From contig NZ_WMEX01000001.1 in the NCBI RefSeq assembly GCF_009856365.1, positions 310,001-374,000 on the forward strand: a DNA stretch of 64,000 nucleotides, written 5' to 3'. The notes under the pieces were generated by a model. It worked only from the letters and a program-made list of their open reading frames with translations. It did no database searches and was not told the DNA's origin. The translations under genes and the position numbers were made by a program. The DNA is from Vreelandella halophila (GTDB taxonomy: Bacteria; Pseudomonadota; Gammaproteobacteria; Pseudomonadales; Oleiphilaceae). Positions 1 through 64,000 of this stretch are shown here, in pieces; the first letter of the stretch is position 1, and every line of letters begins with the position of its first letter.

Positions 1-1534
1 GGTCGATCTTGGCCGCCGTGTTCACGGGCCCGCCCGGGGGCAGGAAATCGTAGGGCGAGACCTCTTTGCCATGCTCATCCAGCATCCGCACAAAGGCTTC
101 GTAGTGCTCCTCGCCCTCGCCGCGCAGGTTGATGATCGGCTGGAACAGCAGCCGGAACTGGTCGTTGTCCAGTGCCTGCTGGATGGCGTCGGCAGTGCCA
201 TCCGCACTGCCCTGGGACTGCAGCTGCGGTTCGTGGACGTTGATGCCGTTACCCGCCTCATGGCCTTCCTGCTGGCGCACCTCGTCGGCTGCGGTGTGGG
301 CACGCCCCACCAGATCCTCCGCCTGCGGGGCGTTCTCGGTGATCGCGGCAATACCGATGCTGACCGTCAGCTGCAGGGTTCGGCCTGAAACGTCGAACAG
401 GTGATCCTCAACGCGTTTGCGCAGCGTCTCGGCAACCTCATTCATGTTCTCAACCGTGTCCTGGGGGCCGAGGATGCAGAAGGCGTCGTCACTGAGTCGT
501 GCCACTACCTGGTCTTCCCGGGCACAGGCAGCGATCAGCCCGGCCATGTCACCGATCACCAGATCCGCTCCGGAAATGCCGATCTGGGTTTTCTTGTGCA
601 CGAACTCATCCAGGGCGATGTAGGCCAGTGCCGCATCCGAGCCGTCTTTCTGCACCCGGGCAATGGTCTGGGACAGCGTATCCATCAGGTGATGCCGGTT
701 ATAGAGCCCGGTGAGTACGTCCTTGCTGCTGATCTCCCGCAGCTTCTCCGCCAGCTCCGCACTGTCCTGGACGGGGCGGGCCACGATCTGGATGCAGGGC
801 TCACCGTCATAGGTGGCGGCGGAGAGTTCGGCCGTGACCTCGATGGTTTCGCCGTCCGGGCGCTCAATGGTGACGGTGAGCGGTTCCTGCGGTTCCTCCC
901 CTTCGCGGAACTGCTTCATGGCCTCCTTGAAGTGCTGTTGGCTGCCGCTGTCAAGGGTGTCCAGAACCGGCAGGGCCAGAAGGTCGTCCGGGTCCTCATA
1001 GCCCAGCAGTTCCAGGTAGGACTGGTTGGCGTAGACGTGCAGGCCGTCATTGATATAGGCAATGGCGTCCTTGGAGCTTTCCAGCAGCAGGTGGCAGCGC
1101 TGCTCCGCATCCCGCAGGTGTCCGGAGAGAGAGCGCCGCTGCCGCCGTTCACCGAGGTTGGCCAGCTCCCGGTCGATGACCTGGCGCAGCAGGGTGCTGT
1201 TGTCGAAGGGGACGGCGTCCTGAGCGCCGCGTTCCATAACGGCGCTGCGACGTTCGCCGTCCTCGCCGGCGGTCATCAGGATGGCGGGCAGATCCTTATC
1301 CTGGCGCCGGATCTGGTCGAGGGCGTCCTCTGGCGAGGGTTCCTGCTCCGCATCCCTGATAAGCATCAGATCCCAGGTTCCGCTGCCAAGAGCGTCCTGC
1401 AGATCTTCCGGCGACGTGACCCGGTGCGCCCGTGTTGCGCGCCCCGCGTTGCGCAACAGGCTGACAACCTGCTCCGCATCATTCTGGGAGGGGTCAAGGA
1501 GAAGCAGGTGGATGGTTTCAGTCTTCTGGGGCAT
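1..1534 (-). CDS. fimX: FimX-like cyclic-di-GMP effector (REC-PAS-GGDEF-EAL), 3' end off window
   Basis: About 511 codons are visible, with the start ATG at 1534 behind an AGGGAG ribosome site; the C-terminus lies off the left edge. Domain order is a receiver-like domain (about residues 8-125), a PAS domain (about 145-255), a GGDEF domain (about 270-420) and the beginning of an EAL domain from about residue 456 (FRLLFQPIINL). The GGDEF signature is degenerate, reading RLSDDAF at residues 346-352, so this domain should not make c-di-GMP. FimX proteins of Pseudomonas and Xanthomonas share this layout, bind c-di-GMP through a degenerate EAL domain and control type IV pilus assembly at the cell pole. 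Whether the EAL domain is catalytic cannot be judged because its key residues are outside the window. The downstream gene order (next gene, psd, rhdA, motAB, rsgA, orn) is that of P. aeruginosa fimX, which supports the name. Confidence 0.85.
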   Translation of the reverse strand, partial: MPQKTETIHLLLLDPSQNDAEQVVSLLRNAGRATRAHRVTSPEDLQDALGSGTWDLMLIRDAEQEPSPEDALDQIRRQDKDLPAILMTAGEDGERRSAVMERGAQDAVPFDNSTLLRQVIDRELANLGERRQRRSLSGHLRDAEQRCHLLLESSKDAIAYINDGLHVYANQSYLELLGYEDPDDLLALPVLDTLDSGSQQHFKEAMKQFREGEEPQEPLTVTIERPDGETIEVTAELSAATYDGEPCIQIVARPVQDSAELAEKLREISSKDVLTGLYNRHHLMDTLSQTIARVQKDGSDAALAYIALDEFVHKKTQIGISGADLVIGDMAGLIAACAREDQVVARLSDDAFCILGPQDTVENMNEVAETLRKRVEDHLFDVSGRTLQLTVSIGIAAITENAPQAEDLVGRAHTAADEVRQQEGHEAGNGINVHEPQLQSQGSADGTADAIQQALDNDQFRLLFQPIINLRGEGEEHYEAFVRMLDEHGKEVSPYDFLPPGGPVNTAAKID

Positions 1535-1575
1535 GATGCCGCGCGAACTCCCTGAATTGATTGCAGGCCACAGTT

Positions 1576-3348
1576 TTACAGCGATTGCCAGAGTGAAGCA
1601 AAGTCATCGTCGTCACTGGTGCCGGATCGGTCTTTGCCTGATGGGCCACGGAATCGCAGCTCAAACTGACTGATGCTGCTGGTGGCGGATACACGCCGGC
1701 TGAGCTGGGCTGTTTCCTGCTCGCCGTCACGCAGCAGCGTGATGCGGTGCCCGGTCTGGAAGGGCATGCGTGGCGTCAGCAGGGTTGCCGGCTGGCCGAT
1801 GGCACTCAGTTCCGGCAGCAGCAGTCCCCGCAGGAACTCACTGCCACTGCCGCTCTTGTTGTCGAGGCGCAGCGCGCAGGGCATCGCGCCAGGGCCCAGC
1901 AGTTCAATACCGAGCTGGGCACTGCGCTGACCGCCCTGGCGGATCCACCGGATCAAGGCGACGCTCCAGGGGTGATCGACATTTTCGCGCACGCCCAGGA
2001 TCTCGCCAGTCTGAAGGCTGGACGGCATCTCCGCATCCCAGTTGATGCAGTAGCCGCCAGGGCTGGTGTTCTCCAGGCTGACTTCGTAAAGCGGGTAGGC
2101 ATGCTCGCTGTCACCGGCCATATCGCCGCCCGAGCCCCGGAAATTGATTGGCGCATCCGGAGAGGTCATGGATTCATGGTGTCCGGCGTCGAAGGCGCTG
2201 GCCCAGGGATCATTGCGCCGCTGCGCCGCGCCCAGGAAGACGTTCTGCGACGGCTCTGTGTCCTGGCTGTCCACGAAGCGGTTGAAGGCCACCTGGCCGG
2301 AGGAAAAATAGTGTACGGAGGTCATGCCAACCGCGACCTGCAGGCTGCCGGAGCTCTCGATACGCCTGTAGGAGCGCTGGGTCAGGACCCCCAGAGCCTG
2401 GCCCAGGTGCATGAGCAGTGCATCACTGACCTTCACGGGCAGTTCAGGGGCATCCGCCGGTGGGGCGGCGTTCCGGTTGTTCGCCAGTGCGGCCAGGCCC
2501 TCCGCGAGTTCGGTGCTGTCGAAGCCGATGTGCTGCGTGGTCAGCGGTGTCCGGAGCAGGTTGCGGTAAGTCGGGGGGGCATCCTGGCCGAGATTGATCA
2601 CAAAGAGCGCGTCATTCATGCCGCGCTGGAGGATCCGGGTATGGGCGGTCCAGCACTCGAACAGGCTGTAAACTTCCGCCAGCTCCTTCTGGCGAAGCTG
2701 ATTCGGTCGGCAGCAGCCAAGCAGCAGCAGCCGTTTGTAGGCATCCTCAACAGTACTCCTGCGGTGGTGCTGGTTGACCGGATCCTCGATGGCAATGCCT
2801 GTGATCTGGCGTGCGAGTGCCCAGCTGAAGATCTGGTGGGCTTCGTACCAGGTGCCGCCGGGGCTGGGCGCGTACAGTTGGCTGGCCCGCAGAAGCGTGC
2901 TGCCGAGGCTGGAGATCGCCCGATGGCAGGCCTGGGCATTGGCCATCTTCTGTTTGTCCGGATTGGGCGTATCGGCGAGCTGGCTCACGACGATCTTGTA
3001 GCCCGTGGCCAGGTGGCGCTGCAGGGCCTGAGCAAGGTTGGCGACTTTGCGCTGCTTTTCCGTCAGAGCGATGGATCGCCCCAGAAAATGCTGGGACAGC
3101 TGGTCACAGATGAAGTTCAGCTGCGGACGCAGTTGGCCTAGCAGCTTCATTCTCAGGGCTGGAGTGATATCGAGCTGGTTAAGCTCGATGACGGCATGGT
3201 AAAGCTGGCGTGCGGACTCACCCACATTGGCGATCGGCAGCCCGTCGACCCATTCCCTGAAGGCGCGTGGGGACGCCTCACAGAAGGATAGACTGCTGAG
3301 CTTCTGTTCCGGAAGCGCGAGATCCGGCTTTCCTGCTTTGCCCGCCAT
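1576..3348 (-). CDS. Conserved fimX-neighbour protein with a PilZ-like motif
   Basis: A 590-residue soluble protein with no signal peptide or membrane segment. It occupies the position of P. aeruginosa PA4958, directly upstream of fimX, with about 41 bases between its stop and the fimX start. The N-terminal two thirds are alpha-helical and not recognised. Around residues 425-430 the segment ENTSPGGY matches the second PilZ motif (D/N-x-S-x-x-G), followed by a beta-rich C-terminus typical of a PilZ barrel. I did not find a convincing RxxxR motif ahead of it, so c-di-GMP binding is uncertain. From context it probably acts with FimX in c-di-GMP signalling or pilus control, which is an inference. 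The reading frame is intact and codon use matches its neighbours. Confidence 0.75.
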   Translation of the reverse strand: MAGKAGKPDLALPEQKLSSLSFCEASPRAFREWVDGLPIANVGESARQLYHAVIELNQLDITPALRMKLLGQLRPQLNFICDQLSQHFLGRSIALTEKQRKVANLAQALQRHLATGYKIVVSQLADTPNPDKQKMANAQACHRAISSLGSTLLRASQLYAPSPGGTWYEAHQIFSWALARQITGIAIEDPVNQHHRRSTVEDAYKRLLLLGCCRPNQLRQKELAEVYSLFECWTAHTRILQRGMNDALFVINLGQDAPPTYRNLLRTPLTTQHIGFDSTELAEGLAALANNRNAAPPADAPELPVKVSDALLMHLGQALGVLTQRSYRRIESSGSLQVAVGMTSVHYFSSGQVAFNRFVDSQDTEPSQNVFLGAAQRRNDPWASAFDAGHHESMTSPDAPINFRGSGGDMAGDSEHAYPLYEVSLENTSPGGYCINWDAEMPSSLQTGEILGVRENVDHPWSVALIRWIRQGGQRSAQLGIELLGPGAMPCALRLDNKSGSGSEFLRGLLLPELSAIGQPATLLTPRMPFQTGHRITLLRDGEQETAQLSRRVSATSSISQFELRFRGPSGKDRSGTSDDDDFASLWQSL

Positions 3349-3449
3349 TGATCATTACCGCTGGTTTCTGGGTGTCCGCTTACAATACAAGTCCAGGGTC
3401 GGGAGAATAGCAAGCGCAACAGGCTTTTGCCGTTGATTTCACAACGACT

Positions 3450-4496
3450 TTAAAGATTCAGGGGCTGTTTGGCAGGTTGGCCGGGGACTTCCCGCACCAG
3501 CTTCGGTACCAGAAAGCCGGGGAGCCGTTCCAGCAGGGTCCGGGTCAGTGCCCGGGCCCTTTCATCACCGGGGTCATAGTGTGCGGCGCCCGCGATGGGG
3601 TCAAACGCGTGCAGATAATAGGGGAGAACACCGCACTCGAACAGGCGCTCGCTGAGCTGCTCCAGGGTATCGGCCTCATCGTTGATCCGGCGCAGCAGAA
3701 CCGCCTGGTTCAGTAGCGTGGCCCCGGCGCCGGCCAGTGCCCTCAGCGCAGCATGGACGTCGTCGTCGATTTCCGCCGGGTGGTTGATGTGCACCACGAT
3801 CACCTTCTGCAGTGGTGATCCACCAAGCCAGTCCAGCAGGTCGGTATTCACCCGCTGGGGGATGACCACGGGAAGCCGGGTGTGGATGCGCAGGCGGCGC
3901 ACATGGTCGATACTGGCCACCGCCGCAGCGAGCCGGGCCAGGAGCCGGTCCGGGCTGGCGAGCGGGTCGCCGCCGCTGAAGATCACCTCGTTGATCGCCG
4001 GGTCGGCATCGATCCGGTCCAGGGCAGCCTGCCAGTCGGAGCCGCCCAGCTGGTGTTCCTCATAGGGGAAGTGGCGCCGGAAACAGTAGCGGCAGTTGAT
4101 GGCGCAGGCACCGGTGACCATGAGCAGGGCCCTGGAGGCGTACTTGTGTACAAGCCCTGAGGTGGCGCTGGCACTGTCGCCACTGACTTCCTCCAGTGGG
4201 TCACTCACATAGCCGGGCTGGTCCTCGCCTTCCTCGGGCAGGGGCAGGATCTGGCGCAGCAGCGGGTCGTCCGGATTGCCGGGCTCGATCCGCCGCAGCC
4301 AGGGTTCCGGCGCCCGGACCGGGAACTGGCGGTGACCGGGTGCCATGCCGGCTAGCATGGATTCCGGTAGCGCCAGGCGCTGGCACAGGGCTTCAGGCGT
4401 GGTAACGGCCTGCCCCAGCTCCTTCTGCCACCGGGGGCGGTCGCTGGCGATGGTTGTGGTTTCGACAGGCGCGTGACCGGACTGTATCATTGGCAT
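3450..4496 (-). CDS. epmB: EF-P-specific lysine 2,3-aminomutase EpmB
   Basis: A 348-residue radical-SAM enzyme of the lysine 2,3-aminomutase family. EpmB converts L-alpha-lysine to (R)-beta-lysine, the substrate EpmA attaches to elongation factor P. The iron-sulfur cluster motif CAINCRYC puts the cysteines at 131, 135 and 138, followed by FRRHFPY. The glycine-rich FSGGDP segment of the SAM site follows. I chose the ATG at 4496 because the longer open frame runs back through efp on the other strand; a second ATG lies two codons in. The length is that of EpmB and shorter than catabolic aminomutases. It is divergent from efp with only 33 bases between the two starts, so the efp promoter lies inside the epmB coding sequence. 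Confidence 0.92.
4462..4490 (+). promoter_or_regulatory. Putative sigma-70 promoter of efp-epmA
   Basis: TCGACA at 4462-4467 and TATCAT at 4485-4490 are separated by 17 bases. The pair lies inside the first codons of epmB, 40 bases before the efp start. It fits the need for an efp promoter in a 33-base intergenic gap. This is a sequence match only. Confidence 0.45.
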
Positions 4497-4529
4497 CCCA
4501 AGTTTACTGGCAATTCGAGCGAGGCATCG

Positions 4530-5105
4530 ATGGCGACCTATTCTACCAACGAATTCCGCGGCGGGCTGAAAGTCATGCTCGACGGCGACCCCTGCGTGAT
4601 TGTTGAAAATGAGTTCGTCAAACCCGGAAAGGGCCAGGCGTTCAGCCGCGTGAAGCTGCGCAACCTGATGACGAACCGGGTCTGGGAACGCACCTTCAAG
4701 TCCGGGGAGACCCTGGAGGCGGCGGATGTGCTTGAGTTCGACATGGAGTACGTCTACAGCGACGGCGAGTTCTGGCACTTCATGAAGACTGACGGTTCTT
4801 TTGAGCAGTTCGCTGCGGACGAGCGCGCCGTGGGTGATGCCGCCAAGTGGCTCAAGGAACAGGACGTCTACACCGTCACACTGTACAACGGTGCCCCGCT
4901 GAACGTCACACCGCCGGCCTTCGTGGACCTGGAAGTGGTGGACACGGATCCGGGCGTTAAGGGGGATACCGCCCAGGGCGGCTCCAAGCCGGCGACCCTG
5001 TCCACCGGTGCCGTGGTGAACGTGCCGCTGTTCATGGAAATCGGCGAAGTCATCCGCGTGGATACCCGCAAGAACGAGTACGTCTCCCGCGTCCGCAACG
5101 GATGA
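4530..5105 (+). CDS. efp: Translation elongation factor P
   Basis: A 191-residue EF-P with the usual three-barrel length. It relieves ribosome stalling at consecutive prolines. The modification loop reads KPGKGQ with Lys34 at the expected site, the residue that EpmA beta-lysylates. The start at 4530 (MATYSTNEF) was chosen over an in-frame upstream start because it matches the family N-terminus. It overlaps epmA by four bases (ATGA), so the protein and its modifying enzyme are translationally coupled. The Lys at position 34 together with both epm genes indicates beta-lysylation rather than arginine rhamnosylation. Confidence 0.97.
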
Positions 5106-6046
5106 GCTGGGAGCCGGGTGCCACCCCCGCGATGCTGCGCGCCCGGGCCCACCTGCTCCGGGCGTTGCGGGATTTCTTCGACACACGCGGGGTGCTTGAG
5201 GTCCAGACGCCGGTTCTGGGCCGCCATACCGTTACCGAACCCGCCATTGAGACCCTGCCGGTGACTGTTGATGGTCTGGAAGCCTGGCTTCAGACCTCCC
5301 CGGAATACTTTATGAAACGCCTGCTGGCCGCTGGATCCGGCTCCATCTACCAGATCGGGCCGGTCTTTCGCGCAGGTGAGCAGGGCCGGCGCCACAATCC
5401 GGAGTTCACGCTGCTGGAGTGGTACCGGGTCGGTTTCGACCTGGAGGCCCTCGTTGTGGAGGTCGGTGATCTGGTGCAGGAGGTGCTGGAGAGTCCGCGC
5501 CCCCATGTCGCGGAATACCGGGAGCTGATGCAGGCGCATGCCGGTGTGGATCCATGGCGGGACGAGCCCGCCCGGCTGGCGGAACGGGCTTCAGCGGTCA
5601 GCGGCATTCCCCGGGAGCAGCTGAACCGGGGGGAGGCTCTGGATCTGCTGATGAGCGGCTGTGTGGAGCCGGCCCTGGCAGAGCAGGGCCCTGTGATCGT
5701 TCAGCATTATCCTTCCGACCAGTGTGCACTGGCAGCGGTTACCGAGGTCGGCGGTGTCCCGGTAGCACGCCGGTTCGAGCTCTATCTGGACGGGATCGAG
5801 ATCGGCAACGCCTACGAGGAGCTTCTGGATGCCACGGAGCAGCGTCGGCGGTTCGAGGCGGATAATGCGCGCCGCCGCGAGGCGGGTCAGCCCATCCCAG
5901 AGCCGGACGTCAGGTTTCTGGAGGCGCTGGAGGCAGGTCTGCCTCCGTGCAGCGGTATGGCCATGGGGGTGGACCGCCTGCTCATGCATCGGACTGGAGC
6001 CGGTTCCCTGGATGAGGTGATGGCCTTTTCCCGGGAACGCCTCTGA
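5102..6046 (+). CDS. epmA: EF-P--(R)-beta-lysine ligase EpmA
   Basis: A 314-residue class II lysyl-tRNA-synthetase paralogue (also called PoxA, GenX or YjeA) that lacks the anticodon-binding domain. It adenylates (R)-beta-lysine and transfers it to Lys34 of EF-P. Class II motifs are visible: [20 protein letters not shown] (motif 2 region) and a C-terminal motif 3 around [11 protein letters not shown]. It starts inside the efp stop codon (ATGA overlap). It ends 9 bases before the convergent psd gene. The hydroxylase gene epmC is not in the window; it is often unlinked. Confidence 0.93.
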
Positions 6047-6055
6047 GGCCGGGGG

Positions 6056-6910
6056 TCAGCTGGCGCGGAACAACGGCTCGCCCATTCGAACGCTCTGCTC
6101 TGGGGTCAGTTCACCCGTCGGCTCAAAGGCGCCCCTGGGCAGCATCAGTATGACCGTGCTGCCCAGATAGAACCGGCCCATCTCGGCGCCGCGTGCCAGG
6201 TGAGGTCCATCGTGTGCGGCATGGCGGATGCTTCGCGCCCCGGGCGCAACCCGGCCTCCCCAGACCGTTTCGATGCCTGCCACGATCATGGCGCCGACCA
6301 TCACCACCGCCATGGGCCCGTATTCGGTACGGAACCAGGCGACCAGCCGCTCGTTGCGCGCAAAGAGCCTCGGCACATTACGGGTGGTGGCCGGGTTCAC
6401 CGAGAACAGACGACCTGGGATGGTAGTGGTTGCCTCAAGGGTGCCGGTCACAGGCATATGCACCCGGTGATAGTCCTTCGGAGACAGGTAGATGGTGGCA
6501 AACCGGCCCTGCTCGAAGGCAGCCAGTTCGGGTTCGGGCCGGGCGGTCAGCTCCGCCGCGGAAAAGCTCTGGCCCTTGGCCTGGAACAGGCGCCCACGGC
6601 TGATGGTGCCGCTCTGGCTGATGGCCCCGTCTGCCGGGCAGACCAGCGTGCGCTCGTCGCCTTCGATGGGGCGGGCGTCATCGCGCAGAGGCCGGGTGAA
6701 AAAGTCATTGAAGCTGGCGTAGGCCTCCGGATCCGGGTCCGCTGCCTCGCTCATGTCCACACCATAGCGGCGGATGAAGCCATTGATCAGGCGCCGGCGC
6801 AGGGCGGGATGCCGGGAGTCCGCCACGCGCCCGGCCAGGCGTGACAGGCCGTGCTGGGGGGCCAGGTGCTGGGCGGCGATGAAGCCGCTGTCGAGCAGGG
6901 AATGCATCAT
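6056..6910 (-). CDS. psd: Phosphatidylserine decarboxylase
   Basis: A 284-residue proenzyme of the inner membrane that makes phosphatidylethanolamine from phosphatidylserine. The C-terminal LGST motif (in RFYLGSTVIL) is the self-cleavage site that generates the pyruvoyl group on the serine. The SPKDYHRVHMP segment with the catalytic His is also present. The start at 6910 was chosen because it overlaps the rhdA stop as ATGA, and the longer frame only reads back into rhdA. The rhdA-psd order is the same as in Pseudomonas. In that genome one more small gene separates rhdA from motA; here a 9-kb block does. Confidence 0.95.
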   Translation of the reverse strand: MMHSLLDSGFIAAQHLAPQHGLSRLAGRVADSRHPALRRRLINGFIRRYGVDMSEAADPDPEAYASFNDFFTRPLRDDARPIEGDERTLVCPADGAISQSGTISRGRLFQAKGQSFSAAELTARPEPELAAFEQGRFATIYLSPKDYHRVHMPVTGTLEATTTIPGRLFSVNPATTRNVPRLFARNERLVAWFRTEYGPMAVVMVGAMIVAGIETVWGGRVAPGARSIRHAAHDGPHLARGAEMGRFYLGSTVILMLPRGAFEPTGELTPEQSVRMGEPLFRAS

Positions 6911-7719
6911 TCGACGGGGGTCTCCGTGCGGTTGCCCCATTCCGCCCAGGAGCCGGCGTAGGCGCGCACGTCGTGGTATCCCAGGGCACGGGCGGCGACG
7001 TAGGTGAGCCCGGAGCGGTGATGGCTCTGGCAGTGGGTGATGACGGGTTTCGAGGGTTCAATACCGAGCGAGGTCAGGGTTTCCCGGAGCCGGTCTTCCG
7101 GCAGCAGGCGGTAGTTGCGCTCCGGGTCCATGATCTCGGTCCATTCCAGGTTGACCGCGCCGGGTATGTGACCGGAGCGGGCCGCGGACTGGCGCTCGCC
7201 ACGGTATTCCGCAGGGGCGCGTGCATCCCAGATGGCGGTGTTGCCGGCTCTGACGGCCTCGAGCACTTCTTCGAGATCCGCTGTTGTCGAGGGGTCCAGG
7301 GTGAGGGCCGGACGCGAGGATTCGGTGGCCTCTGACACCTCGGTGCTGGTTGGGTAGCCTTCGCGGATCCAGGCGATGCGCCCGCCGTTGAGAAGGCTCC
7401 AGTTGCGGTGACCCACGGACTCCAGCAGCCAGATGAAGCGCCCGGCCCAGCCGCCACCCTCATCATCGTAGGCGACCACGTGGTGCTCCGGTTTGAGACC
7501 GATCCGCCCAAGCAGCTGTTCGAGCTCCGCCTTTTCCGGCAAAAGACCCGGTACGGGTGAGGCAGCGCCCCGGGTCTCGCGGGGGTGAACGTGGATGGCA
7601 CCCGGGATATGGGCTTCCGTGTAATGCTCCGGGCCGGAAAGATCCACCAGCAGCAGGTTCTCATCATGGAGGTGCTGATGCAGGGTATCCGGCTCAAGAA
7701 TCATAGGAAGGGATGGCAT
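6907..7719 (-). CDS. rhdA: Thiosulfate sulfurtransferase, tandem rhodanese
   Basis: A 270-residue protein with two rhodanese domains (about 1-130 and 150-270). The active-site loop of the second domain is CQSHHRSG with Cys230, very close to the CQTHHRSG loop of Azotobacter RhdA. It transfers sulfane sulfur from thiosulfate to cyanide or thiol acceptors in the cytoplasm. An ATG five codons in is an alternative start; neither has a clear Shine-Dalgarno site. A strong hairpin (7721-7767) ends one base before the first ATG, which may affect translation or termination. It is coupled to psd by a 4-base overlap. Confidence 0.9.
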   Translation of the reverse strand: MPSLPMILEPDTLHQHLHDENLLLVDLSGPEHYTEAHIPGAIHVHPRETRGAASPVPGLLPEKAELEQLLGRIGLKPEHHVVAYDDEGGGWAGRFIWLLESVGHRNWSLLNGGRIAWIREGYPTSTEVSEATESSRPALTLDPSTTADLEEVLEAVRAGNTAIWDARAPAEYRGERQSAARSGHIPGAVNLEWTEIMDPERNYRLLPEDRLRETLTSLGIEPSKPVITHCQSHHRSGLTYVAARALGYHDVRAYAGSWAEWGNRTETPVE

Positions 7720-7720
7720 T

Positions 7721-7767
7721 GGGGCCTCGGTATCGTCCGTATTCGGCCGAAGGATACCAGAGGCCCC
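7721..7767 (-). promoter_or_regulatory. Long hairpin abutting the rhdA start codon
   Basis: The arms 7721-7734 (GGGGCCTCGGTATC) and 7753-7767 pair over 14 bases with a single bulged base, around a loop of about 18 bases. It sits between the oadA stop (7782) and the rhdA start (7719). There is no run of U after it on either strand, so it is not a classic intrinsic terminator. It may be a processing site, an mRNA 3'-end protector for oadA, or a structure that limits rhdA translation. Confidence 0.5.
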
Positions 7768-7781
7768 GGGTGCGGACGAGA

Positions 7782-9572
7782 CTATTCGATCTCGACCAGT
7801 ACCTCACCGGGGGTGACCCGGTCGCCCTTAGTGATGTGCACGGCCGTGACGGAGCCGGCTACCGGCGCCTTCACCTCGGTTTCCATCTTCATGGCCTCGA
7901 TGATCAGCACCGGGTCGCCGGCGGCGACGCTGTCGCCCTCCCTGACCACCACATCCACGATGTTGCCGGGCATGCTGGTGGTCACGTGGCCCTCCCTGGT
8001 GGCTCGGGCCCGCTGACCACCGCCCGGGGCGGACTCACCGACGGCTTCCAGTTCGATCTCTTCGGGGACACCATCGACGGTCATGTAGAACCGACGCCGG
8101 TCATCGCCACCGGGGCTTACCCCGGTCACCTGGATGTCGTAGGTCTCGCCATGGACCTGGATGCGGAACTCGGTGGGGACGTGGCCGGAGGCGTTCTCCG
8201 AGGGTGCCGGCTCCAGGACTTCCGGCTGGAGAGTGCCGTCGCGGCGCTGTTCCAGGAAGGTCCGTGCCTGATCCGGGAACATGGCGTAGGTGAGCACGTC
8301 CTCCTCGGATTCGGCGACGTCGGCGACCTCATCCTTCAGTTTGTGGAACTCGTTGGCCAGCAGGTTGGCCGGGCGTTCCTCGACCGGCTCCTCCTTGCCC
8401 ACGGCACGCTGCTGCAGATTCTGGTCCACGTCGCCCGGCGCCTTGCCGTACCAGCCCTGGAGGTACTTTTTCACCTCGTTGGTGATGGTGCCGTAACGGC
8501 TGTCCGAGAGGACGTTGATCACCGCCTGGGTCCCCACAATCTGGGAGGTCGGTGTGACCAGAGGGGGATAGCCCAGCTCCTCCCGGACCTTCGGGATCTC
8601 GCGGAACACGTCCTGGATGCGGTCCAGCGCGCCCTGTTCCTTCAGCTGGTTGGCAAGGTTGGACATCATGCCACCCGGGACCTGGGAGAGCAGGACAGTG
8701 GTGTCCACGCCGTTGTACTCGCTTTCGAACTGGTGGTACTTCTTCCGGACCTCCCGGAAGTGGCGGGCGATGCTGTCCAGCTTCTCCAGGTCCAGCCCGG
8801 TTTCGTAGCCGGCGTCATGGAGTGCGGCCACTACGGACTCGGTGGGCGGATGGCTGGTGCCGCCGGCGAATGAGGAAATGGCGGTATCCAGGTGGTCCAC
8901 GCCCGCCTCCACGGCGGCCCACTGGCACATGCTGGCCATGCCCGAGGTGTAGTGGGAGTGCAGGAAGACCGGCACGTCGAAGCGCTGCTTCAGGCCGCTG
9001 ACCAGCTCGGACGTGGCGGCGGGTGTGAGCAGGCCCGCCATGTCCTTGATGGCGATGCTGTCCACGCCCAGGTCCACCATGGTCTTGGCCTGCTCCAGGA
9101 ACGCCTCGGTGCCATGGACCGGGCTGACCGTGTAGCAGAGGGTGCCCTGGGCGTGCTTGCCGGTTTTCTTCACGGCGCGGATGCTGGTTTCCAGGTTGCG
9201 CACGTCGTTGAGCGCGTCAAAGATACGGAAGACGTCGATGCCGTTGTCCGCCGCCTTCTGCACGAATGCCTCGACCACGTCGTCCGCGTAATGGCGGTAG
9301 CCCAGCAGGTTCTGCCCGCGCAGCAGCATCTGCAGCCGGGTATTGGGCAGCGCCTTTTTCAGCTGGCGCAGCCGCTCCCAGGGGTCTTCCTTGAGGAAGC
9401 GGACACAGGCGTCAAAGGTGGCGCCGCCCCAGCATTCCAGGGACCAGTAGCCGGCCTGGTCCAGCCACTCGCAGGCAGGGAGCATGTCCTCGGTCCGCAG
9501 GCGCGTGGCGATCAGGGACTGGTGGGCGTCGCGCAGGATGACGTCGGTGATGTGGATCTTGCGTTGGCTCAT
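7782..9572 (-). CDS. oadA: Pyruvate carboxylase subunit B / oxaloacetate decarboxylase alpha type
   Basis: A 596-residue carboxyltransferase with a biotin carrier domain. The N-terminal DRE-TIM-type barrel begins ITDVILRDAHQS, with the metal-site region HSHYTSGM; the conserved carboxyltransferase domain follows. The C-terminal 75 residues are a biotinyl domain with the biotinylated lysine in EAMKME. With the biotin carboxylase encoded directly upstream it most likely forms the two-subunit pyruvate carboxylase found in Pseudomonas (PA5435/PA5436 type), making oxaloacetate from pyruvate and bicarbonate. No membrane beta or gamma subunit of a sodium-pumping decarboxylase lies nearby, which argues against that role. 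The start at 9572 (MSQRKIHITD) is preceded by AGGAGAAA. The stop lies 62 bases before the rhdA start. Confidence 0.9.
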   Translation of the reverse strand: MSQRKIHITDVILRDAHQSLIATRLRTEDMLPACEWLDQAGYWSLECWGGATFDACVRFLKEDPWERLRQLKKALPNTRLQMLLRGQNLLGYRHYADDVVEAFVQKAADNGIDVFRIFDALNDVRNLETSIRAVKKTGKHAQGTLCYTVSPVHGTEAFLEQAKTMVDLGVDSIAIKDMAGLLTPAATSELVSGLKQRFDVPVFLHSHYTSGMASMCQWAAVEAGVDHLDTAISSFAGGTSHPPTESVVAALHDAGYETGLDLEKLDSIARHFREVRKKYHQFESEYNGVDTTVLLSQVPGGMMSNLANQLKEQGALDRIQDVFREIPKVREELGYPPLVTPTSQIVGTQAVINVLSDSRYGTITNEVKKYLQGWYGKAPGDVDQNLQQRAVGKEEPVEERPANLLANEFHKLKDEVADVAESEEDVLTYAMFPDQARTFLEQRRDGTLQPEVLEPAPSENASGHVPTEFRIQVHGETYDIQVTGVSPGGDDRRRFYMTVDGVPEEIELEAVGESAPGGGQRARATREGHVTTSMPGNIVDVVVREGDSVAAGDPVLIIEAMKMETEVKAPVAGSVTAVHITKGDRVTPGEVLVEIE

Positions 9573-9594
9573 GATGTTTCTCCTGATTCGGGGC

Positions 9595-11016
9595 TCACAG
9601 GCCAGCCTGGGCGGCAATGGCCGCGGCGATGGCGGTGGCGACGGATTCGGGCCTGGACTTGGTGCTGTATTCGAGCAGTTCCGGATGGTTCTCAACGAAG
9701 CTGGTGTTGAACCCGCCCGCGCGGAACTCCGGGTTCTGGAGGATCTGTTGGTAGTAGGGGATGGTGGTGGTGACCCCGTAGATGCCCATGTCGTTCAGGG
9801 CACGCCGGCTGCGTTCCAGCAGCTCCTCCCAGCTGAGGGCCCAGACGATGAGCTTGGCGCACATGGAGTCGTAGTGCGGCGGAATCTCATACCCCGTGTA
9901 CATGGCCGCGTCCGTCCGCACCCCGGGGCCGCCGGCGGAGTAATAGCGGCTGATGCGCCCGAAGCTCGGCAGGAAGCCGTTCTGCGGGTCCTCGGCGTTG
10001 ATCCGGAACTGGGCGGCGAAGCCCCGGTAGCTGATGTCGGACTGGCTGTACGGCAGGGGCTCGCCCGCGGCGATGCGGATCTGGGTCTTCACGATATCCA
10101 CGCCGGTGATTTCCTCGGTGATGGTGTGCTCCACCTGCACCCGGGTGTTCATCTCCATGAAGTAGAACTCACCACTGTCGTCCAGCAGGAATTCCACGGT
10201 ACCGGCGTTCTCGTAGCCACAGCCCTTCGCCACCCGTACGGCCAGATCGCCAAGGTACTCGCGCTGCTGCTCGGTCAGCTGTGGCGATGGTGCCAGCTCG
10301 ATCAGCTTCTGGTTGCGCCGCTGCACGGAGCAGTCACGCTCGTAGAGGTGGATGGCGTTGCCCTGGCGGTCGACCAGGACCTGGACCTCGATGTGGCGCG
10401 GGTTGACGATGCACTTCTCAAGGAAGACCTCGGCACTGCCAAAGGCCTTGGTGGCCTCGGAAATGACCCGCTCGTAGTTCTGGCGCAGTTCCTTCTCGCT
10501 GTCACAGCGGCGGATACCACGGCCACCCCCGCCGGAGGTGGCCTTGAGCATGACCGGGTAGCCGATGCGCCCGGCCTGGGCAACCGCGTCTTCCACGTCC
10601 TCCAGGTTGCCCTCGGAGCCCGGTGTTACCGGAACGCCGGCGCGGATGGCTGTGTTACGCGCCTCGGTCTTATCACCCATGCCGTGGATGACTTCCGAGG
10701 CCGGGCCGATGAACTGGACCCCACGATCCCGGCAGACGGCAGCAAGGGTCTCGTTCTCGGACAGGAATCCGTAGCCGGGGTGCAGGGCATCGCACCCTGT
10801 CTCCACGGCCATGTTCACCACCTGATGGGGATTGAGGTACCCGGAGAGCGGATCCTGACTGATGCAGTGGGCCTCATCGGCCTTTTTGACATGCAGCGAA
10901 TAGCGGTCCGCTTCCGAGTAGATGGCGACCGCCGTGATGCCCAGCTCCTGGCAGGCGCGGGCAATCCGGACGGCAATCTCGCCCCGGTTGGCAATGAGCA
11001 CCTTTTTGATCGTCAT
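9595..11016 (-). CDS. accC: Biotin carboxylase, pyruvate carboxylase subunit A
   Basis: A 473-residue ATP-grasp biotin carboxylase that carboxylates the biotin on its partner with bicarbonate and ATP. Visible family signatures include KVLIANRGEIAVRI at the N-terminus, the glycine-rich KATSGGGGRGIR loop, the FYFMEMNTRVQVEHT segment and the active-site lysines. It lies 22 bases upstream of oadA, so the pair is an operon and this copy belongs to pyruvate carboxylase rather than acetyl-CoA carboxylase. Its start lies 28 bases after the stop of the cysD remnant. No promoter is obvious in that gap, so transcription may enter from the remnant region or from dabBA. Confidence 0.9.
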   Translation of the reverse strand: MTIKKVLIANRGEIAVRIARACQELGITAVAIYSEADRYSLHVKKADEAHCISQDPLSGYLNPHQVVNMAVETGCDALHPGYGFLSENETLAAVCRDRGVQFIGPASEVIHGMGDKTEARNTAIRAGVPVTPGSEGNLEDVEDAVAQAGRIGYPVMLKATSGGGGRGIRRCDSEKELRQNYERVISEATKAFGSAEVFLEKCIVNPRHIEVQVLVDRQGNAIHLYERDCSVQRRNQKLIELAPSPQLTEQQREYLGDLAVRVAKGCGYENAGTVEFLLDDSGEFYFMEMNTRVQVEHTITEEITGVDIVKTQIRIAAGEPLPYSQSDISYRGFAAQFRINAEDPQNGFLPSFGRISRYYSAGGPGVRTDAAMYTGYEIPPHYDSMCAKLIVWALSWEELLERSRRALNDMGIYGVTTTIPYYQQILQNPEFRAGGFNTSFVENHPELLEYSTKSRPESVATAIAAAIAAQAGL

Positions 11017-11044
11017 GTCATAGTCTCCATTAGCTGGACTCCGG

Positions 11045-11252
11045 TCAGAAGTAGCCTTCGCGCTTCTTTTTCTCCATGGACCCGGTCTGATCCCTGTCGA
11101 GCAGACGCCCCTCGCGCTTGGTGGTCTTCGCCGCCAGCATTTCCTTGAGGTGAGAAGAAGATACAGGGATTCTCAAAGCAGGCGACCACCTCCCGGATAA
11201 CATGAATCGCCTCAGCTTCCAGCTCTCGGAGGTGGTTGGTGATCTTTTCCAC
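11045..11252 (-). pseudogene. cysD: Internally deleted, frameshifted remnant of cysD
   Basis: Two ends of sulfate adenylyltransferase subunit 2 (CysD) are joined with the middle missing. From GTG 11252 the first 32 or so codons read [16 protein letters not shown], matching the CysD N-terminus. After about 11155 a second frame reads [19 protein letters not shown] and then [12 protein letters not shown] with a stop at 11045-11047, the CysD C-terminus. Roughly 235 of about 300 codons are absent and the two pieces are out of frame, so no active enzyme can be made. The one open frame that crosses the joint (to 11013) reads nonsense after the junction. A Shine-Dalgarno-like GGGAG remains upstream. 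A cysN gene at the right edge of the window suggests an intact cysDN copy elsewhere. Confidence 0.85.
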
Positions 11253-11378
11253 GATTACAGCTTTCTCCCGCCGTGTGCTGTTTCGTCATGGGCCTACCGG
11301 ATTCGGAATCCAGACCTTAATGAGTTATTGATTTCGAAAAAATCGAAAAAATAATTTTTATAGTTCGAGATATTCGAT
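11253..11378. other. AT-rich spacer between dabA and the cysD remnant
   Basis: These 126 bases contain a run near 11330-11375 that is far richer in A and T than the neighbours, with several TCGA repeats. I see no gene and no GC-rich terminator stem. It may be the old promoter region of cysD or the junction at which the dab operon was joined. Confidence 0.4.
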
Positions 11379-13871
11379 TTATTGATGAGCCTCTCCAGAA
11401 AAGGCATGCCATCCTGATTCCCGTGTCCGCCGTTCGATGACCTGATCTCCGCCATCGATGCGGAAAAGGTGAAGCCAGCCATTCTCAAACAGGTTCCGGA
11501 CCGATGGATTTCTGTCGATAACCTGATCGATCGCACCGGCAGGTGCCTCAATGAACACCGAGAGCCTCAGTGGCTGGTGCACCCAGGCGGACCCGTCGTG
11601 TAGCGACTGCAGCGGCAGCCCGGTGCGCAGGTCGCCGCCGTTGCCCTCGAATACGCCGATATGGCCGCCCACGACGTTGTGCAGCACCTTGTTGCCGGCG
11701 CCGTAATGCCGGTTGTCGACGGTGGAGGCGTAGTACTGGAAGTTGATCCAGTGGCTCACGACCATCGGCGCGGTCATGATCAGCTCCAGTACCTGCGCGT
11801 TCGAGTCCTGGTGCCAGTCGTAGTCATGCAGGAAGGTACGCCCCGCGAGTTTCAGGTGGCCGGAGCGCTCCCGTGGCGCCACGATCAGGCTCGCGTTGCC
11901 CGCCAGCCCCCATTCGGGACGGACCTGTGACCAGTCCTTTCGACGGCGACCCAGGGCATTGAGAAGCCGCCCGCCCCGGTGCGGGGAGAGACCGAAGCGT
12001 TCCGCGCGTTCATCCCGGGTTCGCTGACCCGCCTCTGCCAGCGTGGATTCGACACGCGTCACCACCATGTGATGGGAGGCGGGGATCTGGCTGGTATCAA
12101 GGAGCGTGACCTCATCGGTAACCGTATCGTGAACCGCCGGCAGGAACAGGGTGTGTGCGGCGATATCGCAGCCCAGCGCCTCAAGCTGGTTGCGCACGTT
12201 CGGGTCGTTGAGCAGTCCGGCCAGGGCCCGGGCGTTGGATGATCCGCTCTGGCCGCAGCAGGCACCGCAATGCAGCGAGGTTGCGTGAGGATTATTGGTG
12301 GTCGGGCTCTTGTGACCCACGAGCAGGACCACGCCAGCGTCAGTCCGGGTCATGCCCATGCCAGTGAGCGCATTGAACGCGATCTGCGCCTTGGATTCGA
12401 CATCCAGGGCTTTGCCCGTCTCGAGTGCATGGAGCTCCGGTTTCCCGAACGGCTCCCCGTGCCCGTGGAAACTGTTCAGGGCAGCGGGGGGGTGGCTGAT
12501 GCCGGGGGTACCGGCAAGCAGCTTGAGGCCGTAGAGCCATCCCAGCGATTCCACGTAGCCGAAGATGGCGGGCGGGGCCAGGCTGAAGGATTGCCAGTGC
12601 GCTGATCTGGTCAGTTCCAGGCGGTTTTCGCTGGCGGCCTCTCCGGACACGTCAGGATGCTGCATGCGCACCTGTGGCGCGAGGAGCCCGGGCAGGTGGC
12701 CCTGCTCATGCGCGAGACCGGGGACGGCACGGGTGGCAGGGACGCCAAAGAAGCCGGCAAACCCATGGGTGCGGATGGATGGCGAGACCGCTTCCAGGTG
12801 ACGGCGCAGTACCTCCGAGCGCACGTCGATGCAGAACACGGCCTCGATGCGCTCGAAGGACCTGGTTGGCTCTTCCTGGTGATGGCAACCCCACGCGGGC
12901 AGGAAGCGTGCAAGCGGCTGCTGGTAGGCCAGCTCGCTGGCCCGTTGCCAGATCCAGTCCGGTCGTTGTGCCGCCCGGTTATGGTCGTCCAGAAGGGGCC
13001 AGCGCTCCTTTTCCTCGAGCCATTCCTGCTCCAGCGTCAGGCCCTTGTGGAGGCGGTAGAGAACCAGTTCCCAGGCAAGACGGATGGCGAGCAGATCGCG
13101 CAGGCAGTCGTCGCTGCCATCCAGGCCAAGATCACGCTGCCAGCTGTGCCATGCGCAATGGCTGGCCCAGCCATGGATGGTCAGCAACAGGTGGTGGAGG
13201 TAGGCTTCTGCCGAGGCGTGGGGAATGGCCTGCTCGGCCAGTGCCAGGGCGATGAGTTCTTCCGGCTGGTCGGGCAGTGATGCAAAGGCCCTGTGCAGTC
13301 GGGGCAGTCCCGAGACAATGGCAATGCCCCGCTCATGCACGACCTGGGCCAGCCATTCCTCGTAGAGGCCGCCGCGATCGCCGATTGGCCACTGCGCCTG
13401 TCCCTGGTCAAACCAGGCGCCGCAGAACTGGCTGATCTGGTGCACGATCATCTCATGCCAGAACTCGTTCTCGCTGCTTGGACCGTAACGGTCCAGTACC
13501 ATCGAGAAGGAGTGCATGGTGGACGGCTTTATGTCCTTCTGCACCGCCTGGACCAGTGTTCTGGTGTTAAAACAGCTTCCGTATTCAGTGGCTGCCCTTT
13601 GCAGGTGGTCTTCGCTGATGTGGCCTGTTTCCCACAGGCGGCGATAATAGGGGCGTGGCATCAGCAACCTGGCCCCCTGACGCGTCGCCAGTTTCGCGGC
13701 AACGGACTCAATGGGCTGATCCGTCATATGCCAGAACGGGTTGACCGTTATGAACTGATCCAGCGGCCACGAGGGTGTGATCAGTCCGCCAACTCTCTCG
13801 ACGAGGTCATGAACCTCCCCGGGATTGGAGGATTCCGCATACTGATTGAGGCAGGCTTGGTTGAGGGTCAT
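11379..13871 (-). CDS. dabA: Inorganic carbon transporter subunit DabA
   Basis: An 830-residue DUF2309 protein, the carbonic-anhydrase-like half of the DAB bicarbonate-accumulating system. DabA is thought to hydrate CO2 to bicarbonate at the cytoplasmic face, driven by ion flow through DabB. All four zinc-site residues are present with the published spacing: C347 and D349 in FCIDVRSE, H520 in VGHKSP and C535 in LHCGACCG. These correspond, with a constant offset of four, to C351, D353, H524 and C539 of the Halothiobacillus protein. Length and the N-terminal PFWHM segment are typical. It overlaps dabB by four bases (ATGA), so it is the second gene of a dabB-dabA operon. It is intact and should be active. 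Confidence 0.93.
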   Translation of the reverse strand: MTLNQACLNQYAESSNPGEVHDLVERVGGLITPSWPLDQFITVNPFWHMTDQPIESVAAKLATRQGARLLMPRPYYRRLWETGHISEDHLQRAATEYGSCFNTRTLVQAVQKDIKPSTMHSFSMVLDRYGPSSENEFWHEMIVHQISQFCGAWFDQGQAQWPIGDRGGLYEEWLAQVVHERGIAIVSGLPRLHRAFASLPDQPEELIALALAEQAIPHASAEAYLHHLLLTIHGWASHCAWHSWQRDLGLDGSDDCLRDLLAIRLAWELVLYRLHKGLTLEQEWLEEKERWPLLDDHNRAAQRPDWIWQRASELAYQQPLARFLPAWGCHHQEEPTRSFERIEAVFCIDVRSEVLRRHLEAVSPSIRTHGFAGFFGVPATRAVPGLAHEQGHLPGLLAPQVRMQHPDVSGEAASENRLELTRSAHWQSFSLAPPAIFGYVESLGWLYGLKLLAGTPGISHPPAALNSFHGHGEPFGKPELHALETGKALDVESKAQIAFNALTGMGMTRTDAGVVLLVGHKSPTTNNPHATSLHCGACCGQSGSSNARALAGLLNDPNVRNQLEALGCDIAAHTLFLPAVHDTVTDEVTLLDTSQIPASHHMVVTRVESTLAEAGQRTRDERAERFGLSPHRGGRLLNALGRRRKDWSQVRPEWGLAGNASLIVAPRERSGHLKLAGRTFLHDYDWHQDSNAQVLELIMTAPMVVSHWINFQYYASTVDNRHYGAGNKVLHNVVGGHIGVFEGNGGDLRTGLPLQSLHDGSAWVHQPLRLSVFIEAPAGAIDQVIDRNPSVRNLFENGWLHLFRIDGGDQVIERRTRESGWHAFSGEAHQ

Positions 13872-15454
13872 GATGAGACTCCTTCATCCGGGTAGATGGG
13901 GGCGGGTTCCGGTTGCTCACGGCGGGCGCGCGGCTTGGGAGGCCAGAGAGTGAAGGTGATCCGCGTGAACGCTTCATCCAGGTACAGGCCGTTGAACAGC
14001 AGGGGACGCACGCGCTGCCAAAGCCGCGCCTCAGGGCGGTGCATGATGTGCGCCCGCGCCACCAGAAGAAGTGCGAGGACGCCTGCTGCCAACAGAAAGG
14101 CCGATGGCGCGGGCGGCATTGCCGAGGCTGGCACGAGCCCCCCGAAAATCTGTTCCGCCAGCAGGTAGGCGCCGGTGATGGCGAATGATGCCGCGAGTGC
14201 CTTACGCCAACCAGCGTGACCCAGCGCCCCGCCGAGTTCCGCCAGCAGTGAGGCAACCGCTGTTACCAGCACGGCGCCGGTCAGAAGTGTTGCCATGGTG
14301 ATGGGCTTCCCGAACACGTAATGACCCAGCATGAAGATGCCGAGGCCGGCTGAAAGCGCGAGAACCCAGATTGCCGGTCGCGGGCGGCCCACCTCATTGC
14401 TGCCGCGCCTGATCAGCGACTGCATGGGCGCCTGTCCCGAGCTGAGGAAGGTGTGGGCCTTGTAGAACGAGTGTGCAACGAGATGAACCAGCGCAAGATG
14501 ATACAGGCCCAGCGCGCACTCAAGGAGCATGAACCCCATCTGTGCCGTAGTGGACCAGGCGAGCATCACCTTGATGCTGATGCGGGTCATCATGACCAGG
14601 GACGCGATGGCCACCGTGGCCAGTGCGATGGCAAGGAGCAGCCAGACCGCGAACTGCGTGGCCTCGAGCAGCGGGGAGAGGCGGATCAGCAGGTAGCCGC
14701 CCATATTGACGACCCCGGCGTGGAGGAGCGCGGAAACCGGCGTGGGTGCCTCCATCACCTGGATGAGCCAGCCGTGGAAGGGCAGCTGGGCGGACTTGAG
14801 CGCTGCCGCCAGAACAATCAGCACGGCCGCCACTTCCAGACTCAGGGCCCCGTTGCCTGCTCCTGCCTGAAGCCGTTCATTGATCATTGCGATATCGGCA
14901 CTGCCAAGCCCCTGAGCGATCAGGACAAAACCGGTGACGAGCATGATGTCCGCCAGCCTGCTGACCAGGAACTTCTTGTGGGCCGCAAGCAGCGCCTTGG
15001 CGCGATCAGGGTAGAACACCAGCAGCCGGTGAAGGCTGAGGCTGGTGGCCAGCCAGGCAAGTGCAAGCACGGCAAGGTGACTGGCAAGGACCAGAACAGT
15101 GACGCTTGTCAGCGTGAGTGAGAACCAAAGCGTAAAACGCAGTCTCCCGGGCTCGCCATCAATGTAGTTTCTGGAGAAGCGCAGGATGGACCAGCCCACA
15201 AGGGACGTCATCAGGACCATCACCGCGCTCAATGAGTCTGCAGCGAGCAGCGGAAAATGGTGGGTGGGCGTTGCTGAGTGGAGTGTTGTGGCCAATATCG
15301 CAAAAGCTAATACGACGGCAGCGGAAGCGAATACCTGGGTGAGGAGCCAATGCTGGCGATGCAGCTTCGGAAGGCATGGAATGAAGGCAGCACTCAGCCA
15401 GGCCAAGGGAAGCAGGGCCGGAAGGTAACCGTTCAGGTCAAAAAACCACGGCAT
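13868..15454 (-). CDS. dabB: Inorganic carbon transporter subunit DabB (NuoL/MrpA-like)
   Basis: A 528-residue polytopic membrane protein related to the antiporter-like subunits NuoL and MrpA. At least twelve hydrophobic segments are visible, with the family segments LKSAQLPFHGWL and PTPVSALLHAGVVN near residues 215-250. In DAB systems this subunit conducts protons or sodium and energises the DabA partner. An AGAGGTG ribosome site precedes the ATG at 15454. It is divergent from a LysR regulator across 74 bases, so both promoters share one short region. No separate NDH-1 genes lie nearby, which supports the DabB reading over a respiratory role. Confidence 0.92.
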   Translation of the reverse strand: MPWFFDLNGYLPALLPLAWLSAAFIPCLPKLHRQHWLLTQVFASAAVVLAFAILATTLHSATPTHHFPLLAADSLSAVMVLMTSLVGWSILRFSRNYIDGEPGRLRFTLWFSLTLTSVTVLVLASHLAVLALAWLATSLSLHRLLVFYPDRAKALLAAHKKFLVSRLADIMLVTGFVLIAQGLGSADIAMINERLQAGAGNGALSLEVAAVLIVLAAALKSAQLPFHGWLIQVMEAPTPVSALLHAGVVNMGGYLLIRLSPLLEATQFAVWLLLAIALATVAIASLVMMTRISIKVMLAWSTTAQMGFMLLECALGLYHLALVHLVAHSFYKAHTFLSSGQAPMQSLIRRGSNEVGRPRPAIWVLALSAGLGIFMLGHYVFGKPITMATLLTGAVLVTAVASLLAELGGALGHAGWRKALAASFAITGAYLLAEQIFGGLVPASAMPPAPSAFLLAAGVLALLLVARAHIMHRPEARLWQRVRPLLFNGLYLDEAFTRITFTLWPPKPRARREQPEPAPIYPDEGVSS

Positions 15455-15510
15455 AGGACAGCACCTCTTGGGTCAACTCTGTTTGCCGGGATTGTCAGCT
15501 GGTTAAAAAC

Positions 15511-15538
15511 ATATTAAAAATAGAAACTATGGAACCAA
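15511..15538 (-). promoter_or_regulatory. Putative dabBA promoter in the dabB-lysR gap
   Basis: On the minus strand TTGGTT (15533-15538) and TAATAT (15511-15516) are 16 bases apart, about 57 bases before the dabB start. The -35 box overlaps the first codons of the LysR gene, so regulator and operon promoters must interfere or share an operator. The surrounding 74 bases are AT-rich, as usual for LysR-controlled divergent promoters. Confidence 0.4.
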
Positions 15539-16467
15539 ACGATCTGTTTTTTAGATTGAACAGGCTTAACTACCACCACCTTTACCATTTCTGGTGGGTT
15601 GGACGGCTTGGCAACCTGACGCGCGCCGCTGATCAGCTCCATGTGGCTCAGTCTGCGGTTTCCACCCACGTGCATCGCCTCGAATCGGCGTTGGGCCAGA
15701 CTTTGTTTGACCGCCAGGGGCGAGCTCTCCAACTCACCGAGGCCGGGCGTGTGGCCATGCGTCATGCCGAGGAAATCTTTCAATCCGGTGCCGAACTGGT
15801 TGGGCTTCTTTCAGAGGGTAAAGAAGGTAGGACGCGGGATGTCCATGTTGGGGCCGTTTCCACGCTCTCGCGGAACTTCCAGGAGGCTTTCCTGTCCCCG
15901 CTGATCGGCAGTAGCGATGTGAACATGACGCTCAGCTCGGGGCGTCTGGATGATCTGCTCAAAGCTTTGGAAAATCACAGCCTGGATCTGATCCTGTCGA
16001 ATACCGCTGTAACCCCGGGAGCGGCAGGCATCCGGTCCTGCCAAGAAATTGCCCGTCAGGTGGGCAGCATTGTAGGGCCTCCCCGCCTCATGGAGACGTC
16101 GAGCCGTGTCTCTGATATCGATGGCGTCCCGCTGCTCCTTCCAGGGCGTAGTAGTGGTTTCCGAGCCTCGTTTGACCTCTACTGCAGGCGTATGGGGGTA
16201 ACGCCTGTCATCGTGGCAGAGGTCGATGATATGGCCATGTTGCGTCTGCTCGCCAGGGATTCCAATTTTGCTGCCGTGCTGCCGAAGGTCGTCGTCAAGG
16301 ATGAGCTGCGCTCAGGAATGCTCGTGGAGTATGGAGAGCTGCCAGATGTTTATGAGTACTTTTACGCCATCACTGAGAAACGCCGATATGATAAGCCCGT
16401 CATACTGGAGCTGCTACGTCAGCTGGACGATGTACATCTCCACCAAAGCATGAGAGCGTCCGAGTGA
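15529..16467 (+). CDS. LysR-family regulator, likely of dabBA
   Basis: A 312-residue LysR-type regulator. The winged helix-turn-helix spans about residues 15-75 (LTRAADQLHVAQSAVSTHVHRLE) and the effector domain about 105-300. The NYHHLYHFWWV start resembles the NhaR branch of the family. Its position back-to-back with dabB, 74 bases away, is the standard layout for a regulator and its target, so it probably controls dabBA in response to inorganic carbon supply or an ion signal. That is an inference. There is no good Shine-Dalgarno site ahead of the ATG at 15529, so the transcript may be nearly leaderless. Base composition is lower in GC than the flanking core genes, in line with later arrival. 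Confidence 0.85.
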   Translation: MEPNDLFFRLNRLNYHHLYHFWWVGRLGNLTRAADQLHVAQSAVSTHVHRLESALGQTLFDRQGRALQLTEAGRVAMRHAEEIFQSGAELVGLLSEGKEGRTRDVHVGAVSTLSRNFQEAFLSPLIGSSDVNMTLSSGRLDDLLKALENHSLDLILSNTAVTPGAAGIRSCQEIARQVGSIVGPPRLMETSSRVSDIDGVPLLLPGRSSGFRASFDLYCRRMGVTPVIVAEVDDMAMLRLLARDSNFAAVLPKVVVKDELRSGMLVEYGELPDVYEYFYAITEKRRYDKPVILELLRQLDDVHLHQSMRASE

Positions 16468-16532
16468 ACCCAAGGCTGAGTCGGTTCGAGGACAGAGACC
16501 TGAAGTAGGCTGAAGACTTGATAACAAGCCGG

Positions 16533-16850
16533 TTACTCAGGAATACGGGTAATATCTATGACGCAGTTGATTGACAGTCGTTCATCTTCCGAACCTGCGC
16601 TGGCGATCAGTTCCGTCAAATCGGCCTTGGTCTGTAGTAGCTGCTCAATACGCCGGTTGCTCTGCTCGCTGATATCGCCTAGCCGTTCCTGCTGGCTGAA
16701 CCTGTCTTTTCGGTGGAATTGGATCTTGTGTTCGATCAAAGCCAGGAGAATGGTCTTAGCCTCTTCGGCTGAGAAGTCGCCGTCAATCAACTGATAGCGA
16801 ACATGTTCAGAATTTTCCAATGTCAAACTCCATACCAGAGTACCACACAT
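16533..16850 (-). CDS. Small hypothetical protein with a C-terminal coiled coil
   Basis: A 105-residue protein that I do not recognise. It begins MCGTLVWSL, contains an EEAKTILLALIEHKIQFH segment and a glutamine- and glutamate-rich helix (residues about 55-85) that could form a coiled coil, and ends in a short hydrophobic stretch. The start is uncertain: the ATG at 16850 was chosen because the 35 residues of the longer frame (to 16955) are low-quality, and a TTG ten codons in (16820) is another option. It lies convergent to the LysR gene with a 65-base gap. Base composition is AT-richer than the core genes, like the rest of the dab block. Confidence 0.5.
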   Translation of the reverse strand: MCGTLVWSLTLENSEHVRYQLIDGDFSAEEAKTILLALIEHKIQFHRKDRFSQQERLGDISEQSNRRIEQLLQTKADLTELIASAGSEDERLSINCVIDITRIPE

Positions 16851-17097
16851 AAAATATAGCGCTTTCTGGGCGAATTGAGTAGGGGGAGCCTCGGGGACGG
16901 AAACCCAACGGCAGGAAGCCGACTCGCAAGTCTCGGCCCAACGAACTGTACTCACTTTGTCCTTTACTTTTGCCGCTATAGCGCGACCTGGGTGCAGTCA
17001 GATGCTGTGCGATTTGCGGGTGCGTCTGGTCTGGTCCAGAATTAGCGGCGGGTCGTATCCCCACCCGAGACCAGTCCAGCAGGAGTTACGCTAACCC

Positions 17098-17949
17098 ATG
17101 CTCATCATCATCGGCGCGGTAGTGGTCACGTTCAGCGTGCTGGTCGGGTATGTGCTGCATGGGGGCAATCTGCCCGTACTGTGGCAGCCCACCGAGCTCC
17201 TGGTCATATTCGGCGCTGCTTTCGGCGCCTTTCTGATGGGCAACAGCTTCCACACCGTCAAGGCGACCTTTGCCGCCTGGCCGAGGCTCATCATGGGCAC
17301 GCCTTTCAACAAGGCGTTCAACATGGATCTCCTGAGCCTGATGTATGACGTGTTCGACAAGTCCCGGAAGCAGGGCATCATGGCCATCGAGGCGGATGTG
17401 GATGACCCTGAGGAGAGCCAGATCTTCACCCGTTATCCTGCCATCATGAAGATGGAGGAACTGCTCCATTTCATTACCGATTACCTGAGAATCATGAGCA
17501 CCGGCAACATGGCGGCCCATGAACTGGAAGGGCTGATGGACCAGGAGATCGAAAAGCGTGAGGAAGAGCTCAAGGAACCCGCGCACGCGGTCGGCTCCGT
17601 CGCGGATGCCCTGCCGGGGCTCGGCATCGTGGCCGCGATCCTTGGAATCATCATCACCATGGGCTATCTGGGAGGAGAGACCTCGCAGATTGGCAGCCTT
17701 ATTGGCGCGGCGCTGGCTGGTACCCTGACCGGTATCTGGGCGGCGTACGGTTACGTGGGGCCAATCAGCAAGACCATGGAGCGCCAGGTCGACGAGGAGA
17801 TGAAGTGCTACGAGTGCGTGAAGAACTCACTGCTCGCCACTGTCTCCGGCCAGGCACCACAGATGGCCATCGAATTCGGGCGCAAGGTCCTGCCAACCGA
17901 ATCGCGGCCCAGCTTCCAGGAGCTGGATGATCATGTCCGTTCGCGCTGA
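17098..17949 (+). CDS. motA: Flagellar motor stator protein MotA
   Basis: A 283-residue inner-membrane stator subunit. Four hydrophobic segments are visible (residues about 2-20, 33-50, 170-190 and 200-220) with a large cytoplasmic loop between the second and third. The conserved prolines of the channel are in DALPGLGIVAAILG and GYVGPI. With MotB it couples ion flow to flagellar rotation. The start is preceded by CAGGAGTTA. A GCCGCTATA sequence at 16972-16980 resembles a flagellar sigma-28 -10 box but lacks a matching -35. The motB gene follows after 34 bases. Confidence 0.95.
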   Translation: MLIIIGAVVVTFSVLVGYVLHGGNLPVLWQPTELLVIFGAAFGAFLMGNSFHTVKATFAAWPRLIMGTPFNKAFNMDLLSLMYDVFDKSRKQGIMAIEADVDDPEESQIFTRYPAIMKMEELLHFITDYLRIMSTGNMAAHELEGLMDQEIEKREEELKEPAHAVGSVADALPGLGIVAAILGIIITMGYLGGETSQIGSLIGAALAGTLTGIWAAYGYVGPISKTMERQVDEEMKCYECVKNSLLATVSGQAPQMAIEFGRKVLPTESRPSFQELDDHVRSR

Positions 17950-17983
17950 TACCGGCGCAGGTGATCGGGGTCGGAGGTAAGCA

Positions 17984-18919
17984 GTGGAAGATCGACCGAT
18001 CATCGTCAAGCGCGTCAAGAAAAAGGGTGGCGGCCATCATGGCGGCGCCTGGAAAGTGGCGTTCGCAGACTTCGCCATGGCCCTTATGGCGTTCTTTCTG
18101 GTGATGTGGGCGACCAACCAGGCCACACCGGAACAGAAGGAAGACATCTCGCGCTATTTCTCCGACCCTGTTGGTTACGAGGAGGGTGGCAATCCGAACC
18201 CTGTGGATCTTGGCGGAGCGCCGGCGGTGACGCGTAATGAGGGGCCGAGTGACGTCGCGCCCGAGCCGCTGAGCCTGAACGAGGACAACGTTAAAGAGCT
18301 GGCGGAGGCCATGGAGCGTCGCCAGACCGAGCAGCTCATGCAGGAACTGGATCAGAAACTTGAGGAAAGCGAGACCCTTCAGAAGTTCAAGGATCAGCTC
18401 CTGATCGACATTACCGATGAGGGGCTGAGGATCCAGATCGTGGATCGCTCCAACCGACCCATGTTCGCCAGCGGCAGCGACGAGCTTCAGCCCTACTCCC
18501 GGGACATTCTGTTCGAACTGGCGGAGCCCCTGGCGAAGGTCTCCAACAGGCTCAGCATTACGGGCCATACCGATCGCACGCCCTTTGCCCAGACCAACGA
18601 GCAGTACACCAACTGGGAACTGTCCGCCGACCGCGCCAATGCCGCCCGGCGCACGCTGGTGGCCGGTGGCGTTCCCGAGAGCCACATCGGCCGGATCGTG
18701 GGGCTGGCGGACTCAGTACTGTTCAACAAGGAAAATCCGCAGGCTCCCGTCAATCGCCGGATTTCGATCATTGTGCTGACCGAAGCCGCGCAGAAAGCCA
18801 TCGAGGAGCGTGAGTCCAGCGATACAGCGAGTGCCGAGGATCGCGAGACCATGGCCAATGATAACTGGATGGAGCGCGCCCGGGAGAGCCAGGTGGAAGA
18901 ATCCGAGGTCAACTGGTAG
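17984..18919 (+). CDS. motB: Flagellar motor stator protein MotB
   Basis: A 311-residue stator subunit starting with GTG behind GGAGG. A short basic cytoplasmic tail (KRVKKKGGG) leads into one membrane helix (about residues 25-47) that carries the ion-binding Asp29 in FADFAMALMAFF. The C-terminal OmpA-like peptidoglycan-binding domain runs from about residue 150 to 265 (ITGHTDRTPF, ELSADRANA). The helix resembles proton-type MotB more than sodium-type PomB, though that cannot be settled by eye. Its last 11 bases overlap the convergent rsgA gene. Confidence 0.95.
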   Translation: MEDRPIIVKRVKKKGGGHHGGAWKVAFADFAMALMAFFLVMWATNQATPEQKEDISRYFSDPVGYEEGGNPNPVDLGGAPAVTRNEGPSDVAPEPLSLNEDNVKELAEAMERRQTEQLMQELDQKLEESETLQKFKDQLLIDITDEGLRIQIVDRSNRPMFASGSDELQPYSRDILFELAEPLAKVSNRLSITGHTDRTPFAQTNEQYTNWELSADRANAARRTLVAGGVPESHIGRIVGLADSVLFNKENPQAPVNRRISIIVLTEAAQKAIEERESSDTASAEDRETMANDNWMERARESQVEESEVNW

Positions 18920-19898
18920 TCCTGCCGGCCTCGGCCTCATCCCGGATCATGAGGTAGTGTTCCATCCGCTGGGGATCCAGCTCCCCGTTTTCCACGGCTT
19001 TCTGCAGGGCACAACCCGGTTCCTTCTCGTGCCGGCAGTCCCGGAACCGGCAATGGCCGATCCATTCCCGCACGTCCGGGAAACCGTCGATGACCACCTC
19101 CGGGTCCATGTGCCAGAGGCCGAACTCCCGTATGCCGGGGGAATCGATAATGGCGCCGCCGTTGGCCAGCCGGTATAGGCAGGCCGTGGTTGTCGTGTGG
19201 GTGCCTTCGCCGCGGCGGGTGAGGTCACCCGTGCGGATCTCGGTGCCGGGAAGCCAGCGGCGGATCAGGCTGGATTTGCCGACCCCGGACTGCCCGGCAA
19301 TGATGCTGGTGACCGCGTCATCCAGCGGCTCGGGCAGGGCGCTGTCCTCGCCGTCAGAGGCTGAGGTAAGTGCCACTTCATAACCGAGGTCCTGGTAGGG
19401 AGCGAGGACTTCCTCCAGAAGCTCCATGCTGTCCTCGTCCAGCAGGTCCGCCTTGTTCAGCAGGATGACCACGGACAGCCCGTGGATCTCCGCCGCCGCC
19501 AGGTAGCGGTCCATCAGCGCCGGCTGGGGTGCCGGTGCTGGCGCGATGACCAGCACCAGCCGGTCGATGTTGGCGGCCATGGTCTTGAGCCGGCCGTAGC
19601 GGTCCGGGCGCTGGAGCTCGCGCTCGCGTGGCTGTCTTGCTACGACTACGGCAGTACCGTTTTCCTCCTCGCGCCACACGATCCGGTCGCCGGCGACCAG
19701 GCCGCCCAGATTAGCCCTCGGCTGGGCGCGGCGCTGCTCCCAGCCGGCCTCCACGGGATAGTCGATCAGCAGCTCGCCCCCGAAGTGCGCCACCACGGTG
19801 CCGTCATGGCCTTGCTCGCGTGTGGCGTCCTGCCACTGTTCCTGGCGGGACTGGATACGGCGCTGCTGCTGGTGGGAAAGGTTGCGTTTGCGGGGCAC
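18909..19898 (-). CDS. rsgA: Small ribosomal subunit biogenesis GTPase RsgA
   Basis: A 329-residue circularly permuted GTPase that acts in late 30S maturation. An N-terminal OB fold is followed by the GTPase motifs in permuted order: NKAD, then GQSGVGKSS, then DSPGIREFGL. A C-terminal zinc knuckle (CRFRDCRHEKEPGC) ends the protein. I chose the GTG start at 19898 because the family N-terminus is a short basic helix (RKRNLSHQQQRRI); the upstream ATG at 19964 would add 22 unrelated residues and run close to orn. It is divergent from orn and overlaps motB tail-to-tail by 11 bases. Confidence 0.93.
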   Translation of the reverse strand: MPRKRNLSHQQQRRIQSRQEQWQDATREQGHDGTVVAHFGGELLIDYPVEAGWEQRRAQPRANLGGLVAGDRIVWREEENGTAVVVARQPRERELQRPDRYGRLKTMAANIDRLVLVIAPAPAPQPALMDRYLAAAEIHGLSVVILLNKADLLDEDSMELLEEVLAPYQDLGYEVALTSASDGEDSALPEPLDDAVTSIIAGQSGVGKSSLIRRWLPGTEIRTGDLTRRGEGTHTTTTACLYRLANGGAIIDSPGIREFGLWHMDPEVVIDGFPDVREWIGHCRFRDCRHEKEPGCALQKAVENGELDPQRMEHYLMIRDEAEAGRTTS

Positions 19899-19969
19899 TG
19901 GGTCTTGTCTTGATGCTGTGAGAAGATGACGCCAAACCAACAGCCTATCGGAAAAGGAGCGCATCAGCC

Positions 19970-20524
19970 ATGGCGCAGCAGAACGAACGGGCCCAGAGAC
20001 TGATCTGGATTGACCTGGAAATGACCGGCCTGGACCCGGACAGCGATCGCATCATCGAAGTGGCCACCATCGTTACCGATGCAGACCTCAATGCCCTGGC
20101 CGAGGGCCCGGTCCTGGCGGTGCACCAGTCCGATGCGGTGCTTGAGGGCATGGATGAGTGGAACACCACCACCCACGGCAATTCCGGCCTGACCCGGCGC
20201 GTGCGCGAGAGCAGCCTCACCGAGCGCGACGCCGAGCTGGAAACCATCGCCTTCCTGAAGGAATGGGTGGACGCGCGCACCTCGCCCATCTGCGGCAACA
20301 GCATCTGTCAGGACCGGCGCTTTCTCGCCCGCTACATGCCGGAACTGGAAGCCTTCTTCCACTACCGCAACCTGGACGTGAGCACCGTCAAGGAGCTGGC
20401 CCGGCGCTGGAAGCCCGAAGCCCTGGAAGGCTTCAAAAAGAAGGGGGCGCACCAGGCGCTGGACGACATCCGCGAGTCCATTGCCGAGCTTCAGCATTAC
20501 CGGAAGACGTTGTTTGAACTGTGA
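19970..20524 (+). CDS. orn: Oligoribonuclease
   Basis: A 184-residue DEDD exonuclease that degrades two-nucleotide RNAs. The first metal-binding pair is in [11 protein letters not shown], and later acidic and His residues are in CQDRRF and HQALDDI. Orn is essential in many gammaproteobacteria and hydrolyses pGpG, the linear product of c-di-GMP, so it is functionally linked to fimX at the start of this window. After the stop, 20521-20546 can form a nine-pair hairpin without a U tract, which is the only termination signal before the convergent bcp gene. Confidence 0.97.
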
Positions 20525-20573
20525 ATGCGATTCCGTCCGCGTTCACGTTGACGTGCGTCCTTGCATAACTCGC

Positions 20574-21044
20574 TCAGGATGACGCTGTGGCTTCCAGATC
20601 CTGCAGGATCTCATCCACGTGCGCTTCCGGCTTCACCTTGGCGTAGTGCCTGCGGATCACGCCCTGTTCGTCGATCAGGAAGGATTCCCGGTTCACGCCC
20701 AGAGCCGGCTTGCCGAACATGGTCTTCTCTTTGAGCAGGTTGTAGGCCTTGAGGACCTCATGTTCCGGGTCGGCAAGGATCGGGAAGTTCAGTGATTCCT
20801 TGTCCGCGAACTTGCGGTGGGACTTGACGGTATCGCGGCTGACGCCCAGGACCTGTACGCCGTGCGCCTGCAGCTCCTCAAGACGGTCTCGGAATTGCTG
20901 CGCCTCCACGGTGCAGCCCGGTGTATTGTCTCTGGGGTAGACGTAGAGCAGCACCGTCTGGCCGCGGTAGTCCGCCAGGGAGTGTTCGTTTCCGTCCTGA
21001 TCCGGAAGCCGGAAATCCGGCGCCTGTTGTCCTTCCCAGCTCAT
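20574..21044 (-). CDS. bcp: Thiol peroxidase Bcp (one-cysteine type)
   Basis: A 156-residue peroxiredoxin of the BCP/PrxQ family that reduces hydroperoxides. The peroxidatic Cys44 is in the motif NTPGCTVEA. The resolving cysteine that many BCPs have five residues later is Gln49 here, and no other cysteine occurs in the protein, so it must work as a one-Cys enzyme with an external thiol. It is not part of the Pseudomonas orn-queG order at this spot, so it may have been inserted. It is convergent with orn. Confidence 0.93.
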   Translation of the reverse strand: MSWEGQQAPDFRLPDQDGNEHSLADYRGQTVLLYVYPRDNTPGCTVEAQQFRDRLEELQAHGVQVLGVSRDTVKSHRKFADKESLNFPILADPEHEVLKAYNLLKEKTMFGKPALGVNRESFLIDEQGVIRRHYAKVKPEAHVDEILQDLEATASS

Positions 21045-21098
21045 GATTCAGTGTTCCTCCGTTGGTGGTCAGGTATGGGAGCTCGGTGTGGGGTCAGA

Positions 21099-22160
21099 TC
21101 ATACCTGAACGATGCCGTGTCTGCGCAGGGCCCACTGCACATGCTCCCGCACCAGCTCTGACGGGAAGTCCTCCCGTGCTCTTAGCGCCTCGATCACCGG
21201 AATGGTGCTCGGGGCATTGCCCAGCCCCACGGCCAGATTCCGTAGCCAGCCCTCGTAGCCCGCCCGCCGGATGGCGGAGCCCTCGGTGCGTTTCAGGAAA
21301 GTTGCCTCGTCCCACAGGAAGAGCTCTGCCAGGGTGCTGTTGTCCAGTCCGTGGCGGGGCTGGAAGTCGGGTTCCTCGGTGGATTCACTGAACTTGTTGA
21401 ACGGGCAGACCAGCTGGCAGTCGTCGCAGCCGAAGACGCGGTTGCCCATCAGCGGTCTTAGTTCTTCCGGGATGGGGCCGTTGTTCTCGATGGTGAGGTA
21501 GGAGATGCAGCGGGCCGCGTCCAGCACATAGGGTTCCGGGAAGGCGTTGGTGGGGCAGACGTCCAGGCAGGCGGTGCAGCTGCCGCAGTGGTCGGTGGTC
21601 CAGGGCTCGTCCACCGGCAGTGGGGCGCTGGTGTAGATCTCGCCCAGGAAGAACCAGGAGCCCGCCTGTGGGTGCAGCAACAGGGTGTGCTTACCCTGCC
21701 AGCCCAGGCCTGCCTTCACGGCGATGGGCTTTTCCATCACCGGGGCGCTGTCGACGAAGGCGCGGTGGTAGTAGCCGGGTAGTGCCTCGTCGATCCACTT
21801 AGCCAGCTTCGCCAGACGCTTGCGCATGAGCTTATGGTAATCCCGCCCGAGGCTGTAGCGGGTGATGTAGGCCTTTTCGTCGTCGGCCAGGACCGCGTCC
21901 GGGGCGTCGGGCTCGGGGCGGTAATCCAGGCGGACCGCGATGATCCGTTCGGTGCCTTCCACCAGTTGCGCCGGCCTGTAGCGCTTCTCGCCGTGCTGTG
22001 CCATGTAGCTGAGATCGGCGTTCAGCCCCCTGTCCAGCCACTGGTTCAGTCGCTGGCCGGTTTCCTCCAGCTCCGTATCCGTAATGCCAACGGCCTGGAA
22101 GCCCAGTTCGTGGGCCCAGTCACGGATTTGTTCAGCGGTGGCGGTAAGATCGTTGGTCAT
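21099..22160 (-). CDS. queG: Epoxyqueuosine reductase
   Basis: A 353-residue cobalamin-dependent iron-sulfur enzyme that performs the last step of queuosine synthesis in tRNA. Two 4Fe-4S cluster motifs are visible: CGSCTACLDVCP and, later, CDDCQLVCP. The N-terminal domain with the B12 site includes RYSLGRDYHK. A C-terminal HEAT-like region follows. It is divergent from nnrD across 102 bases. The 54-base gap to bcp contains nothing obvious. Confidence 0.95.
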   Translation of the reverse strand: MTNDLTATAEQIRDWAHELGFQAVGITDTELEETGQRLNQWLDRGLNADLSYMAQHGEKRYRPAQLVEGTERIIAVRLDYRPEPDAPDAVLADDEKAYITRYSLGRDYHKLMRKRLAKLAKWIDEALPGYYHRAFVDSAPVMEKPIAVKAGLGWQGKHTLLLHPQAGSWFFLGEIYTSAPLPVDEPWTTDHCGSCTACLDVCPTNAFPEPYVLDAARCISYLTIENNGPIPEELRPLMGNRVFGCDDCQLVCPFNKFSESTEEPDFQPRHGLDNSTLAELFLWDEATFLKRTEGSAIRRAGYEGWLRNLAVGLGNAPSTIPVIEALRAREDFPSELVREHVQWALRRHGIVQV

Positions 22161-22262
22161 CCGGTCCTATGGCGTTTGAGTCGGAATTTGCTATGCTTAT
22201 CAGGGTTCTGTGCGGATTTCTTAAACCGCATTGTGATAACTGGTTCATTTTTGAGCGAAAAT

Positions 22263-23798
22263 ATGCCCAACCAGCCGCTGCCATTGTACACCGCTGAGCA
22301 GGTACGCAACCTGGATCGAGCCGCCATCGAGGACTTCGGGGTGGACGGTTTTGACCTGATGAAGCGGGCCGGTAAAGCCGCATTCCGGCTGGCGCGCCGG
22401 CGCTGGCCGGAGGCGCGTCAGCTGCTGGTGCTTTGCGGTGGTGGCAACAACGGGGGCGATGGCTATGTGGTGGCCGGGCTGGCCGCCCAGCAGGGGATCG
22501 CCTGCCACTGTGTGGCGGTATCCAATCCCTCGAAGCTCAGCGGTACGGCGGCATCCGCCTTTGCCTTTGCCCGTGAGAGCGGCGTTGACGTCATATCATT
22601 TGAATCTCTGGACGAAGGCCAGTTCGGTGCGCTGTTGGCGGAATCGGATCTGGTTGTGGATACCCTGCTCGGAACCGGCCTTGCCGGTGAGGTCCGTGCG
22701 CCCTATGCCGGGGTGATCGATCAACTCAACGCCTCACCAGTGCCAGTGCTCGCCGTGGATATCCCGTCTGGCCTGTGCAGTGGCACGGGTCGGGTGCTGG
22801 GGACGGCCGTCCGGGCAGCGGCCACCATCACCTTTATCGGGCGCAAGGCAGGACTGTACACGGGGCGGGCGCGGGACTGCACCGGGCCTGTGAGTTTTGA
22901 CGATCTTTCCGTGGATCCGGCGGTCCATGACGCGGAACCGGAACCTGCCGCGTGGCTCTGGTCGCCGGAAGCCGCGCTCACCCATCTGCCCCGGAGGCAT
23001 CCCACCACCCATAAGGGCGAATGCGGTCGTGTGCTCGTCGTTGGTGGTGATGAAGGTATGGGCGGTGCCGGAATCCTGGCTGGTGAGGCGGCCCTGCGCT
23101 GCGGTGCCGGCCTGGTGTTCCTGGCAACACGGGGTGTCCATGTGCCGGCGGCACTGGCGCGACGCCCGGAAATCCAGGCGCGGGCCGTGGAGCATGGTAA
23201 TGATCTGGACCCGTTGCTGGAGCGCGTGGATGTGGTCGTGGTTGGGCCCGGTCTTGGGAGCAGCGCCTGGGGGCAGCAGATGCTGCAGCGGGTGGCGGGT
23301 TTTTCCGGGCCTGTGGTCGCGGATGCGGATGCTCTGGCACTGATGCAGCAGCAGGGGGTGCCGGCGGATGCTGGCCAGTGGATACTGACGCCGCACCCCG
23401 GCGAGGCGGCCCGGTTGCTGGGGGCCAGCGTGCCGGAGGTCGAGGCCGACCGCTATCAGGCCCTGGCGACACTGGTTGAGCAGCAGGGGGCGACCGTGAT
23501 TCTCAAGGGGGCCGGCAGTCTTGTGGGCGCGCCCGGGCGAACGCCGGCTGTCATCGAGGGCGGTAATCCCGGCATGGCTACGGCCGGCATGGGAGACGTC
23601 CTCAGTGGCGCCCTGGGGGCGCTTCTGGGCCAGGGTCTGGGGCCGTTCGGCGCTGCCGTTACCGGTGCCGCATGGCATGCGGCGGCTGCGGATCACGCAC
23701 TGGAATGGACCGGCTCGCATGGTCTCCTGGCGGGTGACCTGACGGAGGCGTTCGGCGTGGCCACCGCTGCTGTGCTTCCGGAGGTGGAGCGTGACTGA
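22263..23798 (+). CDS. nnrD: Bifunctional NAD(P)H-hydrate epimerase / dehydratase
   Basis: A 511-residue fusion that repairs hydrated NAD(P)H. The N-terminal epimerase half (about 1-220, YjeF/NnrE) has the GGGNNGGDGYV motif. The C-terminal dehydratase half (about 235-505, NnrD) has the GNPGMATAGMGDVLSG signature of ADP-dependent dehydratases. The ATG at 22263 was chosen because the longer open frame reads through queG on the opposite strand. It overlaps tsaE by eight bases and heads a long operon that runs through tsaE, amiB, mutL, miaA, hfq and hflX. Confidence 0.93.
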   Translation: MPNQPLPLYTAEQVRNLDRAAIEDFGVDGFDLMKRAGKAAFRLARRRWPEARQLLVLCGGGNNGGDGYVVAGLAAQQGIACHCVAVSNPSKLSGTAASAFAFARESGVDVISFESLDEGQFGALLAESDLVVDTLLGTGLAGEVRAPYAGVIDQLNASPVPVLAVDIPSGLCSGTGRVLGTAVRAAATITFIGRKAGLYTGRARDCTGPVSFDDLSVDPAVHDAEPEPAAWLWSPEAALTHLPRRHPTTHKGECGRVLVVGGDEGMGGAGILAGEAALRCGAGLVFLATRGVHVPAALARRPEIQARAVEHGNDLDPLLERVDVVVVGPGLGSSAWGQQMLQRVAGFSGPVVADADALALMQQQGVPADAGQWILTPHPGEAARLLGASVPEVEADRYQALATLVEQQGATVILKGAGSLVGAPGRTPAVIEGGNPGMATAGMGDVLSGALGALLGQGLGPFGAAVTGAAWHAAAADHALEWTGSHGLLAGDLTEAFGVATAAVLPEVERD

Positions 23799-24270
23799 GC
23801 CAACGGTTCTCGAGCTGCCGGATGAGCAGGCCACGGAAGCCCTGGGGGCAGCCCTGGGGCAGGCCTGTTCCGCCGGCGGTGTGATCCACCTGGTCGGGGA
23901 TCTGGGCGTTGGCAAGACGACCCTGGCGCGCGGACTCATGCATGCGCTGGGGCATGAGGGCGCGGTACGCAGCCCGACCTTCACGCTGGTGGAACCCTAT
24001 GAAGCGCTGTCGCCGAAGGTCTATCACTTTGATCTCTATCGGCTCGGTGACCCTGAGGAACTGGAAATGATGGGCATCCGCGACTACATGGAAGAAGGGG
24101 CTCTGGTTGTAATCGAGTGGCCGGAGCGTGCCGGGGGCGTGCTTCCGGCGCCGGAATGCCGGGTTGAGCTGTCGGATGCGGGCAGTGGGCGCAGCGCCCG
24201 GATTCATACGAATGATCGGATTGCCGGGGCCGCCAGGCAGGCCCTGGCCGGCAGGAGCAGCAGTCAATGA
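23791..24270 (+). CDS. tsaE: tRNA N6-adenosine threonylcarbamoylation ATPase TsaE
   Basis: A 159-residue P-loop ATPase (GDLGVGKTTLARG) that drives the TsaBCDE complex forming t6A37 in ANN-decoding tRNAs. The Walker B region with YHFDLYRL and the EWPER segment are typical. Translation starts at a GTG inside the end of nnrD (8-base overlap), and the stop overlaps amiB as ATGA, so the three genes are tightly coupled. The other tsa genes are outside the window. Confidence 0.95.
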   Translation: MTEPTVLELPDEQATEALGAALGQACSAGGVIHLVGDLGVGKTTLARGLMHALGHEGAVRSPTFTLVEPYEALSPKVYHFDLYRLGDPEELEMMGIRDYMEEGALVVIEWPERAGGVLPAPECRVELSDAGSGRSARIHTNDRIAGAARQALAGRSSSQ

Positions 24271-25607
24271 GTACCTGGATGACACGTTTTCTGGCAGGTC
24301 TGACCCTGATGGTGGCAGCCGTGGCCCAGGCCCAGGCCGGCACACCGGTTGATAACGCCCGGATCTGGCCGGCGACGGATCATACAAGGCTGGTGCTTGA
24401 GACGGGCAGCTCCGTGGAACACCGGCTGTTTGCCCTGGAGTCGCCCCGCCGGCTGGTGATCGACGTGGAGCAGGCGGATCTTGAGACCGACCTCGGCGCG
24501 CTGGACCTTGATGAGACGCCCATCCGCCGTATCCGCACCGGCCGCCGGAAGAACGGCGACCTGCGCGTGGTGCTGGATATGAAGGAGGATGTGGAACCCC
24601 GCAGCTTCCAGCTCAAACCGAACCAGAAATACGGTCACCGCCTGGTCGTCGATCTCATGGATCTCGACAAGACCCGTGAGCAGGAGCAGGAAGCGGTTCT
24701 GGAAGACCAGAGCGAGAGCAAGCGCCGGAACATCATTGTGGTGGTGGACGCCGGTCATGGGGGCGAGGACCCGGGGGCCATCGGTCCCTCAGGGGTTCAG
24801 GAGAAACACGTCACCATGGAACTGTCCAGGCGGATGGTGGACCGGATCAATGCCATGGAAGGCTACGAGGCCTATCTGACCCGCAAGGACGACTATTACA
24901 TCGGTCTGCGCAAGCGTACCGAGATCGCCCGGGACTATAACGCGGACCTGTTTGTGTCCGTGCATGCGGATGCCTTCCGCTCCCCGCGGCCGCGCGGTGC
25001 ATCGGTGTATGCGCTGTCGACGGACGGCGCCAGTAGTGAGGCCGCGCGCTGGTTGGCGGAGAGTGAGAACAGCGCTGACCTGATCGGCGGTGTTGGCGGT
25101 GTCTCGCTCAAGGACAAGGACGAGATGCTGGCGGGCGTGCTGCTGGACCTTTCCATGACGGCGAGTATTGAGTACAGCATGGGGGTCGGGTCCAATGTTC
25201 TCGATCAGCTGGACACGGTGGGCAAACTGCACAAGTCATCTGTTGAGCAGGCGGGATTTGCGGTGCTCAAGAGCCCGGATATTCCGTCCATCCTTGTTGA
25301 GACCGGGTTTATTTCCAACCCGACGGATGAGCAACGCCTGACCCAGGCATCCCATCAGCGCCAGATTGCGGACGCGGTTGTCTCGGGTCTGGGTCGCCAC
25401 TTCCGTGCCTCGCCGCCACCCGGGACCCTGATCGCCCACCGTCAGGGGAACGCAGAGGACAGGCGCGAGTATGAAATCCGGCGCGGCGATACCCTGTCGG
25501 CCATCGCCCGGCGCAATCAGGTGTCGGTGCAGAAGCTCAAGTCAGCCAACAACATCAATGGTGAGACGCTGCATATCGGGCAGGTGATCAGCATCCCCTC
25601 GTCCTGA
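24267..25607 (+). CDS. amiB: N-acetylmuramoyl-L-alanine amidase AmiB/AmiC family
   Basis: A 446-residue exported amidase that cleaves septal peptidoglycan. A signal peptide ends near AQAQA (residue about 24). An AMIN domain (about 30-135) targets the septum. The amidase_3 catalytic domain (about 150-385) carries zinc ligands in DAGHGGEDPG, SVHADAF and the glutamate of VETGFISN. A C-terminal LysM repeat (about 400-444, YEIRRGDTLSAIA) binds peptidoglycan; this LysM tail is the AmiB form in Pseudomonas. The insertion between ligands suggests an autoinhibitory helix that EnvC or NlpD would relieve. Confidence 0.93.
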   Translation: MSTWMTRFLAGLTLMVAAVAQAQAGTPVDNARIWPATDHTRLVLETGSSVEHRLFALESPRRLVIDVEQADLETDLGALDLDETPIRRIRTGRRKNGDLRVVLDMKEDVEPRSFQLKPNQKYGHRLVVDLMDLDKTREQEQEAVLEDQSESKRRNIIVVVDAGHGGEDPGAIGPSGVQEKHVTMELSRRMVDRINAMEGYEAYLTRKDDYYIGLRKRTEIARDYNADLFVSVHADAFRSPRPRGASVYALSTDGASSEAARWLAESENSADLIGGVGGVSLKDKDEMLAGVLLDLSMTASIEYSMGVGSNVLDQLDTVGKLHKSSVEQAGFAVLKSPDIPSILVETGFISNPTDEQRLTQASHQRQIADAVVSGLGRHFRASPPPGTLIAHRQGNAEDRREYEIRRGDTLSAIARRNQVSVQKLKSANNINGETLHIGQVISIPSS

Positions 25608-25625
25608 TCTGGTACCATTCCGATC

Positions 25626-27500
25626 ATGGCAGCCATCCAGACCCTACCCCCCCGTCTCGCCAACCAGATCGCGGCCGGCGAAGTCGTTGAACGCCCGGCC
25701 TCGGTTACGAAGGAACTCCTCGAAAATGCGCTGGATGCCGGCGCCTCCAGGGTTGAAGTGGAGGTGGAGCAGGGCGGGGCGCGCCTGATCCGGGTGCGCG
25801 ATGATGGCGACGGTATTGCCCATGATCAGATGCCGCTGGCGCTCAGCCGTCATGCCACCAGCAAGATTCACAGCCTTGATGACCTGGAGGCGGTGAGTTC
25901 CCTGGGGTTCCGCGGTGAGGCACTGGCAAGCATCAGTTCCGTGGCGAGGCTGACGCTGACCTCCCGCGCCAGAGGAGAGACCGAGGGGTGGTGCGTGGAG
26001 GCCGAGGGGCAGGACATGCAGACTCGGGTGTCACCGGCGGCCCACCCCCAGGGCACCACCGTCGAGGTTCGGGATCTGTTCTTCAACACGCCGGCCCGTC
26101 GCAAGTTCCTGCGCACCGAGAAAACCGAGTTCAATCACCTGGAAGAGACCCTGAGGCGCCAGGCGCTGAGTCGCTTCGATGTGGGCTTCACCCTCCAGCA
26201 CAATGGCCGGGCGGTGCAGTCCCTGCGGCCGGCAACCACCGAGCGTGACCGGCAGCAGCGGGTGGCCAGTCTCTGCGGCAGCCAGTTCATGGAACACGCC
26301 CTGAGTATTGATGTGGAGGCGTCGGGCCTGCGCCTGCAGGGCTGGGTGGCGCTGCCGACGTTCTCGCGCAGCCAGGCGGATCTGCAGTATTTCTTCGTCA
26401 ACGGTCGCCCCATCCGGGACCGGCTGGTGGCTCATGCAGTGCGCCAGGCGTATCGCGACGTGCTCTATAACCAGCGCCATCCGGCTTTTGTGCTCTATCT
26501 GGAGGTTGATCCGGCCAATGTGGATGTCAACGTCCACCCGACCAAGCACGAGGTCCGTTTCCGAGACGGCCGCCTGGTCCATGATTTTCTGTTCCGCAGC
26601 CTGCACCGCGCCCTGGCTGAAGTGCGACCCGGCGATGACAGCACGGAGCCGGGGCAGGGTGAGGCGGGTGCCCCGGCCCCGTCTGGATCTGCTGTTGCAA
26701 CGGGGGTGGCTGATGAGCCTGCGGTGAGCGGTCCGGCGCAGAGCCGGGACAGGCCCGCCAGTCCCTCGGAGACCGAGGCCCAGATGGCCTTCTACGGCGG
26801 GCTGCACCAGGGCGGCGGCCCCTCCGCCAATGCCGTTCGGGAAGCCTCGCCCACGCCCTTCATCCAGAGCCGCACCACGGCTCCCTCCACTATGCCTGAG
26901 AGCCCGGAAGGGGAAATGCCGCCACTGGGCTACGCCGTCGCGCAGCTCCATGGTGTGTACATCCTTGCCCAGAGTGCCGAGGGGATGGTGATTGTGGACA
27001 TGCATGCCGCCCATGAACGCATTGTCTATGAACGCATGAAGCGCGGTGTGGCAGGGGAAGGTGTGACCTCCCAACCGATGCTGGTACCGCTGACGCTCAA
27101 CGTGAGCCAGCGTGAGGCGGATCACGCCGAACAGTACGCCGACGACATGGCAACACTTGGGCTGCAGTTGGACCGCATGGGTCCGGAAACGGTGACCGTG
27201 CGCCAGGTTCCGGCGCTGCTGCGGGACGCGGATATGGAGCAGCTGGTGCGCGATGTTCTCTCGGATCTGGTGACCCATGGCCGCAGTCAGCAGGTGGAGG
27301 CCCGTATCGAGCACTTGCTGGGCACCATGGCCTGCTACGGCTCAGTACGGGCCAACCGCCAGTTGACGATCCCGGAAATGAACGCACTGCTGCGCGATAT
27401 GGAGGCCACGGAGCGCAGCGGTCAGTGCAACCATGGTCGGCCCACCTGGACGCGGCTGAGCATGGGGGATCTGGACAAGCTCTTCATGCGGGGTCAGTAG
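25626..27500 (+). CDS. mutL: DNA mismatch repair protein MutL
   Basis: A 624-residue GHKL ATPase that links MutS mismatch recognition to strand incision. The N-terminal ATPase (1-330) shows [14 protein letters not shown] and [13 protein letters not shown] variable proline- and serine-rich linker covers about 340-435. The C-terminal dimerisation domain begins at about 440 ([13 protein letters not shown]). I did not see the DQHAAHERxxYE endonuclease motif in its catalytic form; the equivalent reads [14 protein letters not shown], so endonuclease activity is doubtful and a MutH-dependent or other system would be needed. Confidence 0.95.
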
Positions 27501-27502
27501 CC

Positions 27503-28528
27503 ATGGTGTGGCGGCCTCCCGCGGTTCTGGTCATGGGGCCGACGGCCTCGGGCAAGACGGACCTGGCTGTTGAACTGCGTGAGCGCCTGAATGGTGAGCT
27601 CATCAGCGTGGACTCGGCACTGGTCTACCGGGGCATGGACATCGGTACTGCCAAGCCGGATGCGGCCACACTGCGCCGGGCGCCCCATCACCTGATCGAC
27701 ATCCGTGATCCGGCGGAACCCTATTCGGCGGCGGAGTTCGCGGCCGATGCCGGGGCCCTGATCGGGCGCATCCGGGGAGAGGGCCGGGTGCCGATTCTGG
27801 TGGGCGGCACCATGCTCTATTTCAATGTGCTTCGCCAGGGGATGGCGAGTTTGCCGCAGGCCGATAAAGGCGTAAGGGCGGAACTGGAACATCGCTTTGA
27901 CACCGAGGGGGGTGACGCCCTCTATCGTGAGCTGGAAGCTGTGGATCCGGTGGCCGCCGCCGGGCTGCATCCGAACAACCGCCAGCGACTGATCCGTGCC
28001 CTGGAGGTCTATCGCCTCTCAGGGCGACCGATATCCGCGCACTGGGCGCAGGGCGCCGGTGAGGATCAGGGCGGCGGGCTACCGGAAGGTACCGTCAGCC
28101 TCGCGCTGGCTCCGCCGCAGCGCCGCGATCTGCATGAACGGATCGAGCGCCGGTTCAGGGCGATGCTGGAGCAGGGGCTGCTGGAGGAGGTGCAGACGCT
28201 TTATGCGCGCAGCGACCTGTCCCCGGATCTGCCGTCCATCCGGGCGGTGGGGTATCGTCAGGTGTGGGACTACCTGAGCGGCGCAACCCAATATGATGAT
28301 ATGATTGAGCGCGCGCTGGCAGCCACCCGTCAGCTGGCCAAGCGCCAGCTGACGTGGCTTCGCAGGTGGCCGGATGCGCACTGGCTGGACAGTCAGGGCA
28401 AGGATCCGTTGGCCGATGCCTTGAAAATCGTCAAAGGCGGCACCACTGTCTCCGGTGATCCAGACACCACGCCGCATGGTATGAAAGGAACAGCGCCCGG
28501 GGATCGCCCCGGGGGCGAGCAATCATAA
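27503..28528 (+). CDS. miaA: tRNA dimethylallyltransferase MiaA
   Basis: A 341-residue enzyme that adds a dimethylallyl group to A37 of UNN-decoding tRNAs. The P-loop is [10 protein letters not shown], the family signature [18 protein letters not shown] follows, and VGGTMLYF lies in the substrate channel. The start at 27503 is two bases after the mutL stop. Its partner in the same modification, MiaB, is encoded at the other end of the window (59734-61077). A glycine- and threonine-rich tail of about 30 residues after the conserved fold is an ordinary extension. Confidence 0.95.
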
Positions 28529-28545
28529 AAAACAGGAGCAGCCTC

Positions 28546-28800
28546 ATGTCAAAAGGGCATTCCCTACAAGACCCTTACCTGAATTCCCTGCGCAAGGAAC
28601 GCATCCCCGTGTCCATCTTTCTGGTCAACGGCATCAAGCTCCAGGGGCAGATCGAATCGTTTGACCAGTTCGTGGTCCTGCTGCGCAACACTGTCAGCCA
28701 GATGGTCTACAAGCACGCCATTTCCACGATTGTGCCGTCGCGTAATGTGAAGGCGCCCCAGCATCCCGGTGACGAGGGCGAGGCGGTCGATCCCGAATGA
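28546..28800 (+). CDS. hfq: RNA chaperone Hfq
   Basis: An 84-residue Sm-like protein that pairs small RNAs with mRNAs. The Sm1 motif is in [19 protein letters not shown] and the Sm2 motif contains [12 protein letters not shown]. The short acidic C-terminal tail (about residues 67-84) is like that of Pseudomonas rather than the long enterobacterial tail. It follows miaA by 17 bases with the ribosome site CAGGAG and precedes hflX by 14 bases, the standard order. Confidence 0.98.
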
Positions 28801-28814
28801 GGAGCAGCACCTGA

Positions 28815-30134
28815 TTGTTTGAGCGTCCTGAGGTCGGTGAACGGGCCCTTCTCGTTCACATTACGCTGGCGTCCGAGATGGAGCCGGAAAATCCGGATGA
28901 ATTCCGCGAGTTGGCAGAGTCCGCCGGAGTGACCTGTGCAGCCGTTGTCACCGGGACCCGGAATCAGCCCAGTTCGCGCTTCTTTCTGGGCAAGGGCAAG
29001 CTCGAGGAGCTGCGTGCGACCCTGAACGCCGAGGGCGCGGACGTGGTGCTGTTCAATCACCAGCTCAGCCCCAGTCAGGAGCGTAATCTCGAGGCCGAAC
29101 TCAAATGCCGGGTACTGGACCGCACCGGGGTCATTCTCGATATCTTCGCCCAGCGCGCCCGCACCTATGAAGGCAAGCTGCAGGTGGAGCTGGCCCAGCT
29201 GGAGCACATGTCCACGCGGCTGGTCCGGGGCTGGACGCATCTGGAGCGCCAGAAGGGCGGTATCGGTCAGCGGGGGCCGGGTGAGACCCAGCTTGAGACC
29301 GACCGACGGCTGCTGCGCTCGCGCATCAACCAGATCAACCGCAGGCTCGAGAAGGTCCGGCGCCAGCGCGAGCAGGCGAGGCGGTCGCGTAAGCGTGCCG
29401 AGATCCCAGTGGTCTCGCTGGTGGGCTATACCAATGCGGGCAAATCCTCCCTGTTCAACCATCTGACTGATTCCACGGTGTTTGAGGCGGACCAGCTGTT
29501 CGCCACCCTGGACCCCACGGTGCGCCGTGTGAGCGTGCCGGACGTGGGCCCGGTGGTGCTGGCGGATACGGTTGGGTTTATCCGGCATCTGCCGCACACC
29601 CTGGTCGAGGCGTTCCGCGCCACTCTTGAGGAGACGGTCGAGGCCTCGCTGCTGCTTCATATCATCGACAATACCGATCCGGCCCGTGATGACACCATCC
29701 AGCAGGTTGAATCGGTGCTGGGTGAGATCGGAGCCGGTGAAGTGCCGGTTCTGCAGGTGTGCAACAAGATCGATCTCATCCCCGGTGCGCAGCCGGGGGT
29801 GGAGCGGGACGAGAGCGGTCGTCCGGTACGCGTCTGGCTGTCGGCCCATACCGGGGCTGGCATGGAGGAGCTGCGCGACGCCGTCGCGGAGCGTCTGGCC
29901 GAGGACGTCGTCCATCGCTATGTGAAACTGTCTCCGGCGGATGGCTGGCTGCGGGCCCAGTTCTACCAGAGCGGTGCCGTGGTGGCGGAGCGCATGTCCG
30001 ACAGTGGCGAGCCTGTGCTGGAGCTGCGCATGGAGGCCCGCGACTGGCACCAGCTGCTTGCACGTGCCGGCACGGACGAGAATCGGCTGACCTGCCTGGA
30101 CGGCAGTGACTGGATGGCGGTTGAGGCGGTGTAG
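28815..30134 (+). CDS. hflX: Ribosome-associated GTPase HflX
   Basis: A 439-residue GTPase that rescues or splits stalled and heat-damaged ribosomes. The N-terminal HflX domain runs to about residue 190 with the helical linker (RGPGETQLETDRR). The GTPase motifs are GYTNAGKSSLFN (G1), DTVGFI (G3) and NKIDL (G4). Translation begins at TTG (28815), chosen because the following LFERPEVGERALLVH matches the family N-terminus and a GGAGCAG site precedes it. Confidence 0.94.
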   Translation: MFERPEVGERALLVHITLASEMEPENPDEFRELAESAGVTCAAVVTGTRNQPSSRFFLGKGKLEELRATLNAEGADVVLFNHQLSPSQERNLEAELKCRVLDRTGVILDIFAQRARTYEGKLQVELAQLEHMSTRLVRGWTHLERQKGGIGQRGPGETQLETDRRLLRSRINQINRRLEKVRRQREQARRSRKRAEIPVVSLVGYTNAGKSSLFNHLTDSTVFEADQLFATLDPTVRRVSVPDVGPVVLADTVGFIRHLPHTLVEAFRATLEETVEASLLLHIIDNTDPARDDTIQQVESVLGEIGAGEVPVLQVCNKIDLIPGAQPGVERDESGRPVRVWLSAHTGAGMEELRDAVAERLAEDVVHRYVKLSPADGWLRAQFYQSGAVVAERMSDSGEPVLELRMEARDWHQLLARAGTDENRLTCLDGSDWMAVEAV

Positions 30135-30235
30135 TACCCCCGGTTGTCGCGGCCTTTCAGAACACCTACTATTTGCATCTGTTGTGCCCGGCAGACCCGG
30201 GCCGCTGCAGCGTATAACCTCAGACGGAGAACACT

Positions 30236-31465
30236 ATGGCCTGGAACGAACCGGGTGGTAACCGCAACAACGACCGCGACCCCTGGAGCTCGGGCAATCG
30301 CGGCGGCAACGATCAGGGGCCGCCGGACCTCGATGAGGCCCTGAAAAAGGGCCTCGACAAGCTGAACCGGCTTTTCGGCAACAAGGGCGGTTCCGGTGGC
30401 AGTGGCGGCTCGGGCAGCAGTGGTGGCCAAGGCGGTGGCGGCTTTGGCCTGATCCTCGCCGTGGTCGGTCTGCTGGTTTTCGGCTTTCTGGCCTGGCAGT
30501 CGGTCTACATCGTGGACGAGCGGGAAAACGGCGTTGTCCTGCGCTTCGGTGAGTACCACAAAACCACCATGCCAGGTCTGAATTTCAAGATTCCGCTGCT
30601 GGACGATGTCCGCATGGTCACAGTGACCGATGTGCGCTCCTTCAGGTCCACGGGGCACATGCTTACCGAGGATGAGAACATCGTCAGTGTGAACCTGAGC
30701 GTCCAGTACCGGGTCGAGGAGCCGAAGAACTTTGTGCTCAATGTGCGCAGTCCCAGCACGACCCTGCAATACGCGACGGACAGCGCCCTGCGCCACGAAG
30801 TGGGTAGTTCAACCCTGCATGGGGTGCTTACGGAGCGCCGTGCGGAACTGGGGCAGCTGGTTGAGAAGCGCCTGCAGCGTTTTCTGAATACCTATACGGT
30901 GGGCATGCAGATCCTGCGAGTGAACGTCGAGAGTACCCAGCCCCCGGAGCCGGTGCAGGAAGCCTTCCGTGATGTGCAGCGTGCCCGTGAGGACATGCAG
31001 CGCTTCGTTGATCAGGCGGAACAGTATCGTAACCGAGTGGTCCCGGAGGCGCGGGGTCAGGCAGAGCGTATCCGCGAGGAAGCGAAGGCCTATCGAGACA
31101 AGGTGGTGGAAGCCGCCCAGGGTGAGACAGCCCGCTTCCTGGATGTGCTCGGCGTCTATGAGCAGGCTCCGGAGATTACAGCCCGCCGGCTCTATATCGA
31201 TACCATGCAGCAGGTTCTCACCGGGACCAGCAAGGTGGTTGTCGACATTGAGAAGGGCAACAACCTGATGATGCTGCCGCTGGATCAGATGATGAAGGGC
31301 GGCGCCAGGGCCATGGCGGATGATGCTCCGGGCGGGAGTAGCTCCGGCGATACACAGCATCAGGGTATTGGCTCCACCAATGACCGCATTGACCGGATCA
31401 GCGATCAGGTGATCGATCGCATCCGTGATCAGCAGAACAGTAATTCCGGCCGGGAGAGGCGTTAA
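30236..31465 (+). CDS. hflK: FtsH protease modulator HflK
   Basis: A 409-residue inner-membrane protein of the SPFH/prohibitin group. A glycine-, asparagine- and serine-rich cytoplasmic segment (about 1-72) precedes one membrane helix (about 73-92) and the periplasmic SPFH domain (about 95-280), followed by a long coiled coil. With HflC it forms a large cage around FtsH and restrains its membrane-protein degradation. hflC begins two bases after its stop. A 101-base gap to hflX may hold its promoter, but none is convincing. Confidence 0.95.
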   Translation: MAWNEPGGNRNNDRDPWSSGNRGGNDQGPPDLDEALKKGLDKLNRLFGNKGGSGGSGGSGSSGGQGGGGFGLILAVVGLLVFGFLAWQSVYIVDERENGVVLRFGEYHKTTMPGLNFKIPLLDDVRMVTVTDVRSFRSTGHMLTEDENIVSVNLSVQYRVEEPKNFVLNVRSPSTTLQYATDSALRHEVGSSTLHGVLTERRAELGQLVEKRLQRFLNTYTVGMQILRVNVESTQPPEPVQEAFRDVQRAREDMQRFVDQAEQYRNRVVPEARGQAERIREEAKAYRDKVVEAAQGETARFLDVLGVYEQAPEITARRLYIDTMQQVLTGTSKVVVDIEKGNNLMMLPLDQMMKGGARAMADDAPGGSSSGDTQHQGIGSTNDRIDRISDQVIDRIRDQQNSNSGRERR

Positions 31466-31467
31466 GC

Positions 31468-32343
31468 ATGAACACTAAGGGTATACTGGCGATCATAGCC
31501 GGTGTCGTGGTTCTTTACCTCGTGTCGGCGACCGTCTACATCGTGCCGGAAACCCATCGCGGCGTCGTTCTGCGGTTTGGTGAACTCGTCAAGACAGGTG
31601 TGGAGCCCGGACTGCATTTCAAGCTTCCCTGGGTCGAGACGGCAGAGGAGTTCGATACGCGGATTCTGACACTCAATATCGAAACCCAGCGGTATCTGAC
31701 CATTGAGAAAAAACCACTGGATGTGGATTCCTACGTGACCTGGCAGATCATCGATGTGGCCGACTTCTACCGGGCCACCGGTGGCAGTGAGATGCGGGCG
31801 GAAGGGCTTCTTGCCTCCCGGATTGAAAACGGCCTCCGGGATGAGTTCGGGGTGCGTAACATGACGGAGGTTGTTTCTGGTGCCCGTGATGAGCTGATGG
31901 AGAAGATTCAGGGCAACGTGGATGAATTCACGCGCAAGGAATTCGGCATCCGCGTTCAGGATATCCGGATCAAGGGGATTGAGCTCCCGGATGAAGTCAG
32001 TGAAACGGTGTATCAGCGCATGCGCACTGAGCGCCAGGCCGAGGCGCAGGAATACCGCTCCCGTGGGCGCGAACAGGCCGAGGGCGTGCGCGCTGCGGCG
32101 GACCGTAAGGTGACGGTGCTGCTGGCCGAGGCGAACCGTGAAGCCCAGGAAACCCGTGGTGAGGGTGACGGCAAGGCCGCGACCATTTACGCGGAGGCCT
32201 ACGGGCAGGACCAGGAGTTTTATGAGCTCTATCGCACGCTTGAGGCTTACCGCAGCACCTTCAACAGTCGCCAGGACGTGTTCCTGATGGATTCCCAGAG
32301 CGACTTCATGAACATGCTGGACGGACCCATGGGCGGGCAGTAA
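31468..32343 (+). CDS. hflC: FtsH protease modulator HflC
   Basis: A 291-residue SPFH protein, partner of HflK. One N-terminal membrane helix (about 5-22) precedes the SPFH domain (VPETHRGVVLRFGEL) and a coiled-coil stretch rich in Glu, Gln and Ala (about 180-235). The gene closes the nnrD-to-hflC run and is followed 17 bases later by a strong intrinsic terminator. Confidence 0.95.
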   Translation: MNTKGILAIIAGVVVLYLVSATVYIVPETHRGVVLRFGELVKTGVEPGLHFKLPWVETAEEFDTRILTLNIETQRYLTIEKKPLDVDSYVTWQIIDVADFYRATGGSEMRAEGLLASRIENGLRDEFGVRNMTEVVSGARDELMEKIQGNVDEFTRKEFGIRVQDIRIKGIELPDEVSETVYQRMRTERQAEAQEYRSRGREQAEGVRAAADRKVTVLLAEANREAQETRGEGDGKAATIYAEAYGQDQEFYELYRTLEAYRSTFNSRQDVFLMDSQSDFMNMLDGPMGGQ

Positions 32344-32360
32344 CACCTGCAGCCCCAGTG

Positions 32361-32387
32361 AACCGGAGCTTCGGCTCCGGTTTTTTT
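32361..32387 (+). terminator. Intrinsic terminator after hflC
   Basis: A nine-pair stem (AACCGGAGC with GCTCCGGTT) closes a stable TTCG tetraloop and runs into a tract of seven T. It lies 17 bases after the hflC stop. Confidence 0.92.
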
Positions 32388-32449
32388 ATGGGCGCGATGG
32401 GCGTAGAATCCCGGCTCTGTAACAAACCCGAACGGTGCCTGGTATTGCC

Positions 32450-32635
32450 ATGTGGCAGGATCTGCTGACAGCTCTGGCGCTGGTGCTCATCATTGAGGGC
32501 GTCATGCCGTTTCTGTGTCCGCAGCGCTGGCAGCGGATGGTGGAAGTTCTGGCACAGATGGCGCCCTCAAGTATGCGGTGGGCGGGGTTTGCGAGCATGC
32601 TGGTGGGGGTGACCCTGCTCTATGTTGTTCGCTAG
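32450..32635 (+). CDS. Small DUF2065 (YjeT-type) membrane protein
   Basis: A 61-residue protein with two hydrophobic segments (about residues 4-22 and 44-60) joined by a short loop containing CPQRWQRM. It matches the YjeT family encoded between hflC and hisZ or purA in gammaproteobacteria. The function is unknown. The ATG at 32450 was preferred to a GTG 15 bases upstream because MWQDLL matches the family start. A hairpin (32635-32649, GGTTCC around CCC) overlaps its stop but has no U tract. Confidence 0.85.
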   Translation: MWQDLLTALALVLIIEGVMPFLCPQRWQRMVEVLAQMAPSSMRWAGFASMLVGVTLLYVVR

Positions 32636-32695
32636 GTTCCCCCGGAACCGCTTGAAACGTTCCTGCTCAGTCAATCAATCACGGATTCAAGCGTC

Positions 32696-33874
32696 ATGAG
32701 TACGTCTGATCGATGGTTGCTGCCCGATGGGGTGGCCGATGTCCTGCCGCCCCAGGCCCAGAAGGTCGAGGCCCTGCGCCGCGAGCTGATGGATACCTAT
32801 CGGCGCTGGGGCTATGAACTCATCATCCCCCCGATGATCGAATACCTGCAGTCGCTTCTGACCGGTACCGGCAATGATCTGGATCTGCAGACGTTCAAGC
32901 TGACGGATCAGCTGACCGGTCGGATGATGGGCGTGCGCGCCGACATGACCCCGCAGGCGGCGCGGATGGACGCGCACAGCCTGCGCCGCCCGGGTGTCAC
33001 GCGCCTGTGTTATGCCGGCCATGTTCTGCATGCCCGCCCGAGCAGCATGCTGGCCAGTCGTACCCCGCTGCAGGTCGGGTGCGAGCTTTTCGGCAGCCGC
33101 AGCAGTGGCGCCGACCAGGAAATCATCGATCTGATGCTGGAGACCCTGACTGCGGCTGGCGTTGAAACGGTTCACCTGGACATCGCCCATGTGGGCATTT
33201 TCCAGTGCCTGGCGGAAGAGGCGGCCCTGGGGGGCGATCTGGAGCAGCGGGTCTTTGATGCCCTGCGCCGGCGCTCCATCCCGGAGCTGGACGAGCTTCT
33301 GGGCACTGCCGAAGCCGGCTCCGCCCGCGCCATGCTGCGGGAGCTGGGCCGGCTCAGTGGTGGCGAAGGGGTGCCGGATGCCGCTCGGCAACGGCTGGCG
33401 GGAGCGCCTGCGCCCGTGCTCGAGGCCATTGACCAGCTGGAGCAGACCGCCGCCCGGGTGCGTGAGCGTCACCCCGGCGTGGCCATCGGGTTCGATTTCA
33501 GCGAACTGCGCGGCTACAACTATCACACCGGCCTGGTGTTCGCCGCCTACACACCGGGGCAGGAGGAAGCGCTCGCCCAGGGCGGTCGATACGATGCCGT
33601 GGGCGAGGATTTCGGTCGCGCCCGCCCGGCCACCGGCTTCAGTGCCGACCTGAACCGGCTTCTGGAAGCGGGCCGGCGAACCTTCGGTGCCGGCGGGGGC
33701 GCCATCCTGGCCCCGGCTGGAACGGACGCGGCGCTGCGCCGGCGCATCAGCGAGCTGCGCCAGAGTGACACGGTCATCCAGCAGCTGGACGACGAGGCCG
33801 ATGACCGGCTGCCGCCCGGCTGTGACCGCCAGCTTGTCCTGAAGGACGGTGACTGGAAAGTGGAGCCGCTGTAG
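32696..33874 (+). CDS. hisZ: ATP phosphoribosyltransferase regulatory subunit HisZ
   Basis: A 392-residue paralogue of histidyl-tRNA synthetase without the anticodon domain. HisZ forms a hetero-octamer with short-form HisG and confers histidine feedback control on the first step of histidine synthesis. Class II-like segments are visible: DVLPPQAQKVEALR near the start, RADMTPQAAR and the glycine-rich GGRYDAVG. The hisG gene is not in the window. Position upstream of purA matches Pseudomonas. Confidence 0.94.
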   Translation: MSTSDRWLLPDGVADVLPPQAQKVEALRRELMDTYRRWGYELIIPPMIEYLQSLLTGTGNDLDLQTFKLTDQLTGRMMGVRADMTPQAARMDAHSLRRPGVTRLCYAGHVLHARPSSMLASRTPLQVGCELFGSRSSGADQEIIDLMLETLTAAGVETVHLDIAHVGIFQCLAEEAALGGDLEQRVFDALRRRSIPELDELLGTAEAGSARAMLRELGRLSGGEGVPDAARQRLAGAPAPVLEAIDQLEQTAARVRERHPGVAIGFDFSELRGYNYHTGLVFAAYTPGQEEALAQGGRYDAVGEDFGRARPATGFSADLNRLLEAGRRTFGAGGGAILAPAGTDAALRRRISELRQSDTVIQQLDDEADDRLPPGCDRQLVLKDGDWKVEPL

Positions 33875-33901
33875 CCGCAGCGGCGTGAACGTCAATCATG
33901 A

Positions 33902-35224
<1,323 letters not shown>

Positions 35225-35227
35225 ATC

Positions 35228-36226
35228 TCAGGCCGGCTTGCGGGCCACCAGGGTGGCCCGACGGGGCGCCGGATAGCCTTCAATGGTCCGGTGCTCGTCC
35301 TCCGGATCCAGGAAATCGGGCAGTGACTGGAACTGCATCCAGTCCGTGGCGCGCTGTTCGTCCGTGGTGGTGCGCGTTACATCCACACACTCAATCTCCC
35401 GGTAACCGGCACGCTGCAGCCAGCGCTTCAGGGTGGGGACGCTGGGAATGAACCAGACGTTGCGCATGCGCGCGTAGCGGTCTTCCGGCATCAGCGTCTC
35501 GCCCATTTCGCCCTCAATCACCAGTGTCTCCAGTACCAGCTCGCCGCCGGGCTTGAGCGTGCCCTTGAGTTCGATCAGGTGGTCGATGGGCGAGCGCCGG
35601 TGATAGAGCACCCCCAGTGACAGGGTGGTATCGAACAGCTGGAGCTGGTGGGGCAGGTCCTCCAGCCGCTGTGGCAGCAGGTGGGCATGTGGATCACCCA
35701 GGTAGGTACGCACCGCCTGGAACTGCATCAGGAACAGCATGCCGGGGTCGATGCCGACCACCCTCTGGGCCCCGGCTCCCAGGATGCGCCAGCAGTGGTA
35801 GCCGGAACCGCACCCAACATCCAGTACGGTACGGCCGCGCAGGTCACTCAGACCGGGCCGGACCCGTTCCCACTTCCAGTCGGATCGCCACTCGGTGTCG
35901 ATATGGGTCCCGAAGAAATCGAAGGGCCCCTTGCGCCAGGGCATCAGGCCCCGCAGCCCCTGTTCAAGCTGCTCCCGTTGGGCCTCCGTCAGGGGCTCGG
36001 GTGTTGTGAGCGTGACCGTCGGTTGATCGAGGTCCGCTTCGGCGCTGGGGATCCGGGGAAGCTGATTGAGCGCCGCCATCCAGCGCGGCAGGTCGCCGTG
36101 CGGGTGGGTCTCGAAGACGCTGGTCAGGCGCTGTTGCAGTTGCTCGTGCCACTCTGTTCGGCCGCTGTCGTGCAGCCAGTCCAGCAGGTTGGCGTATTCG
36201 CTGCGCCAGTCAAAGTCCGTGCTCAT
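35228..36226 (-). CDS. cmoB: tRNA U34 carboxymethyltransferase CmoB
   Basis: A 332-residue SAM-type methyltransferase fold that uses carboxy-SAM to make cmo5U34 in wobble-position tRNAs. The cofactor loop is [14 protein letters not shown], and [10 protein letters not shown] and [10 protein letters not shown] are CmoB signatures. It overlaps cmoA by four bases (ATGA), so the producer and the user of carboxy-SAM are translated together. Confidence 0.96.
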
Positions 36227-36990
36227 GCCGTCGCCTCCGGCGCAATGGCGAGGATGGAGACAAAGTTCAGCGACTGGTGCCAGAGCGTGACCTGCTCAAA
36301 GCCGGCCGCTTCCAGCCGCTGGCGGTGCGTCGCTATGGACTCGGGGATCAGCACTTCTTCCAGCGCGTTGCGTTTGCGGCTGATCTCCATCTCGGAATAG
36401 CCCTGGGCACGCTTGAAGTCCAGGTGCAGCTCCTCCAGCAGTGACTGCTCGGCGGCATCCGCGAACGCCACCTTCTCCGAAAGCACCAGGGCGCCGCCCG
36501 GTGTCAGGGCCTGGCAGAGGCGCGCCAGAAGCGCGTCCCGGTCCTCCGGGGGCAGGAACTGGAGGGTGAAGTTCAGGGCCACCACGCTGGCGGGCTGGTA
36601 GTCGATGTCGCGGATGTCGGCGCACTGGAGAGCCACCGGCAGCTGGCCGTCGTCCAGGGCAATGTAATGGCGGCAGCGCTCGACCATGGAGGCAGCGTTG
36701 TCGACAGCCACAATGCGGGCGCCATGGACTTTCACGCTGTGGCGCATGGCCAGGCTCACGGCCCCCAGTGAGCACCCCAGATCATAGAGCGCCGTGTCCG
36801 GCCGTGCGAAGCGCGCGGCGATCACCCCGATCATGGGCACAATGGTGGTGTAGCCGGGCACAGAGCGCCGGATCATGTCCGGAAAGACGCGTGCGACTGC
36901 CTCGTCAAACCGGAACGGGTCATCGGAGGCGCTGGCGCCGGCATACACGGCATCAGTTTCGGTATCGAAGCGACCGGTTGGATCATTCAT
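36223..36990 (-). CDS. cmoA: Carboxy-S-adenosyl-L-methionine synthase CmoA
   Basis: A 255-residue enzyme that makes carboxy-SAM from SAM and prephenate. The cofactor loop is [14 protein letters not shown]. The ATG at 36990 ([12 protein letters not shown]) was chosen over a start 54 codons upstream that runs into the neighbouring intergenic sequence. It is the first gene of the cmoAB operon; srkA lies 29 bases upstream in the same direction, so the three may be cotranscribed. Confidence 0.95.
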
Positions 36991-37019
36991 GGTGCGGTTT
37001 CCGTTGTTCGTGGGCGCTG

Positions 37020-38015
37020 TCAGGGCCCGGGAGGCCGGACCGGTGGCTGCTGCAGGCTGGCGAGCTGTTCGCGCAGCATCAGAATATGGTCGGACCAGAA
37101 TCGTGCCTGGCCGAACCAGGGGAAGTGCATGGGGAAGGTGGGGTCGTCCCACCGCCAGGCCAGCCAGGCGGCCTGGTTGATCAGTCGCATGGTGCGAAGA
37201 GGCTCAATGAGGTGGCATTCCGCCGGGTTGAACTGGTTGAACTGCTCGTAGCCCTCGATGAGCTCTCCCAGCTGCCAGCGCTGCTCCTCGGCGTCGCCAC
37301 TGAGCATCAGCCAGATGTCCTGGACAGCCGGGCCCTGACGGGCGTCGTCAAAGTCCACGAACAGCAGCCGTTCCTCGCGCATCAGGATGTTGCCCATATG
37401 GCAATCCCCGTGCAGCCGCTGGATCGTCACCTCGCCGGCGCGCTCCTGGCAGGCGCGGATGGCATCGAGCAGGTCCGGGATCAGGCTGCGGTAGGCCGCC
37501 ACCAGATCGTCCGGCACAAATCCGGCATCCAGGACATAGCGCTGCCCCTCATCAATCACCCGGACCGGGTCAATGGTGGGGCGGTGCTGGAAGTCCCTGC
37601 GCGCGCCAACCTGATGGATGCGCCCGAGCCACTGGCCAATGCGGAACAGTGTGTCCGGAAGCGTGATGTCCGGGGCCTGGCCGCCGCGCTGGGGGTAGAG
37701 CGCCAGCGTGAAACCGCCGTAGTCCGCCAGGTAGCCGCCGCCGGGCATGGGGAGCGCACCAACCGCCGGGATCTCGGCGGACTCCAGCTCGGCCACAAAT
37801 CCGTGCTCTTCCTCCAGCTGCGGTCGGGACCAGCGTCCCGGGCGATAGAACTTGGCGATCAGCGGCTTCTGGTCCTCAATCCCGACCTGGTAGACACGGT
37901 TCTCATAGGAATTAAGCGGGAAGAGTCGGCCGTTAACCGCGTAGCCACAGGCCTCTACCGCATCGAGAACCAGGTCGGGGGTGAGGTGCTGGTAGGGGTG
38001 CGCCATCGTCTCCAT
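37020..38015 (-). CDS. srkA: Stress response kinase SrkA (YihE family)
   Basis: A 331-residue protein kinase with a choline-kinase-like fold. The catalytic loop is LHGDCHMGNIL and the metal-binding aspartate is in FVDFDD. In E. coli YihE/SrkA counters MazEF-dependent death and envelope stress and is regulated by Cpx. An ATG four codons in (MAHPYQHL) is a plausible alternative start. A small anchored protein is encoded directly upstream with three bases between them. Confidence 0.92.
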   Translation of the reverse strand: METMAHPYQHLTPDLVLDAVEACGYAVNGRLFPLNSYENRVYQVGIEDQKPLIAKFYRPGRWSRPQLEEEHGFVAELESAEIPAVGALPMPGGGYLADYGGFTLALYPQRGGQAPDITLPDTLFRIGQWLGRIHQVGARRDFQHRPTIDPVRVIDEGQRYVLDAGFVPDDLVAAYRSLIPDLLDAIRACQERAGEVTIQRLHGDCHMGNILMREERLLFVDFDDARQGPAVQDIWLMLSGDAEEQRWQLGELIEGYEQFNQFNPAECHLIEPLRTMRLINQAAWLAWRWDDPTFPMHFPWFGQARFWSDHILMLREQLASLQQPPVRPPGP

Positions 38016-38018
38016 GGG

Positions 38019-38471
38019 TCAGCTGCCTGTCGCGGGGTTGATGGGGGCCGCGTGACCGGGGGTGCGACGGGTCTCCATGTTATTGAGGTAGTACCAGTTC
38101 TCGTCCAGCTCCCAGCGTACCCGGCGGATGCTGCCCGAGGCGGTGACGGTCTCACTTGCCCGTGCCTGAAGGCGGGCGTACTCCTGTTCAGCGCGGCGGA
38201 ATTCGCGGCTGGTTTCCGGTATCCGGCGCAGGTCAGGGAACAGTTCCCGCATGGCCTGGGCGGTGTCCACACGGGGCGAGCGAAGTGTGCTCATGACGGC
38301 CGTGTCTCCTTCCACGCGCAGCACGCGGAAAGGATAGGGGTAGTCCGCCAGCGCGGACTGTTCGCGCAGCGTTTCATTGAGTTCCATCACGGTATAGCCG
38401 CGCCAGCCCAGCCAGCTTACAAACAGGGCTGCCACGATCATGACCGCAATGAACTGGCGGATGTCCGACAT
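38019..38471 (-). CDS. Anchored hypothetical protein upstream of srkA
   Basis: A 150-residue protein with one N-terminal membrane segment (about residues 6-24, VMIVAALFVSWLGW) and a periplasmic remainder that is mostly beta/alpha with an RRAEQEYARLQARA helix. I do not recognise the family. The stop is three bases from the srkA start, so they are cotranscribed and may share an envelope-stress role, which is an inference. Length, codon use and an intact frame support a real gene. Confidence 0.7.
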   Translation of the reverse strand: MSDIRQFIAVMIVAALFVSWLGWRGYTVMELNETLREQSALADYPYPFRVLRVEGDTAVMSTLRSPRVDTAQAMRELFPDLRRIPETSREFRRAEQEYARLQARASETVTASGSIRRVRWELDENWYYLNNMETRRTPGHAAPINPATGS

Positions 38472-38552
38472 ACTTCCCCCGCTGAAATGGCCAGGTCACC
38501 AGTATAACCGCTTGGGCGTTTCAATCAGAGTCCCGGCTGGTATCCTTTGCCC

Positions 38553-39653
38553 ATGGATTCAGAACAGGTTGATGCGGTCGTCATTGGTGCGGGGGTTGTG
38601 GGGCTGGCCGTGGGGCGGGCCCTGGCCAGGGCCGGACACGAGGTACTGGTGCTTGAGCGCCACGCTCTCCCCGGTGAGGAGGTCTCCTCGCGCAACAGCG
38701 AAGTCATCCACGCGGGCATCTACTATCCGCCGGGGTCGCTCAAGGCGGAGCTGTGCCGTGAGGGCCGGGACCGGCTGTACGCTTTCTGCGAGCGTCACGC
38801 TGTCGCCCACCGGCGCTGCGGCAAGTGGCTGGTTGCCACCGGTGAGGCTGAAATTCCCGCCCTGGAGCGACTGCGCCGCAATGCCGCGGACAACGACGTG
38901 GTACTAGAGTGGCTCAGCACCCGTGAAATCGCCCGGGAGCCGGAGCTTCACGCGGCGGCCGGGCTGGCGTCCCCGATGAGCGGCATTGTGGATTCCCACG
39001 CCTTTATGCAGGCTCTGCTCGGGGATATGGAAGCCCATGGCGGCTGGCTGGTGCGCCAGGCGCCGGTGGAGCGGATTGAGACCGTGCAGGGGCGCCACCG
39101 CGTCCAGGTGGGCGGCGATGCACCCTGCGAACTCAGCGCCGCCATCGTGGTTAATGCCGGTGGGTTGGGGGCTGTGCCCGTTGCCCGGCGATGGGAAGGG
39201 ATGCCTGCAGAGGCTGTGCCGCGCCAGTGGTTCGCCAAGGGCCACTACTTCGCCTACAGCGGCCGTCACCCCTTCCAGCGCCTGATCTACCCGTTGCCGG
39301 CTGCAGGTGGGCTTGGCGTGCACCTGACCCTTGATATGGCCGGTCAGGCCCGGTTTGGGCCGGACGCGCACTGGGTGGATGCCCTGGAATGGTCCGTGCC
39401 GGAATCACTGGCTGCCACTTTTGCCGACGCCGTCCGCCAGTGGTGGCCCGGGCTGGACCCCGCGCGCCTGACGCCCGCCTATGCCGGCATCCGTCCCCGC
39501 ATTCACGGCCCTGACGACAAACCGGCGGATTTCATGATCCAGGGGCCGAGGGAGCACGGCCTGGCCGGGGCGGTGAATCTGTTCGGTATTGAGTCCCCGG
39601 GGCTCACTGCTTCCCTGGCGCTCGCCGACCGTGTGCTCCAGCAGCTGTACTGA
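38553..39653 (+). CDS. FAD-dependent oxidoreductase, L-2-hydroxyglutarate oxidase-like
   Basis: A 366-residue member of the DAO family. The FAD-binding motif VVIGAGVVGLAVGRAL is at the N-terminus and SSRNSEVIHAGIYYPPGSLK matches the LhgO/L2HGDH group, which oxidises L-2-hydroxyglutarate. The C-terminal GIRPRI and GIESPGLTASLA segments close the FAD site. The substrate is not certain, since other 2-hydroxyacid or amine oxidases share the fold. The ATG at 38553 was chosen over an in-frame TTG two codons earlier. It is convergent with comF, three bases apart. Confidence 0.85.
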   Translation: MDSEQVDAVVIGAGVVGLAVGRALARAGHEVLVLERHALPGEEVSSRNSEVIHAGIYYPPGSLKAELCREGRDRLYAFCERHAVAHRRCGKWLVATGEAEIPALERLRRNAADNDVVLEWLSTREIAREPELHAAAGLASPMSGIVDSHAFMQALLGDMEAHGGWLVRQAPVERIETVQGRHRVQVGGDAPCELSAAIVVNAGGLGAVPVARRWEGMPAEAVPRQWFAKGHYFAYSGRHPFQRLIYPLPAAGGLGVHLTLDMAGQARFGPDAHWVDALEWSVPESLAATFADAVRQWWPGLDPARLTPAYAGIRPRIHGPDDKPADFMIQGPREHGLAGAVNLFGIESPGLTASLALADRVLQQLY

Positions 39654-39656
39654 CGC

Positions 39657-40352
39657 CTAGGGTGTTCTTGCCAGTGCCCAGACCTCCAGGCGTTGCACTC
39701 CCGCCCGGCGCAGGCAGTGCCCCATGGCCTCCGCTGTCGCGCCGGTGGTGACCACGTCCTCGATCAGGGCGACATGCTCCGGAAGGGGCGCGCTGCCGGC
39801 AACGAAGAAAGCCTCCCTGAGGTTGCGCCGTCGCTCGGAGCGCGACAGGCTGGCCTGGGCACGATAGCCGCCATGGCGCTGGAGCCGGCTGGGCAGCACC
39901 GGTATCCCTGTGGAGCGACCGAGCCAGTCCGCCAGCTCCGCCGTCTGGCTGAAGCCGCGCTCGCGCAACCGTTCCGGATCCATGGGCGCCGGAATCAGGG
40001 CCAATGGTCGCGGCTCGGGCATGCCAGCGGCCCGCAGCCAATTGCGGGCCAGAGCGGCGCCCTGGGCGCGTGTGCCGTGGTACTTGTAGTTCTGGATCAT
40101 GCGGTCCACGGGGCACTCGTAGCGCCAGGGAATGCGGCTCCGGTCCTGGGGTGGGTCGGTGCGCTCGCATTGCCGGCACAGGCTTGCTCCGCGTTCCCCA
40201 ATGGACAGTGGCAGGGCGCAGCGCCGGCAACAGGGACCTGTTGCCGGAAGGTCAAGAAGGCATGCGTGGCAGAGTCCGCCGCCCTGGTCCGGGCCCAGGC
40301 AGATGACGCACCGGCTCAGCCTGGGGCGGGTTGTGTTCACCCTGTTAACCAT
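39657..40352 (-). CDS. comF: ComF/GntX-family phosphoribosyltransferase-like protein
   Basis: A protein of 231 residues in this start choice. An N-terminal zinc-finger region has cysteines in [17 protein letters not shown] and CRQC. The C-terminal phosphoribosyltransferase domain has the PRPP-loop-like [14 protein letters not shown]. ComF proteins act in DNA uptake during transformation; GntX in gluconate use is the other named member. The start is uncertain: the ATG at 40352 lies inside the BirA operator, and one at 40403 would lie beyond it. Either way the biotin repressor site covers the comF 5' end, so comF may also respond to biotin. Confidence 0.85.
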
Positions 40353-40373
40353 CAGGGTTGCTCTGGTTGACAG
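40342..40373. promoter_or_regulatory. BirA operator of the biotin operon
   Basis: CTGTTAACC (40342-40350) and GGTTGACAG (40365-40373) form an inverted repeat separated by 14 bases. This matches the BirA box seen across proteobacteria (TTGTAAACC or TGTTAACC, N14-16, inverted). The right arm contains the -35 box of the bioB promoter, so binding of BirA-biotinyl-AMP would block transcription. The left arm overlaps the comF start. Confidence 0.9.
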
Positions 40374-40394
40374 CCGTCTGGCCATCCTTATCAT
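40367..40394 (+). promoter_or_regulatory. bioB promoter overlapping the BirA operator
   Basis: A perfect TTGACA (40367-40372) and TATCAT (40389-40394) are 16 bases apart. The start of bioB lies about 65 bases downstream. The -35 box is inside the right arm of the BirA operator. Confidence 0.75.
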
Positions 40395-40459
40395 GGTTTC
40401 CATTCCGTCTGGACACCTCCGTGTGGCAGACCATTGATCAGCAGGATAAGGACACCAGT

Positions 40460-41515
40460 ATGACCACTTCCGATGCCATCCGTCACGACTGGACCCTGAA
40501 GGAGGTCCGTGAACTTCTGGATATGCCGTTCAACGACCTGGTCTTCCGGGCCCAGCAGGCGCACCGCCAGTGGTTTGATCCCAATGAAGTGCAGGTTTCA
40601 ACCCTGCTCTCCATCAAGACCGGTGCCTGCCCCGAGGACTGCATGTACTGCCCGCAGAGTGGCCATTACAACACCGGTCTCGAAAAAGAGAAGCTGATGC
40701 AGGTCGAGAAGGTCCTGGAGCAGGCGAAAGCGGCCAAGGAAACCGGTGCAACCCGCTTCTGCATGGGCGCGGCCTGGCGCAGCCCCACGAAGAAGGATCT
40801 GCCGCACGTGCTGGAAATGATCCGTGGCGTGAAGGACATGGGGCTCGAAACCTGCATGACTCTGGGCATGCTCACGGAGGACCAGGCCGGTGAGCTGGCG
40901 GAAGCAGGGCTGGATTACTACAACCACAACCTCGACACCTCCGAGCGCTACTACAACCAGATCATCACCACCCGGACCTACCAGGACCGTCTGGATACCC
41001 TGGAGAACGTGCGTAATGCGGGCATGAAGGTCTGCTGCGGCGGCATCATGGGGATGGGCGAGGATGAGGATGACCGGGCAGGGCTGCTGCTGCAGCTGGC
41101 CAACCTGCCGGATCACCCGGAAAGTGTGCCCATTAACATGCTGATCAAGATTCCGGGTACACCGCTGGAAGACGTCGAGGACCTCGATCCGTTCGAGTTC
41201 GTGCGTACCATTGCCGTGGCGCGCATTCTCATGCCGAAGAGCCATGTCCGCCTGTCCGCGGGGCGTGAAGAGATGAACGACCAGATGCAGGCACTGTGCT
41301 TCATGGCCGGCGCCAATTCCATTTTCTACGGCGATCAGCTGTTGACCACGGAAAACCCGCAGGCCGAGCAGGACAGGGCGCTGTTCCGGCGCCTTGGCAT
41401 CGTGCCGGAGCCGCTGGCCACGGACCGTTCGGACGAGGACGAGGTCGACGAGCTGACCCGCCGCATGGAGCAGGAGCGCCAGAGTGCCCTGTTCTACGAC
41501 GCGGCCAATGCCTGA
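40460..41515 (+). CDS. bioB: Biotin synthase
   Basis: A 351-residue radical-SAM enzyme that inserts sulfur into dethiobiotin. The cluster motif CPEDCMYC and the following PQSGHY are diagnostic. Conserved cysteines and arginine of the sacrificial 2Fe-2S cluster are in the barrel (LSAGREEM). It starts the operon bioB-bioF-bioH-bioC-bioD, and its last eight bases overlap bioF. It is controlled by the BirA box about 90 bases upstream. Confidence 0.97.
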
Positions 41516-42671
41516 TTACAGCGCCGAGCTCGAAACACTGCGGCAGCAGGGGCTGCTGCGGGATCGCCGGGTTCTGGATTCCGCCCAGGGCCCGGAGATT
41601 GTTGTGGATGGCCGCAGCATGCTGGCCTTCTGCAGCAATGACTACCTCGGGCTTGCCAACCACCCCGGTGTGATTGAGGCGCTCACAGACGCAGCCCGTG
41701 AACACGGGGTGGGCAGCGGTTCCTCGCATATGGTGAATGGTCACCACCGGCTCCATCAGGAGCTCGAAGAGGCACTGGCGGCACATACCGGCCGGGAAGC
41801 GGCGGCGCTGTTCTCCACGGGGTATATGGCCAATCTCGGTGTCACTGCCGCCATGGCCGGGCGCCATGACGTGATCCTGCAGGACCGCCTCAACCACGCC
41901 TCACTGCTGGACGGTGCCCGTCTCGCGGGTGCCCGCCTGAAACGCTATACCCACGCCGACACCAGCGCCGCCGCCCGGCTTCTGGAGGCGGAGTCGCGCT
42001 GTGCGCTGGTGGCAACGGATGGGGTTTTCAGCATGGACGGCGACCTGGCACCGCTGGACGGTCTGTCCGCGCTGTGCCGGGAGCAGGGTGTGCCCCTGAT
42101 GGTGGACGACGCCCATGGTCTGGGCGTGCTGGGCAGCAAGGGCGGCGGTATCGCCGAGGTCCGCGGTCTTGACCAGTCCGCAGTGCCCATACTGGTGGGC
42201 ACACTGGGCAAGGCACTGGGTGTCGGTGGCGCTTTTGTTGCCGGCTCACGTGAATTCGTGGATTACCTGGTGCAGAAAGCGCGCACCTATATCTACACCA
42301 CCGCCATGCCGCCGGCGATGGCGGCCGCAACCCGGCGCAGCCTGGAACTTTGTCGGGAAGAGGGCTGGCGGCGTGAACGCCTGGCGAAGCTGGTGGCGTG
42401 GTTCCGGGATGAGGCAACCGCGCTCGGCTACCGGCTGATGGAGTCCTGGACGCCGATACAGCCCCTGATCTTGGGGCCATCGGACCGTGCCATGGCCCTG
42501 AGCGGGGCACTGGCGCGGCGGGATATTCTGGTGCCGGCGATCCGTCCGCCCACGGTTCCCCAGGGTGAAGCGCGTCTGCGCCTGACCTTCAGCGCCAGCC
42601 ATACGGATGAACATATGGAGCGGCTCCTGGAGGCGCTCAGGGCGGCGCGCAGCGAAACGGGGGCGGCATGA
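41508..42671 (+). CDS. bioF: 8-amino-7-oxononanoate synthase
   Basis: A 387-residue PLP enzyme that condenses pimeloyl-ACP (or CoA) with L-alanine. The motif [13 protein letters not shown] is at the substrate site and the PLP lysine lies in [12 protein letters not shown]. The ATG at 41508 was chosen because it overlaps the bioB stop by eight bases and fits the family N-terminus. The stop overlaps bioH as ATGA. Confidence 0.95.
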
Positions 42672-43381
42672 CCAGGGCGGTTGTTGTCGGCGGCTGGGGT
42701 ATCCCGGCGGAGGCGCTGCGGCCACTGCTGCCCGCTGAGGTGGAGCCCGTGCTGCTGGAGCCGGCACGGATGGCGATCGGGCATCAGGATCTGGAATCCG
42801 CGCTGGACGCTGTTATGGCCCGTGTTCCCTCGGGAGTGCCCTGGCTGGGCTGGTCCCTGGGCGGACAGGTGGCCATGGCGGCCCGTGAGCGCTTTCCTGG
42901 AACGGTGAGCGGTGTGGTGACCCTCTGTTCGACTCCCCGCTTTCTGGAGGGGTCGGACTGGTCCGTGGGTATGGCGGATGCCGACTTCCGTGGTTTCCGG
43001 GAGGGTATGCGGGTGGATGTGGAGCAGACGCTCGGTCGTTTCTGCGCCCTGGTCAGCCAGGGCAGCGCATCTCCCCGGCAGGTACGCCGTGAACTCCAGG
43101 CCCTGGATTGGCCGGAGCTGACCCTGGACTACCGGCAGGGTCTTTCAGACAGTCTGGAGTGGCTTGCCCGGCTCGATCAACGGGCGCTCTGGCAGCAGGC
43201 AGGGGCATGGGCACAGCACCTGTTCTGCGGGCGTGATGCGCTGGTCAGTGGGGCGGTACCGGAAGCACTTGGCCTGGTCGGTGAACGCTGTCATCTGGCG
43301 GCTGAATCCTGCCACTGGCCGGCTTCCGCCGCTGGGGCAACGGATTGGATCAGCGGGGCTATGAAGCAGGTGGCACCATGA
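42668..43381 (+). CDS. bioH: Pimeloyl-ACP methyl ester carboxylesterase BioH
   Basis: A 237-residue alpha/beta hydrolase that releases pimeloyl-ACP from its methyl ester and so ends the BioC-started pathway. The nucleophile is Ser63 in GWSLGG; the acid and base are probably in CGRDALV and ESCHWPA. It is somewhat shorter than E. coli BioH (about 256 residues). Position between bioF and bioC with 4-base overlaps on both sides supports the assignment. Confidence 0.88.
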   Translation: MTRAVVVGGWGIPAEALRPLLPAEVEPVLLEPARMAIGHQDLESALDAVMARVPSGVPWLGWSLGGQVAMAARERFPGTVSGVVTLCSTPRFLEGSDWSVGMADADFRGFREGMRVDVEQTLGRFCALVSQGSASPRQVRRELQALDWPELTLDYRQGLSDSLEWLARLDQRALWQQAGAWAQHLFCGRDALVSGAVPEALGLVGERCHLAAESCHWPASAAGATDWISGAMKQVAP

Positions 43382-44181
43382 ATGCGCGGCAGTTCAACCA
43401 GGTCAGTCGCCAGCGCGTATCCGATGACTTCGGCGCGGCCGCTGAGAGCTATGACGCGGCGGCACGGCTGCAGCAGCGCGTGGCGCTGGATCTGCTGGCC
43501 CGCATGGAGGCTCCGAGCGGTGGTGTGGGACTTGATCTGGGCTGCGGTACCGGTTTCAGTCTGCCGGAGCTGGAGCGCGAGCTGGCCCCCGAGGAACTGA
43601 TCGCCGCCGACCTGTCTCCCGGAATGGTCGATTATGCCCGGGCGCACCGGGGCGTGGATGCGCGCTGGCTCGTGGCTGATGCCGCGAATGTGCCGCTGGC
43701 CTCGGGCAGCCTGGATTGGATCCAGTCGAGCCTGATGATCCAGTGGTGCGAGGACACCGGTGCCGTTGCCCGGGAGATGGCAAGACTGCTTAAGCCCGGG
43801 GGCGGGGCCCATCTCGCGACCCTGGTGGACGGAACCCTGACCGAACTGGAATCCGCGTGGGCGGAGGCCGATCCCGGCCGTCGCCACGTCAATCGTTTCC
43901 TGACCCGGGCGGAGCTGGAGGCGCGGCTGGCCGAGGGCTTTGAGAGGGTGACTGTTGATGTTGAACCGCTGGTACTGTGGTACCCGGATGTCATGGCGCT
44001 GCTGGGAGAGCTCAAGACCCTCGGGGCCCGCTACAAGGATGAACACCGCCACCGGGGTGCGCTCGGCCCCGGGCGCCTGAGAGCCATGCGCCGTGCCTAT
44101 GACCGCCACCGGGATTCCCGGTATGGTGTGCCCGCAACCTGGCAGGTGGCTTTTGCGCACCTGACCGGCCCCAGGCAATAA
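43378..44181 (+). CDS. bioC: Malonyl-ACP O-methyltransferase BioC
   Basis: A 267-residue SAM methyltransferase that masks the malonyl carboxyl group so that fatty acid synthase can build pimelate. The SAM loop is LDLGCGTGFSLPE and the SSLMIQWCED segment is BioC-like. The ATG at 43378 was chosen because it overlaps the bioH stop (ATGA); an in-frame start 11 codons upstream lies within bioH. Confidence 0.93.
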   Translation: MNARQFNQVSRQRVSDDFGAAAESYDAAARLQQRVALDLLARMEAPSGGVGLDLGCGTGFSLPELERELAPEELIAADLSPGMVDYARAHRGVDARWLVADAANVPLASGSLDWIQSSLMIQWCEDTGAVAREMARLLKPGGGAHLATLVDGTLTELESAWAEADPGRRHVNRFLTRAELEARLAEGFERVTVDVEPLVLWYPDVMALLGELKTLGARYKDEHRHRGALGPGRLRAMRRAYDRHRDSRYGVPATWQVAFAHLTGPRQ

Positions 44182-44202
44182 CCGGAACCTTCCATAACGC
44201 CC

Positions 44203-44904
44203 ATGCCACGACAATCCTACTTCGTCACAGGTACTGACACGGACTCCGGCAAGACGGTGGTCACGGCTGGCCTGCTGCGCCTGGCAGCCCGCAATGGCCT
44301 GCGTACCCTGGCCATGAAGCCCCTGGCTTCCGGCTGTGAGCAGACCCCTGAAGGCCTGCGCAATGCCGATGCCCTGGCGCTGTCACAGGCCATGACCGAG
44401 TCCATGCCCTATGAGTCGGTGAACCCGGTGGCGCTGGAACCGGCAATCGCGCCCCACGTAGCGGCCCGGGAAGCCGGGCGCCGGGTCAGTGCCGAGCGCC
44501 TGGCGGGGTTTTGTCGGGGTGCCATGATGCGCCCTGCGGACCTGTTCCTGGTTGAAGGCGCCGGTGGCTGGCGTGTGCCGCTCAATGACCATGAAACCTG
44601 GGTGGATCTGGTGAGCGATCTCCAGTTTCCCGTCGTCCTGGTTGTCGGATTGCGCCTGGGCGCCATCAACCACGCGCTGCTCAGTGCCGAGCTGATCCAG
44701 CGTGACGGCTGCCGCCTGGCGGGGTGGGTGGCCAATCGCTGCACTCCCGAGCCCATGGCGCGGGAAGACGAGACGTTCGAGACGCTCTGCGAGCGCATGC
44801 CCGCGCCGTGCATGGGGCGTGTGCCCTGGCTGGCTTCGCGGGATCCCACCGCCATGGTGGAAGAGGCCTCCCGGCACCTTTCGCTGCCCCTGCCTGGAGC
44901 GTAA
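44203..44904 (+). CDS. bioD: Dethiobiotin synthetase
   Basis: A 233-residue P-loop ATPase (FVTGTDTDSGKTVVT) that closes the ureido ring from 7,8-diaminononanoate and CO2. The VEGAGGWRVPLN motif is diagnostic. The transaminase bioA, needed between BioF and BioD, is absent here and must be elsewhere, as in Pseudomonas. An imperfect AAACAG/CTGTTT stem after the stop may act as a weak end signal. Confidence 0.95.
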   Translation: MPRQSYFVTGTDTDSGKTVVTAGLLRLAARNGLRTLAMKPLASGCEQTPEGLRNADALALSQAMTESMPYESVNPVALEPAIAPHVAAREAGRRVSAERLAGFCRGAMMRPADLFLVEGAGGWRVPLNDHETWVDLVSDLQFPVVLVVGLRLGAINHALLSAELIQRDGCRLAGWVANRCTPEPMAREDETFETLCERMPAPCMGRVPWLASRDPTAMVEEASRHLSLPLPGA

Positions 44905-44923
44905 ACAGGCCTGCTCCGTCTGT

Positions 44924-44952
44924 TTGAATTTTGAACACTGCTGTGGTGTAAT
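44924..44952 (+). promoter_or_regulatory. Putative promoter of the flagellar-rod-like small gene
   Basis: TTGAAT (44924-44929) and TGTAAT (44947-44952) are 17 bases apart. Directly after the -10 box lies the perfect palindrome GTTCATGAAC (44953-44962), which overlaps a second one (GAACGTTC). It could be an operator, but no regulator is suggested by the sequence. Confidence 0.4.
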
Positions 44953-44984
44953 GTTCATGAACGTTCTGGGCGGGAGGTGTGCCC

Positions 44985-45254
44985 ATGATCAGTAATGCCC
45001 TGTCCATTGGTGTGAACGGTGTTCAGGATGCCCAGCGCGGCATGCAGGATGCGGCCAGCCGTATTGCGCGTTCGGGAACCACAGAGGCGCCTGCCCGGGA
45101 AGCCGCTGCTCCTGATGGTGCTGGTGCCGTCGAGGACAGCCTGGCGGGCTCCATCGTGGATCTTAAGGTCAACCAGCGGAATGCCGAGGCTTCCATCGAA
45201 GTGGTTCGGACAGCGGACGAGATGGTGGGGACGCTGCTCGATGAACGTGCCTGA
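44985..45254 (+). CDS. Small flagellar rod-like protein
   Basis: An 89-residue protein. The N-terminus (ISNALSIGVNGVQDAQ) and the C-terminus (NAEASIEVVRTADEMVGTLLDERA) resemble the two terminal helices of flagellar rod and hook proteins such as FlgC, FlgF and FlgG, with the whole middle domain missing. In P. aeruginosa a protein of unknown function sits at the same place, between bioD and the acyl-CoA dehydrogenases. A GGGAGG ribosome site precedes the ATG. Whether it is a structural flagellar part, a remnant or an adapted secreted peptide is unknown. Confidence 0.8.
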   Translation: MISNALSIGVNGVQDAQRGMQDAASRIARSGTTEAPAREAAAPDGAGAVEDSLAGSIVDLKVNQRNAEASIEVVRTADEMVGTLLDERA

Positions 45255-45272
45255 CGCCGGAATGGAATCGCC

Positions 45273-46208
45273 GTGCAGCTTACATCCATCCAGCCCGCGA
45301 TCAGCAACGCCGGCGGTGCTGTAACCCGAAGCGCCGCTCCTCCAGGTACGGCTTCCGGCAGCGTGCCGCAGACCAGCACGCCCAATAACAGTACGTCACC
45401 GTCCTATTCCAGTGCTTCTGTCAGTCCGGTAACGCCCTCCAGTCCGACGGCGCCTTCCAGGTCTGCGTCTCCCGCAACGCGTGGTGACAGCAGCAGTCGT
45501 GGTGGCGTCGAGGTTTCCATCAGTGAACAGGCCCGCCGGCAGAACCCGCAGGAAGGGGGGCGTAACGCCCGGGGGGCAGACGATGAGACGTCGCCGCCGC
45601 GCCCGGAAAGTCCCCGTCGTGAGGCGGGTCAGGAACCCGGATCGGAGAACCGCGAGGGCGAGCGGCAGCAGCCGGAACAGGGTTCTGATGGGCCATCCCC
45701 GGAACAGCAGTCGGCCGTCCAGGAACTCAGAGGCCGGGACCGGGAGGTGCGCCAGCATGAACAGGCGCATCAGGTCGTGGGTGGCCAGTACGCCGGGGCG
45801 CCTACCTACACCTACCAGCGCGGACCGGATGGCCAGCTCTATGCCGTCGGCGGGCAGGTCTCCATTGATACCAGTGTCATCGCTGATGACCCGGAAGCCA
45901 CCATCAGCAAGATGCAGACCGTGCGCGCGGCTGCGCTTGCCCCGGCCGAACCGTCGCCCCAGGATATCCGCGTCGCGCAGGAGGCGACCCGTCAGCTTCT
46001 TCAGGCCCAATCGGAGCTGCGTTCCTCGCGCCAGGACGAGGGCAGCAGTGGGGAAGGGCGGGTGGAGCGCGCTCAGGAAACGGACGCCTCTGCTTCCGAG
46101 CGTCCCGGCGGAGATGATACCCGTATCAGCCTCTTCCGTGACGTGGATGAAATGCCCTCCACCGATTCTGCTACCGCCACTACTACAGGCTTCCGTGCCA
46201 CAGCCTGA
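45273..46208 (+). CDS. SprA-related putative metalloprotease
   Basis: A 311-residue protein starting with GTG. Residues 1-150 are low-complexity, rich in Ser, Pro, Thr, Arg and Glu, with an embedded GGVEVSISEQARRQ segment. A conserved block (about 150-235) contains RDREVRQHEQAHQVVGG with an HExxH motif at 162-166 and the AGAPTYTYQRGPDGQLYAVGG segment of the SprA-related family (PF12118). The HExxH suggests zinc peptidase activity, but this has not been shown for the family to my knowledge. The C-terminus is disordered. No signal peptide is visible. It follows the rod-like gene by 18 bases, so the two are likely one transcript. Confidence 0.75.
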   Translation: MQLTSIQPAISNAGGAVTRSAAPPGTASGSVPQTSTPNNSTSPSYSSASVSPVTPSSPTAPSRSASPATRGDSSSRGGVEVSISEQARRQNPQEGGRNARGADDETSPPRPESPRREAGQEPGSENREGERQQPEQGSDGPSPEQQSAVQELRGRDREVRQHEQAHQVVGGQYAGAPTYTYQRGPDGQLYAVGGQVSIDTSVIADDPEATISKMQTVRAAALAPAEPSPQDIRVAQEATRQLLQAQSELRSSRQDEGSSGEGRVERAQETDASASERPGGDDTRISLFRDVDEMPSTDSATATTTGFRATA

Positions 46209-46244
46209 GCGCCCCTCGGAATGCATTCACAGCGGTTATGTCTC

Positions 46245-46274
46245 TTGACACGAGGCCCGCCCCAAACGTATGTT
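46245..46274 (+). promoter_or_regulatory. Putative promoter of the acyl-CoA dehydrogenase gene
   Basis: A perfect TTGACA (46245-46250) and TATGTT (46269-46274) are 18 bases apart, about 40 bases before the start codon at 46314. Confidence 0.5.
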
Positions 46275-46275
46275 T

Positions 46276-46289
46276 CAAACAGCCGTTTA
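46276..46289. promoter_or_regulatory. PsrA-type operator upstream of acyl-CoA dehydrogenase
   Basis: CAAAC (46276-46280) and GTTTA (46285-46289) are four bases apart and match the PsrA box (G/C)AAAC-N2-4-GTTT(G/C) in all but the last base. It lies just downstream of the putative -10 box. PsrA of Pseudomonas is a TetR-family sensor of long-chain fatty acids that represses beta-oxidation genes, which fits the gene that follows. Confidence 0.5.
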
Positions 46290-46313
46290 ATTGCATGAAC
46301 CGAGGTACGAGCC

Positions 46314-48113
46314 ATGCCCCAGTACAAAGCACCGCTGCGCGACATCCAGTTTGTTATGAACGAGCTTCTGGATACTGAAACGCATTACCAGCATATCCCG
46401 GGTGGCGAGGAAGCTACGCCGGACATGGTCAATGCCATCATCCAGGAAGGGGCCAAGTTCTGCGAGCAGGTGCTGTCGCCGCTGAACCAGACCGGCGACC
46501 AGGAAGGCTGTACCCTGGAAAACGGGGAAGTGAAGACCCCGACCGGTTTCAAGGAAGCCTACAAGCAGTACATTGAGGGTGGCTGGCCTTCGATGACGGC
46601 CGATGAGCAACTTGGCGGCCAGGGGCTGCCCGGCTCTCTTTCCATGGTCATGAGTGAAATGGTGGGGACGGCCAACTGGTCGTTCGGCATGTACCCCGGC
46701 CTCAGTCACGGTTGCCTGAACACGCTGGAAGCCCATGGCTCGGAAGAGCAGAAGCAGACCTACCTGCCCAAGATGATCAGTGGCGAATGGACAGGCACCA
46801 TGTGTCTGACGGAATCCCATTGTGGCTCTGACCTCGGCATTATGCGCTCCAAGGCGGAACCCAATTCTGACGGCAGCTACAGCATCTCCGGCGAGAAGAT
46901 TTTCATCTCCGCGGGCGATCACGACATGTCGGACAACATCATCCATCTGGTACTGGCCAAACTGCCTGATGCGCCCAAGGGCACCAAGGGCATTTCGGTT
47001 TTTGTGGTTCCCAAGTTCATTCCCGACGAAAACGGCAACCCGGGCGAGCGCAACAGCGTCTCCGTTGGCTCCATCGAGCACAAGATGGGCATTCACGGCA
47101 ACGCCACCTGCGTGCTGAACTTTGATGGTGCCAGGGGCTTCCTCATCGGCGAGCCGCACAAGGGCCTGAATTACATGTTCACCTTCATGAACATTGCCCG
47201 TATCGGTACCGCCATCCAGGGGCTGGGCTCCGCGGAACTGGCCTTCCAGGGGTCGCTGGAATACGCCAAGGACCGCCAGGCCATGCGCTCTCTCTCCGGG
47301 GCCAAGAATCCGGACGGCGCGGCCGACCCCATTATCGTCCACCCCGACGTCCGGCGCATGCTGATGACCCAGAAAGCGCTCGCTGAGGGCGGTCGTGCCA
47401 TGATCTATTACGCCGCTCAGCAGGCGGACATCGCCACGCGTGGCCAGGACGAGGACGCCCGCAAGGAAGCTGATGAACTGCTTGGATTCCTGACGCCCAT
47501 TGCCAAAGCATTCCTGACTGAAACCGGCGTTGAGGCGGCCAACCAGGGCATGCAGGTTCTGGGTGGGCATGGCTATATCTCTGAGTGGGGGATGGAGCAG
47601 ATCGTCCGTGATGCGCGCATCGGTACCATCTACGAAGGCACCACGGGCATCCAGGCACTGGATCTGTTGGGCCGCAAGGTTCTGATGACCCAGGGCGAGT
47701 CGCTCAAGCGCTTTACCAAGAAGGTCCACCTGTTCTGCAAGGAGCACGGTGACAACAAGCAGCTGGCCGAGTTCATCGAGCCACTGGCGGCCTTCAACAA
47801 GGAGTGGGGCGACCTGACCATGAAGCTGGGTTCGGCCGCCATGAAGGACCGTGAAGAGGTCGGGGCGGCGTCCTACGACTACCTGATGTACTCAGGCTAC
47901 GGCGTGCTCGCCTACCTCTGGGCGGAGATGGCGGAAGTGGCCCAGCGCAAGCTGGAGGAGGGCACTGCTGAGGAAGCCTTCTATAACGCCAAGCTCCAGA
48001 CGGCACGCTTCTACTTCAAGCGGATGCTGCCTCGGGCGAAGGCCCACGCCGACGCCATGATCAGCGGTGCGGACAACCTGATGGACATTCAGGAAGAGCA
48101 TTTCGCCTTCTGA
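46314..48113 (+). CDS. Acyl-CoA dehydrogenase (long form), first of two
   Basis: A 599-residue FAD enzyme that oxidises acyl-CoA in beta-oxidation. An N-terminal extension (YKAPLRDIQFVMNEL) precedes the standard three-domain core, with FAD/substrate segments CLTESHCGSDLG and the catalytic glutamate in YEGTTGIQALDLLGRKV. A C-terminal domain of about 120 residues (PF12806 type) follows. This is the PA0506-type enzyme. It is about half identical by eye to the next gene, so the pair arose by duplication. Putative promoter and PsrA-like operator lie just upstream. A terminator separates it from the second copy. Confidence 0.94.
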   Translation: MPQYKAPLRDIQFVMNELLDTETHYQHIPGGEEATPDMVNAIIQEGAKFCEQVLSPLNQTGDQEGCTLENGEVKTPTGFKEAYKQYIEGGWPSMTADEQLGGQGLPGSLSMVMSEMVGTANWSFGMYPGLSHGCLNTLEAHGSEEQKQTYLPKMISGEWTGTMCLTESHCGSDLGIMRSKAEPNSDGSYSISGEKIFISAGDHDMSDNIIHLVLAKLPDAPKGTKGISVFVVPKFIPDENGNPGERNSVSVGSIEHKMGIHGNATCVLNFDGARGFLIGEPHKGLNYMFTFMNIARIGTAIQGLGSAELAFQGSLEYAKDRQAMRSLSGAKNPDGAADPIIVHPDVRRMLMTQKALAEGGRAMIYYAAQQADIATRGQDEDARKEADELLGFLTPIAKAFLTETGVEAANQGMQVLGGHGYISEWGMEQIVRDARIGTIYEGTTGIQALDLLGRKVLMTQGESLKRFTKKVHLFCKEHGDNKQLAEFIEPLAAFNKEWGDLTMKLGSAAMKDREEVGAASYDYLMYSGYGVLAYLWAEMAEVAQRKLEEGTAEEAFYNAKLQTARFYFKRMLPRAKAHADAMISGADNLMDIQEEHFAF

Positions 48114-48137
48114 ACCGGTATGATCCGGTAAGCATGA

Positions 48138-48162
48138 AAAAGCCCGCCACGTGCGGGCTTTT
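48138..48162 (+). terminator. Intrinsic terminator between the acyl-CoA dehydrogenases
   Basis: AAAAGCCCGC (48138-48147) pairs with GCGGGCTTTT (48153-48162) around a five-base loop, ending in a T tract. It is symmetrical and could stop transcription from either side. Confidence 0.88.
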
Positions 48163-48218
48163 CTGTGAGAAATCCCGGGGTAGAATAGCCCCGCAGACGT
48201 TCAAAGTGAGGACAATCC

Positions 48219-50012
48219 ATGGCTGACTACAAGGCTCCCCTGCAGGACATGCGGTTCCTGCTCAATGAGATCTTCGACGCACCGGGGCAGTGGGCTTCCC
48301 TGCCCGGACTCAGCGAAAGCGTGGATCCGGAGACGGCGGATGCCATTCTGGAAGAAGCCGGCAAGATCGCAGCAGGGACGCTCGCCCCCATCAACCAGAG
48401 TGGCGATGAGCAGGGCTGCCAGTGGAAGGACGGCGAGGTGACCACGCCTGACGGCTTCAAGGAGGCCTACCAGACCTTCGCCGAAGGCGGCTGGGTCGGC
48501 CTTGGTGGTGATCCCAACTACGGCGGCATGGGCATGCCCAAGAGCCTGGTTGGGCAGGTCGAGGAGATGATGCAGGGGGCCAACATGGCCTTCGGCCTCT
48601 GCCCCATGCTGACCGCCGGCGCATGCCTGGCGCTGCATGCCCACGGCAGTGAGGAGCTCAAGGAGAAGTACCTGCCGAAGATGTACGATGGCACCTGGTC
48701 CGGGGCCATGGATCTGACCGAGCCCCACGCCGGCACGGATCTGGGCATTATCCGGACCAAGGCGAAGCCAAACGATGATGGTTCCTACAGCATCTCAGGC
48801 ACCAAGATCTTCATCACCTGGGGTGAGCACGACATGGCGGAGAACATCATCCACCTGGTGCTCGCCAAGCTGCCGGACGCCCCGGCGGGACCCAAGGGCA
48901 TCTCGCTTTTCCTCGTGCCGAAATACGAAGTGAATGAGGACGATTCCCTGGGCGCGCGCAACAACGTCTCCTGCGGGTCACTGGAGGAGAAGATGGGCAT
49001 CCACGGCTCCGCGACCTGTGTCATGAACTACGATGATGCCCGTGGCTGGCTCGTGGGCGAGCCCAACAAGGGCCTGATGGCCATGTTCACCATGATGAAC
49101 TATGAGCGTCTGGGTGTGGGCATCCAGGGTGTGGGCGCGGCGGAAGCTTCCTACCAGCACGCCCTGGCCTACGCCCGCGAGCGCATCCAGAGCCGCTCGC
49201 CCAACGGGCCCCAGAACCCCGACAAGCAGGCGGATCCCATCATCGTGCACCCGGACGTGCGCCGGATGCTGCTGAAGATGAAGGCGCATACCGAAGGCAG
49301 CCGTGCTTTTATCACTTACGTAGCCCAGTGGCTCGACCAGGCCAAGTTCGCCGAAGACCCGGAAGCGAAGGAGAAAGCCGATGGCATGGTGGCGCTGCTG
49401 ACGCCGGTGGCCAAGGCCTTCCTGACCGACCGGGCGCTGGATACCTGTGTGATTGGTCAGCAGGTCTACGGCGGTCATGGCTACATCCGTGAGTGGGGCC
49501 AGGAGCAGCTGGTGCGTGATACCCGCATCACCCAGATCTACGAGGGGACCAACGGCATCCAGGCCATGGACCTGATGGGGCGCAAGGTGGTCGGTAATGG
49601 CGGTAAGTTCTTCGAACTCTTCGCGAACGACGTGGCCGACTACATCAATGCGAACCAGGATGATCCGGCAGTGGCCGACTACATCCAGCCCCTGGCGGCG
49701 GCTCTTGAGCGTCTTTCCGATGTGACCGAGAGCGTCATCAAGGCAGCGGATGGCAATCCGGCGGAGATCGGTGCGGCCGCAGTGGACTACCTGGATCTGT
49801 TCGGCCTCACCGCCGAAGCCTATCTGTGGGTCCGCATGGTGCAGGCAGCCGCGCCCAAGGCGGAGAACGATACTTCCGGCTTCTATACCGGCAAGCTCAA
49901 GACCGCGCGCTTCTTCTTCGACCGCATCCTGCCGCAGTCGGTTGCCCTGACGGAGTCCATCCGCAACGGCGGCGACAGCATGATGGCGTTCGACGAGGCC
50001 GAGTTCGGCTAG
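48219..50012 (+). CDS. Acyl-CoA dehydrogenase (long form), second of two
   Basis: A 597-residue paralogue of the preceding gene with the same layout: YKAPLQDMRFLLNEIF extension, DLTEPHAGTDLG at the FAD site, the catalytic glutamate in YEGTNGIQAMDLMGRKV and the PF12806-type C-terminus. The two copies probably differ in chain-length preference. It has its own upstream region of 105 bases without the PsrA-like box. The last four bases overlap the convergent holA gene. Confidence 0.94.
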   Translation: MADYKAPLQDMRFLLNEIFDAPGQWASLPGLSESVDPETADAILEEAGKIAAGTLAPINQSGDEQGCQWKDGEVTTPDGFKEAYQTFAEGGWVGLGGDPNYGGMGMPKSLVGQVEEMMQGANMAFGLCPMLTAGACLALHAHGSEELKEKYLPKMYDGTWSGAMDLTEPHAGTDLGIIRTKAKPNDDGSYSISGTKIFITWGEHDMAENIIHLVLAKLPDAPAGPKGISLFLVPKYEVNEDDSLGARNNVSCGSLEEKMGIHGSATCVMNYDDARGWLVGEPNKGLMAMFTMMNYERLGVGIQGVGAAEASYQHALAYARERIQSRSPNGPQNPDKQADPIIVHPDVRRMLLKMKAHTEGSRAFITYVAQWLDQAKFAEDPEAKEKADGMVALLTPVAKAFLTDRALDTCVIGQQVYGGHGYIREWGQEQLVRDTRITQIYEGTNGIQAMDLMGRKVVGNGGKFFELFANDVADYINANQDDPAVADYIQPLAAALERLSDVTESVIKAADGNPAEIGAAAVDYLDLFGLTAEAYLWVRMVQAAAPKAENDTSGFYTGKLKTARFFFDRILPQSVALTESIRNGGDSMMAFDEAEFG

Positions 50013-51013
50013 GCGGAGAGCGTCTCCACTAGGGCGGCGAGGGCGGACCAGGGCGGCATGGCCGGGTCCTGGCCCTTGCTGGCCCTGTCCACCTGCCGGG
50101 CCTGTTCCCAGGCCCTGCTGATCGATTGGCTGCTGTGCCGGCGTGAGGCCTTTTCCAGGGCCTTTCTCAGCGGCGGCTGGCGCACTCCGTTGTGCTTGAA
50201 CCAGGTGGCGGCATTGCTGCCCTGACGCAGGCTGTGCTGCAGGCTGGCAAGGTGCTTCAGGTCACGCTGGAGCACACCCAATACGGCCAGTGTGCTGGTT
50301 CCTTCCTCCTCGAGACGCCGCAGCATCTGCAGGGCGTGAACCCGGTTGCCGGAAAGCGCCTCGGCGCTCAGCTCGAAGGCGTTGTAACGGCTGCTGTCCT
50401 CAACACCTCCAATCGCAACGGCGTCATCCACCGGTTCATCCCCGGCGACCACCCTGAGCCGTTCCAGCTCCTGGTGGGCCGCCAGTAGGTTGCCCTCCAG
50501 GCGCTCGCTGAGCTGGGCCACGGCGTTGCGGGTGAGCTTCAGGCCCATGGTTTCGGCGCGGCGTGAGAGCCAGCGGGGGAAGTCCGCTGGATCCACCGGC
50601 CAGACCGGAACGTGGAGGCCGACCTTCTGCCAGTTGCGGAACCAGGCCTTGCTGGTCTCGCCGCTGTCCAGGCGTGGGCCAGACACAATCAGGATGACGT
50701 CCTCCGGGGGCGCCTTGGCGAAGGCTTCCAGAACCTCACGGCCCTTGCCGGGCTTGCCACTGTGCAGGCGCACCTCGATGCGACGGCGGCTGGCGAACAG
50801 CGACAGTGCCTGGGTCTCGTCGTGGACCTGCTGCCAGTCGAACTGCGGGTCCGTCTGGAAGACCGTGCGTTCCTCGTAGCCTTCTGCAACGGCCCGTTCG
50901 CGGATGCGGTCGCAGGCTTCCTGGACCAGGAGGGGTTCATCACCGGTAACCAGGTAGCCGGCATCCAGGCGCTTGGCCAGCTGATCCGGGAGCTGTTCCG
51001 GGGTGACCTTCAT
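50009..51013 (-). CDS. holA: DNA polymerase III subunit delta
   Basis: A 334-residue clamp-loader subunit that opens the sliding clamp. The N-terminus PEQLPDQLAKRL and the GDEPLLVQEACDRIR segment are typical of HolA. Three-domain length is normal. It overlaps lptE by four bases, giving the operon leuS-lptE-holA common in gammaproteobacteria. Confidence 0.94.
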   Translation of the reverse strand: MKVTPEQLPDQLAKRLDAGYLVTGDEPLLVQEACDRIRERAVAEGYEERTVFQTDPQFDWQQVHDETQALSLFASRRRIEVRLHSGKPGKGREVLEAFAKAPPEDVILIVSGPRLDSGETSKAWFRNWQKVGLHVPVWPVDPADFPRWLSRRAETMGLKLTRNAVAQLSERLEGNLLAAHQELERLRVVAGDEPVDDAVAIGGVEDSSRYNAFELSAEALSGNRVHALQMLRRLEEEGTSTLAVLGVLQRDLKHLASLQHSLRQGSNAATWFKHNGVRQPPLRKALEKASRRHSSQSISRAWEQARQVDRASKGQDPAMPPWSALAALVETLSA

Positions 51014-51564
51014 TCGTCCGTGTCCGTACTGCTTTCGTGCTCGGAGCGGATCCGGCGGATACGCTCCTCGGTGAAGGGCATCAGCCGGCGGGTGACCTGT
51101 TGCACCAGCTGGTCTTGGAGAAGGCCCTCGATACCCTGCTGTTCCCGCTCTCCGGCCAGCACCTGCTGCTCATCCGCCTGGTAGAACTCACGGGCACTCA
51201 GTTCGGTATCCGCCAGAAGGGGAATGCCGTCCCTGGTCGTCAATTCCACCGCTATGCGGGCACTGAGTTCGTATTCGCTGGCGGCTGCCCGGTCATCCAG
51301 GGCGCTGGTCCGCCGTTCCTGCTCGTAACCGCTGAGCGTCAGGCGGTATTCCGGTGTCTCGCCGTCTTCCGCCAGCAGGTTGTACAGGCCCAGACGCTCG
51401 CGGGCGCCTGAGCAGACGGAGGTGGGGACGCCCTCGCCACAGGACAGCGTTAAAGGCGCCAGTGCATCCGGTACCAGGGCGCTGCCCCGGAGCTGGAAGC
51501 CACAGGCGCTGAGAACCGTTGTCAGCATGAGTACGGTGATGGGTTTCCAGGCGACCTGGGGCAT
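51010..51564 (-). CDS. lptE: LPS-assembly lipoprotein LptE
   Basis: A 184-residue outer-membrane lipoprotein that plugs the LptD barrel in LPS export. The lipobox LSAC puts the lipidated cysteine at position 21, followed by GFQLRG, the usual LptE start. It lies between leuS and holA, 18 bases after the leuS stop. Its maturation needs Lnt, encoded at 55907-57418. Confidence 0.93.
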   Translation of the reverse strand: MPQVAWKPITVLMLTTVLSACGFQLRGSALVPDALAPLTLSCGEGVPTSVCSGARERLGLYNLLAEDGETPEYRLTLSGYEQERRTSALDDRAAASEYELSARIAVELTTRDGIPLLADTELSAREFYQADEQQVLAGEREQQGIEGLLQDQLVQQVTRRLMPFTEERIRRIRSEHESSTDTDE

Positions 51565-51582
51565 GATCTCCTCCGGACCGGG

Positions 51583-54222
<2,640 letters not shown>

Positions 54223-54290
54223 TCATTCTAGCGTAGAGAGAAGGTGACAGGTAGGCATGCCGACTTCCAACCCATCAGCAGGAGAAAACA

Positions 54291-54848
54291 GTGGCCGATA
54301 AGCAGCGCCCCCGTCTCAGTGACGGTGCCGAGACCGCCTACAACCGCATGCTTGAGCGGGTGGAGTCCCGCCTCGCGGAAGCGGAGGAACGAACCTGGGA
54401 GCAGCTCCAGCAGGAAATTGAGGAAGCGGTTGAGTTTGAGCAGGAGGTGGCGGAACTCACCCGTGATGAGCTGAATCTGCTCGCCGCTTACCTGCGTCGG
54501 GATCTCTCCCATCTGCTGGGCTTTGTTTCCAGTACCGGCGACGGCGTGGCGGAGTGGCTGCGCACGGACCTGGAATGGATCGAGGACTGGCTGGTGGAGC
54601 GGCTGCTGTCCATAGCCGATCCCACCCGCCTGGATACCCTGGAGCTCCAGCAGAAGCTTCAGAACACGGACGCGGATCACTATTTTGCAGGCGAGCTCGC
54701 CATGGCGGGTGTTCTGCGCTGTCTGAACTGCGGTCACATGCGGACACTGGCTGAAACAACCCGCCTGGAGCCCTGTGAGCGGTGTGAATCCCATTACTTC
54801 GAGCGGATTACGGCGCACACGCCGGATGTGGAGCCTGGCACAGGCTGA
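54291..54848 (+). CDS. Zinc-ribbon protein of the YbeL (DUF1451) family
   Basis: A 185-residue protein starting with GTG behind CAGGAG. A long glutamate-rich helical region (about 15-75) precedes a C-terminal zinc ribbon with CLNCGH and CERCES. E. coli ybeL also lies next to leuS, which supports the family call. The molecular role is unknown. Confidence 0.85.
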   Translation: MADKQRPRLSDGAETAYNRMLERVESRLAEAEERTWEQLQQEIEEAVEFEQEVAELTRDELNLLAAYLRRDLSHLLGFVSSTGDGVAEWLRTDLEWIEDWLVERLLSIADPTRLDTLELQQKLQNTDADHYFAGELAMAGVLRCLNCGHMRTLAETTRLEPCERCESHYFERITAHTPDVEPGTG

Positions 54849-54926
54849 GCACGCGGCCTTTGCTTGATTTTTCGAACTATCCCAGAATGATTGGCGGTTC
54901 AAACCATTCATTCCGGGAGGTTGCCC

Positions 54927-55910
54927 ATGCCGGTCGCTGTGACCGTTTTTATCCTGATCGTGGCCTTTGTTGCAGGATCCATGATCTATGTGTACCGATT
55001 CCGTGGCCAGGAGCGCTATAAGAGCGCTGGTGAGTACTGGCGCAAGGGCTGGCCGATCTTCAGTCCGCTGAACTGTCTGCTCTATCTCTTCACCGAGAAA
55101 CGGGCGCGGGCCCCCATCATGGATCGGGATCAGTTCCCGGAACTGCAGGTGATCCAAGACAACTGGGAGACCATCCGCCGTGAGGCGGTGGGGCTTTATG
55201 AGGATCGGGTCTTCGACCAGACCAGTGACCCGGAATCCAGCGCCTACTATGACATCGGTTTCCGCACCTTTCAGAAGTATGGGTGGAGCAAGTTCTATAT
55301 CAAGTGGTATGGGACCAAGCACAACTCCGCCCAAGCCTCGTGCCCGGAGACCCTGAAGATCCTCGATCAGGTGCCGTCGGTGAACGGGGCCATGTTCTCG
55401 ATCCTCCCGGTGGGCTCACAACTGACCCGGCATGCGGATCCGGTGGCCTGCTCGCTGCGCTATCACCTGGGGCTGTCCACGCCCAACGATGACCGCTGCT
55501 ACATCAATATTGATGGCCAGGACTATTCCTGGCGCGATGGCGAGGACCTGATCTTTGACGAAACCTACCTCCATTACGCCCACAACGATGCCAAACAGTA
55601 TCGCCTGATCCTGATGTGCGATGTGGAGCGGCCCACATGGTTGCTCGGGAGTGTAATCAACGTCTTCTACAAGGGGCTGATGCGGCTGACCGTGGTGCCC
55701 AATATGGATGGCGACCAGCGTGGCTTCGCCAACAGCCTGTTCGCGCGGATCTCGCCGGCACTGGCCCGGGTGCGGGAACTGAAGAAGACCAACCGGCGTC
55801 AGTACAAGGCGCTGAAGTACTCCGTGAATACCCTTCTGGCCCTGGCGCTCGGTGGCGTGATTCTCGGTGGGCTGGTGGCGATTGACGGGCTGGTGGCTTC
55901 GATCGCCTAG
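54927..55910 (+). CDS. lpxO: Lipid A hydroxylase LpxO family
   Basis: A 327-residue iron(II)/2-oxoglutarate dioxygenase of the aspartyl/asparaginyl hydroxylase family. It has an N-terminal membrane helix (about 3-22) and a C-terminal one (about 300-322), which fits inner-membrane LpxO. Iron-ligand candidates are in TRHADPVACSLRYHLGL and DETYLHYAHN. LpxO adds a 2-hydroxyl to a secondary acyl chain of lipid A. The position between the leuS and lnt blocks is not the Pseudomonas arrangement. The start at 54927 follows GGGAGG. Its end overlaps lnt by four bases. Confidence 0.85.
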   Translation: MPVAVTVFILIVAFVAGSMIYVYRFRGQERYKSAGEYWRKGWPIFSPLNCLLYLFTEKRARAPIMDRDQFPELQVIQDNWETIRREAVGLYEDRVFDQTSDPESSAYYDIGFRTFQKYGWSKFYIKWYGTKHNSAQASCPETLKILDQVPSVNGAMFSILPVGSQLTRHADPVACSLRYHLGLSTPNDDRCYINIDGQDYSWRDGEDLIFDETYLHYAHNDAKQYRLILMCDVERPTWLLGSVINVFYKGLMRLTVVPNMDGDQRGFANSLFARISPALARVRELKKTNRRQYKALKYSVNTLLALALGGVILGGLVAIDGLVASIA

Positions 55911-57418
55911 GCCGTATTGCGCTTCCCGCGCTGGCGGCCGAACACGATCATCACGGCCGCCAGCGTTATGACCGGCCATGAACCGGTAGCCATGAAGGGC
56001 GTGGTGCCGGTTACCGGCTGGATTTCCCCCTTCAGAACATCCCGCTCATAGTGCCGGGCCCGGTCTCGGATCCGGCCTTCGCGGTCCACGATGGAAGTGA
56101 TCCCGTTATTGGTTGCGCGCAACAGTTCCCGGCCGGTTTCCAGTGCCCGCATGCGGGCGATCTGGTGATGCTGGAAGGGGCCGAGTGAACGCCCGAACCA
56201 GGCGTCGTTGCTCACTGTCATCAGGAATCCTGTTTCAGCTGTGTTGCGGGCGACGAAGTCCGCGTAGGCGATCTCATAGCACACGGCCGGATGGGTGCTG
56301 GTGTCGTCGAAGTTCAGTGGTGACTGGTTTTCCGGGCCCGGACGGAAGACCGACATGGGCAGGTTGAAGAACTCGATGGTGCCGCGTAGCAGTGATTCCA
56401 GCGGCACGTATTCACCGAATGGCACCAGCCGCTGCTTGTGATAGGTTCCCTGGCCGGGGCCCACTGTCATCAGGCTGTTGTGGAAGACCGGCTCCGCGTA
56501 GTGTGGGCTGTTGCCGTACCAGGGCAGGCCAGTGATCAGCGTCGTGCCGGTCTCGAGTGCGCGGCTTTCCAGTGCATCCAGAACCTGGGCCGCCTGCCCC
56601 TGGGTGGCGGGCAGTGCGGTTTCCGGCCAGAGGATCAGATCCCGGCCCCAGAGCGGCTCGGTGAGCTCCCGGTAGATCCGGATCTGCTTCCGGAGCATGT
56701 CCGGATCCCATTTGTCATGCTGGGAGATATTGCCCTGGACGGCGGCGACCGACAGGGGCTCGCCTTGCGGCTGGGTCCACGCCACCAGGCTGAGCAGCGG
56801 CGCCAGCAGCCAGGGCAGTATGGCGGCGGCCACGAAGCCGGCGGGCAGCCAGCGGGGGCCGCTGCGGTAATGGTGCCAGGCGGCGACCAGCAGGGCGGCT
56901 GTGACAGCTGTAACAAAGGTGACGCCGTGTACGCCAAGGACCGGTGCCCATGGCGCCAGGGGACCATCCACCTGGGCGGTGCCGGCGTAGAGCCAGGGGA
57001 AGCCGGTCAGAAGCCAGCCACGCACCCAGTCCATCAGGACCCAGACGGCCGGGAACAGCCACAGGCTGCGCCCGGTGTGAGTGCCCGCGAGCCGGCCCCA
57101 GCACCAGAAGGCGATGGCCGGGAACAGCGCCAGTCCCATGGCGAACAGCAGCGTCATGATCGCGGCCAGCGGCGCGGCCGTCATGCCGTATTCGCTGATG
57201 CTGACGTAGACCCAGGAGGCGCCGCTGCCGAACAGCCCCAGGCCGAGGAACCAGCCGTCCCGGAACAGGGGCTTCGCCTCCCGGCCGCTGCACAGAAGCA
57301 GGATCAGCATAAGGGACAGCAGCGCAGCGGGCCACAGATAGAAGGGGGCAAACGCGAGTGTCTGGAGCGCGCCGGTGGCCACCAGCGCGGGAATACGGAA
57401 AAGGCGGTTCTGGATCAT
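55907..57418 (-). CDS. lnt: Apolipoprotein N-acyltransferase
   Basis: A 503-residue inner-membrane enzyme that adds the third acyl chain to lipoproteins. Several membrane helices cover residues 1-200 and one lies at the C-terminus, around a nitrilase domain. The catalytic triad is visible as Glu in LWPETALPA, Lys in YHKQRLVPFGEY and Cys in HPAVCYEIAY. It follows corC by 13 bases in the operon miaB-ybeZ-ybeY-corC-lnt. Confidence 0.96.
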   Translation of the reverse strand: MIQNRLFRIPALVATGALQTLAFAPFYLWPAALLSLMLILLLCSGREAKPLFRDGWFLGLGLFGSGASWVYVSISEYGMTAAPLAAIMTLLFAMGLALFPAIAFWCWGRLAGTHTGRSLWLFPAVWVLMDWVRGWLLTGFPWLYAGTAQVDGPLAPWAPVLGVHGVTFVTAVTAALLVAAWHHYRSGPRWLPAGFVAAAILPWLLAPLLSLVAWTQPQGEPLSVAAVQGNISQHDKWDPDMLRKQIRIYRELTEPLWGRDLILWPETALPATQGQAAQVLDALESRALETGTTLITGLPWYGNSPHYAEPVFHNSLMTVGPGQGTYHKQRLVPFGEYVPLESLLRGTIEFFNLPMSVFRPGPENQSPLNFDDTSTHPAVCYEIAYADFVARNTAETGFLMTVSNDAWFGRSLGPFQHHQIARMRALETGRELLRATNNGITSIVDREGRIRDRARHYERDVLKGEIQPVTGTTPFMATGSWPVITLAAVMIVFGRQRGKRNTA

Positions 57419-57431
57419 GGCGCGTCCCGCG

Positions 57432-58271
57432 TCATGCGATGGGTTTGACCTGGATCAGGCGGATCTTGCGGTTATCGGCGTTCAGCACCTTGAACCGGAA
57501 ACGGTCCACGGTGGTGGTTTCACCACGCCTTGGCAGGCGGCCGAACTCCTTGAGCATCAGGCCACCGATGGTGTCGAAAGCTTCCTGATCCAGATCCGTG
57601 CCGAAGAATTCATTGAACTCATCGATGGGCGTCTGGGCCTTGACCGCGTAGATGCCGTGTTCGCGCTCGCGGATGCGATCGTCATCATCAACGTCGTGCT
57701 CGTCCTCGATGTCGCCGACGATCTGTTCAAGCACGTCCTCAATGGTGATCAGCCCAGCCACACCTCCGTATTCGTCGACCACAATGGCCATGTGGTTGCG
57801 GTTTTCCTTGAACTCCTTGAGCAGCTGGTTGCAGCGCTTGCTCTCGGGCACGACAGTGGCCGGACGCAGGATCTCTCGGATGCTGTCGCGGGTCAGGTTG
57901 TTGCGCAGGGCCAGTGGCAGCAGATCCTTGGCCAGGAGGATGCCGACGATCTCGTCCGAGGTATCGCCGATCGCCGGGAAGCGCGAGTGGGCGGATTCGA
58001 TGACCTCGCTGATGTAAGAGGAGGGGTCGGCGTCGGCCTTGACCGTCACCATGCGCGAGCGTGGAATCATGATCTCTTCCACGCGCATGTCCGTCACCTG
58101 CATGGCACCCTCGATGATGCTCATGGCATCGCTGTCGATCAGCTGCTGAAACTCCGCGTCGCGCAGAACGCGCAGCAGATCTTCGGGGGTGCGGGGATCA
58201 CTCGAGAAAGCCTGGGATAATCGCTCCAGCCAGGAGTTTTTTGTCTGGCCGTTGGATGAGTCGTCGCTCAT
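57432..58271 (-). CDS. corC: CorC/HlyC-family CBS-domain protein
   Basis: A 279-residue cytoplasmic protein with two CBS domains (about 65-190, MIPRSRM start and GVAGLITIEDVLEQIVGDIEDE) and a C-terminal CorC_HlyC domain. It lacks the membrane domain of full-length CNNM-type transporters. It is linked to magnesium and cobalt efflux in enterobacteria; its exact action is unclear. Its conserved operon position between ybeY and lnt is seen in most gammaproteobacteria. Confidence 0.92.
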   Translation of the reverse strand: MSDDSSNGQTKNSWLERLSQAFSSDPRTPEDLLRVLRDAEFQQLIDSDAMSIIEGAMQVTDMRVEEIMIPRSRMVTVKADADPSSYISEVIESAHSRFPAIGDTSDEIVGILLAKDLLPLALRNNLTRDSIREILRPATVVPESKRCNQLLKEFKENRNHMAIVVDEYGGVAGLITIEDVLEQIVGDIEDEHDVDDDDRIREREHGIYAVKAQTPIDEFNEFFGTDLDQEAFDTIGGLMLKEFGRLPRRGETTTVDRFRFKVLNADNRKIRLIQVKPIA

Positions 58272-58303
58272 GGGGTCCTTTCCGGATTGCTGTTCGCGGG
58301 ATG

Positions 58304-58753
58304 CTACCGATAGGGGTCGGGAAAACCAAGCTCGGCAAGGAGATGCACTTCAAGATTCTCCATGGTTTCTGCCTCGTCTGGGTCCTGATGGTCGTAACCC
58401 TGCAGGTGAAGCATGCCATGAATCAGCAGGTGTGCCCAGTGGGCTTCAGGCGTCTTGCCCTGCTCATGGGCTTCCCGTTCGACGACCCCGGCGCAGATGA
58501 CGAGATCTCCGAGCAGGCCCAGCTCCACCCCGGGGGGCGCCTCGAAGGGGAAGGAAAGCACGTTGGTCGGATAATCCTTTCCCCGGTACTGGTGATTCAG
58601 CTCATGGCCTTCCGGCTCGTCCACGATCCGGAGGGTCACTTCGGTTTCGCCGTCACCCTGCCAGCCCTGTTCCGCCCAGGTTTCGAAATCCGCCTGGGCG
58701 GGCAGCCCCGTGAGCCGGGTTGCCAGTTGCAGATCCAGCGTTACGCGGTTCAT
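58304..58753 (-). CDS. ybeY: Endoribonuclease YbeY
   Basis: A 149-residue metal-dependent RNase needed for 16S rRNA 3' maturation and 70S quality control. The metal site is [11 protein letters not shown]. It overlaps ybeZ by four bases (ATGA), and corC follows after 32 bases. Confidence 0.96.
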
Positions 58754-59721
58754 GCGTTGCGGTCGTCCCAGTCGTCGTAGGCTTCCACGATGCGCTGAAC
58801 CAGCGGATGGCGCACTACGTCCTCGGCGCCGAAGTAGGTGATACCAATGCCTTTGACCTCCCGCAGCACACGCAGGCAGTGTTCCAGGCCGGAGTGCTGG
58901 CCGCGCGGCAGGTCGATCTGGGTGATGTCGCCGGTAATGATGGCGGTGGAACCAAAGCCGATGCGCGTGAGGAACATCTTCATCTGTTCCCGCGTGGTGT
59001 TCTGGCTTTCGTCCAGGATGATGAAGGAGTTGTTGAGGGTGCGCCCGCGCATGAACGCCAGCGGTGCAATCTCGATCACACCGCGTTCGATCAGCCTGTT
59101 CACCTGCTCGAAGCCGAGCATCTCGTAGAGGGCGTCATAGAGCGGCTTGAGGTAGGGATCGACTTTCTGGGAAAGATCCCCCGGCAGGAAACCCAGCTTT
59201 TCACCGGCCTCGACCGCTGGGCGGACCAGCATAACCCGCTTGACTTCCTCGGCCTGGAGGGCCTCCACGGCACAGGCCACGGCGAGCCAGGTTTTGCCCG
59301 TGCCAGCCGGGCCCACGCCGAAGTTGATGTCATGGGTGCGGATGGCATGTACGTAGCGCTGCTGGTTCTCGCCCCGGGGCTGGATCTTCAGGCGGGGTGT
59401 TTCGATGACCTGCTGGGCGCCGTCATAGCCGCTGGTCTCGGGCAGGCGCTCAAAGCCGGATTCGCGGATGAACAGGTGCACCGTGTCCGGGCTGATGTCA
59501 TCACTGGCCTCGGTTTCCCGATAGAGGTGTTTGAGCACTTCCATGGCCGCTGTTGCGGCCTCGCCGTCACCGGTGATCCGGAAGTGGTGCCCCCGGTAGC
59601 CGATGCGCACGCCCATGCGTTTTTCGATATGCTTGAGGTGTTCGTCGAACTGACCGCAGAGCGCGGCCAGACGTTCCGTGTCGGCGGGTTCCAGCTGGAA
59701 TTCTCGGGTGTCGGCGCTCAA
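58750..59721 (-). CDS. ybeZ: PhoH-like ATPase YbeZ
   Basis: A 323-residue P-loop ATPase. The Walker A motif is [15 protein letters not shown] and Walker B is [10 protein letters not shown]. It partners YbeY in rRNA processing; its ATPase has been linked to RNA helicase activity. It lies 12 bases after the miaB stop in the operon. Confidence 0.94.
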
Positions 59722-59733
59722 TCGGGCCTCGGC

Positions 59734-61077
59734 TCAGTAGCGGTTGTCGTCAATCATGACGCCGCGCAGTGAATTCGGCAATGCCTCGGTAATCTCGACG
59801 TCCACGAAGGAGCCGACCACGCCGGGCACATCGGTGCGGAAGTTGACGACCCGGTTGTTCTCGGTCCGACCCTGGTATTCACCGGGATCTTTCTTGGACA
59901 CGCCCGTGACAAGGATGCGCTCGGTGTTGCCGACCATCTTACGGCTGATGTCCATGGCCTGCTGGTTGATGCGGTCCTGCAGGATCGCCAGGCGTTCTTT
60001 CTTGACCTCTTCCGGGGTATCGTCCGGCAGGTCCGCCGCCGGGGTGCCGGGGCGGGCGCTGTAGACAAAGCTGAAGGACACATCGAAGCCCACGTCGTTG
60101 ATCAGCTTCATGGTGTCTTCAAAGTCCTTTTCGGTTTCACCGGGGAAACCGATGATGAAATCCGAGGACAGGCTCAGGTTCGGACGGATGCGGCGCAGCT
60201 TGCGGATCTTGGATTTGTACTCCAGGGCCGTGTGGCCACGCTTCATCAGCGCCAGGATCCGGTCCGAGCCCGCCTGTACCGGCAGGTGCAGGTGACTGAC
60301 CAGCTCCGGAACCTGCTCGTAGACGTTGATCAGCGCATCCGAGAACTCCACAGGATGCGACGTGGTGAAGCGGATCCGGTCGATGCCCTCGATGTCCGCC
60401 ACCCAGGTGATCAGCTCGGCCAGGTCCATGGTGTCGCCGTCCAGGGTTTCCCCGTCGTAGGCATTGACGTTCTGGCCGAGAAGATTCACTTCCCGCACGC
60501 CCTGGCTGGCGAGGTCCCGGACCTCTTCAAGGATGTCCTCCACCGGGCGGCTCAGCTCTTCGCCCCGGGTGTAGGGCACCACGCAGAAGGAGCAGTACTT
60601 GCTGCAGCCTTCCATGATGGACACAAAGGCGGAAGGGCCATCCACGCCTGGCCCGGGCAGTTGGTCGAACTTCTCGATTTCGGGGAAGCTGACGTCCACC
60701 ACGCCGACGCCGCCCTCGCTGTCCGCCTTGGTGATCATCTCGGGCAGGCGGTGCAGGGTCTGGGGGCCGAAGACCATGTCCACGTAGGGCGCCCGGTCGA
60801 TGATGGCCTGACCTTCCTGGCTGGCGACGCAGCCGCCGACGCCGATGATGGCGTCCGGGTTGTCTTTCTTCAGTTTTTTCCAGCGGCCGAGCTGGTGGAA
60901 GACCTTTTCCTGGGCCTTTTCACGGATGGAACAGGTGTTGAGCAGCAGAATGTCCGCGTCGTCGGCGGTGTCGGTCAGCTCCACCTCGTGACTCTCGCGC
61001 AGGAGGTCGATCATGCGCGATGAGTCGTATTCGTTCATCTGGCAGCCGTGGGTCTTGATGAAGAGTTTCTTTCCCAT
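59734..61077 (-). CDS. miaB: tRNA-2-methylthio-N6-dimethylallyladenosine synthase MiaB
   Basis: A 447-residue radical-SAM methylthiotransferase that acts after MiaA. The N-terminal domain holds cluster cysteines ([24 protein letters not shown]). The radical-SAM motif is [17 protein letters not shown]-terminal TRAM domain (about 375-440) binds tRNA. It is the first gene of the operon and has a good promoter upstream. Confidence 0.96.
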
Positions 61078-61112
61078 GGTTGGCGGCGTTCTGTCTGGTT
61101 GGAAGATCGGCG

Positions 61113-61142
61113 ATTATAACGCCTGCGGTCTGGTTCTGTCAC
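61113..61142 (-). promoter_or_regulatory. Promoter of the miaB-ybeZ-ybeY-corC-lnt operon
   Basis: On the minus strand GTGACA (61137-61142) and a perfect TATAAT (61113-61118) are 18 bases apart, about 36 bases before the miaB start. It is the best sigma-70 match seen in the window. Confidence 0.7.
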
Positions 61143-61218
61143 AAGCCTGATGGGTGATTGCTCCCCAACTACCTTATCGGAGCGTCGATGTTGTCACCAG
61201 CCTTTGGGGGTGCTGCAA

Positions 61219-61330
61219 GCGTCGGGCCATGGGGGTCTTTTCCGGGACCGCTGTGAACCCATCCCTGGGCGCTGGCGCGATGGCATCCCTGCCATCGAGC
61301 CTCCCGGAAAAGACCCCCATGCCCCAACGC
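61219..61330 (+). repeat. Structured repeat element, copy A
   Basis: Two 29-base arms (61219-61247 and 61302-61330) pair with two mismatches. Between them a 54-base core has three small hairpins: CCCA/TGGG, GCGC/GCGC and GATGGCA/TGCCATC. The core is nearly identical to that of copy B, while the outer arms differ in sequence but stay self-complementary in each copy. No open frame uses it. Confidence 0.9.
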
Positions 61331-61551
61331 TCAGGGACAGTTGCTATTCGCAGGCCTTTTTAGAGCTTCAGTAGAAAGCTGTGCCTCGCAGCGGAAAAAT
61401 TGGCCAGCTAACGCTTACACAGGGGAGCTGCCCGTGCTTGGAAGATTATTTCTGCTCTTGGCGAATAATTGGTGTTTCAGCATTCCTCGGATCTGAAAAG
61501 GCAGAGCATGAGTCTCAGGCGGGAATGGATGCGTTACCGACTCACTCAACA
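61331..61551. other. Non-coding spacer between the two structured repeats
   Basis: These 221 bases are AT-richer than the genes and have no convincing coding frame, ribosome site or terminator. A weak stem (AGCTT/AAGCT near 61365-61380) is the only structure seen. Together with 61078-61218 and 61663-61751 it makes the largest gene-free stretch of the window. Confidence 0.6.
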
Positions 61552-61662
61552 GCATTGCGGTGGGGGAGCCCTTTCAGGGAGGCTCGATGACAGGATGTCA
61601 TCGCGCCAGCGCCCAGGGATGGGTTCACAGCGGTCCCTGAAAGGGCTCCCCCAGCGTAATGC
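61552..61662 (-). repeat. Structured repeat element, copy B (inverted)
   Basis: Two 29-base arms (61552-61580 and 61634-61662) pair with two or so mismatches around a 53-base core that is the reverse complement of the copy A core. The inner hairpin reads GATGACA/TGTCATC where copy A has GATGGCA/TGCCATC, a compensated change. Copies A and B are about 220 bases apart in opposite orientation. Confidence 0.9.
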
Positions 61663-61751
61663 CTCGCACTGGCCGTCATGCCTGAGACAAGACGTAAAAT
61701 CCGGAAAGTCTCCAAACAGAAGTCAAAACCGTCCAAGCTGGAGACAACACC

Positions 61752-62771
61752 TCAGTCAGAGGAATCATCCAGATAGCTCTGGAGCTGTTCTTTAAGACTC
61801 CGGGGGACCTGGGTGATGATCAGGGCATCCCGGTCGCGGTCGTAGTGGACCGCCTGGTTCACCAGGTCGGAGGAGAACGACAGGCTCAGGCCGTTGCCCT
61901 TGCCGGCGATGCGGACCAGTTTGCGGACCTTGCGCCGGTCCGGGTGCAGGACCTGACCCGGCCCCACGGCCTGGGATTCGGCCACATGCTCGGCAAACCG
62001 CTCCGGCTGGCTGTCATCGATGTAGCTGGAAAGGGCCGACAGGGGCACCGGCTCGCCCAGCGCCTCCTGCTCATTGCAGAACTCGAACGCCTTGTGGCGC
62101 ACGCTCTGGGCGTCTTCCGGCTCGGTCTGCTGCTGGGCGAACGACTCCACCGCCTCCAGGAAAGTGCGGGTCTCCGCTTCCACGTCCACTTCCTGCTGGA
62201 AGCCCACCAGGCGCGCGAAGCACTTTCCGATCTCGCCCGTGCCGCGGCCCTGGAGCACCGTCAGGTAGTTCTCTGAGCCGGACTCGCCGCGCCAGTCTTC
62301 CAGTTCAACGCGGGCCGCCAGGTTCAGGCGGGAGCGGCTGATGGTTTCGGTGGGGGTGAGCTCCAGGTTCGGGTCCAGGGTGAAGACCGGGTCCATCTCC
62401 AGGGCGAAGAGGTACAGCACCTCGCCGTCGGCCAGGGACTCGTGGACGATGAGCAGCGGGCGCTCGGGATCGGTGTCCGCGCGGGTGATCTCGTCCTGCC
62501 ACTGGCCCAGAAGCTGGTCCGTGAAGGCCTCAAAGCCCTGCTGGCCGTCCAAATAGTTGCCGAGCCACCCGCGGATGGGGTGGCTGCCAAGGTCGTCCGA
62601 AAAGCGGCCATAGGCCTTGCCGGGGCGGCTGTTGAACAGCTTTTTGAGCTGGCGGTGCAGGGCTTCGTAGTCACCACCCGGCTCGGCCATCGCCTCTCCG
62701 GCGTTGGCCCGGGCCGGCTGCCCGCCGCCGGGCAGTGTGGCTCGCATCAGCCTGAGCTGCTGAATGGCCAT
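61752..62771 (-). CDS. yejK: Nucleoid-associated protein YejK (NdpA)
   Basis: A 339-residue member of the 37-kDa nucleoid-associated protein family (PF04245). It starts MAIQQLRLM, and the conserved segments include HESLADGEVLYLFALEM and GRGTGEIGKCFARL. The family is found on the nucleoid; its role is poorly defined. Length matches the E. coli protein. It lies three bases after the cysN stop in the same direction, so it may be read from the cysN transcript. Confidence 0.9.
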   Translation of the reverse strand: MAIQQLRLMRATLPGGGQPARANAGEAMAEPGGDYEALHRQLKKLFNSRPGKAYGRFSDDLGSHPIRGWLGNYLDGQQGFEAFTDQLLGQWQDEITRADTDPERPLLIVHESLADGEVLYLFALEMDPVFTLDPNLELTPTETISRSRLNLAARVELEDWRGESGSENYLTVLQGRGTGEIGKCFARLVGFQQEVDVEAETRTFLEAVESFAQQQTEPEDAQSVRHKAFEFCNEQEALGEPVPLSALSSYIDDSQPERFAEHVAESQAVGPGQVLHPDRRKVRKLVRIAGKGNGLSLSFSSDLVNQAVHYDRDRDALIITQVPRSLKEQLQSYLDDSSD

Positions 62772-62774
62772 GGG

Positions 62775-64000
62775 TCAGCCCTGCAGCCGCTGTTCCCGAC
62801 GCAGTGTCTGCAGCAGTTCCTGCACGGCCTTGCTGATGCCGGCGTCATTGTCGGCACTGACACTGTAGTCCGCCGGTGTGCCGCTTATACCGGCCGTGAG
62901 CACGATCAGGCCCTGGCTGCGCAGTACATCGGCCATGCTGCCACGGTCTTCCTCGGAGTCCGTATTGGTGTTGTCCAGCACAACGCCGGTCTTGCCCACG
63001 TCGAACAGGCTGCGCTGCAGGGCTGTGGCCAGCTTGTCTGCTGCTTCGCCGCCGCAGTCGATCACCAGCGGTTTCTGGTCGAGCCGGCGTTGCCATTCCT
63101 CGATAGTGACCGGGTTCATCAGGCCTTCGGCGTCGCTGGCGGTGCTCTTGATCATGCCCGCACCGATGGTGATGTTGGTCAGGCGGTCGATGATGATGAA
63201 CGCCCCGGTGGAGCCGCAGTTCGGGTAGGGGTCAAAGGCCAGCGGGTGGCTGACGGCGAACTCGCACAGGCCGATCTCGTTCAGGCCCAGCTCGCTGCCT
63301 TCCTGCTGTTCCAGGGTATTCACGTCGGTCTTGTAGTGCACCCGGCGCATGGCGCCAGAGGTGTAGCGTGGCCCCTGCTTGATGTCGTACTGGCGGCCCG
63401 GTGCCAGCGGCTGGTCAGTCATCCAGACCACGTTGGCGTTGAAGGCGGTGGCCACCTCGGGCATGTTGCCGGCGTGTACCAGCATGTCGCCGCGGCTGAC
63501 GTCGATCTCGTCCTTCAGGGTCAGGGTAACGGCCTGATCGATATGGGCTTCGTCCTGATCCCCTTCAAAAGTGACGACCCGGTCCACGCGGGTGGAGCGG
63601 CCCGAGGGCAGGGCAACCACTTCGTCGTCCGGCTTCACAACGCCACTGGCGATGGTGCCGCAGAAGCCCCGGAAGTCGAGGTTCGGGCGGTTCACGTACT
63701 GGACCGGGAAGCGGAAATGCTCGAAGTCCTTGTCGTGGGAGATCGGGACGGTCTCCAGCACCTGCATCATGGGCTTGCCGTCGAACCAGGGCATGTTCTC
63801 GCTGGGATAGACGACATTGTCGCCCTCGAGCGCGGAGATGGGCACAAAACGCACGTCTTCCAGGCCGAGGTTGCCGCAGAAGTGCTGGTACTCCTCCCTG
63901 ATTTCATTGAAGCGCTGCTCGCTGTAGTCGACCAGGTCCATCTTGTTGATGGCGACGACCACGTGCTTGATGCCCAGCAGCGAGGCCAGGAAGGAGTGGC
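62775..64000 (-). CDS. cysN: Sulfate adenylyltransferase subunit 1 CysN with APS-kinase-like tail, 5' end off window
   Basis: About 408 codons are visible; the start and the P-loop of the GTPase are beyond the right edge. The G4 motif NKMD, an elongation-factor-like barrel pair and the VWMTDQPLAPGR segment identify CysN, which drives APS synthesis by CysD. The last 100 or so residues align with the APS kinase CysC (KLATALQRSLFDVGKTGVVLD and RSQGLIVLTAG), but the GxSGxGKST P-loop position reads DCGGEAADK and the fold is cut short. It therefore looks like a CysNC fusion whose kinase has decayed. An intact cysD is expected just outside the window. Confidence 0.9.
   Translation of the reverse strand, partial: HSFLASLLGIKHVVVAINKMDLVDYSEQRFNEIREEYQHFCGNLGLEDVRFVPISALEGDNVVYPSENMPWFDGKPMMQVLETVPISHDKDFEHFRFPVQYVNRPNLDFRGFCGTIASGVVKPDDEVVALPSGRSTRVDRVVTFEGDQDEAHIDQAVTLTLKDEIDVSRGDMLVHAGNMPEVATAFNANVVWMTDQPLAPGRQYDIKQGPRYTSGAMRRVHYKTDVNTLEQQEGSELGLNEIGLCEFAVSHPLAFDPYPNCGSTGAFIIIDRLTNITIGAGMIKSTASDAEGLMNPVTIEEWQRRLDQKPLVIDCGGEAADKLATALQRSLFDVGKTGVVLDNTNTDSEEDRGSMADVLRSQGLIVLTAGISGTPADYSVSADNDAGISKAVQELLQTLRREQRLQG

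Follow-up and report, generated by a model that had tools for sequence, protein, structure and literature searches.

The closest described repeats are the REP, BIME and REPIN elements of the GTAG and CGTC superfamilies which, in the excerpts of Di Nocera et al. 2013 (PMC3733652), are high-copy interspersed palindromes located between genes and near gene 3' ends, with favoured head-to-head dimers and a strand-specific anatomy; a REP is there one hairpin of 20-40 bp. The same excerpts present the TIRtrons and TIRYT-associated TIRs of Stenotrophomonas maltophilia, abundant self-complementary repeats of Stenotrophomonas which are often paired. MITEs and ISAs1-type IS offer a further likeness, as non-coding dispersed repeats. 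In integron attC sites the conserved core sites are located at the foot of the hairpin and the tip is variable, and MITE ends are conserved. A different likeness is found among RNAs with GGA-loop hairpins, the CsrB/RsmZ-type sponges and TwoAYGGAY (RF01731); the latter has two GGA-type hairpins and CsrA binding has been proposed for it, as stated in part of PMC4333381. The high-affinity Csr/Rsm site is an ANGGAX hexaloop on a stem in the excerpt of PMC4005645, and in that of PMC7652899 a CsrA dimer bridges sites 10-63 nt apart, best more than 18 nt, and most CsrA hairpins obtained by SELEX had 4 contiguous pairs or fewer.

The window (the whole stretch of DNA analysed, 64 kb) contains two copies, A and B, of a repeat here called the Y-element (Table 1). 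Both are located in the gap between two minus-strand genes, one miaB-like and the other for a 37-kD nucleoid-associated protein. The element is formed by an arm of about 29 bp, a core and a second arm, about 110 bases in total, which give a three-way junction and a Y-shaped fold. Hairpin 1 of the core has the pattern GCY-GTGAA bulge-YNCA-TCCN-TGNR-NGC and hairpin 2 is a freely varying stem with a loop containing TCC on the forward strand. Copies A and B share a 58-nt inverted repeat, 91% complementary (61231-61288 and 61593-61650), and the arms of each copy are 93% complementary to each other (61218-61247 and 61302-61331, 30 nt, in copy A; 61552-61580 and 61634-61662, 29 nt, in copy B). The first-pass annotation had described an inverted pair with nearly identical cores and differing, self-complementary arms; coordinates and build are as it described them, with cores of 54 and 53 nt, and the innermost hairpin is indeed changed on both sides (GATGGCA/TGCCATC in copy A, GATGACA/TGTCATC in copy B). 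Folding of the two copies gave z values of -8.9 to -11.8 with 0 of 200 shuffles as good, which is far above chance on either strand. Four adjacent genes were scanned, taken to be (the names are partly assumed) the miaB-like gene, the 37-kD nucleoid-associated protein gene, a CysN-like GTPase and PhoH. None of them is a transposase, and it is for these four, which the scan covered, that the earlier remark of no transposase nearby holds.

Table 1. Features of the Y-element pair and of its flanking genes in the window.
Feature	Position	Strand	Remarks
Copy A, Y-element	61219..61330	+	forward = CGCTGTGAACCC on + strand; folding strand appears to be minus
Copy A 5' arm	61219..61247	+	29 bp
Copy A conserved core, two hairpins	61248..61301	+	54 nt; A1/A2 alignments
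Copy A hairpin 1	61250..61272	+	GTGAA bulge; loop ATCCCT (minus: AGGGAT); placed by alignment
Copy A hairpin 2	61274..61301	+	GATGGCA-TCCC-TGCCATC; minus strand = GGA loop
Copy A 3' arm	61302..61330	+	29 bp
Copy B, Y-element, inverted relative to copy A	61552..61662	-	convergent pair; 221 bp between copies
Copy B 5' arm	61634..61662	-	29 bp
Copy B conserved core, two hairpins	61581..61633	-	53 nt
Copy B 3' arm	61552..61580	-	29 bp
miaB-like gene (UPF0004 / radical SAM / TRAM)	59734..61077	-	context
37-kD nucleoid-associated protein gene (NA37)	61752..62771	-	context; copy B after its 3' end

Compared with the single hairpin of a REP the Y-element has about 110 bp, a three-way junction and two hairpins; its arms of about 29 bp are free in sequence, neither the flank profiles nor the listings reveal a GTAG or CGTC tag at its foot, and in the 59 loci tested it is not associated with RAYT genes. 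Unlike MITE ends, the arms vary in sequence from copy to copy, and with respect to attC the anatomy looks opposite, with a conserved tip and a variable foot. TwoAYGGAY and the sponges share the GGA-loop hairpins, whereas the Y-element has no Rfam match, carries the long arms, is dispersed in many copies and shows no significant gene-orientation bias. The repeats adjacent to Y1_Tnp genes include GGGGTCAGATCC-type ones, fitting the GGGGWSAS motif in the excerpts of PMC3733652, and may correspond to the two TIR families of S. maltophilia; GGGGTCAGATCC-type hairpins also lie inside the spacers of several Y pairs and are distinct from the Y-element. No Y-element was found flanking a TIRYT gene in the Y1_Tnp loci. 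With two weak and distant matches in 59 Y1_Tnp loci, it is probably neither a GTAG REP nor a TIRtron. RsmU of Xanthomonas, given in the excerpt of PMC7694677 as conserved in Xanthomonas and in no other bacteria, is probably not a member of the family, being set apart by its description.

Rfam gave 0 matches at the gathering score in the window and in 10 copy-bearing loci. When the threshold was relaxed for 641 bases, the hits were 9 microRNA models and one sRNA, none of which reached that score. No recognisable description of the repeat was found in the literature searched, subscription papers and figures lying outside its coverage. The family is provisionally considered as apparently unnamed, in agreement with the first reading of the locus, which knew of no named family.

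The core is not confined to the window. In the own genome six close copies were identified on one contig, with variant cores on the same contig and on three others, and a DNA search gave matches in 9 of 38 genomes, own included. The covariance model R2, built from 48 copies (alignment A2), has exactly two matches in the window, copies A and B (E 1e-15 and 2.5e-13). With this model 29, 42, 4, 38 and 106 copies were identified in the five genomes of the window's genus (G000, the own genome, to G004), and matches were present in 8 of 12 genomes, own included, the four without copies being G007, G008, G025 and G026. Another 24 genomes, all chosen because they hold a copy (they were reached via loci with the core pattern), contain from 17 to at least 150 copies each, three of them reaching 150, the number of candidates scored per genome. 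Many further copies thus exist and keep their arms complementary, and the structured family and the REP-like dispersal proposed in the first-pass annotation were both borne out, with a few to at least 150 scattered copies per genome. The core pattern matched at least 119 stretches of named genomes; among the 80 matches listed nearly all are presumably Gammaproteobacteria, and the copy-bearing genera include Stenotrophomonas, Xanthomonas, Halomonas, Microbulbifer, Marinobacter and Methylomicrobium, with others. In G057 three matches (C1:2107479, 4025659 and 4695633) span 118 bases, against the usual 72 or so, which suggests an insertion in the core. Searches of the E. coli and phage collections and of plasmids with a hand-made consensus gave no match, nor did a search of a viral-contig collection with the exact core pattern. 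A natural copy retrieved 16 plasmid records at E up to 10. Three are plausible, two of these on near-identical plasmids, and such a yield, with none on viral contigs, is unusual for a mobile element.

For alignment A2 a copy had to have a 52-nt core and to pair 9 or more of its 10 inner arm bases; 50 copies qualified and, without L030 and L080, 48 were used. In A2 94.6% of 1343 cells are paired, compared with 66.9% in shuffled data, the pairing of the arms being partly due to selection since inclusion itself required paired inner arm bases; no pairing was required of hairpins 1 and 2. Two-sided changes are present in 22 of 28 pairs (371 double-change cells) and are located in the arms, in hairpin 2 and in two pairs of the upper stem of hairpin 1, with one change in its lower stem. 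The covariation value is 0.731 against 0.209 when shuffled, and pairing falls to 35-45% when the partners are slid. The covariation of the family, read at first from copies A and B, is strong. Pairing ends sharply between arm positions 29 and 30 in the genus, from 0.88 to 0.08 in the 26 copies of type I and from 0.81 to 0.33 in the 52 copies of other types, and declines gradually in 115 copies of named genomes, from 0.63 to 0.45. Since sequence information is low at many arm positions, the arm length of about 29 bp looks constrained and the arm sequence nearly free as long as it is complementary. As exceptions, longer arms (36-48) and shorter ones also occur.

The mismatches remaining in the arms were counted in 290 copies and 7540 cells (311 unique of 312 copies, 21 of which were dropped for having more than 5 mismatches in 26 arm positions). 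On the forward strand (CGCCGTGAACCC) there are 206 A·C or C·A mismatches against 35 G·T or T·G, and 184 pyrimidine-pyrimidine against 21 purine-purine. The direction is the same in all six groups, with p about 1e-30, a value that overstates independence because the copies are related and those in one genome are not independent samples. Counted per copy, A·C prevails in 129 and G·T in 18, with equal numbers in 143. If a G-C pair decayed neutrally, A·C and G·T would arise equally often; the excess of A·C thus implies that the reverse strand tolerates G·U (and G·A, G·G), and folding appears to matter on one strand, the reverse one, which carries the GGA loops. The A·C:G·T counts were 60:10 in tandem forward, 66:9 in tandem reverse, 43:14 in convergent and 18:1 in divergent gene contexts; being equal in tandem contexts of either direction, the bias is not caused by read-through transcription of the neighbours. 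The one-strand bias also argues against a symmetric cruciform and against symmetric hairpin copying as sole cause. The earlier statement that the folded shape is under selection or is copied as a hairpin named no strand. The candidate description of the arms as Watson-Crick only, and hence DNA-level and strand-symmetric, was rejected because G·U was found on the reverse strand. Wobble pairs account for 2.7% of arm cells, less than is expected for an RNA helix. For RNA and for single-stranded DNA alike, thermodynamics would favour the same order of forward-strand mismatches, A·C over G·T, and this order is therefore compatible with either kind of folded molecule.

The placement relative to genes was determined for 275 copies with the gene calls made in this analysis (37 copies in short pair windows were excluded). 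Of these, 73 are in tandem contexts read forward and 95 in tandem contexts read in the opposite direction (p = 0.10), 50 are between convergent and 33 between divergent genes, 6 are inside called genes and 18 at edges; these counts supersede those from cruder gene calls (tandem 51 versus 53, convergent 39, divergent 33). The 697 gaps lacking a copy are 68 convergent, 183 divergent and 446 tandem, so that copies are enriched in convergent gaps (50 of 251) and depleted in divergent ones (33 of 251; p = 4e-7). Most copies are intergenic and, judged by medians, often no more than tens of bases away from the 3' end of a gene. The first-pass annotation had also offered an RNA end-protector of the flanking genes and a recombination target; the former, as an orientation-dependent function, is not supported by the nearly balanced tandem orientations, and no direct evidence was found for the latter.

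Neighbouring copies are mostly convergent, as is common for REP dimers: 27 of 36 pairs closer than 600 bp in mixed loci, and all 41 pairs below 450 bp in G038, a chromosome of S. maltophilia in which such pairs account for 82 of 132 copies. In G057 (112 of 143 matches typed, the weakest 31 being dropped) only one close pair in four is convergent, that is 1 of 4. Among 25 resolved convergent pairs outside short windows, 19 are in tandem, 4 in convergent and 2 in divergent gene contexts, and the arrangement is thus not a by-product of convergent genes. In several loci the paired copies share hairpin 2 and not the arms. A different organization was identified in a Saccharophagus MAG (L068, 3105-3755), where four Y copies with similar arms follow each other in the same orientation about 180 bp apart. 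In S. maltophilia SJTL3 (L364-L383) the spacers of the pairs often hold other palindromes, GGGGTCAGATCC...GGATCTGACCCC and GTGTCGACC...GGTCGACAC, and the convergent Y pairs of this organism look like nested repeat composites.

Orthologous sites differ in the presence of the element, being occupied in some congeners and empty in others. The site before the start of a gatB-like gene holds a copy in G001, G003 and G004 and none in G000; in the latter genome only a few bases separate this start from what looks like the stop of the preceding gene. The copy at C11:283762 of G000 is common to G004 and absent in G001 and G003. At one Stenotrophomonas locus a copy was detected in 11 of 30 loci, one further locus ends inside the expected arm, and in the 12 loci inspected among the 18 others no copy is visible within 330 bases. 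Empty and occupied sites differ by more than the element, which does not support precise insertion or excision, and none of the sites compared showed a transposition with clean ends or a duplicated target. At the Stenotrophomonas locus the orthologous arms can be grouped into types; several bases differ between types, yet the arms are still mostly paired, and this could be due to co-evolution, gene conversion or replacement.

Genes for Y1 transposases (Pfam PF01797) were identified in 20 of 27 copy-bearing genomes, the other 7 having no Y1_Tnp match. In 59 loci around Y1_Tnp genes, some of which overlap (e.g. L052 and L318) and 12 of which come from a separate search, several of these lying in genomes with no or untested copies, R2 matched twice and weakly, at about 1.5 and 1.9 kb from the gene, one match being cut off by the end of the stretch. 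The inverted repeats beside these genes include GTAG-type REPs and GGGGTCAGA-type repeats, in agreement with the excerpts of Di Nocera et al. 2013 (PMC3733652). G000 itself has Y1_Tnp matches at C11:137147 and 162613 (L318 and L319), with none in the four congeners searched; these two are matches to the RAYT-like gene that the first-pass annotation wished to see sought elsewhere, and the loci L052, L318 and L319 hold no copy at threshold. The match at C11:137147 is flanked by a REP-type repeat, CTGTAGGAGCGAGC, a relative of which is also found beside the Y copy at C11:283762.

Other candidate drivers found no support. On plasmid pDCA (NZ_KU922118.1, L352) an ISAs1-family IS at 2936-4509, beside a haloalkane dehalogenase gene, carries a convergent Y pair between its 17-bp terminal repeats and the transposase gene, which hinted at ISAs1 as a general driver. 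Four related ISAs1 elements examined had no Y copies, and of 32 genomes searched 28 gave no match to the ISAs1 transposase at E <= 1e-10. Among the gene families beside copies in 119 loci, no transposase or other family stood out, the largest cluster comprising 7 of the 119 loci.

On the folding (reverse) strand the loop of hairpin 2, which was not fixed by the search pattern as that of hairpin 1 was, contains GGA in 243 of the 249 copies in which it was resolved (of 311), and in 220 of the 249 it reads A(N)GGA followed by U or C; the chance expectation for TCC at a given site is about 2.4%. The starts of the two GGA motifs are separated by 23-24 nt. Each loop agrees with the CsrA/RsmA consensus, a resemblance by sequence that makes the core a candidate binding module with two sites at a suitable distance.

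The reading preferred here, with a probability slightly better than even, is that copies A and B are a convergent pair of non-autonomous REP/BIME-like mobile palindromes of a new architecture, propagated through one folded strand. Copies would spread via a folded single strand, of ssDNA or less likely of RNA, which a protein would recognise by the two GGA-loop hairpins and the stem of fixed length. New copies would derive solely from those that can fold on the GGA strand, a filter that would preserve arm pairing during sequence drift; the gene of the mobilising enzyme need not lie beside the repeats. Several results speak against a mobile family: the sites compared gave no clean insertion, the searches around the copies and the transposase genes gave no mobilising gene, the close pairs of G057 are mostly not convergent, and the replication-strand bias that transposition of lagging-strand ssDNA would predict is weak in G038 (all copies p = 0.17, singles p = 0.03). 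A narrower version, in which a REP-associated tyrosine transposase (RAYT/TIRYT) mobilises the repeats as a REP or TIR family, draws on the convergent pairs and the 3' location, which resemble the REP dimers in the excerpts of PMC3733652, but it is highly improbable given that the Y1_Tnp loci carry other repeats and that their two weak matches lie at least 1.5 kb from the gene, besides the copy-bearing genomes devoid of such genes. In another reading template switching or hairpin repair (quasi-palindrome correction) would keep the arms complementary in a fold without function, as the frequent two-sided and few one-sided changes and the differing but paired orthologous arms might indicate. This is very unlikely, and disfavoured as sole cause, because correction equal on both strands predicts A·C equal to G·T, contrary to the mismatch counts, and because the 29-bp limit and the GGA loops are left unexplained.

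Host-selected structures at 3' ends (bidirectional terminators, Rho or RNase barriers, or insulators after genes) would account for the short distance to gene 3' ends, the bias towards convergent and away from divergent gaps, and the ISAs1-type IS with a copy on each side of its transposase gene. The loss of insertions in promoters would produce the same gap bias, no conserved T-run follows the arms, and the strand-specific mismatches are independent of gene direction, which makes such structures quite unlikely. The main rival is an RNA element that would bind CsrA/RsmA through its A(N)GGAU-type loops, about 23 nt apart so that one dimer could bridge them, the stem protecting or presenting the module; it would act in 3' regions or as processed RNAs. 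The GGA of hairpin 2, the hexaloop of PMC4005645 and the spacing range of PMC7652899 (both as excerpted), the mismatch bias that selects the same strand, the presence of CsrA in 29 of 29 genomes checked and the TwoAYGGAY precedent in the excerpt of PMC4333381 all point in this direction. Yet CsrA is also present in the four copy-free genomes and is thus non-discriminating, the GGA strand is co-transcribed with genes without significant preference (95 versus 73), the mismatch bias is equal when tandem genes read the other strand, no conserved promoter-like block was found in the arm flanks across families, and a 29-bp stem is unneeded for hairpins which in the SELEX of PMC7652899 mostly had 4 pairs or fewer. 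As a whole explanation a CsrA/RsmA-binding RNA is therefore rather unlikely, and it could be combined with the mobile palindromes preferred here. In that combination, which is unlikely in its own right, a selfish family would carry two CsrA/RsmA-type hairpins in its propagating strand and would spread via folded RNA or ssDNA that captures the host regulator.

Although repeats of this kind are found between genes in many genera, neither a name nor an Rfam entry nor an enzyme came up for them in the searches. Reading from the mismatches which strand tolerates G·U offers a simple way to tell a strand-specific fold from a symmetric palindrome, and opens two questions to direct testing: what moves the elements, and whether they bind CsrA/RsmA. 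If the combined reading is true, selfish copies would seed genomes with tens to more than 100 potential CsrA-binding modules.
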